Source of the DNA: Prosthecobacter sp.
GTDB lineage: Bacteria; Verrucomicrobiota; Verrucomicrobiia; Verrucomicrobiales; Verrucomicrobiaceae
Direction of reading: 5' to 3'
Length of the DNA: 64,000 bases
NCBI GenBank assembly: GCA_019186985.1
Contig: JABARQ010000004.1
Location: forward strand, 62,001-126,000
The notes beneath the pieces are model-generated. The model made no database searches. It saw only the letters and a list, made by a program, of their open reading frames with translations, and had not been told where the DNA came from. How positions within the stretch are numbered: the first letter of the stretch is position 1; each line of letters opens with the position of its first letter. Shown piece by piece: positions 1 through 64,000 of the stretch. The translations under genes were made by a program, and so were the position numbers.

Positions 1-1
1 C

Positions 2-682
2 GCCGCCGAAGTGAAGAAGACCGCCCAGGCCGCCAGGCGTTTCGGCGTCAATGTCGTCAACGGCTTCACCGGAAGCAGCATCTGGCACCTCTGCTATTCC
101 TTCCCCCCGAACCTGCCCGGCCAGATCGAGGCCGGCTACAAGGACTTTGCCAACCGCTGGGGCCCCATCTTCGACGAGTTCAAGAACCAGGGCGTGAAGT
201 TCGCCCTTGAAGTTCATCCCACGGAGATCGCCTTCGACATCGCCAGCGCCGAACGCGCCCTCCAGGCCGTCGACTACCACCCCGCCTTCGGCTTCAACTA
301 CGACCCGAGCCACTTCGGCTACCAGGGCGTGAACTACGAGAAGTTCATCCGCAGGTTCCCCGACCGCATCTTTCATGTGCATATGAAGGACGTCGCATGG
401 AACCTCGGTGATGAAGCCGGTGTCTTTGGCGGCCATGTGGACTTCCACAAGCCCGCCCGCTACTGGGACTTCAAGTCCGTCGGACGAGGCGACATCAAGT
501 TTGAGCGCATCATCCGCGCCTTGAACGACATCGGCTACAACGGCCCGCTCAGCGTCGAGTGGGAGGACGGCGCCATGGACCGCGAGTTTGGCGCCACCGA
601 GTCCTGCGCCTATGTCAAGAGGCTGGACTTCCCGCCCAGCAAGATTGTTTTTGACGCGCAGTTCGCCGAAAACAGCAAGTAA
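2..682 (+). CDS. Sugar phosphate isomerase/epimerase, xylose-isomerase-like TIM barrel (5' partial)
   Basis: The reading frame is open to the left edge, so the N-terminus lies outside the window; a GTG at 11 is an internal codon, not a convincing start. The visible 226 residues show the AP-endonuclease/xylose-isomerase-like barrel: an ALEVHPTE strand, a [12 protein letters not shown] strand with metal-binding Asp and His, FHVHMKD, and a C-terminal LSVEWEDG strand. These are the usual divalent-metal ligands of sugar isomerases and epimerases. The substrate cannot be read from sequence. The gene lies 150 bp ahead of a same-strand Gfo/Idh/MocA oxidoreductase, a pairing typical of inositol- or sugar-catabolic operons in Verrucomicrobiota and Planctomycetota. 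Confidence 0.88.
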
Positions 683-833
683 CCACCGGACTTTGCCGGC
701 TCAGTTCAGCCAGCAGCCCCAAGGTCTTCGGCGGGCGGATGCCCGTCATGGCCTGGGGCTGTTGATCTGATGGGGCAGGTTCAGCCAAGCAGGCTGAAAG
801 GTCCCCCGACAGCCTCACGATTACTCGATTCCT

Positions 834-2162
834 ATGTCCTCCGCCCTGACCCGCCGAAACTTCGTCCAGACCACCGCCGTCATCACCGCAGCCACCACCC
901 TGAGGGCACAGCAGAAGGCGGACTCCCAGGAAACACTCCGCATCGGACTCGTCGGCTGCGGCGGCCGCGGCACCGGTGCCGCCTCCCAGGCCCTCGGCGC
1001 GGAATACAACGGAAAGCTCGTCGCCATGGCCGACGTGGACATGAAGCAGATCGACGGCAGCATCGCCTCGCTGTCCCAGAAGTTTCCGGACCGGGTGGAC
1101 GTCAAGCCTGACAAAAAGTTTGTCGGCATCGACGCCTATCAGAAGCTCATCGACAGCGGCGTGGACGTCGTCCTGCTCGCCAGCCCTCCGGGATTCCGTC
1201 CTGTTCACCTCCAGGCCGCCGTCGACGCCGGCAAGCACATCTTCTGCGAAAAGCCGATGGCTGTTGACTCCATCGGCTATCACATGGCCATGGCCGCCGT
1301 GAACAAGGCCCGCGAGAAGAAGCTCAACCTCGTCGCCGGATTCTGCTGGCGCTACAGCACCTCGCGCATCGAGGCCTTCAAGCGTGCGCTGGGCGGCGAC
1401 ATCGGAAAAATCACCAGCGTCTTCGCCACCTACCACACCGGCCCCGTCAAGCCCATGCCCCCGGCCAGCGGACGCCCCGCCGGCATGAGCGATGTCGAGT
1501 GGCAGGTCCGCAACTGGTACAATTTCTCCTGGCTCAGCGGCGACAGCCTCGTCGAACAGGCCGTGCACAGCGTTGACAAGATCTGCTGGGCCATGGGTGA
1601 CAGGCCTCCCATGAGCTGCATCGGCACCGGCGGCCGCCAGATCAAGGCCGAGGACGGCAACATCTTCGACCACTTCCACGCCGCCTACGAATGGGAGAAC
1701 GGCATCATCTGCAACATGGCCAGCCGTCAGATCAAGGGCTGCCAGGGCCACAACCAGGACATCATCCGCGGCGAAAAGGGTGCACTCATCATCGGCAAGG
1801 GCGGCGCCCCCTTCATCGACGGCCCCAAGCGCTGGCGCTTCCGCGGCGAGGAGAAAAACATGTATGACCTCGAGCACGAGGCCCTCTTCAACTCCATCCG
1901 CAAGGGCTCCGTCATCAACGACGGAGACCGCATGATGCTCTCCACGCTGGTGGCCATCATGGGGCGTGAGGCCGCCTACACCGGCCAGCTCATCACCTGG
2001 GATCAGATGCTCGCCTGCACCCAGGACCTCGCCCCCGACAGCCTGAAGTGGTCCGACAGCTTCACCCCCACCCCGATGCCCCAGCCCGGCGTGACCAGGT
2101 TCCTCCTGCCTGAGCCGAAAAAGCCCGATGCAGCCGGACCAGGGAAAAAGCAGAAGGCCTGA
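834..2162 (+). CDS. Gfo/Idh/MocA family oxidoreductase with Tat-type signal
   Basis: This is a 442-residue NAD(P)-dependent sugar or inositol dehydrogenase-like protein. Residues 7-27 form a twin-arginine export signal (RRNFVQTTAV followed by an alanine-rich stretch), so the enzyme is probably periplasmic. The Rossmann motif GLVGCGGRGTG begins near residue 38, and CEKPMAVD carries the conserved EKP cofactor and catalytic motif. The long C-terminal domain and a KKP-rich tail are usual for the exported members of this family in Verrucomicrobiota. It probably works with the preceding isomerase and the following NamZ-like protein on sugars or muropeptides, but the substrate is unknown. Confidence 0.93.
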   Translation: MSSALTRRNFVQTTAVITAATTLRAQQKADSQETLRIGLVGCGGRGTGAASQALGAEYNGKLVAMADVDMKQIDGSIASLSQKFPDRVDVKPDKKFVGIDAYQKLIDSGVDVVLLASPPGFRPVHLQAAVDAGKHIFCEKPMAVDSIGYHMAMAAVNKAREKKLNLVAGFCWRYSTSRIEAFKRALGGDIGKITSVFATYHTGPVKPMPPASGRPAGMSDVEWQVRNWYNFSWLSGDSLVEQAVHSVDKICWAMGDRPPMSCIGTGGRQIKAEDGNIFDHFHAAYEWENGIICNMASRQIKGCQGHNQDIIRGEKGALIIGKGGAPFIDGPKRWRFRGEEKNMYDLEHEALFNSIRKGSVINDGDRMMLSTLVAIMGREAAYTGQLITWDQMLACTQDLAPDSLKWSDSFTPTPMPQPGVTRFLLPEPKKPDAAGPGKKQKA

Positions 2163-2226
2163 AGACCCGCCTACGCGTCGAAGTGACGTAAGAATGTGCT
2201 GGCGGTGGACATGACATCCGCTTCAA

Positions 2227-3477
2227 ATGCACGCGTTCATGCCCAGCCGCCGATCTTTTCTGACCACCTCCGGCCTGGCCGCCCTGACCGGCTGCCAGCT
2301 TGCCCCCGCCCCGCAGACCGTCCAGACCGCCCCCAATGGCCCGTTCATGCTGGGCATCGACATGCTGGCATCCAGGGGCTTTGACCTGCTGCGTGGACGC
2401 CGCGTCGGACTTATCACCAATCACACGGCCTACACCAGCCAGGGTGTGATGTCCCGGGTGGCCATGCAGCGAGCCCTGGGCGGCGGACTCATCGCCTTGT
2501 ACGGTCCGGAACATGGCATCGACGGAACCGTCGGAGCCGGCAAGCACATCGCCACCCGTCGCGACCCGGTGACCGGGCTCACGGTTCACTCCCTTTACGG
2601 CCCGACCCGCAAGCCCACGCCCCAGCAGCTGGCGGGAATCGACACCCTTGTCTTTGACGTGCAGGACATCGGCTGCCGCAGCTACACCTACATCAGCACC
2701 ATGGCCGTCGCCATGGAGGCGGCGGCAGAACAGGGCAAGTCCTTCGTCGTCCTCGACCGACCCAACCCCATGGGTGGCTGGCGCGTTGAAGGTCCTCCGG
2801 TGGAAAAACGATGGAAATCCTTCGTCAGCCAGATCCCCGTTCCCTATGTTCATGGCATGACGGTTGGCGAACTGGCCATGATGACCACCGCCCACGGCTG
2901 GATTGCCCGCTCCCCCAGGCTCACCGTGGTCAAGATGCAGGGATGGAACCGCAGCATGACCTGGCGAGAGACAGGCCTGCGCTGGCATGCCACCTCTCCA
3001 AACATACCGCATGCCACCTCACCGTTTTACTATGTGGCGACGGGCATTCTGGGCGGAGCTTCCGCCGTTGATGTCGGCATCGGCACGGAAAATCCCTTCG
3101 GCTACGCAGGCGGAAGCGGCGTGCCGCCCCAGGCAATGCTTGAGGCCTGTCGCAGCCTCGGAACTCCCGGAGTCAGCTTTTCCCCGTATTCCCGCAACGG
3201 TTTCGGCGGAGTCAGGTTGAGCATCCACCCCCAGACACAGGCTGACCTGACCGCCCTGGACGTCATGATGCTTGGCACTTTGAACCGCCTGACAGGAGGA
3301 CGCGTCCTCAGCCGCATGTCCGCAGACAAGACCAGCCTTTTCAACAAGGTGTTTGGCAGCGAACACCTCCTCCATGGACTGCGCCGGGGTGAGTCACCCG
3401 CCAGCATCATCCAGTCCTGGCAAGGCTACACCCATTCCTTCCGCAGGAGTCGTCAGAGCCACCTGCTCTACGCGTGA
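2227..3477 (+). CDS. DUF1343 / NamZ-type exo-beta-N-acetylmuramidase, exported lipoprotein
   Basis: The 416-residue protein belongs to the DUF1343 family, whose characterised member NamZ removes terminal MurNAc from peptidoglycan fragments. Family motifs are clear: GLITNHTAYTSQG near residue 62, LYGPEHGIDG, VFDVQDIGCRSYTY, and VLDRPNPMGG. The N-terminus (SRRSFLTTSGLAALTGC) combines a twin-arginine motif with a lipobox ending at Cys-22, so export and lipidation are likely. A second Met at 2239 sits directly before the RR motif and is an equally good start. The gene follows the oxidoreductase with 64 bp between them and may be co-transcribed for cell-wall sugar recycling. Confidence 0.9.
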   Translation: MHAFMPSRRSFLTTSGLAALTGCQLAPAPQTVQTAPNGPFMLGIDMLASRGFDLLRGRRVGLITNHTAYTSQGVMSRVAMQRALGGGLIALYGPEHGIDGTVGAGKHIATRRDPVTGLTVHSLYGPTRKPTPQQLAGIDTLVFDVQDIGCRSYTYISTMAVAMEAAAEQGKSFVVLDRPNPMGGWRVEGPPVEKRWKSFVSQIPVPYVHGMTVGELAMMTTAHGWIARSPRLTVVKMQGWNRSMTWRETGLRWHATSPNIPHATSPFYYVATGILGGASAVDVGIGTENPFGYAGGSGVPPQAMLEACRSLGTPGVSFSPYSRNGFGGVRLSIHPQTQADLTALDVMMLGTLNRLTGGRVLSRMSADKTSLFNKVFGSEHLLHGLRRGESPASIIQSWQGYTHSFRRSRQSHLLYA

Positions 3478-3705
3478 ACCATTTTTTGGGCCAATACCGA
3501 CTAATGTCGATGCCGAAGCTAGGCTATCGCAAAAACCCATGCGAAATATCTCGCAAAAATAATTGAATACCCTTCCTGATGGGCATTCGTAGCTGCTAGT
3601 TAATTAGAGCGCCCCTCTTCCTCATTTTCCTAAACCCCTTTCCACCCAACCCCTTTGACGCCTTTGGTGGCGGCCCAAACCAACACAGATAAAGAAACTA
3701 ACACC

Positions 3706-4350
3706 GTGAAACAGAAACTCTTCATCCTCGACGCGCATCCGATCGTTGTCGAAGGACTCAATAAAATGCTTGAAGGCCAGGAGGATATCCAGGTCACCGG
3801 GATCACCGGTGACGTGGACAAGGCCGCCGAGCATATGAAGCAGGATCCACCGAATGTTCTCCTGATGGATCTTGCCCAAGACGACCGGGGCGTTGTCGAC
3901 CTGATCAAGAAGATCAAGCAGGAGGTGCCTTCCGTCGCCATCCTCGTCTTCTCCGTTCATGACGAAAACGTCTACGCGGAGAGATGTCTCCGCGCCGGCG
4001 CCATGGGATACTTGATGAAGACGGAGCCCGTAGCCCGCGTGCTCATGGCCATCCGGCAGGTCGCCGCAGGCGGCTTCGTCTTCAGCGCCAACCTGCTCAG
4101 CAGCATCGTTACCGGCAACGGTCTGCGTGGAGCGGCTGGAGCCCGTGGCGAACCCGGAAGGCTGCTCAGTGACCGCCAGCTCGAAATTTTCGAGATGGTC
4201 GGCCGCGGCATGGACTCCCATTCCATCGCCGCCAAGCTCAACCTCAGCTCCAAAACGGTGGACGCCCACAAGGCCAACATCCGTCAGAAGCTGGGACTCG
4301 ACTCCGCACGCGAACTGCTCATGGAAGCCGTGCGCTGGGTGGAAAAATGA
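3706..4350 (+). CDS. NarL/FixJ-type response regulator with altered acidic pocket
   Basis: A receiver domain (about residues 1-120) is followed by a LuxR-type HTH (LSDRQLEIFEMVGRG ... SSKTVDAHKANIRQKLGL, about 150-205). The GTG at 3706 gives a receiver starting MKQKLFILDAHP. An in-frame TTG at 3655 would only add an unconserved tail. The phosphoacceptor Asp is kept in LLMDL, the Ser in VFSVHD and the Lys in LMKTEP. The usual acidic DD pair is D-A here (LDAHP), which removes one Mg2+ ligand. No sensor kinase is adjacent, so it is an orphan regulator. A strong hairpin terminator follows at 4375. Confidence 0.9.
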   Translation: MKQKLFILDAHPIVVEGLNKMLEGQEDIQVTGITGDVDKAAEHMKQDPPNVLLMDLAQDDRGVVDLIKKIKQEVPSVAILVFSVHDENVYAERCLRAGAMGYLMKTEPVARVLMAIRQVAAGGFVFSANLLSSIVTGNGLRGAAGARGEPGRLLSDRQLEIFEMVGRGMDSHSIAAKLNLSSKTVDAHKANIRQKLGLDSARELLMEAVRWVEK

Positions 4351-4374
4351 TCAGATTCCGGCTTTGATCATGCC

Positions 4375-4406
4375 AAGCGCCCGGCCTGAACACCGGGCGC
4401 TTTTTC
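4375..4406 (+). terminator. Rho-independent terminator after the response regulator
   Basis: The inverted repeat AAGCGCCCGG / CCGGGCGCTT has an 8-nt loop and is followed directly by TTTTTC. It lies 25 bp after the response-regulator stop codon, so it should end that transcript before msrB. Confidence 0.9.
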
Positions 4407-4522
4407 TTGCCCTCACCCTTCGCCTCGCCACCCCTGCCCTACGGCAGGCAGGTTTTTCAACTTTCTCAAAGTTTGGGAATAACAAGGCCGCTCATCTGTC
4501 GTACATGCGGAAACCCATTGTC

Positions 4523-5131
4523 ATGAAAACCATCTTCGCCACGCTCTGCGCCCTTGCCCTCGTCTCCGTCAGCGCCTGTGCCGAGGACAAGCCCGCAGCA
4601 GCCAAGGAAAAAGCCATGCCCCAGCCCGAGATCAAGCTCACGGAAGAAGATTGGAAGAAACGCCTCACCGACGAGCAGTACCGCGTCACCCGCACGGCGG
4701 GCACCGAACGTCCCTTCGGCCAGGTCTATGAGGAGTTCGAAAAGCAGGGCGAGGGCACCTACTACTGCGTCTGCTGCGGGGCCGAGCTCTTCACCTCCAA
4801 GGAAAAATTCCATTCCGGCTGCGGCTGGCCTTCCTTCTACGACGCCTCAACCGCCAAAAACGTGCTCGAACGGCCTGACAACTCCCATGGCATGATCCGC
4901 GTGGAGACCTTGTGCAGGCGCTGCGGCGCCCACCTGGGACATGTGTTTGAAAGGGAGAGCGTCTCCGCCGCCACGCCGACCAAACGCCGCTTCTGCATCA
5001 ACGGCGTCGCCCTCAGCTTCGTTCCCAAGGGAGGCCAGGCTCCAAAGCTTCTCGAAGTGGCGTCCTCGGCCGTCGAGAAAAAGAAGGAGGAAGTCGCCAA
5101 GGAGGCCGGAGTCGAAGTTCGGAAGCCCTGA
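4523..5131 (+). CDS. msrB: Peptide-methionine (R)-S-oxide reductase, exported (MsrB)
   Basis: MsrB reduces methionine-R-sulfoxide in oxidised proteins. Two CxxC pairs (YYCVCCGAELF and CRRCGAHLGHVF) bind the structural zinc, FHSGCGWPSF forms the core, and the catalytic cysteine is in RRFCINGVAL. The N-terminus is a hydrophobic signal with a possible lipobox (SVSAC, Cys-17), followed by a Lys/Ala/Pro-rich linker, so it probably acts in the periplasm as a lipoprotein. A Lys/Glu-rich tail follows the domain. The ATG at 4523 is preferred because it starts the signal peptide; an upstream in-frame ATG at 4505 is possible. No msrA is adjacent. Confidence 0.95.
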   Translation: MKTIFATLCALALVSVSACAEDKPAAAKEKAMPQPEIKLTEEDWKKRLTDEQYRVTRTAGTERPFGQVYEEFEKQGEGTYYCVCCGAELFTSKEKFHSGCGWPSFYDASTAKNVLERPDNSHGMIRVETLCRRCGAHLGHVFERESVSAATPTKRRFCINGVALSFVPKGGQAPKLLEVASSAVEKKKEEVAKEAGVEVRKP

Positions 5132-5193
5132 CCGGCGGACTCGAAACCGGTCACCCTCATGGCGTCAGGTTGACCTGACACCAAGTTGGCGGC

Positions 5194-6057
5194 ATGAAGG
5201 CCCCTCCCATGGCCGGTTTTTTCAAATCCCTCCTCCAGCGTTTCACCAAGCCCGACATCGACTGGGATGAACTTGAAGCATCCCTGATCTCAGGTGACCT
5301 CGGCCCAAGGCTCGCCGTCCAGATCGTCGGCGACCTCCAGGGCCAGCAGCGCAAGCTGCATGGCGCGGACATCATCCAGGTCGCCAGGGAGCATGTGCGC
5401 AAGATCCTGCCGGAAAACATCCAGCCGCTCACCCCCTTCACCGACGGCAGGCCCAAGGTATTGCTGATCGTCGGTGTCAACGGTGTCGGGAAGACAACCT
5501 CGACGGCCAAGCTGGCCCATCTTCTGCAAAAGGCAGGTCATGGCGTTGTGCTCGCCGCCGCCGACACCTTCCGCGCCGCCGCCGTGGAGCAGCTGGAGGT
5601 CTGGTCGCAACGGCTGCACATCCCGCTCGTCAAGGGACCGCCGAACAGTGATCCCGCCGCCGTCTGCTTTGAAGGCTATGAAAAGGCCCTCAAAAGCGGG
5701 GCCGCCTACCTGATTTGCGACACCGCCGGCAGGCTGCACACAAAGCACAACCTGATGGAGGAGATGAAGAAGGTCCACCGGGTGCTCGGGCGCAAGGACC
5801 CGACATCCCCCCATGAAGTCATCCTCGTGGTCGACGCCACCACAGGTTCAAACGCCCTCCAGCAGGCGCGCGAATTCCACAAGGCGATTCCGCTCACCGG
5901 GCTCATCGTCACCAAGCTCGACGGCAGCGGCAAGGGCGGCGTGCTGGTGCCCATCCAGCAGGAGCTTGGCGTCCCCACACGCTTCATCGGCCTCGGCGAA
6001 CGCGTGGAGGATTTCCAGACCTTCGATCCGAAACGCTTTGTGGACGAGCTGCTTTGA
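5194..6057 (+). CDS. ftsY: Signal recognition particle receptor FtsY (NG domain only)
   Basis: FtsY is the SRP receptor GTPase for co-translational targeting of membrane proteins. The 287-residue protein has a short N domain and the full G domain: P-loop GVNGVGKTT (about residue 95), DTFRAAA, DTAGRL, TKLDGSGKGG and GLGERVEDF. It lacks the acidic A domain found in Escherichia coli. The start MAGFFKSLLQRF, from an in-frame ATG five codons downstream (5209), begins the amphipathic membrane-binding helix and may be the true start. It converges on the minus-strand SDR gene with an 11-bp gap. Confidence 0.97.
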   Translation: MKAPPMAGFFKSLLQRFTKPDIDWDELEASLISGDLGPRLAVQIVGDLQGQQRKLHGADIIQVAREHVRKILPENIQPLTPFTDGRPKVLLIVGVNGVGKTTSTAKLAHLLQKAGHGVVLAAADTFRAAAVEQLEVWSQRLHIPLVKGPPNSDPAAVCFEGYEKALKSGAAYLICDTAGRLHTKHNLMEEMKKVHRVLGRKDPTSPHEVILVVDATTGSNALQQAREFHKAIPLTGLIVTKLDGSGKGGVLVPIQQELGVPTRFIGLGERVEDFQTFDPKRFVDELL

Positions 6058-6067
6058 CGGCAGGGCT

Positions 6068-6823
6068 TCAGTAGGTGGCGCGCCCGCCGGAGAGGTCAAA
6101 GACGGCGCCTGTCGTGAAGGAGCAGTCCTCGGAACAAAGCCAGGCGACCAGGGCCGCCGCCTCCTCCTTCCGGCCAAAGCGTCCCATTGGGATCTTGGAA
6201 AGCATGTAGTCGACATGCTGCTGCGTCAGCTGCCTGAGGATGTCCGTCTCAATCACCGCCGGCGTGATGCAGTTGACCACGATGTTGGACGTTGCCAGCT
6301 CCTTTCCCAGGGACTTGGTGAGGCCGATCACCCCGGCCTTCGAGGCGCTGTAATGGGCGGCGTTGGGATTGCCCTCCTTGCCGGCGATGGAGGCGATGTT
6401 CACAATCCGCCCGTAGCCGTTCCTCAGCATCTGCGGCACCACGGCGCGGCAGCACAGGAAGGGGCCGTTCAGGTTGATCTCAACAACACGCCGCCATTCC
6501 TCAGGCGTGGTCTCCCAAAGCCTCGCGTTGGCGCCGGCGATGCCTGCGTTGTTGACCAGCAGATCGATCTTTCCAAAGGCCGCAACGGCTGCCTGCACGC
6601 CGGCCTCCACGGAATCGGCACGGGTGACATCCACCTTCGCCGTGGCAACCCGGCCCGGAGAGTCGAGCACGGCGCAGGCCTCCGCCAGCGCCGCGTCATC
6701 GATGTCCCAGAGGCAGACCGAGGCCCCGTCTCGAAGCAGCCTTGCGGCGATGGCCTGGCCGATCCCACGGGCGCCGCCGGTGACGATGCCCACACGATTT
6801 TGAAGGGGGGAGGAGGATGGCAT
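6068..6823 (-). CDS. Short-chain dehydrogenase/reductase, FabG-like
   Basis: This is a classical SDR of 251 residues. The NAD(P)-binding motif TGGARGIG lies near residue 15, NNAG near 91, the catalytic Ser in NIASIAG and the catalytic YSASK near 155, with a C-terminal FDLSGGRATY. Asp at the end of the second strand (LWDIDD) suggests NAD(H) rather than NADP(H). The sequence resembles 3-oxoacyl-ACP reductases and sugar dehydrogenases. With no other fatty-acid genes nearby the substrate is open. Confidence 0.93.
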   Translation of the reverse strand: MPSSSPLQNRVGIVTGGARGIGQAIAARLLRDGASVCLWDIDDAALAEACAVLDSPGRVATAKVDVTRADSVEAGVQAAVAAFGKIDLLVNNAGIAGANARLWETTPEEWRRVVEINLNGPFLCCRAVVPQMLRNGYGRIVNIASIAGKEGNPNAAHYSASKAGVIGLTKSLGKELATSNIVVNCITPAVIETDILRQLTQQHVDYMLSKIPMGRFGRKEEAAALVAWLCSEDCSFTTGAVFDLSGGRATY

Positions 6824-6860
6824 GGTAAAAAAATACAGGAGTTGAAGGAATGAAGACGGT

Positions 6861-7487
6861 TCAGATCATGCCGGGCTGCCAGCCACCGCCGTCGCCAAAA
6901 CGCGACCCGATGCGGCCTCTCATCGCCGGATCGTCCAGGGCACGGTCAACCGCATCCTGAAGCGCGCCCGAGGCCAGGTCGCCAAGCAGGGGCACCGGGG
7001 AGCCTGTTCCCGGCACATAGGCGCGGCTCTGGCGTTCGCCCTCATAAACCGCCGTGTGCAGGACACGGCCCGTGGCCGCCTCAAGCACGCTCAGCCGGAT
7101 GCGTGCATAACCATAAGGATGCACCAGCAGCTTGCAGTGCAGGTCCAGCACCTCGCCCGTGATGATGAACCGTGCGCCGGACCTCGGGGTCAGCATGCCC
7201 CTGGCCTGGAGGGCATAACCAAAAGCATTCGTGACCACATCCGCCACCGGAATCCTCGTCTGGATGAACTCCACCGGAGTCCCCACCTGCGTGCGCACGG
7301 TGCCAAGGTCGTGGGTGCCCACGTCACGACGGTCGATGAAGGACTGCGTGGCGAACTCAGGGGCGCCCGGCTTGATGTGACCGGGAGCGGAGGCGTAGTC
7401 GAGGCTGATCTGGCTCGTCGTGGTGCAGGAGGCAAGGACGACGGCGCAGCCGATGAGGATGACGAGACGCTGGAATGTAGGCTTCAT
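6861..7487 (-). CDS. Putative outer-membrane lipoprotein, YajG-like
   Basis: The 208-residue protein has a signal peptide (MKPTFQRLVILIGCAVVLASC) with a lipobox ending at Cys-21. The remainder, with alternating strands such as FIITGEVLDLHCKLLVHPYGYARIRLSVLEA, resembles the YajG/LPS-assembly-type lipoprotein fold; this is a weak family call. The Met at 7487 is chosen because it opens the signal peptide; an upstream start would add 13 unconserved residues. It lies upstream of the SDR on the same strand with a 37-bp gap. Confidence 0.75.
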   Translation of the reverse strand: MKPTFQRLVILIGCAVVLASCTTTSQISLDYASAPGHIKPGAPEFATQSFIDRRDVGTHDLGTVRTQVGTPVEFIQTRIPVADVVTNAFGYALQARGMLTPRSGARFIITGEVLDLHCKLLVHPYGYARIRLSVLEAATGRVLHTAVYEGERQSRAYVPGTGSPVPLLGDLASGALQDAVDRALDDPAMRGRIGSRFGDGGGWQPGMI

Positions 7488-7699
7488 GGAGGGAAATGAA
7501 CCGCAGGAAACAAGGGACAAGAACACGGCGGGTCAAGGATTCCTGTCAGCTTCCTTGAACCCGGCGCAGGATTGTCATGCCGACGTGGGGCAGCCCCCGG
7601 AATTGTCTTGCAGGAAGGCTTGCAAAATCAGAGCTTTTCCGCCCCAAGCCTTTTTCCCCAGGCACGTTCTGCCCCGTGACCTGTGCTCCCGTGCCCCCC

Positions 7700-9370
7700 A
7701 TGAGCGATCAGCAACACTCCGACGACCTCCAGCATCTGCCCACGGCCGATGCCGACAGCGTGGAGAATTCACGCGCAGCCAAGGCCGCCCTCTGGAAAAA
7801 AATCTCTGAACAGCGCCGGCGGGAACGTGAGGAACAGACCGCGGCCCAGCCGCCGCAGGACCTCGTGGAGGAACCTCCGCCAGCCGCCCCCGAGCGCAGT
7901 TCCAGGGACGAATGGGACGAACTCTTCACCTCCAGCCACGAGGAGCTTCAAGCCGCCACGATCCCAACGCCAGCCCCTCCCGCCCAACCGCCCCGCAAGC
8001 GCAGTGTCATCCGTCGCAGCACGCCGCTCATCACGGACACTGAAGCATCCCCGTCCGAAAACCCGCACGCCAGCCTGCGTCCGCCCGCAGAGAGCACTGA
8101 CGCAGGGACGACCACCAGGCAGTCATCAGCAGACGATGACCCCGAAGCCGGCCCTGCAGCCAACGTCGGGGACGCGCGAGAGCGGGAACAGGCCCCGGCC
8201 CTCCAAGGTTCTCCCCGGATCCAAAGCGCATCGCCTGACACAGCCACACCACAAACAGCCTCGGTTCCCGGCACGTCATCCCATTCAAGAACGGCGGCAG
8301 CCTCCGAAAAATCCGATGACAGCCCCCAGGAGGTGCCTTTCCTGGTCGCTCTGCTGAGGCAGAAATGGGTGCAATGGGGCGGGGCTTCCCTCTCCCTGAG
8401 CCTGGGCATCCACGCACTCATCCTCGGCGTCGGTGGATTCATGGTTGTCAGCCAGGTCATGCTCGACCGGCAGGTGGACTTCCTCCCCGGCGGCAGCCAG
8501 CAGGGACAGCAGGCCTCCGAGGCGCTGGAACACAAGATCCAGCAGAAAAAGAACCCCTGGCTGAAGAAGGCGATGCCCATGCGAAAAATCGCCGCCATCG
8601 GCTCCATCTCCGACATCATCCTTCCGGATGAAGTCCCCGATCTCCTCGATTTGCCCAGTTCCAACGACCTCCTTTCCAGCAGCAAGCTTGGCGGTGCCGG
8701 GCTCGGAGGCGGCGGTTTCGGCAAGGGCATGGGTCTTGGCGCGAAGGATGGCATGGTTTTCCAGCCGCTCTCCATGTTCGGCCGCGAGATCAAGGCCAAG
8801 CGGCTCGCCCTCGTCCTGGACGTTTCAAGCTCCATGGCCCCCTTCCTCCCGCGGGTGATCGAAGAAGTGGACAAGGTCGCCAAGGGCAGCGTGATCGTTC
8901 TTTACCCCGGGTGCGGCCTGGATTCACCGCCAAACAAGGGCCTGACGGGCAAGGAAATCTACCGGACCAGCGGGCCTGAGTTTGAACGCTTCTGGCGCAT
9001 GGGGGGCATGGCCAGCCTGGAGGAGGCACGCAAGTTCAAGTTCTCCCGCACCGACCCGATCCCCAGCGAAAGCGTCTACACCGTCCTGTCGAAACGACCG
9101 CAGACCCACTTCATCCATTATGTCGGGATCGGCTACACCTGGCTGGCGCTGCTGAGCGACCACGTCCGGCAGGCGGACGCCCTCTACTGGTTCTCTGACT
9201 TCCAGGATCATGTCGATTTTCAGCAGCTCGACATCATCCGGGAAAACCTGCTGCGACGGAAGCAGAAGCTCTACATCCAGCCGTATCAGCACGGCTCGGC
9301 CTTTGACCTGATCAAAAGCCAGCTTGTCGACCCCACCGGTGGTGAAGTCATCGAGGCCGTTTTTGAATGA
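7700..9370 (+). CDS. Membrane-anchored protein with VWA-type MIDAS motif
   Basis: The 556-residue protein has a long, charged and Pro-rich cytoplasmic N-terminal region (about 1-215), one membrane helix (LSLGIHALILGVGGFMVVSQVM) near residues 235-260, a Gly-rich linker, and a C-terminal von Willebrand A-like domain. The MIDAS motif is seen in LALVLDVSSSMAPF. A later FSDFQDHVD supplies an acidic strand. The start at ATG 7700 removes a nonconserved upstream extension. The next gene starts on its stop codon (ATGA), so the two are translationally coupled and probably form one envelope complex of unknown function. Confidence 0.8.
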   Translation: MSDQQHSDDLQHLPTADADSVENSRAAKAALWKKISEQRRREREEQTAAQPPQDLVEEPPPAAPERSSRDEWDELFTSSHEELQAATIPTPAPPAQPPRKRSVIRRSTPLITDTEASPSENPHASLRPPAESTDAGTTTRQSSADDDPEAGPAANVGDAREREQAPALQGSPRIQSASPDTATPQTASVPGTSSHSRTAAASEKSDDSPQEVPFLVALLRQKWVQWGGASLSLSLGIHALILGVGGFMVVSQVMLDRQVDFLPGGSQQGQQASEALEHKIQQKKNPWLKKAMPMRKIAAIGSISDIILPDEVPDLLDLPSSNDLLSSSKLGGAGLGGGGFGKGMGLGAKDGMVFQPLSMFGREIKAKRLALVLDVSSSMAPFLPRVIEEVDKVAKGSVIVLYPGCGLDSPPNKGLTGKEIYRTSGPEFERFWRMGGMASLEEARKFKFSRTDPIPSESVYTVLSKRPQTHFIHYVGIGYTWLALLSDHVRQADALYWFSDFQDHVDFQQLDIIRENLLRRKQKLYIQPYQHGSAFDLIKSQLVDPTGGEVIEAVFE

Positions 9371-11301
9371 CCCTGCACCGTGAACCAGATTTCCCTCGCG
9401 CACGGCATCCAGCCCCTCATGTTCCTTCCATGAACGAAGCGCCCGCATCGGCCGTTTTTGCGCACGCCGCGCGGCAGGTGGCCCGACGCGTGATGCTTAG
9501 GCGCTGGCTGGCGGCCCTGGCACGAACGCTCTGGTTCGTGGCCGGCGTCCTTCTGCTGATGCTGCTCTCCTCCCTGGCCCTGGGACTCGCCGTCCTGGCC
9601 TCCCTGACTTGGCTGGCCATCGCCCTCTGGGGGCTGCTGACCCTGGGGTGGACCTTCTGGCGCCGCCCCGGTCACTACAGCATCCTTGCCCTCTGGGACA
9701 GGGAGGCAGGAAGACGGGAGGCCTTCGCCAATGCCTGGTGGTTTGAGAGCCGGGCAAACCTCACCGAAGCACAACGCTCGCACATCCTCGCCCAGCAGGA
9801 ACTCCTGACCGTGGCCATGAAAAGCCTCCCCCGGGACCTGCCCCTGCACTTTCACCGCCACCTCTGGCTGCCTCCCGTCCTCGCCCTCTCAGGCCTGCTG
9901 CTCGCACGCACGCTGGACACGGCCGGACCGGTGATCCTGGTGGATGCAGCCATGCAGCAGGTGGCCAGGGATGAAGCCGCCCGGCTGGCACGCGCCGACT
10001 GGCAGAAAAAAAACCTCGGAGGCCTGACCGCCGATGAAAAGGCCGAGTTGGAAAAGCTCCGGGAGAACCTCAGGCAGACGGCCGAAGACCTCGAAAATGC
10101 AGGGGGCAGGGACGCACGCGATGTCATGTCCAGCCTGGGGGGCCGGGCCCGCGAGGCCGAAAAGCTCGCCGAAAGACTGTCAGCCGACAAGGAAACCTGG
10201 GCCTCGGAAAAACTCATCCAGTCCCTGCGCCAGCACGCCGACACCGCTGACCTTGGCGACGCCGTGGCGGCAAGGAACGCAGGCCAGACCGCCGCTGCCG
10301 CAGAAGCACTCGCCGAAAAGCTCAAGTCGCCACAGCTTTCCAATGACACGCGTGAACGCCTCAACGAAACCCTGAAGGACAACGAACGCAGCGCCGAAAA
10401 GCAGGACCGCACCCGGCCCGTCGGCCAGCATGTTCTCAGCGCCTCCGGACAGATGCAGGCGGCAAAGCCAGCCGAAGCAGGTGATGAATTTCAAAAGCTC
10501 GCCGAAAAAATGCGGGACCAGGCACGCCGAGAGAAGGCTCAGCAGGAAATGGAAAAGCTAGCCCAGCAGCTCCGGGATGCCAGCAGCAGCATCACCGGCC
10601 AGAACCAGGCAGGCTCCATGCAGCAGATGGCAGGCAGCAGCCAGCAAGGGAGGCAGCAGCAGAACCAGCCCCAGTCGCAGGCGCAATCACCACAGGCCGG
10701 CCAGGCTCAGCAGCCAGGCTCATCCCCTCAAAGCCCGCAGATGTCCGGGCAGCCTCAGCTTCAGCCTCCAGGCATGGGTCAGCAGCAGATGCTCCAACAA
10801 AACCCAGTACCCGGAACCGGGCAGCAGCAGCGCATGATGATGGCTCAACCAGGCTCCAAGAACCAGTCCCCCAGGGACGGCCAGCCCATGCTTCTTGCGC
10901 CGATCCCAGGACAGCAGCCAGGGGAAAAGCCACCTGACGCCCTCCTGCTTGGCCCCCAGGGGCCCCCCCCCCAGGACGGCCCCATGATCGGAATCACCAC
11001 TCCAGGCGGCAAGGAGGCAGGCCTGGGCAGGGCGGAGCTTAATGCCGCCCCAACCCCCCGGCAGGACACCGTTAATCAGGCCGTCGTGGCCGCACAGCAA
11101 AACAACGAGGGCAGTTCCAGCGTCCGCAGCCTGGAAGGCGGAGCGAGACAGGAAGATGCCGTCAGAAGTGCCAGCCAGATCGCCATCGAAGCTCTATCCG
11201 CCCAGGAAGAAGCCCTTGATGAAATGCCGCTGCCCCCGTCCAGAAGAGAACAGGTTCGCCGTTATTTCACCGAGTTACGGAAGCGTTTCGAAAAAGAATA
11301 G
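9367..11301 (+). CDS. Two-TM coiled-coil protein with long Gln/Pro/Met-rich region, DUF4175-like layout
   Basis: About 640 residues. Two N-terminal membrane helices (about 45-95) are followed by a third near 170, then a long Lys/Glu/Ala coiled coil (about 195-400), then about 180 residues rich in Gln, Pro, Gly and Met, and a charged C-terminus (RREQVRRYFTELRKRFEKE). This order resembles DUF4175-type membrane proteins, but the family call is tentative. The ATG at 9367 overlaps the VWA gene stop; an internal ATG at 9430 (MNEAPASAVF) is an alternative. It is probably the partner of the preceding VWA protein. Confidence 0.78.
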   Translation: MTLHREPDFPRARHPAPHVPSMNEAPASAVFAHAARQVARRVMLRRWLAALARTLWFVAGVLLLMLLSSLALGLAVLASLTWLAIALWGLLTLGWTFWRRPGHYSILALWDREAGRREAFANAWWFESRANLTEAQRSHILAQQELLTVAMKSLPRDLPLHFHRHLWLPPVLALSGLLLARTLDTAGPVILVDAAMQQVARDEAARLARADWQKKNLGGLTADEKAELEKLRENLRQTAEDLENAGGRDARDVMSSLGGRAREAEKLAERLSADKETWASEKLIQSLRQHADTADLGDAVAARNAGQTAAAAEALAEKLKSPQLSNDTRERLNETLKDNERSAEKQDRTRPVGQHVLSASGQMQAAKPAEAGDEFQKLAEKMRDQARREKAQQEMEKLAQQLRDASSSITGQNQAGSMQQMAGSSQQGRQQQNQPQSQAQSPQAGQAQQPGSSPQSPQMSGQPQLQPPGMGQQQMLQQNPVPGTGQQQRMMMAQPGSKNQSPRDGQPMLLAPIPGQQPGEKPPDALLLGPQGPPPQDGPMIGITTPGGKEAGLGRAELNAAPTPRQDTVNQAVVAAQQNNEGSSSVRSLEGGARQEDAVRSASQIAIEALSAQEEALDEMPLPPSRREQVRRYFTELRKRFEKE

Positions 11302-11451
11302 GCGCCCAGACACGGATTTTTTAAAAGTTCAGGCCTGCATTCGTGTTCCCCTGGGCTTTTCGAAGGCAGATTTCCCACCCAAACTCCTTGCCACGTTCAT
11401 GCGCGCTGGCTAAAAAGGCACATTCAACGCCAGTTGGCGTCGGCACGACTT

Positions 11452-12549
11452 ATGAAGTTCACGATCAGCAAGGACACCCTCCAGCAGGCCATCAACCAGG
11501 TGCAGCATGTGGTAAGCACGCGCACGACCCTGGCCATTCTCTCCAACGTTCTCCTCCGTGCCAAGGACGGTATCCTGGAACTCACCACCACCGACCTCGA
11601 CGTGGGCGTCACCTGTTCGGTGCCGGCTGAAGTCGAGGAGGAAGGCGCCACCACCCTGCCCGCCCGCCGTCTCGCCACCATCGTTCGCGAACTGCCCGCC
11701 GAGGAGATCTCCATCAGCGTCGATGAAAAAAACTACGCCTCCATCCGCAGCGGCCCCTCCTTCTTCAAGGTCGTCGGCCTGACGAGCGAGGAGTTCCCCG
11801 CCCTGCCCCGCTTCGATGACGCCCGCGAGTTCACCCTGCCCCAGGCGGTCATGCGTGACTGCCTGCGCAAGACCTCCTACGCCATCTCCACGGATGAAAC
11901 CCGCTATGTCCTCAACGGCATCCTGTTCTCCTTCAAGAACAATGCCCTCACCATGGTGGCCACCGACGGACGCCGCCTGGCCATGGTCGAGCAGGAGGTC
12001 GAGTTTCCCCAAAGCCAGGAAGTCGACATCATCGTCCCCACCAAGGCCGTCAATGAACTCGCCCGCCTTTGCGGCGACAACGGTGACGTCGTGATCCGTG
12101 TCACCGGCAGCCAGGTCGGATTCGACCTCGGCGAAAGCCTTCTCATCAGCAAGCTCATCGACGGCAACTACCCCAACTACCGCCAGGTCATTCCCGGCGA
12201 GGCCAAGGAGCGCATCGTTCTTGAGCGCGAAACCTTCCAGCGTGCCATCGGCCGCGTCTCACTTCTTGCCAGTGACAAGTCGAACTCCGTGAAGTTCCAG
12301 TTCACCGAAGGCCAGGTCGAGATCATCGCCTCCAGCCCGGACATCGGCGAGGCCCGTGAAACCATCGCCATCAACTACAAGGGCAAGGACATCACCATCG
12401 CCTTCAATCCCGAGTTCACCATGGCCCCGCTGCGGAATCTCAGCGCCGATGAGATCACCCTGCACCTCATCGACGACATCAGCCCCGGCGTCATCCGCTC
12501 AGGCAACAACTTCCTGTATGTCCTGATGCCGATGCGTGTGAACAGCTGA
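11452..12549 (+). CDS. dnaN: DNA polymerase III beta subunit (sliding clamp)
   Basis: DnaN is the ring clamp that tethers DNA polymerase III to DNA. The 366-residue length is standard. The protein starts MKFTISKDTLQQAINQVQHV and keeps the usual three-domain features: TTTDLDVG, FKVVGLTSEEFPALP, and the C-terminal YVLMPMR hydrophobic pocket segment that binds partner proteins. An upstream in-frame start (11434) would add six unconserved residues. dnaA and recF are not beside it. The stop codon overlaps the next start (TGATG). Confidence 0.98.
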   Translation: MKFTISKDTLQQAINQVQHVVSTRTTLAILSNVLLRAKDGILELTTTDLDVGVTCSVPAEVEEEGATTLPARRLATIVRELPAEEISISVDEKNYASIRSGPSFFKVVGLTSEEFPALPRFDDAREFTLPQAVMRDCLRKTSYAISTDETRYVLNGILFSFKNNALTMVATDGRRLAMVEQEVEFPQSQEVDIIVPTKAVNELARLCGDNGDVVIRVTGSQVGFDLGESLLISKLIDGNYPNYRQVIPGEAKERIVLERETFQRAIGRVSLLASDKSNSVKFQFTEGQVEIIASSPDIGEARETIAINYKGKDITIAFNPEFTMAPLRNLSADEITLHLIDDISPGVIRSGNNFLYVLMPMRVNS

Positions 12550-13163
12550 TGCCCCGCCCCCTGAAATCCCCACCCCCGAGACGAGCAATGATCCCGCGTT
12601 CATCGATTCTTCTTCTGGCAGCAAGCCTTGCGATCACCGCCTGCCAGCCGGCCACCCAGTCACGTCCGTTCGCAGGACGCGGAGGAAGAAACCTGGACCA
12701 GCCTCCCCGCTATGGAGAACCCAGCCGCTACGTCGAACCCATTGCCCCCCAGGCGGGACAGGTCATTGATCCCAACGCAGCCGCCGCCGCAGGCATCGAC
12801 CCACGCACGATCCCCCCAGGAGCCAACACCACGCCTCCAGGCAACCTCCCGCCGACCACCCCCGGTCTGGACCAGGGCCTGACCGTCACCCCGCCTACCG
12901 TGGTCCCCATTGTTCCTCCAGGAGCCACACCTCCGGCAGCCACTGTTCCCGTCCCCCCCGCCAGCCCGGCGGCGACACCACCGGCAGTCACACCTCCGCC
13001 CGCCCCCGGAGACGTGCCCGTTGCACGCGCTGTCCCAGGCAAGCCTGGTTATGTTTACAGCCCAAAGGATCCGAAAAAGATCATCAGTGTTGAAGGACTC
13101 CGCCCTGGCTCCAAGGCCAAGGATCCTGACACTGGTGAAATCTTCCGCGTGCCCTATCAGTGA
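12549..13163 (+). CDS. Proline-rich lipoprotein, function unknown
   Basis: The product has a signal peptide and lipobox (LAASLAITAC, Cys about 31 from the first Met) followed by about 120 residues dominated by Pro, Ala, Thr and Val. A short charged C-terminal segment (VYSPKDPKKIISVEGLRPGSKAKDP) looks like the only folded part. ATG 12549 overlaps the dnaN stop, so translation is probably coupled; ATG 12588 directly before the signal peptide is an alternative. The composition suggests an extended envelope spacer with a small C-terminal domain. No family is recognised with confidence. Confidence 0.75.
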   Translation: MPRPLKSPPPRRAMIPRSSILLLAASLAITACQPATQSRPFAGRGGRNLDQPPRYGEPSRYVEPIAPQAGQVIDPNAAAAAGIDPRTIPPGANTTPPGNLPPTTPGLDQGLTVTPPTVVPIVPPGATPPAATVPVPPASPAATPPAVTPPPAPGDVPVARAVPGKPGYVYSPKDPKKIISVEGLRPGSKAKDPDTGEIFRVPYQ

Positions 13164-13249
13164 TTTGAACCACCGGCGCCCCTCCTTGCCCGCCATGTTG
13201 CGCGGGCGCGCCCGGCCCTTCAGCTTGTGCGTGCCGGACATCCACGCTA

Positions 13250-14200
13250 ATGAGCACCATGGTTGCTGTAGCCACGCCTGCCCTTGTCACTGAAATCCTC
13301 CGCCTCAAGAAGGAGCGGAACGCCGTCATCCTTGCGCACAACTACCAGACGCGCGACATCCAGGAAATCGCTGACTTTGTCGGTGACTCGCTGGGACTGG
13401 CCTACAGGGCCAGGGAGACCCAGGCGGACGTCATCGCCTTCTGCGGCGTGCATTTCATGGCGGAAACCGCCAAGATTGTGAATCCGGGCAAGACGGTCAT
13501 CCTGCCTGACGCCAACGCCGGCTGCTCGCTCGAACAAAGCTGCCCAGGCCCCCAGCTCGAAGCCTTCCTCAAGGCCAACGCCGAAAAGAACTACTACGTC
13601 ATCGCCTACATCAACTGCAGCGCCCATGTGAAAGCCCTGTGCGACTGCATCTGCACCAGCGGCAACGCCGTGAAGATCGTCGAGGCCGCCCCCAAGGACC
13701 GCCCGATCCTCTTTGTTCCAGACCAGAACCTCGGTTCCTGGGTCATGGAACAAACCGGACGCAAGATGGACCTCTGGAAAGGTGCCTGCTATGTCCATGT
13801 CGAATTCACCCGCGACAGCATCCAGGCCATCAAGGACGAGCACCCGGACGCCAAGGTCGTGGCCCACCCCGAATGCACCTATGCCGTGCGTATGCTCGCC
13901 GATGAGGTTTGCAGCACGGAGAAGATGGTCGGCTACTGCCGCAGCAGCCCCTCGAGCACCTTCATCATCGTCACGGAAAGCGGCATGCTTCACCGCCTGG
14001 AACGCGAGGTGCCGGGCAAGAAGTTCATTCCCGGCCCGACCGGCCACTGCGCCTGCGCCGACTGCCGCTACATGAAGCTGAACACCCTGCAGAAGCTGCA
14101 TGACGCGCTGCGCGACCTGTCACCGCGCGTCGAAATGCCCGAAGACATCCGCGCCCGGGCTGAAAAGCCGCTTCTGCGCATGCTGGAGCTGAGCAAGTGA
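13250..14200 (+). CDS. nadA: Quinolinate synthase NadA
   Basis: NadA condenses iminoaspartate with dihydroxyacetone phosphate to quinolinate in de novo NAD synthesis, using a [4Fe-4S] cluster. The 316-residue protein shows AHNYQ near the N-terminus, FCGVHFMAETAKI, LPDANAGCSLEQSCP, NCSAHVKALCDCICTSGNA, VAHPEC, and the C-terminal GPTGHCACADCRYMKLNTL, including the conserved cluster cysteines. No nadB or nadC is adjacent. Confidence 0.98.
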   Translation: MSTMVAVATPALVTEILRLKKERNAVILAHNYQTRDIQEIADFVGDSLGLAYRARETQADVIAFCGVHFMAETAKIVNPGKTVILPDANAGCSLEQSCPGPQLEAFLKANAEKNYYVIAYINCSAHVKALCDCICTSGNAVKIVEAAPKDRPILFVPDQNLGSWVMEQTGRKMDLWKGACYVHVEFTRDSIQAIKDEHPDAKVVAHPECTYAVRMLADEVCSTEKMVGYCRSSPSSTFIIVTESGMLHRLEREVPGKKFIPGPTGHCACADCRYMKLNTLQKLHDALRDLSPRVEMPEDIRARAEKPLLRMLELSK

Positions 14201-14219
14201 CAGGCCTTCCGTCCCCGAA

Positions 14220-14257
14220 TAAAAAGACCGCCGTCACCCTTGGAAGGATGACGGCGG
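14220..14257 (-). terminator. Rho-independent terminator of the Cys-rich mini-gene
   Basis: CCGCCGTCA (14228-14236) pairs with TGACGGCGG (14249-14257). Read on the minus strand the hairpin is followed by TCTTTTTATTC, so it terminates the minus-strand gene that ends at 14289. It lies at the convergent end of nadA and may also help stop that transcript. Confidence 0.85.
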
Positions 14258-14288
14258 CGTAGCAGCGGCTCACGAATTAGGTTCGTGA

Positions 14289-14450
14289 TCACTCACCCTT
14301 GCAGCAGTCCTTGCCGCACTTCTTGCCGGCGTCCTTGCAGCAGGTGGCGCAGGACTTGCCCTTGTCAGCGCAGCATTTCTTGCAGGCATCGCCTGCAAAG
14401 GCTCCGGTGCTGAGGGCGGCGAGGGTGAGGATGGAGAGAATCGTTTTCAT
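14289..14450 (-). CDS. Small secreted cysteine-rich protein (53 aa)
   Basis: The protein has a cleavable signal peptide (MKTILSILTLAALSTGAFA) and a mature part of about 34 residues holding nine cysteines in CxxCC, CxxCC and CxxxCC spacing, with many lysines. The ATG at 14450 is chosen because it begins the signal peptide. Its own terminator lies 30 bp downstream. The pattern fits a small periplasmic metal-binding or disulfide-rich protein; the metal is unknown. The next minus-strand gene upstream is also Cys-rich. Confidence 0.8.
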   Translation of the reverse strand: MKTILSILTLAALSTGAFAGDACKKCCADKGKSCATCCKDAGKKCGKDCCKGE

Positions 14451-14608
14451 GGTCGTGATTTGTTTTTTTGAATTTTTGGAACCTGACATTTCTTGGACGT
14501 TTCACAGGCATGATCAACCCATGAGGGGGCGGTGCGTCGTTCAACGCCGGGGCCGTGCGCCGGATCAGGCGGCGACTGGAACCTGAACAAGCTCCGGGCC
14601 CGATGGCT

Positions 14609-15034
14609 TCAGATGAGCAGGCGGCAATGCCTCTGATAAAGCGGCGCCTCATTCCGGGGCGGCGGATGCTCGCACACCAGAGCATGGACGCTGCAGACGG
14701 CGGAGCGGGCAAGGGCAGAAACCTCGGCTCCCAGCTCCCCGTCCATGAACGACAGCTCGACAAGCACCGGGCGTGGAACCGTCGGCACCAGCGGAGCAGC
14801 ATCACGCTGCAGGGTGCCGTCGCAGCATTCACAATGACGATCCGAAGGAGCCGGCTGCAGGGGCCTCTCCTCAGGCTCAAGAAACTGATGACAGGCCATG
14901 CAGCCACCTTCCTCCTGACGATCCATCAGCCCCAGCCAGCAGCAAAAATGCAGCGGCACCGCCATGAGGATGGCGAGCAGGCTCTGGATCACGGCACGGG
15001 ACATCGGAACGGTGGGATGGCGGCAGGCCATCAT
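14609..15034 (-). CDS. Small Cys-rich membrane or exported protein, hypothetical
   Basis: A reading frame of about 140 residues starts near 15034 (MMACRHP) or 15004 (MSRAVIQ). One hydrophobic segment (SLLAILMAVPLHFCCWLGL) is followed by GGCMACHQF, HCECCDG and a hydrophilic tail. Similar short proteins with a His-Phe-Cys-Cys helix end occur beside metal-efflux genes in Verrucomicrobiota; this is recollection and not checked. It diverges from bcp. The opposite-strand frame here is antisense and shows no domain. The start is unresolved. Confidence 0.5.
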   Translation of the reverse strand: MMACRHPTVPMSRAVIQSLLAILMAVPLHFCCWLGLMDRQEEGGCMACHQFLEPEERPLQPAPSDRHCECCDGTLQRDAAPLVPTVPRPVLVELSFMDGELGAEVSALARSAVCSVHALVCEHPPPRNEAPLYQRHCRLLI

Positions 15035-15135
15035 ACGTTCAAACACGGGCTCGTCCGGCCTGTTTTTCCCCATGCATGCATTGTCATCAGGAATCCTGAG
15101 GCAGTCCTGCAATGCCAGGCGTATTGCATCTGTTT

Positions 15136-15609
15136 ATGAGCTCCCATCCCGCAATCCATCAAAAAGCCCCTGATTTCACGGCACCTGTCGTCGGTGGTGA
15201 ACACCCGGCCGGCTCCACGATCACTCTCTCGAAGCTGAAGGGCGAGACCGTGGTGCTTTATTTCTATCCCAAGGATGACACCCCCGGCTGCACGAGGCAG
15301 GCCTGCGCAATCCGGGACGGATGGGACAGGATCACCGGCAGGGCCAGGGTCTTCGGGATCAGCACCGACCCCGTTCGTAGCCACGAGAAGTTCATCAGGA
15401 AGCACTCCCTGCCCTTCCCCCTCATCAGCGATGAAGACCAGACCATCGTCAACGCCTACGGCGTGTGGGTGGAGAAAAGCCTGTATGGCCGCAAATACAT
15501 GGGCACCGAGCGCACCACCGTGATCATCGGCCCGGACGGCAGGATCAAGGCCGTGCTGCCCAAGGTGAAGCCTGAGGAACACCTCGACCTGGTGCTGGCA
15601 CAGCTTTGA
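15136..15609 (+). CDS. bcp: Thioredoxin-dependent peroxiredoxin, BCP/PrxQ type
   Basis: The enzyme reduces hydrogen and alkyl peroxides. KDDTPGCTRQACAIRD holds the peroxidatic cysteine (TPGCT) and a resolving cysteine five residues later, the atypical two-Cys arrangement of PrxQ. The start MSSHPAIHQKAPDF places the APDF strand normally; the upstream ATG at 15112 adds eight unconserved residues. Length is 157 aa. It converges on asnB with a 7-bp gap. Confidence 0.95.
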   Translation: MSSHPAIHQKAPDFTAPVVGGEHPAGSTITLSKLKGETVVLYFYPKDDTPGCTRQACAIRDGWDRITGRARVFGISTDPVRSHEKFIRKHSLPFPLISDEDQTIVNAYGVWVEKSLYGRKYMGTERTTVIIGPDGRIKAVLPKVKPEEHLDLVLAQL

Positions 15610-15616
15610 CGCCCGC

Positions 15617-17569
15617 TCATCGCCCCTGCCCCGCGAGCCAGGCCTGGAACATGAGCACATCCCAGAGATAAAAGTGCCAGTTCCGGGCTCCTGAGAGGTG
15701 CTCGCGCCACTTCTGACGGATCGGCGCAGGGTCAAAATACCCCTCCCTGCGCAGGCCTGCCTCGCTGAGCAGATCCTCCGCCCAGTCACGCAGTTCGTGA
15801 CGCAGCCAGTGCTCCAGCGGCACCCCAAAGCCACGCTTGGGCCGGTCAATAAGCTCCCTCGGCACATGCCTGTGCAGCACTTCGCGCATCAGCCACTTGC
15901 CCCTGCCCCCGCGCACCTTCATCGAAAAAGGAATGCGCCAGGCGAATTCGATCAACCGGGTGTCCAGCAGCGGGATGCGCCCCTCCAGGCTCACCCCCAT
16001 CGCCGCACGGTCCATCTTCACCAGGATGTCGCCGGGCAGGTAGGTCTCCATGTCCAGGTGCATCATCCGATGCGTGAAGTCACTGACCTTCGGCCATCCG
16101 GAAGTGTCCGTGATGCTGGTGTCCCGGTCCCGGCCGCCAATAACGACCTCCTCCGGACGTTTCCAGTGCGACATGAGCGTCAGATAAAGCGTCTCCATGC
16201 CCGGCGCAGCGACCACTTCCGCCAGCTTGTGCAGCTTGTCGCCAAAAGGCACATGCCTCAGGCGTTTGGGCAGGACCGGACGCGCCAGCGCACCGGCGGC
16301 GTTCAAGGCCGCAGGAGGCAGGACGGTCATGGCCCCGGCAGCGAGCTTCTTCATCGCCGAAGGCATCCAGGCAAACTTGTCCCAGAGGTTGCGTCCGACG
16401 AAGTAGCGTTCATAACCGCCAAAAAGCTCGTCTCCCGCATCACCGCTCAAGGCCACCGTGACATGCTGTCGGGCCATTTTGCAGACCAGGTAGGTCGGGA
16501 TCTGCGAATAGTCGCTGAACGGCTCGTCGTAGAGCTGCGGCAGGAGCGGGATGGTGTCCAGCGCATCGCGGCCGGTGACATACATCTCCGTATGATCGGT
16601 CTTCAGATGCCGGGCGACCTCGGCGGCAAACTGCGCCTCGTTGTACTCGGGGACGTCAAAGCCGATCGTGAAGGTCCGCACGGGCCTGGAGCTCTGCGCC
16701 TGCATCATCGCCACGATGAGCGATGAATCGACGCCGCCGGACAGGAAGGCGCCCAGGGGAACGTCGGCCACCATGCGCAGCCCCACTGCCTCCCGAAGCA
16801 TCGACTCGAACGTTTCAACGGCCTCCGCATCACCGCCCTTGAAGGGATTTTCCAGGCCATGCTCAATCACCTGGCGCAGGCTCCAGTAGGCCTGGGGCGC
16901 AGGACGATCCCCCGGCGATGCCAGGGTGAGCAGGGTCCCCGGAGGCAGCTTGTGGAAGCCCTCGTAGATGCACCAGGGATCGGGAATGTAATTGAAGCGC
17001 AGCAGGGCGCAGATCGCGTCACGGTTGATCGACGCCGGGAAACCGGGCAGGGCGCGCACCGCCTTGAGTTCGGAGGCAAACACGAGGGTCTCCCCCACCC
17101 AGCCGTAATACAGCGGCTTCTCCCCAAGACGGTCTCGCCCCAGGGTGAGCGTGCGTGACTCACGATCCCAGACGGCAAAGGCAAACATGCCGTTGAAGCG
17201 CTTCGTGGCCTCGCCAATCCCCCACTGGCGGAAGGCCGCCAGCATCACCTCGGTGTCGGAATGACCACGCCAGGCATGACCCAGGGTCTCAAGTTCCGCA
17301 CGCAGCTGCTGAAAGTTGTAGACCTCACCGTTGAAGGCGATGATGAACCTGCCATCCTCGCTCGTCATCGGCTGATGGCCAAGCGGCGACAGGTCAAGGA
17401 TCGACAGCCTGCGGTGCCCGAGCGCGACGCCGCATTCCGCGTCCGTCCAGACGCCGGCGTCATCCGGCCCGCGCAGGATGATGGCGTCGGTCATGCGCCG
17501 GACATCCACGGTCATGGACTCGGAGGTCCTGGAGCCTGGAAGGTTGAAAAAGCCTGCGATGCCGCACAT
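15617..17569 (-). CDS. asnB: Asparagine synthase (glutamine-hydrolysing)
   Basis: The N-terminal class II glutaminase begins MCGIAGFF with catalytic Cys-2, followed by RGPDDAG, HRRLSILDLS, FNGEVYNF and SDTEV. The C-terminal synthetase domain has the PPi-loop SGGVDSS near residue 275 and LSGDAGDELFGGYERY near 375. At 650 residues it is of the long bacterial type found in exopolysaccharide clusters. It lies 20 bp downstream of a tandem glycosyltransferase gene on the same strand, so it may amidate a cell-surface glycan or intermediate and not make free asparagine; that is inference. Confidence 0.94.
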   Translation of the reverse strand: MCGIAGFFNLPGSRTSESMTVDVRRMTDAIILRGPDDAGVWTDAECGVALGHRRLSILDLSPLGHQPMTSEDGRFIIAFNGEVYNFQQLRAELETLGHAWRGHSDTEVMLAAFRQWGIGEATKRFNGMFAFAVWDRESRTLTLGRDRLGEKPLYYGWVGETLVFASELKAVRALPGFPASINRDAICALLRFNYIPDPWCIYEGFHKLPPGTLLTLASPGDRPAPQAYWSLRQVIEHGLENPFKGGDAEAVETFESMLREAVGLRMVADVPLGAFLSGGVDSSLIVAMMQAQSSRPVRTFTIGFDVPEYNEAQFAAEVARHLKTDHTEMYVTGRDALDTIPLLPQLYDEPFSDYSQIPTYLVCKMARQHVTVALSGDAGDELFGGYERYFVGRNLWDKFAWMPSAMKKLAAGAMTVLPPAALNAAGALARPVLPKRLRHVPFGDKLHKLAEVVAAPGMETLYLTLMSHWKRPEEVVIGGRDRDTSITDTSGWPKVSDFTHRMMHLDMETYLPGDILVKMDRAAMGVSLEGRIPLLDTRLIEFAWRIPFSMKVRGGRGKWLMREVLHRHVPRELIDRPKRGFGVPLEHWLRHELRDWAEDLLSEAGLRREGYFDPAPIRQKWREHLSGARNWHFYLWDVLMFQAWLAGQGR

Positions 17570-17589
17570 GTTGGAATGTTGTTCTAAAG

Positions 17590-19830
17590 TTAGTCGGGCG
17601 CTTGAAGCAGCGCGTCAAACCGGCCGAGCACTGCGGCCAGGGAAAAGCACTCCTCGATCCGCCGACGGCCTTCCGCGCCCCTTCGAAGCCGCTCCACCCG
17701 GGGCAGCTTCAGCACAGCCAGGCAGGCATCGGCCAGTCTTGCAGGATCCCGGGCGGGAACCAGGGTCCCGCTGTCTCCCATCACCCACGCGGTGTCGCCG
17801 ATGTCGGTGGCCACCACGGGAACACTGCAGGCCATCGCCTCCCCGACCACGTTCGGAAAGCCCTCCCCGAACGCCGAGGATGAAACGGCAAGGTCCAGGG
17901 AGGCCGTCAGCAGAGGCAGGTCCTGCCTCTCTCCAAGCAGATGCACATGCTTTTGCAGCCCGAGCTCTTCCACCTTTCCGATGAGCTCGTTGTTGGAGCC
18001 GTCCACCCCGGTGCCCACGAGCACGAACTCAACTTCGGGAAGCTCCTTCACCATCAACGCCGCCGCATCCAGAAACGTCGGATAGTCCTTCATCGCGCTG
18101 TAACGCCCGAAACGCCCGACGAACAACCGCCCGCCATGGCCGCCCCTCCCAGGAAAAACAAACCGTGCCTCATCTGCCAGAGGCCTCCACCGGGACAGAT
18201 CAAAGCCATTGGGAATCAGCAACGTCTTCCCAGCCGGATAACCCACGGCCTCATGCTGCCGGGCGCTGACCTGCGAATTGTAAGTGATGACCTCCGCCAG
18301 GGGCGCCAGTCTGGCGAGCAGCCGGATGACCCTGGCCGAGCCTGGCTTTTCCAGGGCCAGGTCGTAAAGCGACTGACGAATGTTCCAGACGACCCGCCCC
18401 TGCCCCAGGCGGAACAGCTTCACCAGCACGGCGGCCAGGCAGCCGTGATACATCCAGCCCATCACGACGTCCGGCCTGGGCGCCCAGGCCAGGCGCAGGA
18501 GTCGTAACAAGGCTGAAAGGGTCGGCCTGCCCGCAGGCATGTCGAGGCTGTGGACTCCGGCGCCCGCAGCCTTCAATGGCTCGACATGCTTGCCTCCTGC
18601 GGTCAGTGAAATGACCTGATGAGAAAGATGCGGCAGACCGGCAATGACCTGGGTCAGCATCATCTCCGCCCCTCCGGTGCCCAACCCCGTGGTGATCCAT
18701 AAAATCCTCCGCACAGGCCCGGCTTTGCCCAGGCTCTGATCCAGCATGACGGCGGTTCGCTCGACCATCCTCGCGAGGGCGAAGTTCTCCTCAATCCGCC
18801 GACGGTTGTCCTGTCCCAGCACAACGCGCCGCTCGGCGGGCATCGCCGCCAGATGCCGCATCCGGGCCGCAAGGCTTGCATGATCTCCCGCTGGAAAAAC
18901 CCACGACGACTCCCCCAGCAGCCAGGCTGAATCACCCACATCACTGACAATGACCGGCAGCCCGCAGGCCATGGCCTCACCAACGACATTGGAAAATCCC
19001 TCACCATAGGCCGAGGCGGACACCAGGCAGTCAAAGCCCGGATAAACCGAAGCCAGGTCGCTTTCGGCAGCCCGCCATTCAAGACGGGAAGCCACCCCAA
19101 GAGACTCGGCAAGCTGACGCAGCTCCTGCACCTGGCCCGCATCGCCATCCCCCATGACCACTCCAAACGCGTCAGGAACCTCGGCCAGGGCCCGCAGAAA
19201 GGTGGCGTGGTCCTTCATCGGATGCAGCCGCCCAACCATCGCGAAACGCAACGCCCCAGGCTTGTCGGCATGCCTTCCCGGCCTCGGTTGGAACCTCTGC
19301 ACGTCCATGCCGTTGGGCACGACCTCAAATCCCTGCTCCGGATAGCCCTGGGCGACATAGTAGCTTCGTCCAGCACGCGAGTTGGCAATGATCAGGTCCG
19401 CAGCCCCTGAAAACAGACAGTTCAACCGGAAGCTCAGGCGGCCGAGAAGGCCCCAGGTGTCGGCATCCGTCCGCGAATCCCGGATTCCCCACACCACCCT
19501 CGGCCACCCACACCAGGGCTTCAGCAAAAGCGCCATCAGGTTCGATTCATGCAGGTAGCCATGGAGGATGTCCGGACGCAGCTGACGCACTGCCTTGACC
19601 AGCCTCCAGAAAAAGCCAGCCAGATCCCAGCGGTGACGCTTTCCGACACAAACGGTCGGAACAGCAGCCGCACGAAGTTCGGATTCGAACGCCCCTGGGT
19701 AAAAGTGGACGACACTGACATCAAACCTGCCATCGGCGGCCAAAGCCTTTGCCAGGGTGACCATCTGACGCTGCGCCCCGCCATGACCGAGGTCACGGAT
19801 GAGAAAGGTGAGGCGGGGGCGGCGTTTCAC
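17590..19830 (-). CDS. Tandem GT4-type glycosyltransferase fusion (two complete domains)
   Basis: This 746-residue protein contains two GT-B glycosyltransferases of the GT4 class in a row. Repeat 1 (about 1-370) starts LTFLIRDLGHGGAQRQMVTLAKAL and ends with SASAYGEGFSNVVGEAMACGLPVIVSDVGDS. Repeat 2 (about 375-746) starts ILWITTGLGTGGAEMMLTQV and ends with SSSAFGEGFPNVVGEAMACSVPVVATDIGDT. Both keep the GEG..N.V.EAMAC nucleotide-sugar motif, so both may be active. Repeat 2 probably arose by duplication and divergence. It is probably in one operon with asnB for a surface polysaccharide. Confidence 0.93.
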   Translation of the reverse strand: MKRRPRLTFLIRDLGHGGAQRQMVTLAKALAADGRFDVSVVHFYPGAFESELRAAAVPTVCVGKRHRWDLAGFFWRLVKAVRQLRPDILHGYLHESNLMALLLKPWCGWPRVVWGIRDSRTDADTWGLLGRLSFRLNCLFSGAADLIIANSRAGRSYYVAQGYPEQGFEVVPNGMDVQRFQPRPGRHADKPGALRFAMVGRLHPMKDHATFLRALAEVPDAFGVVMGDGDAGQVQELRQLAESLGVASRLEWRAAESDLASVYPGFDCLVSASAYGEGFSNVVGEAMACGLPVIVSDVGDSAWLLGESSWVFPAGDHASLAARMRHLAAMPAERRVVLGQDNRRRIEENFALARMVERTAVMLDQSLGKAGPVRRILWITTGLGTGGAEMMLTQVIAGLPHLSHQVISLTAGGKHVEPLKAAGAGVHSLDMPAGRPTLSALLRLLRLAWAPRPDVVMGWMYHGCLAAVLVKLFRLGQGRVVWNIRQSLYDLALEKPGSARVIRLLARLAPLAEVITYNSQVSARQHEAVGYPAGKTLLIPNGFDLSRWRPLADEARFVFPGRGGHGGRLFVGRFGRYSAMKDYPTFLDAAALMVKELPEVEFVLVGTGVDGSNNELIGKVEELGLQKHVHLLGERQDLPLLTASLDLAVSSSAFGEGFPNVVGEAMACSVPVVATDIGDTAWVMGDSGTLVPARDPARLADACLAVLKLPRVERLRRGAEGRRRIEECFSLAAVLGRFDALLQAPD

Positions 19831-20052
19831 AGGCAGGACCCCACACTATAATCTCCATAATGAACGCCTGGCAATCAGGGAATCTTGACCTTTGAGTCCA
19901 CCCATCCAGCTTCCTGGCATTGGAGGAATGCCGTGACGACGGGGCAAGGCCAAGGATTCTCTCTTTACTCACTAGGCGAATCCCGGTTAAATCCACCAAT
20001 TCAGCGGTAATTTGCCGCCCGCCATCCTCATCACATTCCATTATTCCGAGTC

Positions 20053-21573
20053 ATGAAAATCAGCCGATCCCGTATCGCCCTCCTGGCGTTTTTTTGCGGC
20101 ACCAGTCTCCTCAACGCCGACATTTTGATGCTGAAAAACGGCACCAAGGTGGAGGGAACCATCCTGGAACAGAACGACCAGGGCGTGAAGATGAAGTACC
20201 GTCTCACGCCGAAGATCATGGATGAAAAGGTCTTTCCCATGACTGAAATTGACAAGGTCATCAAGCAGACCCCCCAGGAGGTGGAGGTGGTCGATCTCCG
20301 CAAGGTTCTGCCGACTGCCGACCTGATGAAGGCGGACGAATACGAGCAGCTCATCCAGGACCGACTCCGTCCCTTTGTGAACAAATACCCCGGCACACCG
20401 GAGGCCAAGGAAGTGGAGGACATCATCGCCAAGCTCCAGGAGGAGAAAACCATGGTGTCGAACGGCCAGATCAAGCTGGAAGGCAAGTGGCTGAGCGTGA
20501 AGGAGTCCAAGGCCGAGTCGTTCAACATCGAAGCCTACCGGATCATCCAGTCCATGCGCGCCAAGGCTGCCAGGCAGGATTTTTCAGCGGCCTTGCGCGA
20601 CTTTGACCGCCTCGTTTCGCCGCCGCCGGCCTACCGGGGCAGCACCTATTATGTCCAGGCCATTCCCGAGGTCATGACCATCCTCGACAAGTGGACCAGC
20701 GTGCTCGACAAAATGTCCTCTGAACAGCCCCAGCTGGACCAGGCCCGCAAGGAAGGCCTGAAAAAGCTGCAGGAGCCGGAGCTCTCAAAGACCAAGAACG
20801 CCATCAATGACGAGTTGAACAAGTGGCGCGCCGCCTATGAGGCCGAGCGACGCCAGAAACTGCGCTGGACGGAGCCTTACAAGTACGACCTCCCATCAAT
20901 CCAAAACGCCCAGAAGGAGGCCGTCCAGGAAAGGACCCGGCTGCAGAACATGGATCTGGAGGCGGCAAAGCAGGTGGCCGAACAGTTCACGAACTGCTAC
21001 CGGAAAATTGGTGAGGGAGACTACATGGCCGGGGCATCGGCGTTTGAACGAATCCAGAGCCTGTCGAACAACATGGAATACCGCGACATCGTGTTCGACA
21101 TCAGGAACCGCCTGCTGAAGCTGCATCAGGAACTCAGCCGGGCCATTGCCAGCGGCGCCACGGCCACGGCCGGTTCATCAGCCATTGGCGGGACCAGCGG
21201 TTCCGGTGTGGACAGCCGTGTGGCGCAGATCCTTGCTGAAGCCGGTGCCACCACCCCGGCGGCAGCCACCCCCGCCGCGAGCGGCCAGACTGCGGCCGCT
21301 GGTGCCATGACAGCCGCCGCCCAGCCAGCCGCCGCTCAACAGGCAGCCGCCCAGGCCGCTCCAGCACAACAGGCTGCGGCCCCCGCAGCCCGGCCCATGG
21401 CCGCCCAGGTGGCCCAGCAGCCGGCCTACCAGCAGCCCGTCCCGCCCATGCCCATGCCCGCCGTCATGCCTCCTCAGGAGGAGGAATCCAACCTCCAGCT
21501 CTACATCATCATCGGCATGGGCCTGGTCATCGCCGCTCTGGGCGTTGCCTTCCTGAAGCAGAAAAAAGCCTGA
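20053..21573 (+). CDS. Exported C-terminally anchored protein, verrucomicrobial (PTPDL-like)
   Basis: The 506-residue product has a signal peptide (residues 1-22) and an N-terminal strand-rich unit (ADILMLKNGTKVEGTILEQND) of the type that opens many verrucomicrobial secreted proteins. A K(V)LPTADLM motif suggests the PTPDL family, tentatively. A helical, Lys/Glu-rich middle follows, then about 100 residues of Ala/Gln/Pro, and a C-terminal membrane helix (LQLYIIIGMGLVIAALGVAFL) with a KQKKA tail. It is probably anchored in the inner membrane with the bulk in the periplasm. Function is unknown. It is 85 bp upstream of rplI. Confidence 0.75.
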   Translation: MKISRSRIALLAFFCGTSLLNADILMLKNGTKVEGTILEQNDQGVKMKYRLTPKIMDEKVFPMTEIDKVIKQTPQEVEVVDLRKVLPTADLMKADEYEQLIQDRLRPFVNKYPGTPEAKEVEDIIAKLQEEKTMVSNGQIKLEGKWLSVKESKAESFNIEAYRIIQSMRAKAARQDFSAALRDFDRLVSPPPAYRGSTYYVQAIPEVMTILDKWTSVLDKMSSEQPQLDQARKEGLKKLQEPELSKTKNAINDELNKWRAAYEAERRQKLRWTEPYKYDLPSIQNAQKEAVQERTRLQNMDLEAAKQVAEQFTNCYRKIGEGDYMAGASAFERIQSLSNNMEYRDIVFDIRNRLLKLHQELSRAIASGATATAGSSAIGGTSGSGVDSRVAQILAEAGATTPAAATPAASGQTAAAGAMTAAAQPAAAQQAAAQAAPAQQAAAPAARPMAAQVAQQPAYQQPVPPMPMPAVMPPQEEESNLQLYIIIGMGLVIAALGVAFLKQKKA

Positions 21574-21657
21574 CCTAAAACCCACAATCCGCCTTTGACA
21601 GCGAGGGGACTGCGTGTAGCATCGCGCCCCCTCGCCCCCAGGAAGGGCGTCACCGCT

Positions 21658-22161
21658 ATGGCAAACGTCGAAGTCATCCTCAAAGAAAAAATCAAAGGTC
21701 TCGGAGCCGAGGCCGATGTCGTGAAAGTGAAGCGCGGCTTCGCTCGCAATTTCCTGGTGCCCCAGGGCAAGGCTTATGAAGCCAGCGCTGGCAACCTGCG
21801 TCACCTCAACCACCTCAAGGCGCTTCGTGCGGAACGTGAGGCCAAGGAGCTGCAGGAGGCCGAGAAGACCGCCTCCAAGCTCAAGAAGCTGAAGCTCAAG
21901 CTGACGCTTCAGACGGGCCAGGGTGGCAAGGCCTTCGGCTCCATCACCACAATCGACATTGCCAAGGCCGTGGCCGAAAGCTCCGCCAAGGTGGAGCTCG
22001 ACCGTCACCAGATCCAGCTCGACAAGCCGATCAAGAACACCGGCAGCTTCGAAGTTCCCGTCAAGCTTCATGGCGAAGTCAGCTGCTTCCTCAAGCTCAG
22101 CGTCACCGCTGCTGATGGCGAAGCCTCCGGTGAGGAAGAAGCTTCCGATTCCGAAGGCTGA
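21658..22161 (+). CDS. rplI: 50S ribosomal protein L9
   Basis: L9 binds 23S rRNA. The N-terminal domain is typical: VILKEKIKGLGAEADVVKVKRGFARNFLVPQGKAYEA. A long connecting helix and a C-terminal domain follow, with an acidic tail. The start at 21658 (MANVEVILKE) is fixed by the family N-terminus; an upstream in-frame start would add 21 unconserved residues. The usual rpsF/rpsR neighbours are not adjacent. A terminator follows at 22183. Confidence 0.97.
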   Translation: MANVEVILKEKIKGLGAEADVVKVKRGFARNFLVPQGKAYEASAGNLRHLNHLKALRAEREAKELQEAEKTASKLKKLKLKLTLQTGQGGKAFGSITTIDIAKAVAESSAKVELDRHQIQLDKPIKNTGSFEVPVKLHGEVSCFLKLSVTAADGEASGEEEASDSEG

Positions 22162-22182
22162 TCCCTCCAGGGAAACTTCTTG

Positions 22183-22212
22183 AAAACGCACCGGTCCACC
22201 GGTGCGTTTTTT
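22183..22212 (+). terminator. Rho-independent terminator after rplI
   Basis: The near-perfect hairpin AAAACGCACCGG / CCGGTGCGTTTTTT lies 22 bp after the rplI stop codon and ends in a run of T. Confidence 0.92.
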
Positions 22213-22450
22213 ATGCTCATTCAGCCCAGCCGCACAGCCTTCATTCTGGCCGACGCTCAAAAAAATGTCTGAAACGACCTGCGACCGCGGCGGGTTCCGC
22301 GGCAAGGAAAGAGCGAGGAGGCTTTTGAACCATGGTTGACGGGTCAATGCCGCCGCCGGGAATCTGACAGGCATTTTAAGAACAGCCCTTGTTTCTCAGG
22401 CATGAGCCCCGATGAAACCGACCTGGGCCGACCTCCGTTCTTGCGCAGGT

Positions 22451-25282
<2,832 letters not shown>

Positions 25283-25344
25283 GGGAACGAAGCGGATCAA
25301 AACGAGCAATCGCCCCCCGGCAAGCCCGCTCCTGGGACCGCGTC

Positions 25345-25378
25345 AAAAAAGAAAGAGGGACGCCTCTCGGCGTCCCTC
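25345..25378 (-). terminator. Rho-independent terminator after rpsA
   Basis: GAGGGACGCC / GGCGTCCCTC (25355-25378, loop TCTC) is followed on the minus strand by TTTCTTTTTTG. It lies 33 bp after the rpsA stop codon and separates rpsA from gcvP. Confidence 0.92.
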
Positions 25379-25410
25379 CGTGGTTGGAATTCTGGCTCTC
25401 AGCCCGGCGA

Positions 25411-27084
25411 TCACTCGCCCGGACGCCATTCTTCGGTGGCGAACTTGAAGGCCTGCTCGAGACCGACGAGGTCGGTGCTGGGGCGCAGGGCTTCGAAGGC
25501 GGCGCTTTCCTTCTGGATCTCGGCCTCGTTGTAGTTGAGGGCCTTGACCGAGAGGCCGATGCGGCGCTCGACCTTGTCCACCTTGATGACACGGGCCTCG
25601 ACTTCGTCGCCGACGTTGATGACATCCTTGACCTTCGCCACATGCTCCTCGCTGAGCTGGGAGATGTGAATGAGGCCGTCGATGTCGCCGTCGAGCTCGA
25701 CGAAGGCGCCAAAGCTGGCGATCTTCGCGACCTTGCCCTTGACGATGTCGCCCACCTTGAAGCGGCTGTCGATGACGCTCCAGGGGTCGGTTTCGAGCTG
25801 CTTCATGCCCAGGCTGATGCGCTGGTTGGCCTTGTCGATGCCAAGAACGACGGCATCCACTTCCTGGCCCTTCTTGAGCATCTCGGACGGGTGGTTGACC
25901 TTGCGGGTCCAGCTCAGGTCGGACACATGGATCATGCCGTCGATGCCCTCTTCCAGCTCCACAAACGCACCGTAGGCGGTGAGGTTGCGGACAGGACGCT
26001 TGAGCTGCGTGCCGATCGGGTAGCGGATGTCGATGTCATCCCACGGGTTGGTGTCAAGCTGACGCACGCCAAGGCTGATCTTGCGCTCGTCGGTGTTGAT
26101 GCCAAGCACCACGGCTTCGATCTCCTGGCCCACGTTGAGCACGTCGGAAGGACGGGCGATGCGCTTGACCCAGGAAAGCTCGGACACATGGACGAGGCCT
26201 TCCACGCCCTCTTCGATCTCGACGAAGGCGCCGTAGGCGACGAGCTTGGTGACCTTGCCACGGACGCGCTGGCCGACAGGATAGCGGCCTTCGATGTTCT
26301 CCCAGGGGTTGTTCTGGAGCTGCTTGAGGCCGAGGGAGACACGCTCCTTCTCGCGGTTGACCTCGAGGATGAGGAGCTCGAGCTTCTGGCCGATGCCAAC
26401 GAGTTCCGTGGGGTGGTTGAGACGGCCCCAGGACATGTCGGTGATGTGAAGCAGGCCGTCCATGCCGTTGAGGTCCACGAACACGCCGAAGTCGGTGATG
26501 TTCTTGACCACGCCGATGACCTTGTCGCCGGGGGTGACGGACTCCAGGAACTTCTGGCGCTGCTCGGCGCGCTCCGCCTCGATGACCTCGCGGCGGGAAA
26601 GGACGATGTTCTTGCGGTCGTCGTTGATCTTGACGATCTTGAATTCGAACACCTTGCCGACGTACTCGTTGAGGTCCTTCGGCGGGATGATGTCGATCTG
26701 GCTGGCGGGAAGGAAGGCTTCGACGCCGACGTTGACGGTGAGACCACCCTTGACGACGCTCTTGATCTTGCCTTTGACGAGGCCGCCGTCGCGGAAGACG
26801 GAGGCGATCTTGTCCCAGTTCTGCTTGTAGGCGGCCTTCTCCTTGGAGAGGACGACCATGCCTTCGTCGTTTTCCAGCTTCTCGAGGAGGACTTCGACCT
26901 CGTCTCCAACCTGGATGTCTTCGTCTTCGAACTCGTTGGAGGGGATGGCTCCTTCGGACTTGTAGCCGATGTCCACGAGGACGACCTGGGGTTTGATCTC
27001 CAAAATGCGGCCCTTGACGATGGAACCTTCGGAGAGTTCACGGAAGGATCCTGCGATCATTTCCGCGAGTGTTTGTGCGCTCAT
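25411..27084 (-). CDS. rpsA: 30S ribosomal protein S1
   Basis: S1 binds mRNA on the 30S subunit and helps initiation, important in a lineage with weak Shine-Dalgarno sites. The 557-residue protein has six S1/OB repeats: two divergent N-terminal ones (from EGSIVKGRILEIKPQVVLVDIGYKSEG and GLVKGKIKSVVKGGLTVNVGVEAFLP) and four typical ones with GVFVDL/GAFVEL cores followed by HVSELSW or HITDMSW. It has its own terminator and is monocistronic. Confidence 0.98.
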   Translation of the reverse strand: MSAQTLAEMIAGSFRELSEGSIVKGRILEIKPQVVLVDIGYKSEGAIPSNEFEDEDIQVGDEVEVLLEKLENDEGMVVLSKEKAAYKQNWDKIASVFRDGGLVKGKIKSVVKGGLTVNVGVEAFLPASQIDIIPPKDLNEYVGKVFEFKIVKINDDRKNIVLSRREVIEAERAEQRQKFLESVTPGDKVIGVVKNITDFGVFVDLNGMDGLLHITDMSWGRLNHPTELVGIGQKLELLILEVNREKERVSLGLKQLQNNPWENIEGRYPVGQRVRGKVTKLVAYGAFVEIEEGVEGLVHVSELSWVKRIARPSDVLNVGQEIEAVVLGINTDERKISLGVRQLDTNPWDDIDIRYPIGTQLKRPVRNLTAYGAFVELEEGIDGMIHVSDLSWTRKVNHPSEMLKKGQEVDAVVLGIDKANQRISLGMKQLETDPWSVIDSRFKVGDIVKGKVAKIASFGAFVELDGDIDGLIHISQLSEEHVAKVKDVINVGDEVEARVIKVDKVERRIGLSVKALNYNEAEIQKESAAFEALRPSTDLVGLEQAFKFATEEWRPGE

Positions 27085-27277
27085 TAGCTATGGATGGGTT
27101 GGGAGTGCCGGTGTGGGTGAACCGCACGCAGCCTTCCACTCCTGAGGGCTGCGACGGGCTTTCGCCCCGCACGGCCAGAAGACCGGGAGGCAAGAGGGTC
27201 GCGAAAGTCGGGGGAAAACCCGCTTTGGCAAGGGAAAAGGCAGGCCGGGAGGGCAATCTCAGCCCCACCCCTGCCCG

Positions 27278-28861
27278 TCACTGACCGGAGGCGGACCGGA
27301 TGAATCTGGCCAGATCCTCCTTCTGCTTCTTCAGATCGGGCAGGTTCAAATACATCATGTGTCCGGCCATGTAGTCGTCCTGGACGATGTTTTTCATCAG
27401 GTCAGGATGAATCCGCAGGTGGTTGAAGGTGTAGCGGCTGGCAAAATAGGGGGTGGCCATGTCAAAGTAGCCGTTGGAAACGTGAACCTTCAGGTAGGGA
27501 TTGGCCGTCATGCTCTCGGCAAGCACCTCGGAGACGTCGGCAAACTGGTTGTCGGCGCTCCAGTTCCATTTCCCAACGCTGGCCAGGATGTGATAGGGCC
27601 GGTCATCCTCAAACTTCAGGTCGCTGCGGACGTAGTGATTGAAGGTCGATGCATAGGCGCTGAAAATCGCATCCGCACTGGGGTCGCTCTCCGCCCCCTC
27701 GCTGAGCGGGTCGCGTACAAAGTTGGTGTACCGGCTGTCAAACCGGCCGGTCACCAGGCGCCTGTCCCTCAGCAGCTCGGCATTGAACCGGTGCAGCGGC
27801 ACGCGCAGGTTCGAGGCATCGACAAAGGCTTCGGTCAGCCCCGTCAGCCGGGCCGTCTGGCGGACCACCTTCACCCTCTCGGCAGGCGGCAGGCCCGCCC
27901 CCAGGAGCAGGGCCTGATTGTAGTCGCCGGAGGCAAACTTCTCCGCCTCGGCCAGCACCTCGGGCAGCGGCTTCTTCTGCAGGTCGGCGGGCAGCTTCTT
28001 GTGATACCAGGCCGTGGCGGCAAAACTGGGCAGGTAGAGGATGTGCGGCAGGTCGTTGCCCTCCGCCCCCCAGATGGTCTGGAAGTTGAGCACCGTGGAG
28101 ACGAGCATGATGCCGTTCAGGTTCATGCGATGAGCGCGCATCAGCTCGCCGCTCAACGCAGCGGCACGCGTGGTGCCATAGCTTTCCCCGATGAGAAACT
28201 TGGGCGATGGCCAGCGCGAATGCCGGGTGATGTAAAGCCGGATGAACTCACCGATGCTTTTGGCATCCTCGTTGACACCAAAGAAGTTCTTCGCCTCCTC
28301 GGGCTTGGCCGCACGACTGAAACCGGTGCCCACGGGGTCGATGAACACGAGGTCGGTTTCATCCAGCAGGCTGAACTCGTTCTCCACCAGCTGATAAGGC
28401 GGCGGCACGGCGAAGCCATCGTCACGGAGCTTGACCCGCTTCGGCCCCAGCAGCCCCATGTGCAGCCAGACAGACGACGACCCCGGCCCGCCGTTGAATG
28501 AGAAGGTCAGAGGCCGCTTCGCAGGGTCTTCCACCCCCTTCTTGGCGTAGGCGATGTAGAAGATGTCCGCCGTCGTCTTCCCTTCGGCATCCTTCAGGGC
28601 CAGCGTGCCGGCCGTGGCGGTGAAGTCGATCTTCTGCCCTCCCAACGTGATGGAGTGATCCGTCTCGGTTTTTTTGTCCTTGTCCTTCTCCTTGTCTTTT
28701 TTCTCCTCTTCGCCCCCCTTGTCCCCGGCCTTCGGTGCTTCAGACTTCGGCGTTTCAGGTTTCGATGCTTCCGCCTTCCCCGCCTCCTTTTCCTGGGCGG
28801 TCAGCGGAATGGCTGAGAGGGCAAGCACGACGGCAAGGGCGGAAGATTGGATCTTGATCAT
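27278..28861 (-). CDS. Secreted serine carboxypeptidase-like protein (peptidase S10)
   Basis: The 527-residue alpha/beta-hydrolase carries the S10 triad: Ser-227 in GESYGT, Asp-467 in NGYFDMATPYF and His-501 in YMAGHMMY. The FNGGPGSSSVWLHMG oxyanion-hole motif is intact. A signal peptide (1-22) is followed by a strongly charged Lys/Glu/Asp-rich linker (about 23-68) before the enzyme domain. The ATG at 28861 starts the signal peptide; longer in-frame starts are unlikely. The enzyme probably removes C-terminal residues from peptides in the periplasm or outside. It is transcribed away from the FAH-family gene. Confidence 0.93.
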   Translation of the reverse strand: MIKIQSSALAVVLALSAIPLTAQEKEAGKAEASKPETPKSEAPKAGDKGGEEEKKDKEKDKDKKTETDHSITLGGQKIDFTATAGTLALKDAEGKTTADIFYIAYAKKGVEDPAKRPLTFSFNGGPGSSSVWLHMGLLGPKRVKLRDDGFAVPPPYQLVENEFSLLDETDLVFIDPVGTGFSRAAKPEEAKNFFGVNEDAKSIGEFIRLYITRHSRWPSPKFLIGESYGTTRAAALSGELMRAHRMNLNGIMLVSTVLNFQTIWGAEGNDLPHILYLPSFAATAWYHKKLPADLQKKPLPEVLAEAEKFASGDYNQALLLGAGLPPAERVKVVRQTARLTGLTEAFVDASNLRVPLHRFNAELLRDRRLVTGRFDSRYTNFVRDPLSEGAESDPSADAIFSAYASTFNHYVRSDLKFEDDRPYHILASVGKWNWSADNQFADVSEVLAESMTANPYLKVHVSNGYFDMATPYFASRYTFNHLRIHPDLMKNIVQDDYMAGHMMYLNLPDLKKQKEDLARFIRSASGQ

Positions 28862-29056
28862 GACAATTGAGCCCGGCTGGGCGGGCGCGATTGTGGCGGA
28901 AATTGCCATCACCGCCAGAAACTTCGGCGGACCGGAAGCAATCCCGATGAAAGGCGGGCCGCGTTGGCCGGGTATCTGGTTGCCCGACAAGGCGGTTGGA
29001 TTTGCCCTGGATCAACCAGGCCCCCTGCCTTATCGGACCGCACCACCTCCCCATCC

Positions 29057-29860
29057 ATGAAAATCATCCGCTATTCCGACTCCTCCGGACAGATCCATCA
29101 CGCAGCCCAGCAGGCCGACGGCTCAGCGCTCGTCATCGAAGGCTGCATCTTCGGCTCTCCCAAGGTCACGGACCGCAAGGCGGACGTCGCCAAGCTCCTC
29201 GCCCCGGTCGATCCCCGCGCCATCCTTTGCATCGGCCTGAACTACAAGTTCCATGCCGAGGAAAGCGGCATGGCCATCCCCCAGCACCCGGTCCTGTTCA
29301 TGAAGAGCCCCGGCGCCGTCCAGAACCCCGGCGACCCCGTCCTGCTTCCCTCCGTGCTGAAGAGCGACAGCGTGGATTATGAGTGCGAGCTGGCCGTCGT
29401 CATCGGCAAGGCCGCCCGCAACGTCAAAAAGGCGGATGCGCTCGACTACGTTCTTGGTTATACCTGCGCCAACGACGTCAGCGCCCGCGACTGGCAGAAG
29501 AACGGCGGCGGCGGCCAGTGGTGCCGCGGCAAGACCTTCGACACCTTCTGCCCGCTCGGCCCCGTGCTGGTCACCCGCGATGAGATCCCCAATCCCAACG
29601 CCCTGGGCATCAGGACGATCCTCAACGGTGTGGCCGTGCAGGACTGGAACACCAATGACATGATCTTTGACGTGCCGACCCTGATCGAGTTCCTCAGCGC
29701 GGACACCACCCTCCTCCCCGGCACGGTCATCATCACCGGCACGCCCCAGGGTGTCGGCATGGCCCGCAAGCCCCCGCTCTGGATGAAGGCCGGCGACACC
29801 GTGACCGTCGAGATCGATGGCATCGGCAGCCTCACCAATCCGGTGCAGGACGCGGCCTGA
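29057..29860 (+). CDS. Fumarylacetoacetate hydrolase (FAH) family protein
   Basis: The 267-residue protein has the FAH catalytic core. CIGLNYKFHAEESG is followed by LFMKSPGAVQNPGDPV, the metal ligands in DYECELAVVIGK and YTCANDVSARDWQ, GKTFDTFCPLGP, and GTVIITGTPQGVG. Members are hydrolases or decarboxylases of acylpyruvates and related ring-cleavage products; specificity is not readable. The start MKIIRYSD is fixed by the family N-terminus. A terminator follows, then an IS insertion. Confidence 0.94.
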   Translation: MKIIRYSDSSGQIHHAAQQADGSALVIEGCIFGSPKVTDRKADVAKLLAPVDPRAILCIGLNYKFHAEESGMAIPQHPVLFMKSPGAVQNPGDPVLLPSVLKSDSVDYECELAVVIGKAARNVKKADALDYVLGYTCANDVSARDWQKNGGGGQWCRGKTFDTFCPLGPVLVTRDEIPNPNALGIRTILNGVAVQDWNTNDMIFDVPTLIEFLSADTTLLPGTVIITGTPQGVGMARKPPLWMKAGDTVTVEIDGIGSLTNPVQDAA

Positions 29861-29883
29861 TCCAGCCTCCCGCTCAAAAGAAA

Positions 29884-29918
29884 ACACCTTCCTCCGTCGC
29901 CGGTGGAAGGTATTTTTT
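29884..29918 (+). terminator. Rho-independent terminator after the FAH-family gene
   Basis: ACCTTCC...GGAAGGT with an inner CCG/CGG pairing is followed by ATTTTTTT, 27 bp after the stop codon. Confidence 0.85.
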
Positions 29919-29945
29919 TAAATGGGGCGGGTCTTGAGTCTTTCA

Positions 29946-31208
29946 CCTGATTCCGTGAGCTATCGCTTGATCGCCGCTGAGCCAGGCGTTTTGCATGATC
30001 GGGAGGCACTGGCGGAGTGATTCGACGGCGCTTTTGGCCTTCTCCCACCCTTTCCGTTTGTCGGCGCGTTCACGAACTTCGCTTTTCTTGATTTATTGGA
30101 CGATTCCGCCCTGCCTGCGCGCATGGGTTTCCCTCGGGCTGCTTCTGGCTTCCCGGTTCATGGCTTTTCTCGCTCCCTGCGGCCTCAGATGGCTCGCAAT
30201 CGCGCTTCGATGCCCAGCAGCACCCGGCTCCAGGGCCAGCTCTCGGCGAGTTTGAGCACGAGCTTGCCGCTATGGCTCACCCATTTGCCGGCCACTTGGA
30301 TCAAGTCGCGCACCACACTGCCGACTCGCCGACGCGCCACGGCTTTGATCCGCTTGGGCCAGCTTTCTTTTTGCTCTTCGCGCACGGCGCGGGCCTGCTC
30401 GTCCAGGCTGCGCAGCAGGTTGTAGGCATGCACGCCGAGACTCAGGAACAGCGCGTTGCTGGCGTAGCTCTGCGAGGGGAAGCGTTCCAGGTCGAGGTCG
30501 CTCTTCAGCTCGCTGTGATACTGCTCGCTGGTGCCGTGGTCGTGATACAGTTCGATGATGTCCTGGGCGCTTTCGCCGAGGTTCGTCCAGTAGCTCTCGA
30601 CGCCGATCTGGTCGATGAGCAGCGGCTGGCCTTTTTTGTCTATGCTGCGGCGCACGACGCGGTAAACGACGGTGAGCGGCTCCTGCGTGCTGCTCTCGCC
30701 GCCGGGACGCAGATGCTCGGCGGTGCCGGTATAGACTTCCTTGCCTTCACGCGGGCGCTCGGGCTCGCCTTCCTGCTGGGCGATGGCGTGGGAGAGCCAC
30801 TTCACCGGGTCTTCCTGCCGCTGGTTGCGCTTGATGATGAAGCTGTGGCCGCTGTTGCGCAGCAGGGCGATGTTGTCGGCGCTGTCGTTGCCGCTGTCCA
30901 TGCGGATGAGGACTTGCGTTTTCAAATCCAGCGCGGCGATGCGATCAAGCGTCTGCTGCAAGAACTCGGGCGTGCCTTTTTGGCAATGCTGGCTGCCGGG
31001 GCGCAGTTCGTGGTGCAAGGCCCAGCCCTGGGTGCCGATATAGGCGAAGATGGGCGCGAAGCCGTCCATGCCTTTGTAGGTGCGCCCGAGCTGCTCGCGG
31101 TGGCTGCGGCTGTTGTCGAAGGGACTCACGTCCATGTCGCAGGGGATGTAGGCGCGGCCTTGCACGGTGAGTGCGGCGGGGCCGTGGTGCTTGATGAGGG
31201 CGAGGTTG
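29946..31208 (-). mobile_element. IS1380-family element, left copy, truncated at its 5' end
   Basis: The left inverted repeat CCTGATTCCGTGAGCT starts at 29946, preceded by TTTCA. Sequence similarity with the right copy continues, with scattered mismatches, to 31208, where it stops within the transposase codons (in ...GGGCGAGGTTG). The missing part is the transposase N-terminus of about 120-130 codons and the right inverted repeat. The 240 bp between the IR and the transposase stop are non-coding IS sequence. Confidence 0.85.
30185..31208 (-). pseudogene. IS1380-family transposase, N-terminally truncated
   Basis: The remnant matches residues from about 120 to 458 of the full transposase encoded at 40100-41476. 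It keeps the DDE core (PCDMDVSPFDNS, IRMDSGND, YHDHGTSEQYHSELKSDL) but lacks the DNA-binding N-terminus. The longest frame with a start codon begins at 31165 (MQGRAYIPC); homology continues upstream of it to 31208. It is presumably inactive. Confidence 0.88.
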
Positions 31209-31261
31209 ACGGTTTTGCAACATTAAATTGCTTGCCTCCGTTCCAATCTGCTCTCCGCACC

Positions 31262-32419
31262 ATGCTTTTATTCAAGACCCCGCTCCTTGTTCATCTGTCG
31301 ATTCTGTTGCTTTTGCCACCCGCCGGAGCCGTTTCGGCAGCAGAAGCACCGGCGGTGGCTGTCGTTTCTGTCACACGGGGTGAGATTTACCGGGAAGTGG
31401 CCTTTGACGCGGAATTGCGGCCTTACAAGGAGATCGAACTGCACGCGCGGGCAACGGGCTACCTGGACAAGATCCTTGTGGATGCCGGGGACGCGGTGCA
31501 AGAGGGACAGCTCATTGCGCAACTGAGCGTGCCGGAGCTGGAGTTTGACCTGCAAAATGCGGAGGCCGCCGAGCGCCGCGCCAAGGCCGGGGTGGAGAGC
31601 GCCACCGCTGCTTTTGAAGAAACCACCCTTGCCCTCACCCGCCTGGAAGCGGCGGACAAAGCCCAGCCCAACCTCATCGCCAAGCAGGATGTGGACAGCG
31701 CGCGGCTGCGCGATCAGGCCGCCAAGGCGGCGCTGAGCGCGGCGCGCGAGGAGCAAAACGTGGCCGCGGCAAGCACGAAGCGCTTTCAAACCATGCTGGA
31801 CTACACCAGGATCACCGCGCCGTTCGAAGGCGTGGTCACGCGGCGCTATTCCGACCCCGGAGCCTTGATTCAGGCCGGCACCAGCTCCGGCTCGGTGCCG
31901 CTGGTGCGGCTTTCCCAGGTGGATTTGCTGCGAGTGGCGTTTCCGGTCTCGGTTTCCTATGTGGCCAGCGTGAAAGTGGATGACGAGGCGCTGATTCGCA
32001 TCCCCTCCTTGAAGAAGGAGTTTGCCGGCAGGATCACCCGCGTCTCGCAGAAGGTTGAGACCTCTACCCGCACCATGGAGGCGCAGATTGATCTGCCTAA
32101 TCCCGGGCGCAGCCTCATCGCCGGGGTTTACGCCACCGTGATCCTCAAAATTGACCGCCGCAACGACGCGCTGGTGCTCCCGCTGGAGGCGGTGACACGG
32201 GAAAAAAGCACGGCCAGTGTTTATCTCATCACCAAGGACAACAAGATCGAGGCGCGCAACATCACCATCGGCACGGAGTCGCCAACACATGTCGAGATCG
32301 CGGACGGCCTGGCGGAGGGTGACCGTGTCATGGTCGGAAGCCGCGCGCAGTTTTATCACGGCCAGAGCGTGCAGCCCAGGCAAGTGACACTGCCCACCCT
32401 CGATCACGACAAAAAATGA
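31262..32419 (+). CDS. RND efflux periplasmic adaptor (membrane fusion protein)
   Basis: The 385-residue HlyD/AcrA-type adaptor has a signal peptide (residues 1-26), a beta-barrel and lipoyl half (LDKILVDAGDAVQEGQLIAQLSVPEL), an alpha-hairpin (about 90-170), the return lipoyl half (RITAPFEGVVTRRYSDPGALIQAG), and a membrane-proximal domain. It links the inner-membrane pump to the outer-membrane channel. ATG 31262 opens the signal peptide; a much longer in-frame extension upstream runs antisense through the transposase remnant and is not real. It is the first gene of a four-gene operon, 53 bp after the IS junction. Confidence 0.93.
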   Translation: MLLFKTPLLVHLSILLLLPPAGAVSAAEAPAVAVVSVTRGEIYREVAFDAELRPYKEIELHARATGYLDKILVDAGDAVQEGQLIAQLSVPELEFDLQNAEAAERRAKAGVESATAAFEETTLALTRLEAADKAQPNLIAKQDVDSARLRDQAAKAALSAAREEQNVAAASTKRFQTMLDYTRITAPFEGVVTRRYSDPGALIQAGTSSGSVPLVRLSQVDLLRVAFPVSVSYVASVKVDDEALIRIPSLKKEFAGRITRVSQKVETSTRTMEAQIDLPNPGRSLIAGVYATVILKIDRRNDALVLPLEAVTREKSTASVYLITKDNKIEARNITIGTESPTHVEIADGLAEGDRVMVGSRAQFYHGQSVQPRQVTLPTLDHDKK

Positions 32420-33111
32420 CGCCGCCGCTTTCTCCCGAAACCCTTCATGCATTGCAGGCGCTGGACACCTGCACGGTGGCGAACGCCATCGAGACCTTTG
32501 ACGTGCGCTTGCGCAACGAGGGTTATGCCGACTCCAGCATCCGCTGCCTGACTGGCTGCGAGGCGCCGGTGGCGGGCTACGCCGTGACCGCGCGCATCCG
32601 CTGCTCCAGCCCGCCCATGACCGGGGGCGCCTACATTGACCGGACGGATTGGTGGGACCACATCCTGACCATTCCGGGACCGCGCATCGTTGTCATTGAA
32701 GACGTGGACGAGACTCCAGGTGCGGGAGCTTTTCTTGGCGAGGTTCATGCCGGCATCCTGCAGGCGCTGGGTTGTGTGGCGGCGGTGACCAATGGCTCCG
32801 TGCGCGACCTGCCGGCGATCCAGGCCGCCGGATTCAGACTGTTCGCGAACCATGTTTCCGTCTCGCATGCCTACGTGCATGTGGTGGAATTTGGCCAGCC
32901 GGTGAAAATCGGCGGGCTGGAAGTGAGGCCGGGCGATTTGCTGCACGCGGACAGTCATGGAGTGCTTTCGGTGCCGCCATCCATTGCCGCGGACATTTCC
33001 CAGGCGGCTGCGCGGATCATTGAGCGCGAGCGCAGGGTGCTCGACCTTTGCAAGGCGGGCGGCGTGACGGTGGAGAAACTGCGCGACGCCGTGCATGGCG
33101 TATTCAACTGA
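32416..33111 (+). CDS. RraA-family protein inserted in the efflux operon
   Basis: The 231-residue protein shows the RraA / HMG-aldolase-like fold: GAFLGEVHAGILQALGCVAAVTNGSVRDL followed by VKIGGLEVRPGDLLHADSHGVLSVP. The usual TDG is TNG here, but the GExHA..ALG and the following R-D pair are kept. Family members are class II aldolases/decarboxylases or RNase E inhibitors (RraA), so the activity is open. The ATG overlaps the adaptor stop (ATGA) and the RND pump follows after 30 bp, so it is translated as part of the efflux operon, an unusual place for this family. Confidence 0.88.
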   Translation: MTPPLSPETLHALQALDTCTVANAIETFDVRLRNEGYADSSIRCLTGCEAPVAGYAVTARIRCSSPPMTGGAYIDRTDWWDHILTIPGPRIVVIEDVDETPGAGAFLGEVHAGILQALGCVAAVTNGSVRDLPAIQAAGFRLFANHVSVSHAYVHVVEFGQPVKIGGLEVRPGDLLHADSHGVLSVPPSIAADISQAAARIIERERRVLDLCKAGGVTVEKLRDAVHGVFN

Positions 33112-33141
33112 CCAAACGGAGACCAAGACCGCTCTCAACAC

Positions 33142-36100
33142 ATGACCCGCTTCGCTCTTCGTTACCCGTATTTCATCATCGTCTCCTGCCTGGCAGTCCT
33201 CGTCGTCGGGGTGACGAGCATTCTGCGCCTGCCGGTGGATTTGTTCCCTGAGATCAAGATGCCGGTGGTCATTGTGGCCACCTTTTATCCCGGCATGCCG
33301 CCGGAGCAGATCGAGCAGGACCTGACCTCCCGCATGGAACGCTTTCTCACCCTGGCGGGCGGCATTGATCACATGGAGTCGCGCTCGCTGCCGGGGGCGA
33401 GCTTGATCAAAATCTACTTTCAGCCAGGCATCAGCGCCGACTCCGCCGTCAGCTCCATCGGCAACCTTGCCATGGCCGAATTGCGCCGCCTGCCGCCCGG
33501 CACCCTGCCGCCGGTGGTGTTGAAATTCGACGCCTCCAGCCAGCCGGTATGCCTGATCACGCTCAAAGGCGAGGGCATGAACGAATCCCAGCTTCGTGAT
33601 GTGGGCCATTACAAAGTGCGAACCCAGGCAGCCGTGGTCCCTGGAGCGGCGCTGCCGCAGCCGATGGGGGGGCGCTACCGGCAGATCCAGGTTTATGTCG
33701 ATCCGCTGAAGCTGGAGGCTCACCAGCTCAGCCTGATGGACGTGGTGCGCTCGGTCAACGACTCGAACCTCATCCTGCCCGCCGGAGACGTGCGCATCGG
33801 CCCGTTCGATTACAACATCTACGCCAACACCCAGGTGGACACGGTGGATGACATCAACCGCATCCCGCTCAAAACCGTCGGCCAGTCCTCCGTGCTCGTG
33901 GGCGACATCGGCGAGGCCAAGGACGCCTCCCAGGTGCAATACAATGCCGTCCGCGTTGATGGCCAGCGCTCCGCCTACCAGCCCGTGCTCAAGCAGGGCG
34001 GCGACGCCAACACCATCGCCGTGGTGGACGGCGTGCGCGAGGTGCTGAAAAACCTCGTCGATGTGCCGAAGCAACTCGTCACCAACGTCGTCTTTGACCA
34101 GTCCGTGTTTGTCAAAACGGCGGTGGAAAACCTCCTGCATGAGGGCGGCATCGGCCTGGTGCTCACGGGCGTGCTGATCCTGGTTTTCCTCGGTTCCATG
34201 CGCGCCACGGTGGCGGTGTTTCTCTCCATTCCACTCTCCGCGCTGGCCATGTTCATCGCGCTCGCGCTAGGCGGCGGCACCATCAACACCATGATCCTCG
34301 GCGGGCTCGCGCTCGGCTTTTCCCGCCTCATTGACGACTCGGTGGTCGTGCTGGAAAATATCTTCCGCCACATGGAGCATGGCGAGACGCCGGCCATAGC
34401 CGCCGAGAAGGGCGGACGGGAAGTGGCCCTGCCTGTGCTGGCGGCGACTTTGACCACGGCGGTGGTTTTCTTTCCGGTGATTTTTCTTTCCGGCGCCAGC
34501 CGCTACCTCTTCATGGCGCTGGGCCTTGCGGTGGTGTTGTCCATCCTCGCCTCTTATTTCGTTGCCATGACGGTGGTGCCGCTGTTTTGCGCCAAGTGGA
34601 TCAAAAACGTCCAGGCTCATGACGCGCCGGGCGCCCGGGGGTTCAATGCCTGGTTCAACCGCCGGTTCAACGCCATGCTTGATGTGTTCGAGCGGCTGCT
34701 GCGCAAAGCGCTGAAGGCACCCTCATTGGTGTTGATACTGCTTGTCGCCGGCCTTGCCGCCTCGGCTTTGCTGCTGCCGCGAATTGGCCTGGCTTATTTC
34801 CCGCGCACGGATGCCGGGCAGTTTCAAATCAGCGTGAAGGCGCCCAGCGGCACCCGGCTGGAGATCACCGAAAAGCTGATCGAGCAAGTCGAGGCCATTT
34901 GCCGCGAAGTGGTCGGCGGGGAGGACCTCGACATCATCGTCTCAAACATCGGCATCACCGCCGACTTTTCGGCGATCTTCAACCCCAACAGCGCCCAGCA
35001 CACCGCCACGGTGCTGGTCAGCCTCAAGGAGCATCATCATACGGGCAGCTACGATCACATGCGGCGCGTGCGTGACCGCCTGCGCTCGGACATGCCGCAT
35101 GTCAGCGCCTTTTTCCAGTCGGGTGGCCTGGTGGACTCCGTTCTCAATCTGGGCCAGCCGACGCCCATCGACATCCAGATCAGCGGCAGCGACATCAAGG
35201 CCACACACAAAACCGCCTCCGAACTGGCCGCCAAAATCCGCGCCCTGCCCGGTGTGAGTGATGTGCTCGTGCCGCAGGACATGGACTACCCGGCCATCCG
35301 CATGGAACTGGACCGCAAGCGCATCGCCGAGCTTGGCCTGACGCCCAAAGAGGTCACGCACAACGTCATCACCGCGCTCATGTCGAACGGGCTGATTGCG
35401 CCCACGTTTTGGGCGGACCCGAAAAGCGGCAACGACTACTACCTCACCGTGCAGTATCCCGATCATCATGTGAAGGACTTTGAGATGCTGCGCGCCATTC
35501 CGGTTCGCGGTCCGGGCATGGAAAAATCCGTGCGCCTGGATGCCGTGGCGACCTTGGAGCCGATGACCGGTCCGACGGAGATCACTCATTATCAAATCCG
35601 CCGCATCATCAATGTCTTCGTCGCCCCCGAAGGAGAGGACGTCAGCCAGGCCATGCGGGGAATCCAAAAGATCCTGGCGGAAACGAAAGTGCCGGAGGGC
35701 GCCCGCATTGACCTGCGCGGCAGCGTGGGCAACATGCAGGCCTCGTTCAAGACCTTCGGATTCGGCCTCATCCTTGCCATCGTGCTCGTCTATTTGATCC
35801 TGGTGGCGCAGTTCCAGTCGTTCCTGGATCCCTTCCTCATCCTGCTCGCCATTCCCACCGGGCTCATCGGCGTGCTGCTCATGCTTTGGGCCACCGGCAC
35901 CACCCTCAATGTCATGTCATTGATGGGCGTGGTGATGATGATGGGCATCGTGGTTTCGAACAGCATTCTCATTGTCGAGTTTGCGCGCCACCTGCGCCAG
36001 GACGGCATCGGGTTGCTGGACGCCGTTGTCACAGCCTGCCGCGTGCGGCTGCGGCCGATCGTGATGACCTCCCTCGCCACGGTCATCGGCCTCTCGCCCA

Positions 36101-36255
36101 TGGCGCTCGCGCTCGGCGCCGGCAGCGAGGCCTACGCGCCGCTGGCGCGCGCCATCATTGGCGGTCTCGGCGTGTCGTTTGTGCTCACCGTTTTTGTCGT
36201 GCCCGCCGCTTACTTGATCACCCACCGCCGCCGCGAGTCCGCCACCGTCTCATGA
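33142..36255 (+). CDS. RND efflux transporter inner-membrane pump, AcrB/HAE1-like
   Basis: The 1037-residue pump has the RND layout of 12 membrane helices and two large periplasmic loops. The N-terminus FALRYPYFIIVSCLAVLVVGVTSILRLPVDLFPEI is typical. The proton-relay aspartates in TM4 are present in SRLIDDSVVVLENIFRHME. The last helices carry VSLMGVVMMMGIVVSNSILIVEFA-like sequence. The family expels hydrophobic drugs or metabolites; the absence of a CusA-type metal pattern and of regulators nearby leaves the substrate open. Its stop overlaps the start of the TolC-type gene. Confidence 0.95.
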   Translation: MTRFALRYPYFIIVSCLAVLVVGVTSILRLPVDLFPEIKMPVVIVATFYPGMPPEQIEQDLTSRMERFLTLAGGIDHMESRSLPGASLIKIYFQPGISADSAVSSIGNLAMAELRRLPPGTLPPVVLKFDASSQPVCLITLKGEGMNESQLRDVGHYKVRTQAAVVPGAALPQPMGGRYRQIQVYVDPLKLEAHQLSLMDVVRSVNDSNLILPAGDVRIGPFDYNIYANTQVDTVDDINRIPLKTVGQSSVLVGDIGEAKDASQVQYNAVRVDGQRSAYQPVLKQGGDANTIAVVDGVREVLKNLVDVPKQLVTNVVFDQSVFVKTAVENLLHEGGIGLVLTGVLILVFLGSMRATVAVFLSIPLSALAMFIALALGGGTINTMILGGLALGFSRLIDDSVVVLENIFRHMEHGETPAIAAEKGGREVALPVLAATLTTAVVFFPVIFLSGASRYLFMALGLAVVLSILASYFVAMTVVPLFCAKWIKNVQAHDAPGARGFNAWFNRRFNAMLDVFERLLRKALKAPSLVLILLVAGLAASALLLPRIGLAYFPRTDAGQFQISVKAPSGTRLEITEKLIEQVEAICREVVGGEDLDIIVSNIGITADFSAIFNPNSAQHTATVLVSLKEHHHTGSYDHMRRVRDRLRSDMPHVSAFFQSGGLVDSVLNLGQPTPIDIQISGSDIKATHKTASELAAKIRALPGVSDVLVPQDMDYPAIRMELDRKRIAELGLTPKEVTHNVITALMSNGLIAPTFWADPKSGNDYYLTVQYPDHHVKDFEMLRAIPVRGPGMEKSVRLDAVATLEPMTGPTEITHYQIRRIINVFVAPEGEDVSQAMRGIQKILAETKVPEGARIDLRGSVGNMQASFKTFGFGLILAIVLVYLILVAQFQSFLDPFLILLAIPTGLIGVLLMLWATGTTLNVMSLMGVVMMMGIVVSNSILIVEFARHLRQDGIGLLDAVVTACRVRLRPIVMTSLATVIGLSPMALALGAGSEAYAPLARAIIGGLGVSFVLTVFVVPAAYLITHRRRESATVS

Positions 36256-37574
36256 ATCCAACCGCTCTTCTTTTCACTGTCCTGACCACCGCCGCCGCCT
36301 TCGCCGCGGACAAGCCTGCCACGCTGAGCATGACGGAGGCGCGCGCGCTGGTGCTGCGGCGCCACCCCCGCATCAGCGCCGCGGATTTGAACTGGCATGC
36401 CGCCGGGGAACTCGTGCGACAAGCCCGCTCCGCGTACCTGCCGCAAGTGCAGGCGCTCGGCGGCGGTGTCATCACCTCGGAAAGTGACGGTGGTGTGAAC
36501 ATTGACACCAGCGCGCTGCAAATGCCCGGCGTGAACGACCGCGCCTCCGCCGGCTTCAGTGTCAGCCAGCTCATCACCGACTTTGGCCGCACCACGCATC
36601 TGACCGCCAGCTCGCGGCTGCGCGCCGGGGCCGCGGAGCAAAACACGCACACCACGCGGGCGCAAATCCTGCTGGAGACCGACGCCGCCTGCCTGCGCAT
36701 CCTGCAAGCGCGCGCGGTGCTCGAAGTGGCCGGACAGACTGTGGCAACTCGCCGCGTGCTGCGCGACAACACGGCATCCCTGCAAAAAAACGAGCTGAAG
36801 TCCTCTCTCGATGTCAGTTTTGCCGAGGTGAATTTGAAGGACGCGGAGTTGCTGCTGGCGCGCTCCCGCAATGATTTGAAATCCGCGCAGGCGACCCTCG
36901 CGCGCCTTTTGCTCGATCCCGAAGGCAGTGAGTATGTCGTCAGCGAGCCGGCCCAGCCTTCAGCCTTGCCCGCCAAAGCCGAGGGGTTGCTGCGGAAAGC
37001 CGCCGCGCAGCGTCCCGAACTGGCAGGCTTGCGCCTGGAACTCGAGGCCGCGCAGCGGTTCGCCCAAGCCGAGGCGGCGCTCGGCAGGCCGCGGCTCAGC
37101 CTCCAGGGGTCCGCGGGCGTCATCCCCTACCACGATGACAACCTTGGCAGAAACTATGCCGCCGCCGGGGTCATCCTGAGCTGGCCCATTTTCACCGGAG
37201 GCATGAACAGCGCCCGGCGCAAGGAGGCCGAACTGCGCGCGCAGGCCGCCGGGCAGACGCTCAAGGACGAGGAGGCGCGCATTGCACAAGATGTGCAAAT
37301 CGCCTGGCTCAATGCCAGCAATGCGCTTGAGCGGCTCGCCATCACCAGCGATCTGCGCGCGCAGGCCGGCCAGTCTTACGCGCTGGCGGAGGCGCGTTAT
37401 CAGGCGGGCAGCAGCGGCATTGTGGAGCTCAGCCAGGCGCAGCTCAACCTCACCGCCGCCGAGATCAACCAGACCACCACCCGCTACGAATACCTGCTGC
37501 ACCGCGCCATTTTAGATTTCCAAACGGGGGCGCTTGCAGGTGCGGCGGATCAGGGAAGGAATGCCGGGAAGTAG
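36252..37574 (+). CDS. TolC-family outer-membrane efflux channel
   Basis: The 440-residue protein has a signal peptide (residues 1-18), then two internal repeats of long amphipathic helices with the TolC-family pattern: MTEARALVLRRHPRI at the start of repeat 1, and AAAQRPELAGLRLELEAAQ with LSWPIFTGG in repeat 2. It forms the outer-membrane duct for the adaptor and pump encoded upstream. The ATG at 36252 overlaps the pump stop codon (ATGA), so all four genes are translationally linked. Confidence 0.92.
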   Translation: MNPTALLFTVLTTAAAFAADKPATLSMTEARALVLRRHPRISAADLNWHAAGELVRQARSAYLPQVQALGGGVITSESDGGVNIDTSALQMPGVNDRASAGFSVSQLITDFGRTTHLTASSRLRAGAAEQNTHTTRAQILLETDAACLRILQARAVLEVAGQTVATRRVLRDNTASLQKNELKSSLDVSFAEVNLKDAELLLARSRNDLKSAQATLARLLLDPEGSEYVVSEPAQPSALPAKAEGLLRKAAAQRPELAGLRLELEAAQRFAQAEAALGRPRLSLQGSAGVIPYHDDNLGRNYAAAGVILSWPIFTGGMNSARRKEAELRAQAAGQTLKDEEARIAQDVQIAWLNASNALERLAITSDLRAQAGQSYALAEARYQAGSSGIVELSQAQLNLTAAEINQTTTRYEYLLHRAILDFQTGALAGAADQGRNAGK

Positions 37575-37634
37575 CCACCCGGCGGACAGACCCCCCAAAA
37601 AAGTGAATCATCCGCTGGCAGACCGATTCGACTC

Positions 37635-38291
37635 ATGGCCCACCTTTTTCACCTCCCCGGCTCCTGCTTTGCCACTTCCATGTGTAAGGCCGTCGCCGCC
37701 TGCGAGAAGTCCGAGATGGACAAAGTGGAAGCCTTCCACCGCGCTATGCTCGGCGGCTGTTCCAGCCCCGCTTCCGGCACCATCGGCCGCATGACTGTCC
37801 CGAGGTGCAGGCCGCCCCCAAGCATCCGCGAAGCCCGTCGCTCCAAGCTCCACCCCGGCGACATCCTCGCCGCCGACAAAGCCCCGCAGATCGCCAACGC
37901 GCCCTTCACCCTATCCTGCGAGCTCACCACCGCCCAGCGCAATGCCATCCTCATCGCCCACGGCGGTGCCAGCACCGGCTACGCGCTCCATCTCAGCGGC
38001 GGCAAACTCATCTGGGCCATCCGCCACGGCAAAACCCTCACCACCGCCCAGACCGACTACCCCGCCGACAACCAACCCCACCGCATCACCGCCACCCTCG
38101 GCAAAAAAGGCCAGCTCACCCTCCAGCTCGACCAAAACGCCCCCATCACCGCCACCAGCCCCAGCCTCATTCGCACCCAACCCAAAGAAGACTTCTGCCT
38201 CGGCCATGACAACAAAGTGCCCGTGGCCACTTACACCGCGAAGGGGAAGTTTGAGGGGAATATTTTACGAATCTCCATCTCAAGTAAGTAG
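37635..38291 (+). pseudogene. C-terminal remnant of a sulfatase-type protein (LamG-like domain)
   Basis: From about residue 72 (HPGDILAADKAPQIANAPFTLSCEL) to the end (FEGNILRISISSK), the frame resembles the C-terminal concanavalin-like domain of many Verrucomicrobiota and Planctomycetota arylsulfatases. The sulfatase domain itself (CxPSR, metal ligands) is absent, and the first 70 codons show no recognisable fold, so the gene is a 3' fragment. It lies between the efflux operon and the right IS copy, consistent with a deletion endpoint inside the acquired block. The family call rests on pattern memory. Confidence 0.5.
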
Positions 38292-38451
38292 GGCGCGGAA
38301 TCGTTGAATCACCTGATTCCGTGAGCTATCGCTTGAGCGCCGCTGAGCGAGGCGTTTTGCAGGATCGGGAGGCAGTGGCGGAGTGATTCGACGGCGCTTT
38401 TGGCCTTCTCAGGCCCTTTCCGTTTGCCGGCGCGCTCACGAACTTCGCTTT

Positions 38452-39994
38452 TCACAGTCATCCCATAGGCGGTGCCGAATGAGGGGCAAGCCTTGAGGTT
38501 ACGAGGGCTGGATGGGCAAAAGTGGCGGAGGTCGAGTTGAGGTTTTGCTGGGATGGCCCGCAAAGTCAGGCGGATGCTGTCCCATGAGGTGCCGTCCCCG
38601 CTGGCTCAAATCCAGGCAACCATGCGGCATGTGCGGCTCCAAGCAGGGTGAAGCTGCCGCCTGCTGTCCCATAGCTTCGCAGCAGTCCTGTCAGATCCAG
38701 CCGCTCCCACATCGCCGCGCGCACCACGGCGAAGAGCCGCGTGAAGCTGTGCCCCCACTGGCCGATGTGCGCCGCGTAGCGCAGCAGCACATGGAGCAGC
38801 AGCGCGGTCCACACCTGCCAGCGGATGGCGTTGGCGCTGTGACCGAGAGCCGAGCGCAGCGAGACAGCCAGCCGCAGGCTGCCCCGCAGGGGTGAGCGCA
38901 GCGAAGCAAAGTCGCCGAGCTTGAGCGTTTGCTTCACCTGTTTGAAGAACACCTCGATATCCCAGCGGGCGCGGTAGAGATCGCACACGCTGCCGGGGCT
39001 CCAGGCGGTGTTGTTGGTGATGAAGACCATCAGGCGCAGCGCTCCATCGACCTCCACCCAGGCCTCGACGCGGCGCAGTGTCCAGCCTTTGAGGTGTTTG
39101 AACTTGTCGCCCGTGAGCTGCACGACCTGGTCCTTGACCACGTTGCCGCCCGCTTTCACCGGCAGGTTGCGCAGGGCGCGGCAGCGGAAGTTGTCCTTCG
39201 CACGGGTCACCCACTGCACGCCGCGCAGGTCGAGGTCGTGCAGGTGCCCGAAGTCCACATAGGCTTTGTCAAAGACGACGACCTCGCCTTCCTCCAGCCC
39301 GGCGCAGACCTCACGGGCGCGCTTGTTGTCATGCTCGCCTGCGGTATCGACGATGGCAAAGGTGGGCAGGAAGCCATTGAGCCCCAGACGCAGGTGCATC
39401 TTCGCTGCGGCCTTGCGCCGACGGTGCTTCGCCCAGTTCATGCAGTTGGCCACCAGCTCAATCACCGTGGAGTCCACCGCGTGGATGCGCACCTTGAAGC
39501 GGTGCAGCAAAGAGCGCCCGGCATGGCCGCCGGGGCGCTGTCGCCCAAAGCTGCGGTCATGGTGCTGGAGGTGGGCCAGCGTGCGCCAGAAGACCAGCTC
39601 GGCAAACTTCGCATCGCGCACCTTGTTGGAGTTGGAGAGGTTGTTGCGTGAGGGCGGCGTGAGGCCGAAGGCGGCGATGGCCCGTGCCTTGAGCCGCAGC
39701 CAGTCGCAGACATCATTGAGGCTCAGCGCATGGGCAAGCTGCACGAAGAGCATCGTGCCCAAGTGGCTGAGCACGGAGTAGGTTCGGGCTTTGACATCGA
39801 CTCCTGTCTCCCTGGCCGTCCGGTGAATGATGTCACGCGGAATGAACTTGAGCATCTGCCCGAGAACATTGATGTGGTGACGTGCTGGCTGGGTGGCGTG
39901 AATGTGTGTTGATTTTGACATCGCACTCCAAATCAAGCCGCTTTCCGCCCTCAGTCAGCACTCTTAACCTCAGATGCCTATGGGATGCCTGTGA
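38452..39994 (-). mobile_element. IS4-like insertion sequence with perfectly placed target duplication
   Basis: Terminal inverted repeats TCACAG(T/G)CATCCCATAGG (38452-38469 and 39977-39994) match at 17 of 18 positions. The target repeat GCTTT flanks it at 38447-38451 and 39995-39999. Extending the repeat to GCTTTTC gives 7 bp if the first two IR bases are counted as target. The uninterrupted site is visible in the left IS1380 copy at about 30078, where CGCTTTTCTTGATTTATT is continuous. Length is 1543 bp. Confidence 0.93.
38566..39921 (-). CDS. IS4-family transposase
   Basis: The 451-residue DDE transposase shows an N-terminal region (HINVLGQMLKFIPRDIIHRTA, then LSHLGTMLFVQLAHALSLNDVCDWL) of the DUF4372 type. 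The catalytic residues are in HAVDSTVIELV, VVFDKAYVDF and YRARWDIEVFFKQVKQTLKL, the last being the Y-R-E signature of the IS4 family. ATG 39921 is preferred to a TTG five codons upstream. The gene is intact and is framed by intact inverted repeats, so the element may be mobile. Confidence 0.93.
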   Translation of the reverse strand: MSKSTHIHATQPARHHINVLGQMLKFIPRDIIHRTARETGVDVKARTYSVLSHLGTMLFVQLAHALSLNDVCDWLRLKARAIAAFGLTPPSRNNLSNSNKVRDAKFAELVFWRTLAHLQHHDRSFGRQRPGGHAGRSLLHRFKVRIHAVDSTVIELVANCMNWAKHRRRKAAAKMHLRLGLNGFLPTFAIVDTAGEHDNKRAREVCAGLEEGEVVVFDKAYVDFGHLHDLDLRGVQWVTRAKDNFRCRALRNLPVKAGGNVVKDQVVQLTGDKFKHLKGWTLRRVEAWVEVDGALRLMVFITNNTAWSPGSVCDLYRARWDIEVFFKQVKQTLKLGDFASLRSPLRGSLRLAVSLRSALGHSANAIRWQVWTALLLHVLLRYAAHIGQWGHSFTRLFAVVRAAMWERLDLTGLLRSYGTAGGSFTLLGAAHAAWLPGFEPAGTAPHGTASA

Positions 39995-40099
39995 GCTTTT
40001 CTTGATTTATTGGACGATTCTGCTCTGCCTGCGAGCATGGACTTTCCTCGGGCCGCCTCTGGGCTTCCCGGTTCATGGCTTTTCTTGCTCCCTGCGGCC

Positions 40100-41476
40100 T
40101 CAGATGGCTCGCAATCGCGCTTCAATCCCCAGCAGCACCCGGCTCCAGGGCCAGCTCTCCGCGAGTTTGAGCACGAGCCGACCACTGTGGCTCACCCATT
40201 TGCCGGCCACTTGGATCAAGTCGCGCACCACGCTGCCCACTCGCCGACGCGCCACGGCTTTGATCCGCCGGGGCCAGCTTTCTTTTTGCTCCTCGCGCAC
40301 GGCGCGGGCCTGCTCGTCAAGGCTGCGCAGCAGGTTGTAGGCATGCACGCCGAGACTCAGGAACAGCGCGTTGCTGGCGTAGCTCTGCGAGGGGAAGCGT
40401 TCCAGGTCGAGGTCGCTCTTCAGCTCGCTGTGATACTGCTCGCTGGTGCCGTGGTCGTGATACAGTTCAATGATGTCGGCGGCGTCCTCGCCGAGGTTCG
40501 TCCAGTAGGTCTCGACGCTGATCTGGTCGATGAGCAGCGGCTGGCCTTTTTTGTCAATGCTGCGGCGCACGACGCGATACACGACGGTGAGCGGCTCCTG
40601 CGTGCTGCTTTCGCCGCCGGGGCGCAGATGCTCGTCGGTGCCGGCATAGACTTCCTTGCCTTCACGCGGGCGCTCGGGCTCGCCTTCCTGCTGGGCGATG
40701 GCGTGCGAGAGCCACTTCACCGGGTCTTCCTGCCGCTGGTTGCGTTTGATGATGAAGCTGTGGCCGCTCTTGCGCAGCAGGGCGATGTTGTCGGCGCTGT
40801 CGTTGCCGCTGTCCATGCGGATGAGGACTTGCGTTTTCAAATCCAGCGTGGCGATGCGATCAAGCGACTGCTGCAAAAACTCGGGCGTGCCTTTTTGACA
40901 ATGCTGGCTGCCGGGGCGCAGCTCGTGATGCAAGGCCCAGCCCTGCGTGCCGATGTAGGCGAAGATGGGCGCGAAGCCGTCGGTGCCTTTGTAGGTGCGC
41001 CCGAGCTGCTCGCGGTGGCTGCGGCTGTTGTCGAAGGGGCTCACGTCCATGTCGCAGGGGATGTAGGCGCGGCCTTGCACGGTGAGTGCGGCGGGGCGGT
41101 GATGCTTGATGAGGGCGAGGTTGGCCGCGTCGATTTGCGCGCTGACGGCGGGGTCTTGGGCGAGTGCTTTGAGGCGCTGGCGCAGGCTGGACTCGCTGGG
41201 CACGAAGGGCAGGCCGAGGCTGCGGGCGAAGTGCTCGGCCTGGGCCTGGGTGTCGGGCTGGCGGAACAGCTCGATGTCGTCGTAGTGGCTGCGGCCCTGC
41301 ACGAGCAGGCCGAGCTGGCTGATGAGGATGTCCGCGTCGCTGAGGCGGTCGCTGCGCCGGGCGGGGTCGCTGCCGAAGGCGCGGCGCAGGCCGCTGAACT
41401 TCTCGATGAGCGTGCCGATGAGGGGAAGTCCGCCTTGGGCGTTGATGGATTCGCGGGTCAGTGCAAGAGTGGTCAT
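40100..41476 (-). CDS. IS1380-family transposase, full length
   Basis: The 458-residue protein has the N-terminal RRSDRLSDADILISQLGLLVQGRSHYDDIELFR segment and the DDE core: PCDMDVSPFDNS, RTYKGTDGFAPIFAYIGTQGW, IRMDSGND, and YHDHGTSEQYHSELKSDL. It is nearly identical over its C-terminal two thirds to the truncated copy at 30185. The coding region is complete, although the element's 3' non-coding end is now separated by the IS4-like insertion, which leaves the element's ability to move uncertain. Confidence 0.95.
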   Translation of the reverse strand: MTTLALTRESINAQGGLPLIGTLIEKFSGLRRAFGSDPARRSDRLSDADILISQLGLLVQGRSHYDDIELFRQPDTQAQAEHFARSLGLPFVPSESSLRQRLKALAQDPAVSAQIDAANLALIKHHRPAALTVQGRAYIPCDMDVSPFDNSRSHREQLGRTYKGTDGFAPIFAYIGTQGWALHHELRPGSQHCQKGTPEFLQQSLDRIATLDLKTQVLIRMDSGNDSADNIALLRKSGHSFIIKRNQRQEDPVKWLSHAIAQQEGEPERPREGKEVYAGTDEHLRPGGESSTQEPLTVVYRVVRRSIDKKGQPLLIDQISVETYWTNLGEDAADIIELYHDHGTSEQYHSELKSDLDLERFPSQSYASNALFLSLGVHAYNLLRSLDEQARAVREEQKESWPRRIKAVARRRVGSVVRDLIQVAGKWVSHSGRLVLKLAESWPWSRVLLGIEARLRAI

Positions 41477-41540
41477 GTGGCAACCTGCTGGGTTGGTTTC
41501 GTCACCTCTCCCTTTACCTCGCTACGAGGCGGGTTGCCAC
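41477..41540 (-). promoter_or_regulatory. Leader hairpin before the IS1380 transposase start
   Basis: GTGGCAACC (41477-41485) directly before the transposase ATG is repeated in inverted form as GGTTGCCAC (41532-41540). In the transposase mRNA this 9-bp stem would close over the translation start region, a common way for insertion sequences to limit transposase made from outside transcripts. Confidence 0.5.
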
Positions 41541-41574
41541 GCTCTTTGCTCGCTTTAGCTCACGAATTCAGGTT

Positions 41575-42735
41575 TCAGCCTTCGCTCTCGATCAGCTTCG
41601 AAAACTCGGCGAAGAAATACTTCGCGTCATTCGGACCGGGAGCGGCCTCGGGGTGATACTGCACGCTGAGCACCGGAGCCTCGCGGTGGCGCATGCCTTC
41701 CACGGTGCCGTCGTTGAGGTTGATGTGCGTCACTTCGACATTGCTGGGCAGGCTCGAAGGATCGATCGCAAAGCCATGGTTCTGGCTGGTGATGCTGACC
41801 TTGCCGCTGCGCAGGTCCTTGACCGGCTGGTTGCCGCCGCGATGGCCGAACTTGAGCTTGAAGGTCTTGCCGCCGTAGGCATGACCGAGAAGCTGGTGGC
41901 CCAGGCAGATGGCAAAGATGGGTTTTTTGCCGATCAATTCCCGGATCTCCGAATGGATGTAACCCAGCGCCGCAGGGTCACCGGGGCCGTTGGAAAGAAA
42001 GACGCCGTCCGGATTCCGGGCAAGGACATCGCCTGCCTTCGTCGTCGCGGGGACCACATCGACACTGAACCCAGCCTGCCGCAGGCTCCGCAGGATGTTC
42101 TTCTTGATGCCAAAATCGTAGGCCACGATGTGATGCCGGGCCTCCGGCAGCTCACGGAAGGCACCGAGCGGGCCGCCCTCGCGGTTCTGGCTCGGACTGG
42201 GGATGTCCCATTCACGGCTCTCCTGCCCTTCAGGATCCCAGCGGTAAGCCTTCTTCGTGGTCACCTCCTTGACGTAGTCACTGCCGCTCATCGGAGGGCT
42301 TTTTTTGGCCGCCTCGATCGCCTGCTCCACCGTCAGTTCCGTGCTGATGACCGACTGCATGGCGCCGCGGGTGCGCAGATGCTTGGTCAGCGCCCGGGTG
42401 TCCACCCCCTGGATGCCGGGGATGTTGTAACGCTTCAGGTAGGCGTCCAGGGACTCGGTGCTGCGCCAGTTGCTCGGCACTTCGCAGAGCTCCTCGATCA
42501 CAAAGCCGCGCACATGCGGCTCCGAACTTTCATCGTCCAGCCCGTTGATGCCATAGTTCCCGATCATCGGGTAGGTCATCGTCACGATCTGGCCGCGGTA
42601 GGACGGATCGGTCAGCACCTCCTGATAGCCCGACATCGAGGTGTTGAAGCAGGCCTCACCGTTCGTGGTGCCTGCGGCGCCAAAGGAAACGCCTTCAAAA
42701 TACCGTCCGTCTTCAAGTGCCAGGATTGCTTTCAT
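41575..42735 (-). CDS. carA: Carbamoyl-phosphate synthase small subunit (glutamine amidotransferase)
   Basis: CarA hydrolyses glutamine and feeds ammonia to CarB for arginine and pyrimidine synthesis. The N-terminal domain is typical (FEGVSFGAAGTTNGEACFNTSMSGYQEVLTDPSY). The class I amidotransferase domain has the catalytic Cys in FAICLGHQLLGHA and His and Glu in QYHPEAAPGP. ATG 42735 is used in preference to a TTG one codon upstream. carB is not adjacent. The TGA stop lies inside the TTTCA repeat bordering the IS1380 element, so the insertion spared the gene exactly at its end. Confidence 0.97.
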   Translation of the reverse strand: MKAILALEDGRYFEGVSFGAAGTTNGEACFNTSMSGYQEVLTDPSYRGQIVTMTYPMIGNYGINGLDDESSEPHVRGFVIEELCEVPSNWRSTESLDAYLKRYNIPGIQGVDTRALTKHLRTRGAMQSVISTELTVEQAIEAAKKSPPMSGSDYVKEVTTKKAYRWDPEGQESREWDIPSPSQNREGGPLGAFRELPEARHHIVAYDFGIKKNILRSLRQAGFSVDVVPATTKAGDVLARNPDGVFLSNGPGDPAALGYIHSEIRELIGKKPIFAICLGHQLLGHAYGGKTFKLKFGHRGGNQPVKDLRSGKVSITSQNHGFAIDPSSLPSNVEVTHINLNDGTVEGMRHREAPVLSVQYHPEAAPGPNDAKYFFAEFSKLIESEG

Positions 42736-42819
42736 CAAGGGTGGTTAGGGGGAAATTCGCGCCACCTAGCCCGGCCTCGCGGAGTTTGCAAATGCCTTGA
42801 TGCCCCTCCCCCGCCGGGG

Positions 42820-43890
42820 CTATTCGCCGTAGCGGATGACCAGGAACAGGAGGATCAGCCCCAGGAACACGGCGATGGCAATCTTCACCCAGCTCAGGGG
42901 ATATTCCCCGCCCGCCTTGCCCGTGACGCCATTCACGGCGACCTGGTAGGTCTTGCTCCCATAGGTGTAGGTCAGCAGCCAGACCGGCAGCAGGGTGTGC
43001 TTGAAGGTCTGCTCACTGAACTCAGGGTGAATCTGCAGGTTTCGATGCGTGTCCCCCGGCACCTGCCTGGCGCAGATGTCCCGCAAACGGGCGTTCATGC
43101 GTTCCCGGGAGTTCGAAGCCGCCTGCACAAGGTCGATCTGATACTGCTCCACCACCCAGCCGCTCAGGTAGCCCGGGTCATAGGGCACCAGGGCATCCGT
43201 CGTCGGGAACGGCTCCAGCTTGTCCAGCAGCTGCGGATGCACGCCCTTTGAGGCTGGAACCAGCACATCATCAAAGGTTTCACTCACATGACCGCTCGCA
43301 TGTTCCCAGCGGGTGTGCTGCTGCTGCCGCCCCTGGCTGTCCGTCACATAATAATGGTAGCCTGCCTCGGCCTCCCAGGGGCATTCGGCATGCGCATCAA
43401 ACGTCCAGTAAGGCAGGTAAAGACCATGCAGCGTGTCCGTCAAAGCCTTCTCCCCCAGGTCGTTGCGCGCCCAGAAATGACTGCCATACCACTTGCGGAT
43501 GCTTTCCCGCACCTGGCTCTCGGAGAACTTGAACGGCAGCACGCTCCCCGGCCGGATCGGCGCCTGGATGTCCTCCACATGGATCAATGAGGGCGACCCG
43601 CAGAAGTCACAGCGCTGGGCCACCCGCTTTTCATCAAAAACCGAAATCGCCTGGCAGCTCTGACAGCGCACGGTCTTTCGCTCCGCCGCCCAGCCACGCT
43701 GGTCTTCTGGCAGCGCACGCAGCGCCGTCACCAGGTCATTTTCCTCAATCAGATTGCCGTCCATCTTCAACTCTGCCGGCGACTCCGTGCCGCAATAGGG
43801 GCAGACCAGCGCATGCTTGGCGGGCGTCCAAACAGCCTCAGCGCCACAGGCCGGGCATGAAAACTTGGATAGGGCGGTGACTTCAGACAT
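42820..43890 (-). CDS. Zinc-ribbon protein with C-terminal membrane anchor, unknown function
   Basis: The 356-residue protein has two N-terminal zinc ribbons: FSCPACGAEA...LVCPYCGTES (about 11-36) and VRCQSCQA...QRCDFCGSP (about 74-99). A large middle domain follows with many aromatic residues (GLYLPYWTFDAHAECPWEAEAGYHYYV), then one C-terminal membrane helix (WVKIAIAVFLGLILLFLVIRYG). Such proteins are often annotated as replication-restart or TFIIB-type zinc-finger proteins, but there is no helicase here. It is probably an inner-membrane protein facing the cytoplasm. Confidence 0.85.
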   Translation of the reverse strand: MSEVTALSKFSCPACGAEAVWTPAKHALVCPYCGTESPAELKMDGNLIEENDLVTALRALPEDQRGWAAERKTVRCQSCQAISVFDEKRVAQRCDFCGSPSLIHVEDIQAPIRPGSVLPFKFSESQVRESIRKWYGSHFWARNDLGEKALTDTLHGLYLPYWTFDAHAECPWEAEAGYHYYVTDSQGRQQQHTRWEHASGHVSETFDDVLVPASKGVHPQLLDKLEPFPTTDALVPYDPGYLSGWVVEQYQIDLVQAASNSRERMNARLRDICARQVPGDTHRNLQIHPEFSEQTFKHTLLPVWLLTYTYGSKTYQVAVNGVTGKAGGEYPLSWVKIAIAVFLGLILLFLVIRYGE

Positions 43891-43960
43891 GACGGAAGCC
43901 CAGCCATAAAAGAAGCCGCGCTGCGGATCAATCCCCGAGATGAATCACCGCGTTCTGCGG

Positions 43961-44036
43961 TGGTGGAGCTAAGGGGATTCGAACCCCTGACCTTCTCATT
44001 GCGAACGAGACGCTCTACCAACTGAGCTATAGCCCC
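43961..44036 (-). tRNA. tRNA-Ala(CGC)
   Basis: Read on the minus strand, the 76-nt sequence folds as a complete cloverleaf. The acceptor stem is GGGGCTA/TAGCTCC, the D arm GCTC...GAGC, the anticodon stem TCTCG/TGAGA with loop TTCGCAA (anticodon CGC, reading GCG alanine codons), and the T arm AGGGG TTCGAAT CCCCT. The 3' CCA is encoded. Confidence 0.97.
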
Positions 44037-44160
44037 AATGCATCGCTTCGAGCGACTGCCCGATGATGCGTGAGGATGCCTTCCTGGCAAGCACGCTTTC
44101 GGGGAATGTTCGCGCCCCTTGCCGGCCTGCTTCACCCAAAAAAGAGCCTTGCCAATTTTC

Positions 44161-44199
44161 GATTACATCTGTAATCCATCAAGGATCACGTTTGTAATC
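44161..44199 (+). promoter_or_regulatory. BlaI/MecI-type operator pair upstream of blaI-like gene
   Basis: GATTACA-TC-TGTAATC (44161-44176) is a perfect 7+7 dyad. A second site GATCACG-TT-TGTAATC (44184-44199) keeps one perfect half. Their centres are 23 bp apart, about two helix turns, and the second ends 6 bp before the start codon. BlaI/MecI repressors bind TACA..TGTA dyads in front of their own genes, so autorepression is likely. Confidence 0.75.
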
Positions 44200-44205
44200 C
44201 AAAAA

Positions 44206-44616
44206 ATGCCCCCCGAAAAAAACAACCTCCCCACCCTCCCGCCACGCATCTCAGATGCCGAATGGACTGTCATGAAAGTGCTCTGGGAACGCGGTTCCAG
44301 CACCCTCGGAGAAGTCGTGAAGGAACTGGACGGACGCCTCCACTGGAAACCTCGCACCGTGCAGTCCCTCATCCGCCGGCTCACCGAAAAGGGCGCGCTC
44401 GCCGTCGAGACCGTGGGCCGCGAGTTCCGCTACGCGCCCGCCGTCGATCAAAACCACTGCCAGCACGAGGAGAGCCGCAGCTTCCTCGACCGCGTCTTCA
44501 ACGGCCGCCTCACGCCCTTCGTCGCCGGGCTCATGGAGCGCGAGGAAGTCAGCCCCGCTGACCTCGCCGCCCTTCGTGAGATCCTCGCCCAGGCCGAGAA
44601 GAAGCTGCGGAAATGA
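44206..44616 (+). CDS. BlaI/MecI/CopY-family transcriptional repressor
   Basis: The 136-residue protein has the family winged helix: ISDAEWTVMKVLWERGSSTLGEVVKEL, then WKPRTVQSLIRRLTEKGALAVETVGREFRYAPAV, followed by a C-terminal dimerisation and cleavage region. ATG 44206 places the conserved SDAEW near residue 14; upstream codons run through the operator and are not coding. It is paired with an M56 metallopeptidase gene 186 bp downstream, the arrangement of BlaI with its sensor-protease BlaR1. Confidence 0.95.
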   Translation: MPPEKNNLPTLPPRISDAEWTVMKVLWERGSSTLGEVVKELDGRLHWKPRTVQSLIRRLTEKGALAVETVGREFRYAPAVDQNHCQHEESRSFLDRVFNGRLTPFVAGLMEREEVSPADLAALREILAQAEKKLRK

Positions 44617-44790
44617 CCGAGGTTCAAAAACCAATGACCAAGGAAATCCCAACCACCCAACTCCCAAGTGACGCACATGGCGGACCTGTTGGTCATGCTG
44701 GCATTGGGACACTCCTTGGTCCTTGAAGGCTGGTCATTGATCCTTCTTTCGTCATTCGACATTCGGAATTCGTCATTGCCACCCAGCGCA
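44617..44790. repeat. Palindromic intergenic repeat
   Basis: The gap between the repressor and the M56 gene contains several inverted segments: AATGACCAAGGAA near 44633 against TTGGTC and GGTCATTG near 44715-44740, then GTCATTCGACATTCGGAATTCGTCATT near its end. The last part is the same kind of sequence as the insertions in the coding regions at about 45115 and 50351. Confidence 0.55.
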
Positions 44791-44802
44791 CCGTTTCACC
44801 CC

Positions 44803-46464
44803 ATGATTTCCACTGACCAGCTCCTCCACTGGCTCCAGCGCACCACCCTCGAAGCCAGTCTCCTCATCCTCGCCGTGCTCGGCCTGCGCCTGATGCTCGG
44901 CACCCGCCTGAGTCCCGCGTGGCGCATCGGCCTGTGGATGCTCGTCGGAGCCAAGCTGATGCTCCCCGCCTTCATCCCGGCCGGATTTGGCCTTGGCACC
45001 CTCTGGCGGGGCCCAGGCAGTGCAAAGGACCGAACTGGCATCACCCTCATCTCAGAGCCTTCCGTGTATTCCATGCCTTCCGTGGTTGAACCTCGGCCAA
45101 CCACCGCGCCCGCCCCACTTCCGCATTCATCATTCGACATTCATCTTGCCGCGCTCGCGGCCTGGCTCGCTGGCGCTCTCACCATCCTCGCCGCCGCTCT
45201 TCTCCGCCAGCGCCGCTTTAACCAGCATCTCTCCAAACTCTCCCTCGCCACGGATCCTCATCTCACATCCCTTATCACGCATCTCTCATCCCAGGTTCGT
45301 GTGCCCGCCCCGCAGATCGTTCTCATGCCCGCAGGCACCACGCCGGCCATGGTCGGCGTCCGCCGGCCGAAACTGCTGCTGCCGGAGGATTGGCAGACGC
45401 GTTTCACCGACCGCAGCCTGCGCCACGTCCTCCTTCACGAACTGCTCCACGTTCGTCATCGCGACCTCCTCTGGAACTGGGCCGCCACCGCCGTGCAGGC
45501 GCTGCATTGGTTCAACCCGCTCGTGGGGTTCGTCGTGTCACGCTTCCAGGCCGATCGCGAGCTGCGCTGCGACGCCGGAGCCCTCAAGATGCTCTCGCCA
45601 TCCGAGCGGCTCGACTACGGCCGTACGCTGCTGCGCATTCAGGAAACCTTCTGCGCACCACCGGCCATCGCAGGGCTGGCTCCATGCGTGCGCAACCATC
45701 CCACCCTGCGTCAACGCATCCTCATGATCGCCACCCCGACCACCCGCCAGCCCGTCATTCAGGCCCTGCTCGTCCTCACGCTCAGCGTGCTGGTCGGCTA
45801 CTCCTTCACCACCGCCCGCGCCGCCGAAAAAGAAGTCCCGCCCAAAGTCCGCGAAGGCTCCACCACCCAAAAACCCGCCTCGACGGACAAATCCGACTCG
45901 TCCGAAAAGTCCGACAAAAAACCCGCGATGAAGGACGGCGAACGCGAAGGCGGAAAACCCTCCGCAGAGCGTGAAGGCGGAAAACCCAGCGCCGAACGCG
46001 ACGGCACCCGCAAACCCGGCCCCCGCGATGGCGAAGGCGAAAAGAAACCCGGCATGCGCGATGGCGACAAGCCCCGCACCGGCGAACGTGATGGCGAAAA
46101 ACCGCGCACTGGCTCCCGCGACGGCGAAGGCATGAAAAAAAGCGGCGAACGCGATGGCGAAGGCCGCAAGCCCTCCGCCGAATCCGGCCAAAAGCCCCGC
46201 AAAGGCGACAGCGACCGCTCCACCACCTCCTCCAGCGAACTCATCACCCTCAAAGTCATCGACGGCGGCGCCACCGTCCTCATCGGCGACGAAAAAGTCC
46301 CCATGAACCGCCTCCGCGGCTTCCTCAGCACCTTCCTCCCCGACCACCCCGGTGCCAAAGTCGAAGTCACCGGCAACGACGACACCCCGCTCAAAGCCCT
46401 CCACAACACCGTCGATGCCGTCCGCGACAACGGGAACAAGAACGTCGGCATCAAGGCGGAATAA
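44803..46464 (+). CDS. M56 (BlaR1-like) membrane metallopeptidase with repeat linker and ExbD-like tail
   Basis: The 553-residue protein has N-terminal membrane helices (about 15-65 and 115-130), then the M56 protease with its zinc motif HELLH at residues 212-216 (RHVLLHELLHVRHRDLLWNW), a conserved FNPLVGFVVSRFQADRELRCDAGAL, and another helix near 320-340. A hydrophilic repeat of RDGE/GGKPSAER/KPRTG units (about 375-475) follows. The last 75 residues (LITLKVIDGGATVLIGDEK ... NTVDAVRDNGNKNVGIKAE) resemble the periplasmic domain of ExbD/TolR, not the penicillin-binding domain of BlaR1. It probably senses an envelope signal and inactivates the BlaI-like repressor. Confidence 0.88.
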   Translation: MISTDQLLHWLQRTTLEASLLILAVLGLRLMLGTRLSPAWRIGLWMLVGAKLMLPAFIPAGFGLGTLWRGPGSAKDRTGITLISEPSVYSMPSVVEPRPTTAPAPLPHSSFDIHLAALAAWLAGALTILAAALLRQRRFNQHLSKLSLATDPHLTSLITHLSSQVRVPAPQIVLMPAGTTPAMVGVRRPKLLLPEDWQTRFTDRSLRHVLLHELLHVRHRDLLWNWAATAVQALHWFNPLVGFVVSRFQADRELRCDAGALKMLSPSERLDYGRTLLRIQETFCAPPAIAGLAPCVRNHPTLRQRILMIATPTTRQPVIQALLVLTLSVLVGYSFTTARAAEKEVPPKVREGSTTQKPASTDKSDSSEKSDKKPAMKDGEREGGKPSAEREGGKPSAERDGTRKPGPRDGEGEKKPGMRDGDKPRTGERDGEKPRTGSRDGEGMKKSGERDGEGRKPSAESGQKPRKGDSDRSTTSSSELITLKVIDGGATVLIGDEKVPMNRLRGFLSTFLPDHPGAKVEVTGNDDTPLKALHNTVDAVRDNGNKNVGIKAE

Positions 46465-46567
46465 GTCGGGTTTCCAGGGTCAACGCTGTCATCACCAACA
46501 AGCCTGCGAGCAATCACGCAGGCTAATAACGCTGACTGAATTTCGAAACGCTATTCAAATCATCGCC

Positions 46568-48118
46568 ATGCCCCAGCCATCCTTCGTCTTCCAGCATCTA
46601 CTCGTCATACTGATTTCGTCCTTCGTCGTCATTCCGTCGCTCGCGACGGCCGCGACACCTGCCGAAGTCACCGCCGCGGCGGTCAAAGCCGTCACCTTTT
46701 ACCACGCACACGCGGCCGCCCACGGCGGCTACGTTTACCGCTACAGCGCCGACTTCACGCTGCGCGAGGCAGAAGGCATTCCCGGACCGGACACAATCTG
46801 GATTCAGCCGCCGGGCACGCCTGCGGTCGGCATGGCGATGCTGGATGCTTACGAGGCCACGAAGGACGAAAAGTGCCTCGCCGCCGCGGTGGAGGCCGCG
46901 CGATGCGTTTCGCGCACGCAGCTCGCTTCGGGTGGTTGGGACTACTCGGGCCATTTCGATGCCAAAGGCCGCGAATCGAAGCTCTACCGCCGCGATTTGG
47001 ACGGAAAGCTCATGACTCCACCCAAAGCATCTGATCGCGAGGCGGGCTGGCACAACTGGCGTCGTCAGGATAAGAAAAACTACTCCACCTACGACGACGA
47101 TGTCTCCCAGGCCGCCACGCGCTTGCTCGTGCGCGTCGATCACGCGCTCGGTGGCAAGGACGCCGAGATCAAAGACGCCGCCGACTTCGCGCTGCGCACG
47201 ATTTTGATGACGCAGTATCCCGCCGGCGGTTGGAGCGCGAATTTCGATGACGCGCCCACCTTTCCGCCGCCCGTCGAAAAGTATCCCATCAAGCCCGCGA
47301 ACTATCCCGCCGACTGGCCGCGCAAGTGGCCGAAGGACTTCAGCGGCTGTTACGTGCTCAATGACAACACGCACGCCACCTTGATGAGCACGCTGCTCCT
47401 CGCGTGGCAGCTCCGTGGCGATGCACAATACCTGGATGCCGCGAAACGCGGCGGCGACTTCCTCCTGCTCGCGCAGATGCCTGATCCGCAGCCCGCGTGG
47501 GGCCAGCAATACAATGCCGACATGCAGCCCGTGTGGAGCCGTCAGTTCGAGCCCACCGCCATCAGCGGACGCGAAAGCCAGGCCGCCATGTGGGCGCTGC
47601 TGAAACTCGCCGCCGCCACCGGCGACAAAAAATACCTCGCGCCCGTCGCCAAGGCCATCACCTACCTCCGCACGGTGCTCCTGCCCGGCAACAAGCTCGC
47701 CCGCTTCTACGAACTCAACACCAACAAGCCCCTCTACTTCGAACGCGGCCCCGGCGGCAAAGGTTTCGAACTCACCTACTCCGATAAACGCGCCTCCTCG
47801 AACTACGGCTGGGTCTGGGACAGCGAACTCGACGCCCTGCAAGCCACTGGCAGCCAGATCGCCCGTGGCGAGAAGCCTGTCTTCCCCAGCACCGAAAAAG
47901 AACGCTGGTCCTCCCCGCCTACCGACGCCGACATCGCCACCATCCTCAAAGAACAAGCCCCCAACGGCTCCTGGCCCATCACCGACGACCGCGGCTGGAT
48001 GCGAGATGAAAGCGGCAAGAAAACGAAGCCCGCTGGTGGCGTGATCTACAGCCTCGACTTCGTCCAAAACGTCAAAGCCATGAGTGCTTGGCTGAAAGCG
48101 AAAGGAGGCGTGAAATGA
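46568..48118 (+). CDS. Pectate lyase, PL10-like, secreted
   Basis: The 516-residue protein has a signal peptide (residues 1-29) and the alpha/alpha-toroid catalytic region of polysaccharide lyase family 10. Characteristic segments are WIQPPGTPAVGMAMLDAYEAT, LASGGWDYSGHFD, STYDDDVSQAATRLLVRVD, QYPAGGWSANFDDA, and the Asn-Asp-Asn-Thr-His segment YVLNDNTHATLM. ATG 46568 opens the signal peptide. It should cleave polygalacturonate by beta-elimination in the periplasm or outside. It follows the BlaI/M56 pair by 103 bp, which includes an 8-bp hairpin (46505-46525), so regulation by that pair is possible but unproven. Confidence 0.88.
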   Translation: MPQPSFVFQHLLVILISSFVVIPSLATAATPAEVTAAAVKAVTFYHAHAAAHGGYVYRYSADFTLREAEGIPGPDTIWIQPPGTPAVGMAMLDAYEATKDEKCLAAAVEAARCVSRTQLASGGWDYSGHFDAKGRESKLYRRDLDGKLMTPPKASDREAGWHNWRRQDKKNYSTYDDDVSQAATRLLVRVDHALGGKDAEIKDAADFALRTILMTQYPAGGWSANFDDAPTFPPPVEKYPIKPANYPADWPRKWPKDFSGCYVLNDNTHATLMSTLLLAWQLRGDAQYLDAAKRGGDFLLLAQMPDPQPAWGQQYNADMQPVWSRQFEPTAISGRESQAAMWALLKLAAATGDKKYLAPVAKAITYLRTVLLPGNKLARFYELNTNKPLYFERGPGGKGFELTYSDKRASSNYGWVWDSELDALQATGSQIARGEKPVFPSTEKERWSSPPTDADIATILKEQAPNGSWPITDDRGWMRDESGKKTKPAGGVIYSLDFVQNVKAMSAWLKAKGGVK

Positions 48119-48128
48119 ATGCCTCAGC

Positions 48129-48411
48129 CGAGCCGGAGGCTCGAAAGCCATTAGCCGGTGGTGAAACGAGCGCAGCGAGTGAGAACCACCGGACCACGCC
48201 GCCCCATCCAGGTTACACATTCACCGCGCCCTGGAAGGGCGCGAGAAGCCAACGCCAATCCAGCGCAACCGTCATGGCCGAATCGCCCCCTTCTCGCGCC
48301 CTTCCAGGGCGCCCCCTTGATTCGGTGATCCTTTCTCGTTCTCGATCCGGTGGTTCTCGCTCGCCAAGCCTCGCTTCACCACCGGCTAATCTCTCGCGAG
48401 CCTCCGGCTCG
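48129..48411. repeat. Long palindromic element entering a coding region
   Basis: The outer arms CGAGCCGGAGGCTCG (48129-48143) and CGAGCCTCCGGCTCG (48397-48411) continue inward imperfectly over about 60 bp (TTAGCCGGTGGTGAA against TTCACCACCGGCTAA). The inner arms at 48226-48248 and 48290-48312 are a perfect 23-bp inverted repeat. The whole unit can form one long hairpin. It starts 11 bp after the pectate lyase stop and ends inside the reading frame of the next gene. Similar elements are scattered in this phylum. Confidence 0.85.
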
Positions 48412-48924
48412 ACCATTTGGGCTTTTGCATTCCACACATACCTCTGGTTAAGCATCATCTGCTCGGTTCACGCTGCTCCATTAAAAGTAAGCGGCGATTT
48501 CGAAACAATCACCCTCAGCCATGCAGGCAAGACCGAGAAGCTTGAACTACCCGAAGAGGTCGGCGTGGACATGGACGATGCAATCCTGCTCGCGGATCAA
48601 GTTCGAGCAGAGCATCGCTACCTCCTTCTTCAAGTCACCGGCCCTTCTCGAAGGTCTGGAAATGGCAACGGAAACTGTGGTGCAGGCGTCGAAACCAGCA
48701 TTGTCTGGCTCAAGCTCACCAACTGGAAAATTGCAGAGCTAAAGCATCGCAAAGTGGAGTCGTGTTGGACTGACGAAGGATTCCTTGAAATGCCCAAATG
48801 GAAGGATGGCATCTGCAAGGTCGTGTTTTGGGCACCTCGTGAGAACAACCAGGAATTCACGCTGACTTACGACTCAGGAAAGCCTGAAAAAGGCTTCCAA
48901 CTGACTTCCAAACCCTTCAACTGA
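48274..48924 (+). CDS. Small exported protein whose N-terminus is supplied by a palindromic repeat
   Basis: The conserved-looking part begins with a signal-peptide-like stretch (FAFHTYLWLSIICSVHAAPL) at about 48420 and continues KVSGDFETITLSHAGKTEKLELPEEVGVDMDD to PEKGFQLTSKPFN. No ATG, GTG or TTG lies in frame between the repeat (ends 48411) and the signal segment, so any usable start (48274, or 48115 overlapping the lyase stop) is inside the repeat and adds a Pro/Ser/Arg-rich tail. The gene proper has lower GC than its neighbours. Family and function are unknown. It may be damaged. Confidence 0.55.
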   Translation: MAESPPSRALPGRPLDSVILSRSRSGGSRSPSLASPPANLSRASGSTIWAFAFHTYLWLSIICSVHAAPLKVSGDFETITLSHAGKTEKLELPEEVGVDMDDAILLADQVRAEHRYLLLQVTGPSRRSGNGNGNCGAGVETSIVWLKLTNWKIAELKHRKVESCWTDEGFLEMPKWKDGICKVVFWAPRENNQEFTLTYDSGKPEKGFQLTSKPFN

Positions 48925-48933
48925 GTCCAAGCC

Positions 48934-50970
48934 ATGAGATACGCGCCATCAGTTTTTCTCTGCGCCTTTCCAATCTCTGCGGTGGCCCTTCTTCTGGCCT
49001 GCTCTTCTCTTCAAGCCGCCGAGAAATACGACAACCCCACGCCGTGGTCCTACCAGCGTCTCCAGCGCCCCGCCATTCCGACCACCAAAGACACGGCGTG
49101 GCCGAAAGATGACCTCGACCGCTTCATCCTCGCTCGACTCGAAAAGGAAAACCTCCATCCCATCGGCGATGCCTCGCGAGCGACGCTCATTCGTCGTGCC
49201 TCCTTCGATCTGCGCGGCTTGCCGCCGTCTCAAACCGAGGTCGAGGCCTTCCTTCGCGATCCTTCGTCTGATGACATCGCCTTCGCGAAGGTCGTGGATG
49301 CGTTTCTTCAATCCGAACGCTTCGGCGAGCGCTGGGCGCGGCATTGGCTCGATGTCGTGCGTTATGCGGACAGCGTCGGTCGCGTGTGGAATGCGCCGTT
49401 TCTGTATGCGGCGCGGTATCGCGACTGGGTGATCGACTCCCTCAACGAAGACAAGCCCTACAACCGCTTCGTCGCCGAGCAGATCGCGGGTGATTTGCTC
49501 CCGGCGAAGACCGTGCTGCAGCGCCGCGACCAAATCGTCGGCACCGGCATGCTCGCGCTTGGCAGCATGAACGTGCAGGAGGGCGACCACGAGCAATACC
49601 TCCTCGATCAGGTCGATGACCAGATTGACGTCGTCGGGCGCGCCTTCCTCGGTCTCACGCTCGCCTGCGCCCGCTGTCACGATCACAAAACCGAGCCCGT
49701 GACCATGCGCGACTACTACGCGCTCGCCGGCATCTTTTACAGCAGCCGCACACTCAGCGGCACGCCGAACCGCAACGACGGCGTCGCCGGTGGTTACGTC
49801 AGCCCCGAGGCGCTCGTCGATCTGCCCACCGAGCTCGATGAAGCCGTCGGCCCGCCGCAAAAACTGCCCGCTGGCATTCACTCGATGGATGACATCCGCG
49901 AGCTCGGCAATCCGAAGCAAACCATCCGCTACGACCACGATCCGCACTTCTGCATGGGCGTCATCGACGGCGAAATCAAAGACTGCGAGATCGCCATCGG
50001 CGGCGATCCGCATGATCGCGCCACCGCCCCAAATCGCGGCGAATTGAAGCTCCCCGCCTTGCCGCCGATGCCGAAAGTGCCCGCACAAAGCTCCGGCCGC
50101 CTCGAATTCGCCCAATGGCTCACGCAGCCCACGCATCCGCTCACCTCACGCGTGATGGTGAACCGCCTCTGGCAGCATCTTTTCGGCGAAGGCCTCGTGC
50201 GCACCCCCGATGACTTCGGCATCACCGGCGCCGATCCCACGCATCCCGAACTGCTCGACCATCTCGCCATCCGTTTCGTCACGAACGGCTGGAGCCTCAA
50301 AAGCATGATTCGGGCGATGATGTTGAGCCGGACGTATCGACTTTCGTCGGGAAATTCGGAATTCGGAATTCGGAGTGCGGAATCCCAATCAAGCACCGCT
50401 CCCGCGTCAGCGCCTGTCATTCCGCATTCCGAATTCCACACTCCGCATTCATCGCATCCCGACGCGGGTAACAAGCTCTACTGGCGGATGAATGCCAAAC
50501 GCCTGGAGTTGGAACCCCTGCGCGACACACTCCTGCAACTCGCCGGCCAGCTCACCTTCGACCGCCCCGAAGGCATCCAAGTCGCCGGCACCGGCGGCAA
50601 AGGCCGTCACGGCGTCACACGCGGCCTGCTCGGTATCGAGGAGCCGTATCGCACGATCTACCTCCCTGTCGTGCGCGACAACATCCCGGAACTCTTCAGC
50701 ACCTTCGACTTCCCCGGCCCCACCCAAATCAAAGGCCAGCGCGACGTCACCACTGTCGCCCCACAGGCCCTGTTCTTCATGAACAACCCGTTTGTGGAGC
50801 AACTCGCGGCTCAAATCGCCGACAAAGCCGGAAAAGACACGAAAGCCATCTACAAGCTCATTTTGGGCCGCGATCCCACCACCGAAGAAATCACCGACGC
50901 ACGCGAGTTGGACGACCAGACACTCGTGCAGGCGCTTCTGGGCACGGCGGAGTTTCGCTACATTTTCTAA
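48934..50970 (+). CDS. DUF1549/DUF1553 (PSD1-type) protein with c-type haem motif
   Basis: The 678-residue protein has a signal peptide with possible lipobox (LLLACSS), then DUF1549 (DLDRFILARLEKENLHPIGDASRATLIRRASFDLRGLPP ... FGERWARHWLDVVRYADS) and DUF1553 (LEFAQWLTQPTHPLTSRVMVNRLWQHLFGEGLVRTPDDFG). A CARCHDHK motif near residue 250 can bind haem or act as a redox site. The family is abundant in Verrucomicrobiota and Planctomycetota, usually next to a DUF1501 gene, and is linked to polysaccharide use. About 35 residues near 470-505 are translated palindromic repeat. Confidence 0.93.
   Translation: MRYAPSVFLCAFPISAVALLLACSSLQAAEKYDNPTPWSYQRLQRPAIPTTKDTAWPKDDLDRFILARLEKENLHPIGDASRATLIRRASFDLRGLPPSQTEVEAFLRDPSSDDIAFAKVVDAFLQSERFGERWARHWLDVVRYADSVGRVWNAPFLYAARYRDWVIDSLNEDKPYNRFVAEQIAGDLLPAKTVLQRRDQIVGTGMLALGSMNVQEGDHEQYLLDQVDDQIDVVGRAFLGLTLACARCHDHKTEPVTMRDYYALAGIFYSSRTLSGTPNRNDGVAGGYVSPEALVDLPTELDEAVGPPQKLPAGIHSMDDIRELGNPKQTIRYDHDPHFCMGVIDGEIKDCEIAIGGDPHDRATAPNRGELKLPALPPMPKVPAQSSGRLEFAQWLTQPTHPLTSRVMVNRLWQHLFGEGLVRTPDDFGITGADPTHPELLDHLAIRFVTNGWSLKSMIRAMMLSRTYRLSSGNSEFGIRSAESQSSTAPASAPVIPHSEFHTPHSSHPDAGNKLYWRMNAKRLELEPLRDTLLQLAGQLTFDRPEGIQVAGTGGKGRHGVTRGLLGIEEPYRTIYLPVVRDNIPELFSTFDFPGPTQIKGQRDVTTVAPQALFFMNNPFVEQLAAQIADKAGKDTKAIYKLILGRDPTTEEITDARELDDQTLVQALLGTAEFRYIF
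50351..50455. repeat. In-frame palindromic repeat inside the PSD1 gene
   Basis: Repeated GGAATTCGGAATTCGGAG and GTGCGGAAT units at 50351-50382 face the inverted CATTCCGCATTCCGAATTCC and CACTCCGCATTC at 50418-50451. The insertion keeps the frame and encodes a segment starting NSEFGIRSAES and ending VIPHSEFHTPHSS between the DUF1553 segments MLSRTYRLSS and NKLYWRMNAKRLELEPLRD, which are normally nearly contiguous. Confidence 0.75.
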
Positions 50971-50974
50971 ACCC

Positions 50975-51046
50975 ATGAACGCTTTCGCATCTCATCATGG
51001 TTTGAAGCCCAACGGGCTTACAAAAAGAGCGCTCAAAACAGGGTAA
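50975..51046 (+). pseudogene. Truncated start of a DUF1501-type gene
   Basis: An ATG four bases after the PSD1 stop opens a frame, MNAFASHHGLKPNGLTKR, that stops after 23 codons. PSD1 genes are normally followed here by a DUF1501 gene of about 450-480 codons whose product starts in a similar way, so this looks like its 5' end cut by the arrival of the integrative island. The identification rests on position and operon convention; the 15-18 residues alone prove nothing. Confidence 0.4.
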
Positions 51047-51117
51047 TCAATAACTCTGGAGCCCATATTCCACGGGCTTTGGACGGCATCAGGGGGCTGT
51101 CTTTTGACACCCCAATC

Positions 51118-52353
51118 ATGGTCATGCATGACAAAAGCATGACAACTCGGCCCTCTTCCCCCAGGGCCAAAGGCAGGCCCGTGGCCGTCGTCAAACAAGG
51201 CTCCGCCGCCGTCCCCATCTACCGCGGCTCCTGCCGGGGTGTCCCCAGGTTCACCATCGCCTTCTACCTCAATCAGCAACGACGCAGGCTCACCTTCGGC
51301 TCCCTCGACGCCGCCAAGGACGAGGCACGCAAAGTCGCCCTCAACATCCAGCGCGGCATGAGCACCGACAACGACCTGCGCCCCCAGGACCGGGAAGCTC
51401 TCCGAACGGTTCAGGACATGCTCAGCCCCCTCAGCCTGCCCCTCGTGTCCGTGGTCGAGGAATACCTCCAATGCCGACGCAAGCTCGGCGATGTTCCTCT
51501 GCTGACCGCCGTCGAGGACTTCCTCGCCCGGTCACGCAGCTACCAGCCCGGCATCACCGTGTCCCAGGTGGTCGAGGAGCTCCTCCTGCTCAAGAGGCAG
51601 GACGGCATTAATGGGCACTACCTCAAGCTGCTGGAGGGGAATCTTCGCCAGTTTGCCCAAACCTTTGATGGCGAAATCACGAAGGTCACGGGAGCCATGA
51701 TCGACAGCTGGCTCCGCCGTGGCGATCACTCCATGGTCACACGCAACAACTGGCTCAAGCGCGTGAAGGAGCTGTTCTCCTTCGCCAAGCGGCGAGGCTA
51801 CCTGCCCAAGAACGAACCCACGGTCGCCGAGGAGCTCAAGCGCGGCAAGCAGGTGGACACGGACGTCGGCATCTTCACCCCCGAGCAGATGGAAAAGCTC
51901 ATGCGGGCTGCCTCAGCGGATCTGATACCCATCCTGGCCATTGGCGGGTTCTCGGGCCTGCGGGGGGCGGAAATCGCCCGCCTGAACTGGAGTGCCGTGG
52001 ACCTGGGACGCAAGATCATCGAGCTGCGAGCCGGTCAGGCCAAGACGGCCTCACGCCGGATCGTGCCGGTCAGCGACAACCTCGCCAGCTGGCTGGAGAA
52101 GGTGGAGAGGCGTGGACCGGTGGTTCCTGACGCTGCCCTTTTCATGAAGGCACGCCGTCTGGCCAGGAGCTTGGGGCTGGCATGGCCGCACAACGCCCTG
52201 AGGCATTCCTACATCAGCTACCGGATCGCGGTGGTGCAGAGTGCGGCTCAGGTGGCCCTGGAGGCAGGGAACTCCCCGGCGATCATCTTCAAGCACTACC
52301 GGGAACTGGTGACGAGGGAGGCGGCCGACCAGTGGTTCGGCATCCTGCCATGA
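51118..52353 (+). CDS. Tyrosine recombinase / integrase
   Basis: The 411-residue integrase carries an N-terminal arm-binding segment (about 30-80), a SAM-like core-binding domain (about 155-240) and the catalytic domain with Arg-282 (SGLRGAEIARLNW), His-358 and Arg-362 (PHNALRHSYISY), His-393 and the nucleophile Tyr-394 (FKHYREL). ATG 51118 is used; a TTG at 51079 and other Mets at 51124 and 51139 are possible. It lies at the left edge of the island, directly after the truncated DUF1501 start, and transcribes into the island. Confidence 0.93.
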   Translation: MVMHDKSMTTRPSSPRAKGRPVAVVKQGSAAVPIYRGSCRGVPRFTIAFYLNQQRRRLTFGSLDAAKDEARKVALNIQRGMSTDNDLRPQDREALRTVQDMLSPLSLPLVSVVEEYLQCRRKLGDVPLLTAVEDFLARSRSYQPGITVSQVVEELLLLKRQDGINGHYLKLLEGNLRQFAQTFDGEITKVTGAMIDSWLRRGDHSMVTRNNWLKRVKELFSFAKRRGYLPKNEPTVAEELKRGKQVDTDVGIFTPEQMEKLMRAASADLIPILAIGGFSGLRGAEIARLNWSAVDLGRKIIELRAGQAKTASRRIVPVSDNLASWLEKVERRGPVVPDAALFMKARRLARSLGLAWPHNALRHSYISYRIAVVQSAAQVALEAGNSPAIIFKHYRELVTREAADQWFGILP

Positions 52354-52389
52354 ACCTGCGGCATCCCCGATTGACATGCGAATCCCTGT

Positions 52390-52599
52390 ATGAACCCCAC
52401 ACCCCAGACACACTCGCCCTTCTTGAAGAAAAAACCGCTCGCCGCCCTGCTGGGGGTAAGTTCACGAACCATCGACAACTGGGTGGCGCAGCGGATGATC
52501 CCGTATCTGGCGACGAGTCCGAGGATGCACCTCTTTGATGTTGAGGCGGTTAAGGAGGCACTGCAGAAGCGCTTCGGAGTTGAGCCTCGCGAGATGTAG
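52390..52599 (+). CDS. Small HTH protein, excisionase-like
   Basis: The 69-residue protein is essentially one winged/MerR-type helix-turn-helix: KKPLAALLGVSSRTIDNWVAQRMIPYLATSPRMHLFDVEAVKEAL. This is the form of recombination directionality factors and of small DNA-binding regulators encoded next to integrases. It follows the integrase by 36 bp on the same strand, so it may be co-transcribed and control excision. Confidence 0.82.
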   Translation: MNPTPQTHSPFLKKKPLAALLGVSSRTIDNWVAQRMIPYLATSPRMHLFDVEAVKEALQKRFGVEPREM

Positions 52600-52893
52600 C
52601 TGCGTGTGACCTTGTTGCGCAACGAAGTGCGGACAAGTGATCGTCTCAGCGCATCAGACAAGAGGATTGGCACATTTTGTGGATGTGACCTGAAAGACAC
52701 GGAGCCGGTGATCGAAATGTCATCAGCGGGCTTCACGGTGTCCGCTGCATCAACCAACAACACTCGCTCGAAACCTGTTGTCCCCGGGACTCAGTTCAAG
52801 CAGAGCCCGTTCGATTCAATCGAACGGGCTTTTTGTTGGAGTGCACCCCATGGCACCCGCCATTCACCGCGACTCAAGCCCCTCACCTGCAAT
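52600..52893. other. Intergenic region at the left of the island, with terminator
   Basis: About 290 bp without a convincing gene. A frame of 109 codons exists on the plus strand (52606-52935), but it crosses the terminator at 52804 and the repeated leader, and its product shows no domain. The only recognisable structure is the terminator. The segment may hold an attachment site, but no duplicate is visible in the window. Confidence 0.6.
52804..52835 (+). terminator. Rho-independent terminator
   Basis: The perfect 11-bp stem AGCCCGTTCGA / TCGAACGGGCT with a 5-nt loop is followed by TTTTG. It isolates the integrase/HTH operon from the following leader and gene. Confidence 0.92.
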
Positions 52894-52942
52894 CATTTGG
52901 TGATGCAAACGGATGGATTCCCGAAGTCACGGTGACGAGGGC
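52894..52942 (+). promoter_or_regulatory. Island leader repeat, copy A
   Basis: This is a 49-nt copy of the repeated leader (see findings). The mini-ORF is 52897-52935, starting TTG GTG ATG CAA ACG and ending TCA CGG TGA, 13 codons including the stop. The next gene starts 14 bp after the mini-ORF stop. Codons 6-9 differ from the other copies (GAT GGA TTC CCG) and match the degraded copy at 57437. Confidence 0.7.
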
Positions 52943-52949
52943 TTCCTCC

Positions 52950-53531
52950 ATGGACCTTCCTGACCTTTTCCCCACCAACCCCATGCAGTTGCGCACGCTT
53001 CGCGGTTACAACTTTTCCGAAGTCTCCTCCGCCATGCAGAAGGCCATCCGCAGGGGGGATGCCGCCCTGGCCGGCTACTGGGCCTTGGAACTCTGGAGCA
53101 GCGGGTTTGGCAAGTATGTGTGGAAGCGCCTGCTTACCGTCAGCGCGGAAGACTGCTGGGGCATTCTCACCCAGGAAGTGAGAGCGCTGCATGATTCCTA
53201 CCTGGTGATCAACGAGGGCGTGCCGCCGAAGCATGCGAAGGGCCGCATCTTCATCAGCAAGGCGGTCATCCTGCTGTGCCTGTCCAAAAAGAGCCGTGAC
53301 CCCGATCACTTGCAGAACATGGTCTATGACCAGCAGGCGGGGCTGGAGGCGGAAACGCTGGCGCAGGAACTGCGTGAGAGCGGGGAGTATGTGGCCATCC
53401 CCGAGTATGCCTATGACTGCCACACGCGGGAGGGCAAGAAGCGCGGGAAGACGAAGACGGACTTCTTCAAGGCGGAGCAGGCGGCCCTGGAGCCGTTCCA
53501 GCCGGGCCTGTTTGATCACTTGATCGAATAG
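52950..53531 (+). CDS. Protein resembling the C-terminal domain of MgsA/RarA-type AAA+ ATPases
   Basis: The 193-residue protein lacks Walker motifs. It shows the pattern of the MgsA/RarA C-terminal oligomerisation domain: MQKAIRRGDAALAGYWALELWSSGFGKYVWKRLLTVSAEDCWG, followed by GRIFISKAVILLCLSKKSRDPDHLQ. The C-terminal part is Lys/Arg-rich. A stand-alone copy of this domain is known from phages and plasmids and may work with a separate clamp-loader-like AAA+ protein; one is encoded at 60930. ATG 52950 follows leader copy A. The family call is from pattern memory. Confidence 0.7.
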   Translation: MDLPDLFPTNPMQLRTLRGYNFSEVSSAMQKAIRRGDAALAGYWALELWSSGFGKYVWKRLLTVSAEDCWGILTQEVRALHDSYLVINEGVPPKHAKGRIFISKAVILLCLSKKSRDPDHLQNMVYDQQAGLEAETLAQELRESGEYVAIPEYAYDCHTREGKKRGKTKTDFFKAEQAALEPFQPGLFDHLIE

Positions 53532-53799
53532 GCAAAGAGATGCAGCCGAGCAGGTCTTTGGACACATCAAAAAACGATTTCTGATGACGGAATGGGGGGG
53601 CGTGACGGGAGACGTCAGCACGTCCAGAGAGGAGGCATTCAGCACACAACCTCGTTCCTCCTTCTTGACGCTGTGCACACATCGGCGAATCTCCTTTTGG
53701 AGTCGCCCCCAGCGTCGGACGCAAAATGTGTAGGCCGCTGCTGCGTAGGCAGCTGTGAATCAGGATCTTCACGCTGTCACCGACTCCGCATTAACCGTC

Positions 53800-54447
53800 A
53801 TGCCACGCTGCCACATCTACCACAAGCCAACCGGCACACTTTTGGCGCGCGACCTGTACCATCACCAGCATTCGTGGCTGCTGGACCTGCATGACTGTCA
53901 TGAACTGCTGCCTGTAGGTGCTTACATGGAGGTGAAAAAGAATGAGCAGATCACATGCAAGGGTGAAGAAGTGGGGAGCCTACTGGTCGGCCGTGAAGCG
54001 CTCATGCCTCTGCCTCGAGGTGACTGGACAGGGTGCTGCGGCCCGATGGGAGGTCGGAAAAATGTGCTCGCCCCGGATGAGGAAACTCCTATCGCCTGGG
54101 AGACGGCGGACTGCCATACCCCACATTACGTCCGCATTGATCCTGGCGAGTGGGAACTGAAGCAGGTTGACCAAGAAAACGGACTCTGCTGGGTGGCATG
54201 GATTCATCATCAAGGTGAAAAACAGCTCCTGAGCGCTTCCTATGGCCGTGATGAAAATGAGGCGAAAAAGCGTCTCATCTCTGCCGCCCAGAAGCGGTTG
54301 GAGAACGAGGCTCACTACTGCTCCCAACCGGGGAAAATCCTCAATGCCAAGATTGAGACTGCAGACGTGGCTGACTTCGTCAACTCCATGGGGTGCAAAC
54401 CAACCGAGGTTCTCAGCCAAGTGAAATGGCTCTTCCGGAAGTATTGA
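53800..54447 (+). CDS. Hypothetical island protein, Cys/His-rich
   Basis: This is a 215-residue protein of no recognised family. It starts MPRCHIYHKPTGTLLARDLYHHQHSWLLDLHDCHELLP and has a central DWTGCCGPMGGRKNVLAPDEE segment, conserved-looking aromatic residues (CWVAWIHHQGEKQLLSASYGRDENEAKKRLISAAQKRL), and an acidic C-terminal helix. No signal or membrane segment is present, so it is probably cytoplasmic. The 268-bp gap before it shows nothing recognisable. Base composition is lower in GC than the chromosome, in line with recent acquisition. Confidence 0.65.
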   Translation: MPRCHIYHKPTGTLLARDLYHHQHSWLLDLHDCHELLPVGAYMEVKKNEQITCKGEEVGSLLVGREALMPLPRGDWTGCCGPMGGRKNVLAPDEETPIAWETADCHTPHYVRIDPGEWELKQVDQENGLCWVAWIHHQGEKQLLSASYGRDENEAKKRLISAAQKRLENEAHYCSQPGKILNAKIETADVADFVNSMGCKPTEVLSQVKWLFRKY

Positions 54448-54604
54448 AAACCCGCCTGCCTTTCAACCATGCTTGAGATCACCTTTGGCGATATTGCATA
54501 CGGCTGCGCTAAGACATACCTCAACACAAGGAACGAGCGAATCGAAGCACATGCGCCAAACACAAAGCGCATAAGGAAAGTCTCAGAGCGAAAGCCGGGC
54601 TTGT

Positions 54605-55372
54605 TCAATCAGAGGGGCATTGGCTGGCTCGTTCCTCGCAGCCATGCACCCTTTCATGTCCGCGTTCCTCTTTTGCTGGTAGGTGCGATGAAAGACTGTT
54701 TGCTATTCGAACTGCCTCTTCTGCTAATAAACTGTATGATTCGCGCGACTTGCGACCCGGGTGGTAGAAGTCAACCACGACAAGGCCGTCAGGGGTAGAA
54801 TAGCTAAAATCAGTTCCGGCGATCCTCTGCGCTCCCGGGAATAAAACATCCTGAACTGTGCCATATGTGTAGCCGCAGATTACGAATCTGGGTGCCAATA
54901 AGGCAACTTGTCGTCGCAGGAAGCTCCCATCCCTCAATGCGATTTCTCTGAGATTGCCGTTGTCGGAGTAAGCTATGCCATCTGCCTTCTTGATGTTAAC
55001 CCAGGCCGATCTAAGCATTGTTTGCCGAGCCTTAGGATAATTCTCAGACCTATCGGCTTCAACATTGAACGACAAACCCAAAAGCGTTGATTCAAACGCG
55101 TATAGCCACTCAATCATTCTATAATGGACGGCTTGATTCGCTGTCCCTCCCACTCGAAGCAATCCTTCATCCTTTAAAATTCCTGCTGCGTGATTCCACT
55201 GCCCACCTCCATGCGCTTCCTTCAAAAGGCACATTATTCGCAATGGACTCTCAAGCCACCTTACTGGATCGGTGGCACCATCGTAGATAAAATCGATCTC
55301 TGGGTTACCATAGGACGCGAGCCACTCGTGCTCAAGATGTTGGTCCAAATCTTTGAATTCGCTTGCTGTCAT
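54605..55372 (-). CDS. Hypothetical protein, possible uracil-DNA-glycosylase-like fold
   Basis: The 255-residue protein is GC-poor relative to its surroundings. It has PLRIMCLLKEAHGGGQWNHAAGIL near residue 42, a central helical part, LLAPRFVICGYTYGTVQDVLF near 165, and VVVDFYHPGRKSRESY near 200. The order of an N-terminal Leu-Lys-Glu loop, a buried ICGYTYG strand and a His-Pro motif recalls the UDG superfamily, but key catalytic residues cannot be assigned. Its start lies just after an attC-like palindrome on the same strand, as a gene in a cassette would. The last 30 residues may be read-through. Confidence 0.6.
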   Translation of the reverse strand: MTASEFKDLDQHLEHEWLASYGNPEIDFIYDGATDPVRWLESPLRIMCLLKEAHGGGQWNHAAGILKDEGLLRVGGTANQAVHYRMIEWLYAFESTLLGLSFNVEADRSENYPKARQTMLRSAWVNIKKADGIAYSDNGNLREIALRDGSFLRRQVALLAPRFVICGYTYGTVQDVLFPGAQRIAGTDFSYSTPDGLVVVDFYHPGRKSRESYSLLAEEAVRIANSLSSHLPAKEERGHERVHGCEERASQCPSD

Positions 55373-55389
55373 AGGTCATTTCTTTTGAA

Positions 55390-55600
55390 CGTCTAAGCTC
55401 ACCCACAGCAGGGGCGGCGGAGAGCGTGGAAACGGTGAGATGCTAGCAGGTGGCGCACCTCCTGCAAGGGGCGAAGGGGGTTGGCAGCAGGAGGTGTGAC
55501 ACCTGCGGTCGGGCTACGAAAAGCCATCGCCGACACCTCAGCCCCTGCTGTTGGGTGCAGTGCTTTGTTCGCCCCCGTTCTCGCGGTGAACTTCCTCACT
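55390..55600 (-). repeat. attC-like imperfect palindrome (integron-type cassette boundary?)
   Basis: On the minus strand the segment starts near GAACAAAGCACTGCACCC, includes CAACAGCAGGGGC, and ends in GCCCCTGCTGTGGGTGAGC then TTAGACGTTC, giving long inverted ends around about 150 nt. Translated, it yields an NKALHPTAGA-type peptide, often seen at attC sites in environmental bacteria. It separates two minus-strand genes, each starting or ending within about 30 bp of it. The core sites are not canonical, so the call is tentative. Confidence 0.4.
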
Positions 55601-56291
55601 TCTTCTTCTGCATCTTGCATATGTAGCCCCTGCGAAAGTGTGGCTTATCTGCTGTTATGCCACCGCCTTTGATGTCGGCGCGAAGCGCCGACCTCTCGAG
55701 CTTGTCGTTATAGCCTATCTTTTCGAGTATCGACTTTGAAACAGCAGTAGTGTCATTCCACTGCCAAGGCCCACTCGTGCCTTCGGTGCGCCAACCTCCG
55801 ATCCAGACAGTCTGATCTTCAGCGGGGGCGCTGAAGAGTCGATAAACTCGCTCCCACTCAGACCAAGACTCAAATGCTGCGAGGTCTCCTCCCATCTGGC
55901 GACAGGCATCAACTGCCTCCTTCCAAGAAACCTCGGCGTGAACTAGAGTGTAGGCAAAGTCCCCTCGAACGACCTGCTGGGTCTTCAGTCCTGGCGTGGG
56001 TGGAGAAGTGGCTTGTGTAGCGGAGGTTGCAGGCTGTGCGATGGACTGTGAAGATACTAACGCCTTCAACTCAGCATCTACCTCAAGCGCTGCTTCAAGG
56101 TTACCCTCCTTGGTGAATCGCACTTTGAGTGCCGTGAGGGCATCGGAATACTTCTTCTCTAACGGTGAAACTGCCTGTTGCTTTGCCTTCTCGAATGACA
56201 GCTTGAGTGCAGCGAGTTCAGGCGGTGGGGCTCCAAACAACGGCACGGTCAGAACTAGGAGTGCTAGGTTTGTGATTCGGGCTTCAATCAT
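55596..56291 (-). CDS. Exported protein with C-type-lectin-like domain
   Basis: The 231-residue protein has a signal peptide (MIEARITNLALLVLTVPLFGA), an amphipathic Lys/Glu helix (about 26-75: LKLSFEKAKQQAVSPLEKKYSDAL) of a type common in secreted Verrucomicrobiota proteins, a Pro/Thr linker, and a C-terminal C-type-lectin-like domain. The domain runs from VHAEVSWKEAVDACRQMGGDLAAFESWSEWERVYRLF through WIGGWRTEG...WQWNDTT to RRGYICKMQ. Calcium ligands are incomplete. It probably binds a glycan or protein outside the cytoplasm. Its arrangement with the downstream attC-like repeat suggests a gene cassette. Confidence 0.72.
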   Translation of the reverse strand: MIEARITNLALLVLTVPLFGAPPPELAALKLSFEKAKQQAVSPLEKKYSDALTALKVRFTKEGNLEAALEVDAELKALVSSQSIAQPATSATQATSPPTPGLKTQQVVRGDFAYTLVHAEVSWKEAVDACRQMGGDLAAFESWSEWERVYRLFSAPAEDQTVWIGGWRTEGTSGPWQWNDTTAVSKSILEKIGYNDKLERSALRADIKGGGITADKPHFRRGYICKMQKKK

Positions 56292-56724
56292 AGCGACTTG
56301 TGTGTTGGGCGAGCAGGTGAATTATTGACAAGCTTGTTGTTTTGTCAGCAGCTTTATCTCCGACAAGAATGTTGCTTTGCACCGGGGTTTTCGAGTCATG
56401 TCGTTGCTTTAGCGGCTCATTTGAGTGCAAAGCAACAAAAATGCAGGTTTTTGCTCAAATGAGCAGGTAAAAACCATGTATGAATATTTCGCTCACCGTG
56501 CCAAACCATGAGCAGCTCCACAGAAGGACCCGTCTCATGAATACGAAAGACCTGTTTGTGGGGCATCTGTTAGGGTCTGGATGTGGGTGGTCACATCAAG
56601 TTCAGTCGCGGGGCTGAAAATCCCCATCCCCTGCACTGGCTCGTGCCAGTGAAAAGCATCATCCCTTGTGACCACGAAGCCCATTGATCGAGGCTGCCTG
56701 CACAACATCCAGCTACGGCTCCGT
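56292..56724. other. Gene-free region with nested inverted repeats
   Basis: About 430 bp without a supported gene. TGTTGCTTTGCA (56370-56381) pairs with TGCAAAGCAACA (56426-56437), a perfect 12-bp inverted repeat. GCTCATTTGAG (56414-56424) pairs with CTCAAATGAGC (56454-56464). The two pairings interleave, so only one can form at a time. A separate perfect hairpin CACTGGC-TCGT-GCCAGTG lies at 56634-56651, and GTTGGGC at 56312 fits a GTTRRRY integron core. The AT-rich first half could be an origin, an attenuator or a small-RNA locus. Confidence 0.55.
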
Positions 56725-56774
56725 CAAATGGTGATTAAAATGGTGCGACACACGCAGGCACGGTGATGAGGCCA
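56725..56774 (+). promoter_or_regulatory. Island leader repeat, copy B
   Basis: CAAATGG...GAGGCC in 49 nt. The mini-ORF is 56728-56766 and encodes MVIKMVRHTQAR. The radC-like ATG lies 15 bp after the mini-ORF stop, with AAGGGG between them as a possible ribosome-binding site. Confidence 0.8.
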
Positions 56775-56781
56775 AGGGGCC

Positions 56782-57258
56782 ATGCAACGCAAAGTCCGCT
56801 ATTCCTTTGGCCAGTTCACCATCCAGTCGGTTCGTGAACACGTCCTTGATCCGGTCGTCTGCAATGCGCCCGACCGGCTCATGAAGTATTGGATCGACCA
56901 TATTGAAACCTCACCGCTGCATCAGCCCGACAAGGAGCTGTTCGCCGTGGTTCTTTTCAACACCAAGATCGAAGCCGTAGGCTGGCACCTGGTCAGCCTG
57001 GGCTCGTTGAACGAAACCTGCGCGCATCCACGGGAAATTCTGCGGCCAGTGATCGTGGGAGCCGCCTATGCGTTCGCGATGATGCACAATCACCCGAGCG
57101 GTTGCACCGATCCGAGTGATGCCGACCGGCGCATGACCCGCCGCGTGCGTGAAGCCTCCGAGATCATTGGCATTAACCTGATGGACCATGTGATTGTCGG
57201 TGCCCGCCCCGGGATGCCGCACAGCTACTTCAGCTTCCGCGAAGTTGGGCTCATCTAA
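56782..57258 (+). CDS. RadC-family JAB-domain protein
   Basis: The 158-residue protein is the JAB/JAMM part of RadC (DUF2466). Glu-64 in a KIEAVGW strand, His-102 and His-104 in HNHPSG, and Ser-112 and Asp-115 in DPSDAD complete the metalloprotease-like signature, followed by EIIGINLMDHVIVGA. The N-terminal helix-hairpin-helix of chromosomal RadC is replaced by a short unrelated region (residues 1-45). Such short RadC proteins are common on plasmids, phages and integrative elements; their role is unresolved. Translation starts directly downstream of leader copy B. Confidence 0.92.
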   Translation: MQRKVRYSFGQFTIQSVREHVLDPVVCNAPDRLMKYWIDHIETSPLHQPDKELFAVVLFNTKIEAVGWHLVSLGSLNETCAHPREILRPVIVGAAYAFAMMHNHPSGCTDPSDADRRMTRRVREASEIIGINLMDHVIVGARPGMPHSYFSFREVGLI

Positions 57259-57436
57259 GCTGCCGGAGAAGCGCGGTTGATGATCTCAACAAGTCGCGCT
57301 GATGGTCGCATCAAGTGGACGAGAGGCCGGGCAATCCCCTCATACCAGCCGGGGACTCTGCGCCTGTAAAACGCATCCTACGCGGCAACACGGCGGCTGG
57401 TTCACCACCCTTTTCCAACAGCAGTTCAAGCACCTG

Positions 57437-57470
57437 CAAAATGGTGATTCAAACGGATGGACAACGGTTT
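57437..57470 (+). repeat. Degraded leader repeat, copy C1
   Basis: CAAAATGGTGATTCAAACGG and then ATGGACAACGG match the first half of leader copy A (MVxQTDG), but the frame does not close at codon 13. It lies 47 bp before the full copy C2, in the 321-bp gap between radC-like and ligase genes (57259-57579), which otherwise holds no gene. Confidence 0.6.
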
Positions 57471-57483
57471 CCTGCACCTCCGG

Positions 57484-57532
57484 CAAATGGTGATCAAAAC
57501 GGCGCGACGGCACGCGGGACGGTGACGAGGCC
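57484..57532 (+). promoter_or_regulatory. Island leader repeat, copy C2
   Basis: The same 49-nt frame: mini-ORF 57487-57525 encoding MVIKTARRHAGR, ending CGG TGA CGAGGCC. GGAGGG follows. The ligase ATG is 54 bp after the mini-ORF stop, farther than in the other copies. Confidence 0.75.
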
Positions 57533-57579
57533 GGAGGGAACCCAGCCCTTTGCTGGTCAACAAGCCACCCTCACTGACC

Positions 57580-58476
57580 ATGATCACCACCGCCCAGTCG
57601 CCCATCACCAAGCCCATGCTCGCCGACAAGTGCGAGCGCCTCCATGACCTCACCTTCCCGCTGCTCGCCACGCCCAAGCTCGATGGCATCCGCTGCCTCA
57701 AGATCAACGGACGTGCCCTGACCCGCAGCTTCAAGCCGGTCTCCAACCGCTTCATTCGCGAGTGGATCGAGGCGAACCTCCCCGACGGACTCGATGGCGA
57801 ACTCATCGTGAAAGGCACCACCTTCAATGAAACCGCCGGACACGTCGGACGTGAGAGCGGCGAGCCGGACTTCACCTTCGCCGTCTTCGACTATGTGAGC
57901 GAAGGCCTCGACGTGCCCTATGCTTGCCGGATGCAGGAGCTCGTACGCCTCCCCGACTTTGCACGCGTGGACAAAGTGCTGCCCGAGGAGATCCGCTCGC
58001 TTGAGCAGCTGATGGCTTATGAAGAGCGCTGTGTCGCTGAGGGCTACGAGGGCGTGATGATCCGCACGCCGGGCTCACCCTACAAGTGCGGCCGATCCAC
58101 GGAACGCGAAGGCTACCTGCTCAAGATCAAGCGCTTCGAGGACGCCGAGGCCGTGGTGGTGAGCACCTACGAGGGCATGAGCAATCAGAACGCCGCCGAG
58201 AAGGATGCGTTCGGGCGCACCAAGCGCAGCATGGCGCAGTCCGGCATGGTTGGGCGCGGTGAACTGGGCGGCTTTGTGGTCAGGCATGTGGAGACGGGCA
58301 TCGAGTTCAGACTCGGTTACAACCATGTGGTCGGCGGTGTGGACCGTGTCTCCCTGTGGCAGCAGCGGGAGTCGCTGACGGGACGGTTGGTCAAGTTCAA
58401 GCACCAGCCCAGCGGTGCGAAGGAAGCGCCCAGATTCCCCAAGTTCATCGGCTTTCGCGAGCCGTGGGACCTGTGA
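57580..58476 (+). CDS. ATP-dependent DNA ligase, phage/plasmid type
   Basis: The 298-residue minimal ligase seals nicks through a ligase-AMP intermediate. Nucleotidyltransferase motifs are in order: motif I KLDGIRC with adenylated Lys-33, DGELIV (72-77), motif III FAVFDYV (100-106), motif IV EGVMIR (157-162), and motif V LLKIKRF (180-186). A C-terminal OB fold follows (MVGRGELGGFVVRHV ... VKFKHQPSG). No LigD-type primase or nuclease domain is present. The start MITTAQSPITKPMLAD follows leader copy C2. It probably serves replication or repair of the element. Confidence 0.94.
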   Translation: MITTAQSPITKPMLADKCERLHDLTFPLLATPKLDGIRCLKINGRALTRSFKPVSNRFIREWIEANLPDGLDGELIVKGTTFNETAGHVGRESGEPDFTFAVFDYVSEGLDVPYACRMQELVRLPDFARVDKVLPEEIRSLEQLMAYEERCVAEGYEGVMIRTPGSPYKCGRSTEREGYLLKIKRFEDAEAVVVSTYEGMSNQNAAEKDAFGRTKRSMAQSGMVGRGELGGFVVRHVETGIEFRLGYNHVVGGVDRVSLWQQRESLTGRLVKFKHQPSGAKEAPRFPKFIGFREPWDL

Positions 58477-58489
58477 TCTGAGGCCCCGA

Positions 58490-58539
58490 CAAATGGTGAT
58501 CAAATCGGTGCGACACACGCGGCCACGGTGACGAGGCCA
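58490..58539 (+). promoter_or_regulatory. Island leader repeat, copy D
   Basis: 49-nt leader with mini-ORF 58493-58531 encoding MVIKSVRHTRPR. A GTG at 58528 overlaps the mini-ORF stop and is in frame with the amidoligase gene, so reinitiation across GTGA is conceivable; the ATG at 58585 is 53 bp downstream. It heads the five-gene amidoligase operon. Confidence 0.8.
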
Positions 58540-58584
58540 AGGGGTGCCCTGCATGGGGCCAGTCCTCCGAACCCACCCCTGACC

Positions 58585-59547
58585 ATGAAGCCCTCTGACT
58601 CCCAAGCCGCCCTCATCCAATGGGGCATTGAACTGGAAACCCGCCTGCCTGCCGCTGCCAGCGTGCCCGTCGGTGGCTACCACGCCGGCCTGCCTGTGGT
58701 GGCTGCGATCACCACCGCCGGAGCGAGGTTGAGCGCCCCGGTCTTCAACTCCGAAGCCTGGAAAGCTGAACGCGACGGCTCCATCCGCTGTGAACCCGGC
58801 CAGGTGCCCTGCGAGTTTGTCTCGCCCATCCTCCACGGCGAGGACGGGGTTGAGCACCTCGCCGCCTTCGTGGACTGGCTCAACGCCGTCGGTGCCTCGG
58901 TGGACCGCTCCTGTGGCTGTCACATCACCGTGGGCATCGAGAGCGTGATCGGCACCACCGACCCGAAAGCGGTGAGCGCCTTTATCCGCAAGCTCGCCCA
59001 CATCGCCCGCTGGCACGCCCGCAGCCTCTACGGCCAGACGGGCACCGACCGTCACCTCAACCACTACAGCCACCCGCTCTATGAGCAGACCGCGCAGCAC
59101 ATGCGCAAGCTCGTCACCTGCGAGGAGGAGCGCGTCAAAGCCGAGTGCGCTGAGCACTGCGGGCGCGGCATGGTGAACTTCAGAAAAGCCTTCCGGCGCG
59201 ACCGCAACGGCCGGTTCGTCGGTGTGATCGAGTTCCGCGTCTTTGCCGGCACGCTCAACCTCGACAAAATCCTCCACCACCTCGCCAGCGTGCTCGGCCT
59301 GTGCCGCCGTGCCCACGAGGTCCAGTGCCTCGGCGGGTTCGGCAAGAACAAGGTGCAGCAGAAGCGCACCGCCACCGCGCAGGACGCCCTGCGGTTCCTC
59401 TGGGACTACCTGGGGTGGACCGGCAGCGCGCGGCCCGTGGCCCTGGGGCTCTTCGGCAGGCTGCACGCCGAGTTCCGCCGCTACCGCAAGACCGCCCAGC
59501 GGCTCTGCCAGCAGTTCGACGCCCGCTACCCGGACGCGGACCTTTGA
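58585..59547 (+). CDS. Amidoligase-family protein (COOH-NH2 ligase, glutamine-synthetase-like fold)
   Basis: The 320-residue protein shows the amidoligase family pattern: GIELE (14-18), DGSI (64-67), EFVSPIL (77-83), SCGCHITVGIE (109-119), VNFRKAF (197-203) and EFRVFAGTLN (216-225). The acidic and basic residues in these motifs are those that bind Mg-ATP in the glutamine-synthetase fold. The family is thought to join carboxyl and amino groups, forming isopeptide or peptide bonds. It is followed by a class II glutaminase, which could supply ammonia. The C-terminal 60 residues are basic. The start at 58585 is chosen for family fit. Confidence 0.85.
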   Translation: MKPSDSQAALIQWGIELETRLPAAASVPVGGYHAGLPVVAAITTAGARLSAPVFNSEAWKAERDGSIRCEPGQVPCEFVSPILHGEDGVEHLAAFVDWLNAVGASVDRSCGCHITVGIESVIGTTDPKAVSAFIRKLAHIARWHARSLYGQTGTDRHLNHYSHPLYEQTAQHMRKLVTCEEERVKAECAEHCGRGMVNFRKAFRRDRNGRFVGVIEFRVFAGTLNLDKILHHLASVLGLCRRAHEVQCLGGFGKNKVQQKRTATAQDALRFLWDYLGWTGSARPVALGLFGRLHAEFRRYRKTAQRLCQQFDARYPDADL

Positions 59548-59630
59548 CCCCTTTTGCCTGCGCTGCCCGCAGGCTGCGGGTGGCGGGGGCATGAACCGAA
59601 GCAACCCAAACCCAAGAAACGACGACGACC

Positions 59631-60254
59631 ATGTGTGTGATCCTTGTATGCCCTGAAGAAGTGCGCCCGAAGCCCGAGGTGCTGTATGCCTGCCATGAAG
59701 CCAACCCGCACGGGGCCGGGCTGGCGTGGCGGGAAGGCGGCCGTGTCCGCTGGCAGAAGAACCTGACCACCGGGGAGGTGTTGACCCTGCTCAAGAAGCT
59801 GGAGGGAGAGGTGGTCATCCACTTCCGCTGGGCCAGTGTGGGCGGGGTGGATGCGCGGCTGTGCCATCCGTTCCCGGTCACCCCGAAGGCGAACTTGAGC
59901 CTGTCGGGGATGGCGGAGAGCGTGCTGTTCCACAACGGCACCTGGAGCGGTTATGCCGATGCCCTGGAGAGGCTGGGCGAGGAGCGGGAACTGCCGGGAG
60001 CGCCGATGAGCGACACGCGGGCGGCGGCGCTGCTGGTGCATGCGGCAGGGCCGGAGGTGCTGGACAAGCTGCCGGGGCGCTGGGTGTGGATGAATGCGGC
60101 GGAGACACGGCTTTCCGGAGCCTGGGAAACCTGGCGGGGGATGCAGGTGAGCAACACGCACTTCGTCCCAAGGCTGCGGGCCGCCCAGGCACGGCGCGCC
60201 GCCAAGACCACGCCCTCGCTGCCCCTGCACCAGTCCTGCCTGTTTGCCTGCTAA
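59631..60254 (+). CDS. Class II glutamine amidotransferase (Ntn glutaminase), stand-alone
   Basis: The 207-residue protein starts MCVILVCP, so Cys-2 becomes the N-terminal nucleophile after Met removal. NPHGAGLAW (25-33), HFRWAS (64-69), LCHPFPV (77-83), FHNGTWSGY (100-108) and MSDTRAA follow the GATase II glutamine-binding pattern. No synthase domain is fused, so it must act with a separate acceptor enzyme; the amidoligase 83 bp upstream is the obvious partner. The C-terminal 40 residues are basic and not part of the core. Confidence 0.88.
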   Translation: MCVILVCPEEVRPKPEVLYACHEANPHGAGLAWREGGRVRWQKNLTTGEVLTLLKKLEGEVVIHFRWASVGGVDARLCHPFPVTPKANLSLSGMAESVLFHNGTWSGYADALERLGEERELPGAPMSDTRAAALLVHAAGPEVLDKLPGRWVWMNAAETRLSGAWETWRGMQVSNTHFVPRLRAAQARRAAKTTPSLPLHQSCLFAC

Positions 60255-60279
60255 CCCCAAACCCGAACCTGATACCCTG

Positions 60280-60843
60280 ATGAAACTGTTCAAACTGATC
60301 GCCAGCCGAGCTGGCCAAGTGCTATTCGACGATCGAGTGGAGGCGGAATCCCCGCGTGAAGCGCGGGAGCAGATGAAGGCCCTGCTGGGCATGAGCTCGC
60401 TGACCGGGGTGGTGTATGCCATCACGGAAATCCCCGTGGACCTCATCCAGAGCATTGTGGATGCGAGGCTGGCGGAGGCGGTGCAGCGACTGCAAAGCGG
60501 GCGACCGCCACAGCGGGTGGAGGACTTGATCCGCCCGATTGCCGCTGAGGTGGCGAGGGAGCAGCTGGCGAGCCTGCGCACGGCCCAGCCTGCAAGTGCT
60601 GAACCTCCACCCTCACCCCAGCGCTTCGATGCGTTCACTTCTGGTGAAGCTCCGCCTGAGCCGCCGCCAAGGCCTCGACGAACGCCAAGGCGACCCACAG
60701 CAGACGGGCGCGTGGTGGACTGGAGTGCGGTGCGCAGGCTTTATCGGCGCACCGGTTCCCTCAAGCAGACAGCGGCCCGCTTTGAACTGTCGGTGAACTC
60801 TGTGAAGGCGCGCTGCCGCCGGGAGGGCTGGACCCATGAGTGA
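60280..60843 (+). CDS. Hypothetical protein with C-terminal HTH
   Basis: The 187-residue protein has an N-terminal region of about 95 residues of unknown fold (MKLFKLIASRAGQVLFDDRVEAESPREAREQ), a Pro-rich linker (about 115-145), and a C-terminal helix-turn-helix (VVDWSAVRRLYRRTGSLKQTAARFELSVNSVKARCRREGW) of the kind seen in phage terminase small subunits and element-encoded regulators. The start is ATG 60280. It could be the DNA-binding component of the operon or a regulator of the repeated leaders; that is inference. Confidence 0.75.
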   Translation: MKLFKLIASRAGQVLFDDRVEAESPREAREQMKALLGMSSLTGVVYAITEIPVDLIQSIVDARLAEAVQRLQSGRPPQRVEDLIRPIAAEVAREQLASLRTAQPASAEPPPSPQRFDAFTSGEAPPEPPPRPRRTPRRPTADGRVVDWSAVRRLYRRTGSLKQTAARFELSVNSVKARCRREGWTHE

Positions 60844-60949
60844 GTGTCTCTCCACCATTCAGATGAGCGCGCAGGCGATGGTCACCGCGATTACGAAGCT
60901 CTCCACGCATCCCGGAAAGGAGGTCCATCATGGCATCCAAGCCGCGTGA
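60836..60949 (+). CDS. Possible overlapping small protein (37 aa)
   Basis: ATG 60836 overlaps the end of the HTH gene and opens a 37-codon frame (MSECLSTIQMSAQAMVTAI...) that ends 20 bp inside the AAA+ gene. It fills an otherwise empty 86-bp gap and contains the AAA+ gene's ribosome-binding site within its codons, which would couple the two genes. No homology is recognised, so it could be a chance frame. Confidence 0.3.
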   Translation: MSECLSTIQMSAQAMVTAITKLSTHPGKEVHHGIQAA

Positions 60950-61586
60950 ACGAGCCCTCAAAACGCTTGTGGCCTCCCCGATGAACTGGCGACCACGCCT
61001 GGCGGAGGACTTGATTGGCCAGGCCAGGCGGGTGGCAATGGCGCAGGTGGCCAAAGCGAAACGGCTGGCCAGCGATCCCTCTGCCACGATGAAGCTGCTG
61101 CTCTACGGCCCGCCGGGGGTGGGCAAGACCAGCGTGGTGGAACTGGTGGCAATGCAGCTGGCAGGCACTTCGCTGGCCATTGAGGACTACAACGGACGGG
61201 AGGTGACGGTGGACGTGGTGCGGCAGTGGATGACGCAGCTGCCCTATGGAAGCCTGTTTGCGCCCTGGTCGGTGAAGATCGTCAACGAGCTGGACCGCTG
61301 TTCGCGGGAGGCGCAGGACCTGCTGCTCACCTACCTGGACCGGCTGCCGCCAGGGCGGGCGTTCCTGGGGACGAGCAACCTGCAGCTGGACCTGCTGACG
61401 GAGCGGTTCCAGACGCGGTTCCAGGCGATCAAGCTGCTGCCGCCCACCACGGAGGAGCTGGCGGAGTTCCTGAGCAGCCACTGGGCCGTGCCAGCGGTGA
61501 CGGCCAGCCAGATCGCCGTGGGCAGCGGCGGCTGCGTCAGAGCCGCCCTCGCTGACCTCGAATCCTACCTGGACCAGCAACCCTGA
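60930..61586 (+). CDS. AAA+ ATPase, clamp-loader-like
   Basis: The 218-residue protein has the Walker A motif GPPGVGKT (60-67), a Walker B strand VKIVNELD (116-123 region, Glu-120 and Asp-122), sensor 1 GTSN (147-150), and basic RFQTRF (159-164) where the arginine finger is expected. It has one AAA+ module and a short lid, like small RFC/DnaX-type loaders of phages. ATG 60930 follows AAAGGAGGT at a 6-nt spacing, the best Shine-Dalgarno site seen in the window. It may act with the MgsA-like protein or move the amidoligase complex. Confidence 0.88.
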   Translation: MASKPRERALKTLVASPMNWRPRLAEDLIGQARRVAMAQVAKAKRLASDPSATMKLLLYGPPGVGKTSVVELVAMQLAGTSLAIEDYNGREVTVDVVRQWMTQLPYGSLFAPWSVKIVNELDRCSREAQDLLLTYLDRLPPGRAFLGTSNLQLDLLTERFQTRFQAIKLLPPTTEELAEFLSSHWAVPAVTASQIAVGSGGCVRAALADLESYLDQQP

Positions 61587-61612
61587 AATCAACCCAACAG
61601 AGAGAACGACCG

Positions 61613-62017
61613 ATGAAGAACATCCAGAGAATGATTGAGGAGCGAGGCGGCTATGAGGCCGTGCGGGAGAACTACCTGAGGTTGGAGAACCCGCCGTTCA
61701 TGCGGCTGGCGGTGGAGGTGATTGGCGGGCCGTATGAGAACGGCGGTTATGAGGTGAGCGTGGCGCACTACGGGGAGCAGAACGGTGATGTGATGCGTGA
61801 CCCGGAGATCACGTTCCTGGTGGTGCCAGCGGAACAAGGAACGACCTGGACGCCGCTCACGTTCGAGAACAGCTACATGGGCTGCTATCAGGTGGTGGCG
61901 GAGGTGACGCGGGAAGGCCGGCTGAAGGTGCGGAATGCAGCGCTGCTGCGCGACCTGCGGGACTTCGCCAACCAGTGGGACCTCAACCTCATGGAGCAGG
62001 GCTTTGGAAAGGCGTGA
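61613..62017 (+). CDS. Small conserved mobile-element protein (DUF6908-like)
   Basis: The 134-residue protein starts MKNIQRMIEERGGYEAVRENYLRLENPPFMRLAVEVIG. Its centre, VSVAHYGEQNGDVMRDPEITFLV, resembles the signature of small phage/plasmid proteins grouped as DUF6908; the assignment is from memory. No catalytic motif is seen. It is the last gene of the amidoligase operon, 26 bp after the AAA+ gene and ahead of leader copy E. Confidence 0.72.
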   Translation: MKNIQRMIEERGGYEAVRENYLRLENPPFMRLAVEVIGGPYENGGYEVSVAHYGEQNGDVMRDPEITFLVVPAEQGTTWTPLTFENSYMGCYQVVAEVTREGRLKVRNAALLRDLRDFANQWDLNLMEQGFGKA

Positions 62018-62025
62018 TGGGCGAT

Positions 62026-62075
62026 CAAATGGTGATGCAAACGGTGCGACACACGAAGTCACGGTGACGAGGCCA
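62026..62075 (+). promoter_or_regulatory. Island leader repeat, copy E
   Basis: 49-nt leader; mini-ORF 62029-62067 encodes MVMQTVRHTKSR. AGGAGG lies 7 bp after its stop, in front of an ATG at 62089 that is in frame with the next gene. Confidence 0.8.
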
Positions 62076-62115
62076 GGAGGCGGTCCGCATGGGCCGCCTT
62101 CCATCCCTCAACACC

Positions 62116-62460
62116 ATGAGCAAGAAAGCACTCGTCGAACAACTCCGCCTCCGACTCGCCAGCAACGACCGCTGGGCTCTGCGCGCTCTTCTGCGCATCT
62201 ACCAGAACCAGACTACCGACGAACAGACGCGGGACACCACCCTGGAGCGCAATGGCATCGGGTTCACCGGTCCCGATGCTGAAATCCTCTCCAGCTTTAC
62301 CCGGCAGTATCAAAGGCGCGGATGCCTGAGTCCAAAGCAGATGGCCATTCTGCACCGCCGCATCCCGGCCTACGCGCGCCAAATCGTGCAGCACGGGGAC
62401 ACCCGAAGGCTTGAAACTGCCCTCGGTGGCCATGCAGCCTCTCAGGCAGCACACGCCTGA
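62116..62460 (+). CDS. Small conserved phage/plasmid-type protein
   Basis: The 114-residue protein starts MSKKALVEQLRLRLASNDRWALRALLRIYQNQTTDEQ. NGIGFTGPDAEILSSFTRQYQRRGCLSPKQMAILHRRIPAYARQIV follows, a compact helical module frequent in phage and plasmid proteins. ATG 62089 (in frame, after AGGAGG) would add nine residues and is also possible. The gene ends 1 bp before the stop codon of the convergent polymerase gene. Confidence 0.72.
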   Translation: MSKKALVEQLRLRLASNDRWALRALLRIYQNQTTDEQTRDTTLERNGIGFTGPDAEILSSFTRQYQRRGCLSPKQMAILHRRIPAYARQIVQHGDTRRLETALGGHAASQAAHA

Positions 62461-62461
62461 A

Positions 62462-64000
62462 TCATGGCAACACAGTCCTGGGTTTGGTGACCTGACGCAC
62501 TTCCAGCGTAAAGCCCTGATAATTGTCGAACGGGCGCACCGTGCCGGTGACTTGAACCACCGGAAAGCGCACTGTGGCAATGCCCCAGGCCCGATAAGCG
62601 GCTGCGAAGATTTCGCATTCCACGATGCCTGATCGGTCGCAGATTGAGATGAACTTCATGGGCTGGCCATCCTGCTGAAGATGGGAGCGGCTGACGATGA
62701 TGAGACCACAGACGGTCACGGTTTGATTAGGGTAGCGATGCAGATCGGCAATCGGGCAGTAGGAGGGCCAGGCGATCCCGTCGTGAAGGTCGAGCGGATG
62801 GCCTCCGATGGTGAAGCCCATGAGCTCCATCTCATCACGCAGCTTCTGGAGTTTCGTGGGTTCCTCCCGAAAGGTGGTGCGGAGAGCGTCGGATGATGGC
62901 AGCAGCCAGTCCGCCCCAGTGCCGGCCTCCTGGGCGCTGTGAAGGCAATGCCAGAAGTGTTCTGTTCTGCTCGCGCCCAAGCCGTCGAAGGCACCGCAGC
63001 GGATGAGGTTGAGCGATTCGGTGGAGTCGGGTCTGACACGATCACAGAAGTCTCGCACGCCACTGAAAGAGGCCCGGGCAATCTCCCTGCGCCAGCGTTC
63101 CAGCATTCCTGCACTGAGGTCTTTGATGACGTGGATCGGCACGCGGATGGATTGCCCGAGTGGCGGCGCGGGCGTGCCGTGTGGAACGCAAAGCTCCTCC
63201 ACAGTGAAAGCATCGCTGGCGTGATTGATATTGGGAGGCAGAAAACCAATGCCGAGCCTGCGCGCCTCCAGGGTGTAAACCAGCCGCGAGTAGAACCCCT
63301 TCCCGTTGGTGAGGACCCCGGCCAGGAACTCGGCTGGATGGTAGTGTTTCATGTAAGCGCCCTGGTAGGCTTCCACGGCGTAGGCGGTGCTGTGGGCGCG
63401 GCAGAAGGCATAGCCCTGAAATCCGGCCACCAGCGCCCAGACGCGCTCGATACTGGCTTCATCCCTGCCGCTGTTCCGGGCGGCTGCGATGAACTCCTGC
63501 TTCAAGGCCTCCACCTTGCCCTGGTCCTGTTTGACCAAGGCCCGCCTCAACACGTCACCTCGTCCGGGTTGGAGTCCGGCAAAGGCTTCGCAGATTTGCA
63601 GGATGTGCTCCTCGTAGGCCACGACCCCGAAGGTTGAGCGCAGAACGGGCTCCAGGCTATGGTGGGGGTATTCCACCGGTTCCAGACCTTGGGCACGGCG
63701 GGCGAACTGGGTCTTTTTCAGCCCGTTGGCAGCGCCCGGGCGGATCACAGAAACGATGGCGACCAGGCGGTCGATGTCGCGCACGCCCGCCATGCAGGCC
63801 AGGCTCGTCATGGCCGGGCTCTCGATGTGATGAACACCACGAGCATTGCCCGTGGCGATCATGTTCCAGACCCCGGGATCACTCCACGGCTCAACAGATT
63901 CAGAGCGTGGTGGGCATTCCGTGCCACCCAGACCTCCAACTTCGAGGGCATCCAGACGCACGGTCCTGCCCTGACTGCTGAGGCTGGCTTCGGTGTCGCG
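62462..64000 (-). CDS. DnaE-type DNA polymerase III alpha subunit (5' partial)
   Basis: The frame is open to the right edge, so only the C-terminal 512 residues are seen. They cover the fingers and downstream parts of a C-family polymerase: VVAYEEHILQICEAFAGLQPGRGDVLRRALVKQD, GYAFCRAHSTAYAVEAYQGAYMKHYHPAEFLAGVLTNGKGFYSRLVYTLEARRLGI, a helix-hairpin-helix region (LIRCGAFDGLGASR), and an OB fold (QTVTVCGLIIVSRSHLQQDGQPMKFISICDRSG). The size and short C-terminus favour an accessory, DnaE2-like enzyme over the replicative one, but the catalytic palm is outside the window. It is transcribed toward the leader-driven genes. Confidence 0.88.
   Translation of the reverse strand, partial: RDTEASLSSQGRTVRLDALEVGGLGGTECPPRSESVEPWSDPGVWNMIATGNARGVHHIESPAMTSLACMAGVRDIDRLVAIVSVIRPGAANGLKKTQFARRAQGLEPVEYPHHSLEPVLRSTFGVVAYEEHILQICEAFAGLQPGRGDVLRRALVKQDQGKVEALKQEFIAAARNSGRDEASIERVWALVAGFQGYAFCRAHSTAYAVEAYQGAYMKHYHPAEFLAGVLTNGKGFYSRLVYTLEARRLGIGFLPPNINHASDAFTVEELCVPHGTPAPPLGQSIRVPIHVIKDLSAGMLERWRREIARASFSGVRDFCDRVRPDSTESLNLIRCGAFDGLGASRTEHFWHCLHSAQEAGTGADWLLPSSDALRTTFREEPTKLQKLRDEMELMGFTIGGHPLDLHDGIAWPSYCPIADLHRYPNQTVTVCGLIIVSRSHLQQDGQPMKFISICDRSGIVECEIFAAAYRAWGIATVRFPVVQVTGTVRPFDNYQGFTLEVRQVTKPRTVLP

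Follow-up and report, generated by a model that had tools for sequence, protein, structure and literature searches.

What is a 49-nt sequence that stands five times, always on the same strand, before genes of a single island in a Prosthecobacter genome? The DNA that raises this question, hereafter the window, is a 64,000-nt stretch of a Prosthecobacter sp. contig (JABARQ010000004.1, positions 62,001 to 126,000 of the forward strand, assembly GCA_019186985.1). A preliminary description, made from the letters of the window alone, noticed that every full copy contains a mini-ORF of 12 codons plus a stop and left three readings side by side: a leader peptide controlling reinitiation, a promoter/operator shared by the genes of the element, and a recombination site between modules. 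In this report, we followed the repeat into related genomes and viral contigs and weighed these readings, together with two that place its function in RNA, against the sequence, position and context of its copies.

Results

The repeat in the window and in its genome

The five plus-strand copies, each exactly 49 nt long, and a sixth, degraded copy were confirmed (Table 1), and the repeat is a real, non-chance feature: a 49-letter pattern allowing up to three mismatches matched three of the five window copies, against 0.00 expected from 100 shuffles. The island that carries them lacks structural genes and has the order integrase, HTH, gene A, RadC, ligase, amidoligase, GATase, HTH protein, AAA, DUF6908, gene E, (cargo) and AAA2, and both gene A and gene E have homologues among known tailed phages. 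A plasmid collection searched with copy B plus radC gave no DNA match. In the same genome (G000, 5.9 Mb), all repeat matches are confined to two islands, with additional copies just beyond the window (C17:129974) and on contig C11, where four minus-strand copies accompany a shorter second version of the island. The tandem layout of C1 and C2 is also found in G112 and G170. That the copies head five separate transcription units, as suggested earlier, is not established by the gene layout: copies D and E follow the preceding stop codons at very short distances within a co-directional run.

Table 1. Features of the island in the window (positions are those of the window)
Feature	Position	Strand	Remarks
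Tyrosine integrase of the island	51079..52353	+	Left end of the structural-gene-less element
Conserved ~50 nt 5′ of copy A	52844..52893	+	GCACCCC...GCGAC...; left boundary sharp across genera
Copy A	52894..52942	+	7 nt 5′ of gene A; GAGG in Shine-Dalgarno position
Gene A	52950..53531	+	Weak MgsA_C match; phrog_16866; ~45% identical to Microbacterium phage AAA-ATPase
Copy B	56725..56773	+	8 nt 5′ of radC
RadC-family gene	56782..57258	+	
Degraded copy C1	near 57437..57482	+	Block II replaced
Copy C2	57484..57532	+	5′ of DNA ligase gene
ATP-dependent DNA ligase gene	57580..58476	+	
Copy D	58490..58538	+	Starts 13-14 nt past ligase stop
Amidoligase gene (Amidoligase_2)	58585..59547	+	
Genes without own copy here	59631..62017	+	GATase-like, HTH protein, AAA, DUF6908
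HTH protein gene	60280-60843	+	No own copy here
AAA gene	60930-61586	+	No own copy here
DUF6908 gene	61613-62017	+	No own copy here
Copy E	62026..62074	+	~8 nt past DUF6908 stop
Gene E	62116..62460	+	phrog_21015; homologues in Pseudomonas, Stenotrophomonas and Xanthomonas phages

The repeat is carried by tailed phages of the order

Local duplication, which would have confined the repeat to this window, is contradicted by its distribution: a sequence-only profile recovered it from 28 of the 387 genomes searched in the order Verrucomicrobiales and from 7 of 50 genera, and 92 profile matches were read in the fetched genome regions. Among the viral contigs of IMG/VR, the pattern matched in ten stretches, one of which (L113) matches only in part and lies within a tail gene. 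Several of these contigs carry a terminase large subunit (phrog_15, 6e-83) on the opposite strand and adjoining gene A, with terminase small subunit, portal and endolysin genes also on the opposite strand beside gene A. An intact prophage of ~33 kb (G012:C45) comprises an integrase, structural genes that point leftward—tape measure, major head protein, protease, portal and terminase—and then a rightward early region that opens with gene A. This early region contains all five copies of the prophage, the structural genes contain none, and the remainder of the 73 kb read held no repeat score above background. The terminase of this repeat-carrying phage family is present at high identity in six other Prosthecobacter genomes and absent from the genome of the window.

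Copies precede a fixed set of early genes in one orientation

Among 79 good copies, 63 lie on the sense strand 0-100 nt 5′ of a core early gene, against a mean of 1.7 and a maximum of 8 in 1000 trials of random placement, and most of the others stand before small ORFs or abut a contig end. A copy stands directly before gene A (18/18), RadC (2/2), ligase (10/12), amidoligase (15/18) and gene E (14/15), and also before some of the HTH protein (4/18), AAA2 (3/19) and DUF6908 (1/16) genes; in the same count of core early genes, none precedes GATase (0/18) or AAA1 (0/17). The AAA2 gene has no copy where gene E immediately precedes it and has one in islands with other DNA between the two (compare C17 with C11), as expected if the copy supplies transcription.

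The spacing to the start codon depends on the gene. Gene A, RadC and small ORFs follow the end of the repeat at 5-8 nt; for all other genes the distance is 27-78 nt. Before gene A, GAGG is followed by 8-9 nt and then ATG, i.e. it is in Shine-Dalgarno position in every copy. Copy A is also the only one preceded by ~50 conserved nt, with a sharp left boundary, and this stretch could be the actual promoter, in which case copy A would lie inside the leader. Pairing of the repeat with this stretch, looked for by inspection, occurs in some copies only and is not conserved.

Two conserved blocks at a fixed distance

The 49 nt consist of two conserved blocks separated by a stretch that varies in sequence and is fixed in length. 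Block I (approximately positions 2-24) reads A-TGGYG-N7-CGGYGCGACA, with a GGATGGA variant before gene A, and block II (approximately positions 35-48) reads CACGGTGACGAGGC, or (CA)CGGTGACGAGGC. Of 74 distinct aligned copies, 70 share this length without a gap, which is what helical phasing of two protein contacts would lead one to expect. The Y of each of two GGYG motifs, at positions 8 and 20 and thus 12 nt apart, tends to be C in both: seven of the nine copies with C at position 8 also have it at position 20. This joint occurrence could reflect one protein touching the DNA twice, but it is confounded by descent. The conservation of GAG in block II holds at a distance of 5 nt from the start codon as it does at 78 nt, and translation alone therefore does not explain it.

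The mini-ORF is not maintained

The mini-ORF invites the reading that a 12-codon leader peptide controls reinitiation at the next gene. Its described form—a start codon, GTG, eight to ten variable codons, CGG and TGA—is indeed intact in all five window copies, with TTG as the start codon of copy A, and the frame is intact in 52 of 72 distinct copies. However, the other 20 have no intact mini-ORF. The frame is lost through TAG at codon 10, TAA at codon 4, start codons replaced by CCG or AAG, TGA replaced by CTT or other codons, or deletions of 1 or 13 nt; a 1-nt deletion has destroyed it in the RadC copy on contig C11 of the same genome, and in other genera, the four copies that precede the HTH gene all lack the stop codon. 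The preliminary description had itself named indels that break the 13-codon length in other genomes as evidence against a peptide, and the deletions are of this kind. Substitutions point the same way. Of the 180 changes placed on a minimum spanning tree, 35 are synonymous where 48.5 are expected (lower tail P = 0.012, an approximate value because edges were treated as independent), a deviation in the direction opposite to that of peptide selection, and changes at codon positions 1, 2 and 3 number 79, 60 and 41, the third position changing least. The conserved translated uORF with synonymous bias that characterizes leader-peptide attenuators was thus not found among these copies. The leader peptide is refuted as a general explanation, and we give it next to no credence. 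Coding on the reverse strand in the same frame was considered by eye and dismissed, since TCA at codon 11 (copies A, E and others) reads as TGA on that strand.

No common RNA structure

The reading as a structured regulatory RNA, either riboswitch-like or a protein-binding hairpin, can point to other genera, in which inspection suggests a possible 6-bp hairpin in the four copies that precede the HTH gene (mean z -1.5). Single copies, however, fold no better than their shuffles (mean z 0.04), RNAalifold of the alignment gives -0.81 kcal/mol and no common structure, and an Rfam search of the region returned matches at chance level only. Compensatory changes, proposed earlier as a check, did not appear: by mutual information, the top covarying columns are not Watson-Crick pairs. 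Hairpins often lie 3′ of the copy in long leaders, in some of them immediately 3′, which might be taken to favor this reading; these hairpins belong to the leader itself and vary from gene to gene. Overall, we regard a structured RNA as very improbable.

Recombination at the repeat

In three cases, hybrid copies of the repeat stand exactly where modules have been lost, as would be expected of a site at which a recombinase moves gene cassettes. On C11, the ligase has been lost and a hybrid copy joins the upstream flank of C2 to the downstream flank of D. In G099, the genes from amidoligase to DUF6908 have been lost between D and E, and in G010, gene E has been lost with a junction at the repeat. 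Two chromosomal fragments in G007 have the repeat at their beginning and contain the 5′ part of gene E; for these fragments, an empty-site test found no homologous empty locus. This part of the earlier recombination-site proposal stands: crossovers at copies did remove whole modules. Its central part does not fare as well, because alignments place the crossovers at different points within the repeat—the 3′ third for C2/D, the left two thirds in G010—while genera otherwise agree in gene order, copies are tied to particular genes instead of being placed at random, and their orientation always matches that of the downstream gene. Differing crossover points together with conserved gene order fit ordinary homologous recombination, for which repeats of 49 nt suffice. 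Nor does the repeat resemble an integron-type attC site, which folds as a single strand, has one fixed crossover point and leaves cassette order free: here the fold is missing, the crossovers are scattered and gene order is conserved. A dedicated recombination site is, in our opinion, improbable, and the removal of modules through copy-copy recombination is probably a side effect.

Discussion

The 49-nt repeat is a directional, length-fixed, unstructured and non-coding sequence that stands before a fixed set of early phage genes. With a probability of about 0.58, we consider it to be a start-associated cis-regulatory sequence of the early region, which serves replication and recombination, most likely a DNA promoter with or without an operator, and jointly with this a signal of a temperate tailed-phage family of Verrucomicrobiales that has been retained in the structural-gene-less island of the window. 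Among the readings originally proposed, the promoter/operator has the strongest support—from where the copies lie, how they are oriented and which genes they precede, from their fixed length and from their lack of RNA structure—and it is from these features that we infer action at the level of DNA, a binding protein and promoter activity. The repeat would be a DNA site recognized by a dedicated protein, either phage encoded or recruited; the two HTH proteins of the island, encoded at 52390-52599 and 60280-60843, are only candidates for this role. Small early transcription units would thus be started or gated by one copy each, even within a tight run of genes, with the RNA emerging at or near the GAGGC end of the repeat, and this end may double as a Shine-Dalgarno sequence where a start codon follows within ~7 nt. 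Against a promoter, a sigma-70 scan found no recognizable hexamers overlapping any window copy.

Two further observations sit less comfortably with a promoter. Copies D and E begin only 8-14 nt after the stop codon of the gene ahead of them, a place that would suit an intercistronic element acting in RNA just as well, and the ribosome-binding sites of gene A, RadC and several small genes share sequence with block II. The main rival accordingly places the function in translation, as an unstructured 5′ or intercistronic sequence read by the ribosome or by an RNA-binding protein, which would be comparable to the role proposed for SAS in cluster K phages. Besides the intercistronic copies and the Shine-Dalgarno position of block II before gene A, RadC and small ORFs, it can draw on the GGTGATC found in many copies, which is complementary to the 3′ end of 16S rRNA. 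However, GGTGATC is not conserved in other genera (TGGCGCCAC, TGGTGCCGC), block II is conserved equally at 40-78 nt from the start codon, and the copies are without structure. We view this alternative as possible, if rather unlikely.

The closest known kind is the start-associated sequences (SAS) and their extended counterparts (ESAS) described in cluster K mycobacteriophages (PMC3203893), to which the repeat may be functionally similar without being a member. ESAS are 46-47-bp sequences with SigA-like hexamers and inverted repeats (PMC11373665). Similarities are that both are confined to that half of a tailed-phage genome which carries no structural genes, immediately ahead of gene starts, in almost all cases in one orientation and before a recurring subset of genes; that conservation extends past the ribosome-binding site; and that ESAS, at ~46-50 bp, are close to 49 nt in length. 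The main differences are that the repeat is one continuous unit of fixed length, with an unrelated sequence, in phages of an unrelated host phylum, and that it may sit 40-78 nt before the start codon, unlike the 13-bp SAS, which lies 3-7 (3-9) bp from the start codon and differs in sequence. The imperfect pair of 17-bp inverted repeats of ESAS, sought by folding and consensus pairing of the copies, was not found, and neither were SigA-like -35 and -10 hexamers at any window copy.

Start-proximal motifs are also known from Microbacterium phages of clusters EC, EF, EG and EI, as intergenic sequences of 18-30 bp, asymmetric or inverted, that are similarly oriented in short gaps ~14-30 bp before start codons (PMC7302621). 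Their sequences and lengths differ from those of the 49-nt repeat; the closest phage homologues of gene A that we found are in Microbacterium phages. Two further systems are more distant. The radC RNA motif of Rfam is a leader motif 5′ of radC and other DNA-processing genes, but it is a structured RNA, and the region of the repeat has no Rfam match. Stoperators of cluster A mycobacteriophages are mostly intergenic and oriented with transcription, and they halt elongating RNA polymerase when the immunity repressor of the phage binds them. Like the repeat, they occur as multiple asymmetric DNA sites in a temperate phage genome, where they are bound by the phage's own repressor (PMC9283540, PMC6550527). 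Unlike the repeat, they are 13 bp long and not tied to the start codon. A literature search for the 49-nt element found no paper on it.

The presence of one signal in full phages and in elements without structural genes also bears on the nature of the latter. Small integrase-bearing elements of 8.5-18 kb without structural genes occur in several genera, with two in the genome of the window. The window integrase is 85% identical to that of G033, in which a terminase lies ~16 kb away on the same contig, and the window island could thus be a prophage that has lost its structural block. Several genera, on the other hand, have the integrase immediately beside gene A, a pattern in keeping with a lineage of structural-gene-less elements. 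We tentatively suggest, as a scenario that we think unlikely though worth stating, that the repeat is a shared switch through which one regulator serves both full phages and structural-gene-less elements, the elements being satellites that keep the start signal of their helper. If so, the early genes of the satellite would come on together with those of the helper.

Start-associated sequences have been described in detail in actinobacteriophages, where their function is still open, and the version in Verrucomicrobia is longer, length-fixed and unrelated. It therefore offers an independent natural experiment on which genes carry such a repeat, in which two blocks at a fixed distance stay constant while the peptide, the RNA fold and the distance to the start codon vary from copy to copy. 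In addition, the repeat provides a sequence tag with which these phages and their structural-gene-less relatives may be found in metagenomes.

Further features of the islands

Between the integrase and helix-turn-helix (HTH) genes and copy A, the copy of the 49-nt repeat that precedes gene A, lie three further elements (see table). Directly upstream of copy A, and of no other copy, a 50-nt stretch is kept across genera, with a sharp left boundary at which different islands join unrelated sequence. The near-palindrome TTGTTGCGCAACGAA, kept as TTGTTGCGCAACAA in other genera, is a possible att or operator site. The terminator-like hairpin gives a weak RybB score in an Rfam search. Downstream of the repeat, long leaders often carry a short hairpin within about 10 nt, the sequence of which varies (e.g., GAAGTCC-GCAT-GGACTTC or ATCGGC-TCAAC-GCCGAT).

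Hybrid 49-nt copies form the junctions of precise module deletions at L077 (genome G099), L012 (contig C11 of the genome under study) and L072 (genome G010). In genome G007, both fragments of locus L089 start with the repeat followed by the 5' part of gene E, which is 94% identical to gene E of the window; their 3' ends differ.

The cargo includes a single ORF of 1397 aa, whose start, judged by eye, resembles a Y-family polymerase (UmuC/DinB) and whose end is a DnaE-type polymerase (finger, HHH_6 and OB domains). It is possibly a fused mutagenic polymerase, and a LexA/UmuD-like ORF adjoins it.

Coordinates of the features discussed
Feature	Position	Strand or context
Near-palindrome TTGTTGCGCAACGAA	window 52612-52626	3' of integrase/HTH genes
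Terminator-like hairpin with T run	window 52803-52837	between HTH gene and copy A
Conserved 50-nt stretch	window 52844-52893	upstream of copy A
Short hairpins 3' of repeat	window 58538-58560, 62074-62100, and orthologues	
Cargo, gene E to AAA2	window 62462-64000, on to C17:128655	minus
First island	window 51079-62460, on to about C17:131000	
Second island	C11:41496-49971	reverse
L089, two chromosomal fragments	G007:C1:209343-209379 and 212789-212825	minus

Both islands of the genome contain an integrase and early phage genes, neither contains structural genes, and relatives harbor full prophages sharing their early region. Because gene A directly adjoins an integrase recurrently across several genera (L074, L078, L082, L086, L095, L097, L100, L101 and L102), these islands could be satellites, as opposed to prophages that have decayed.
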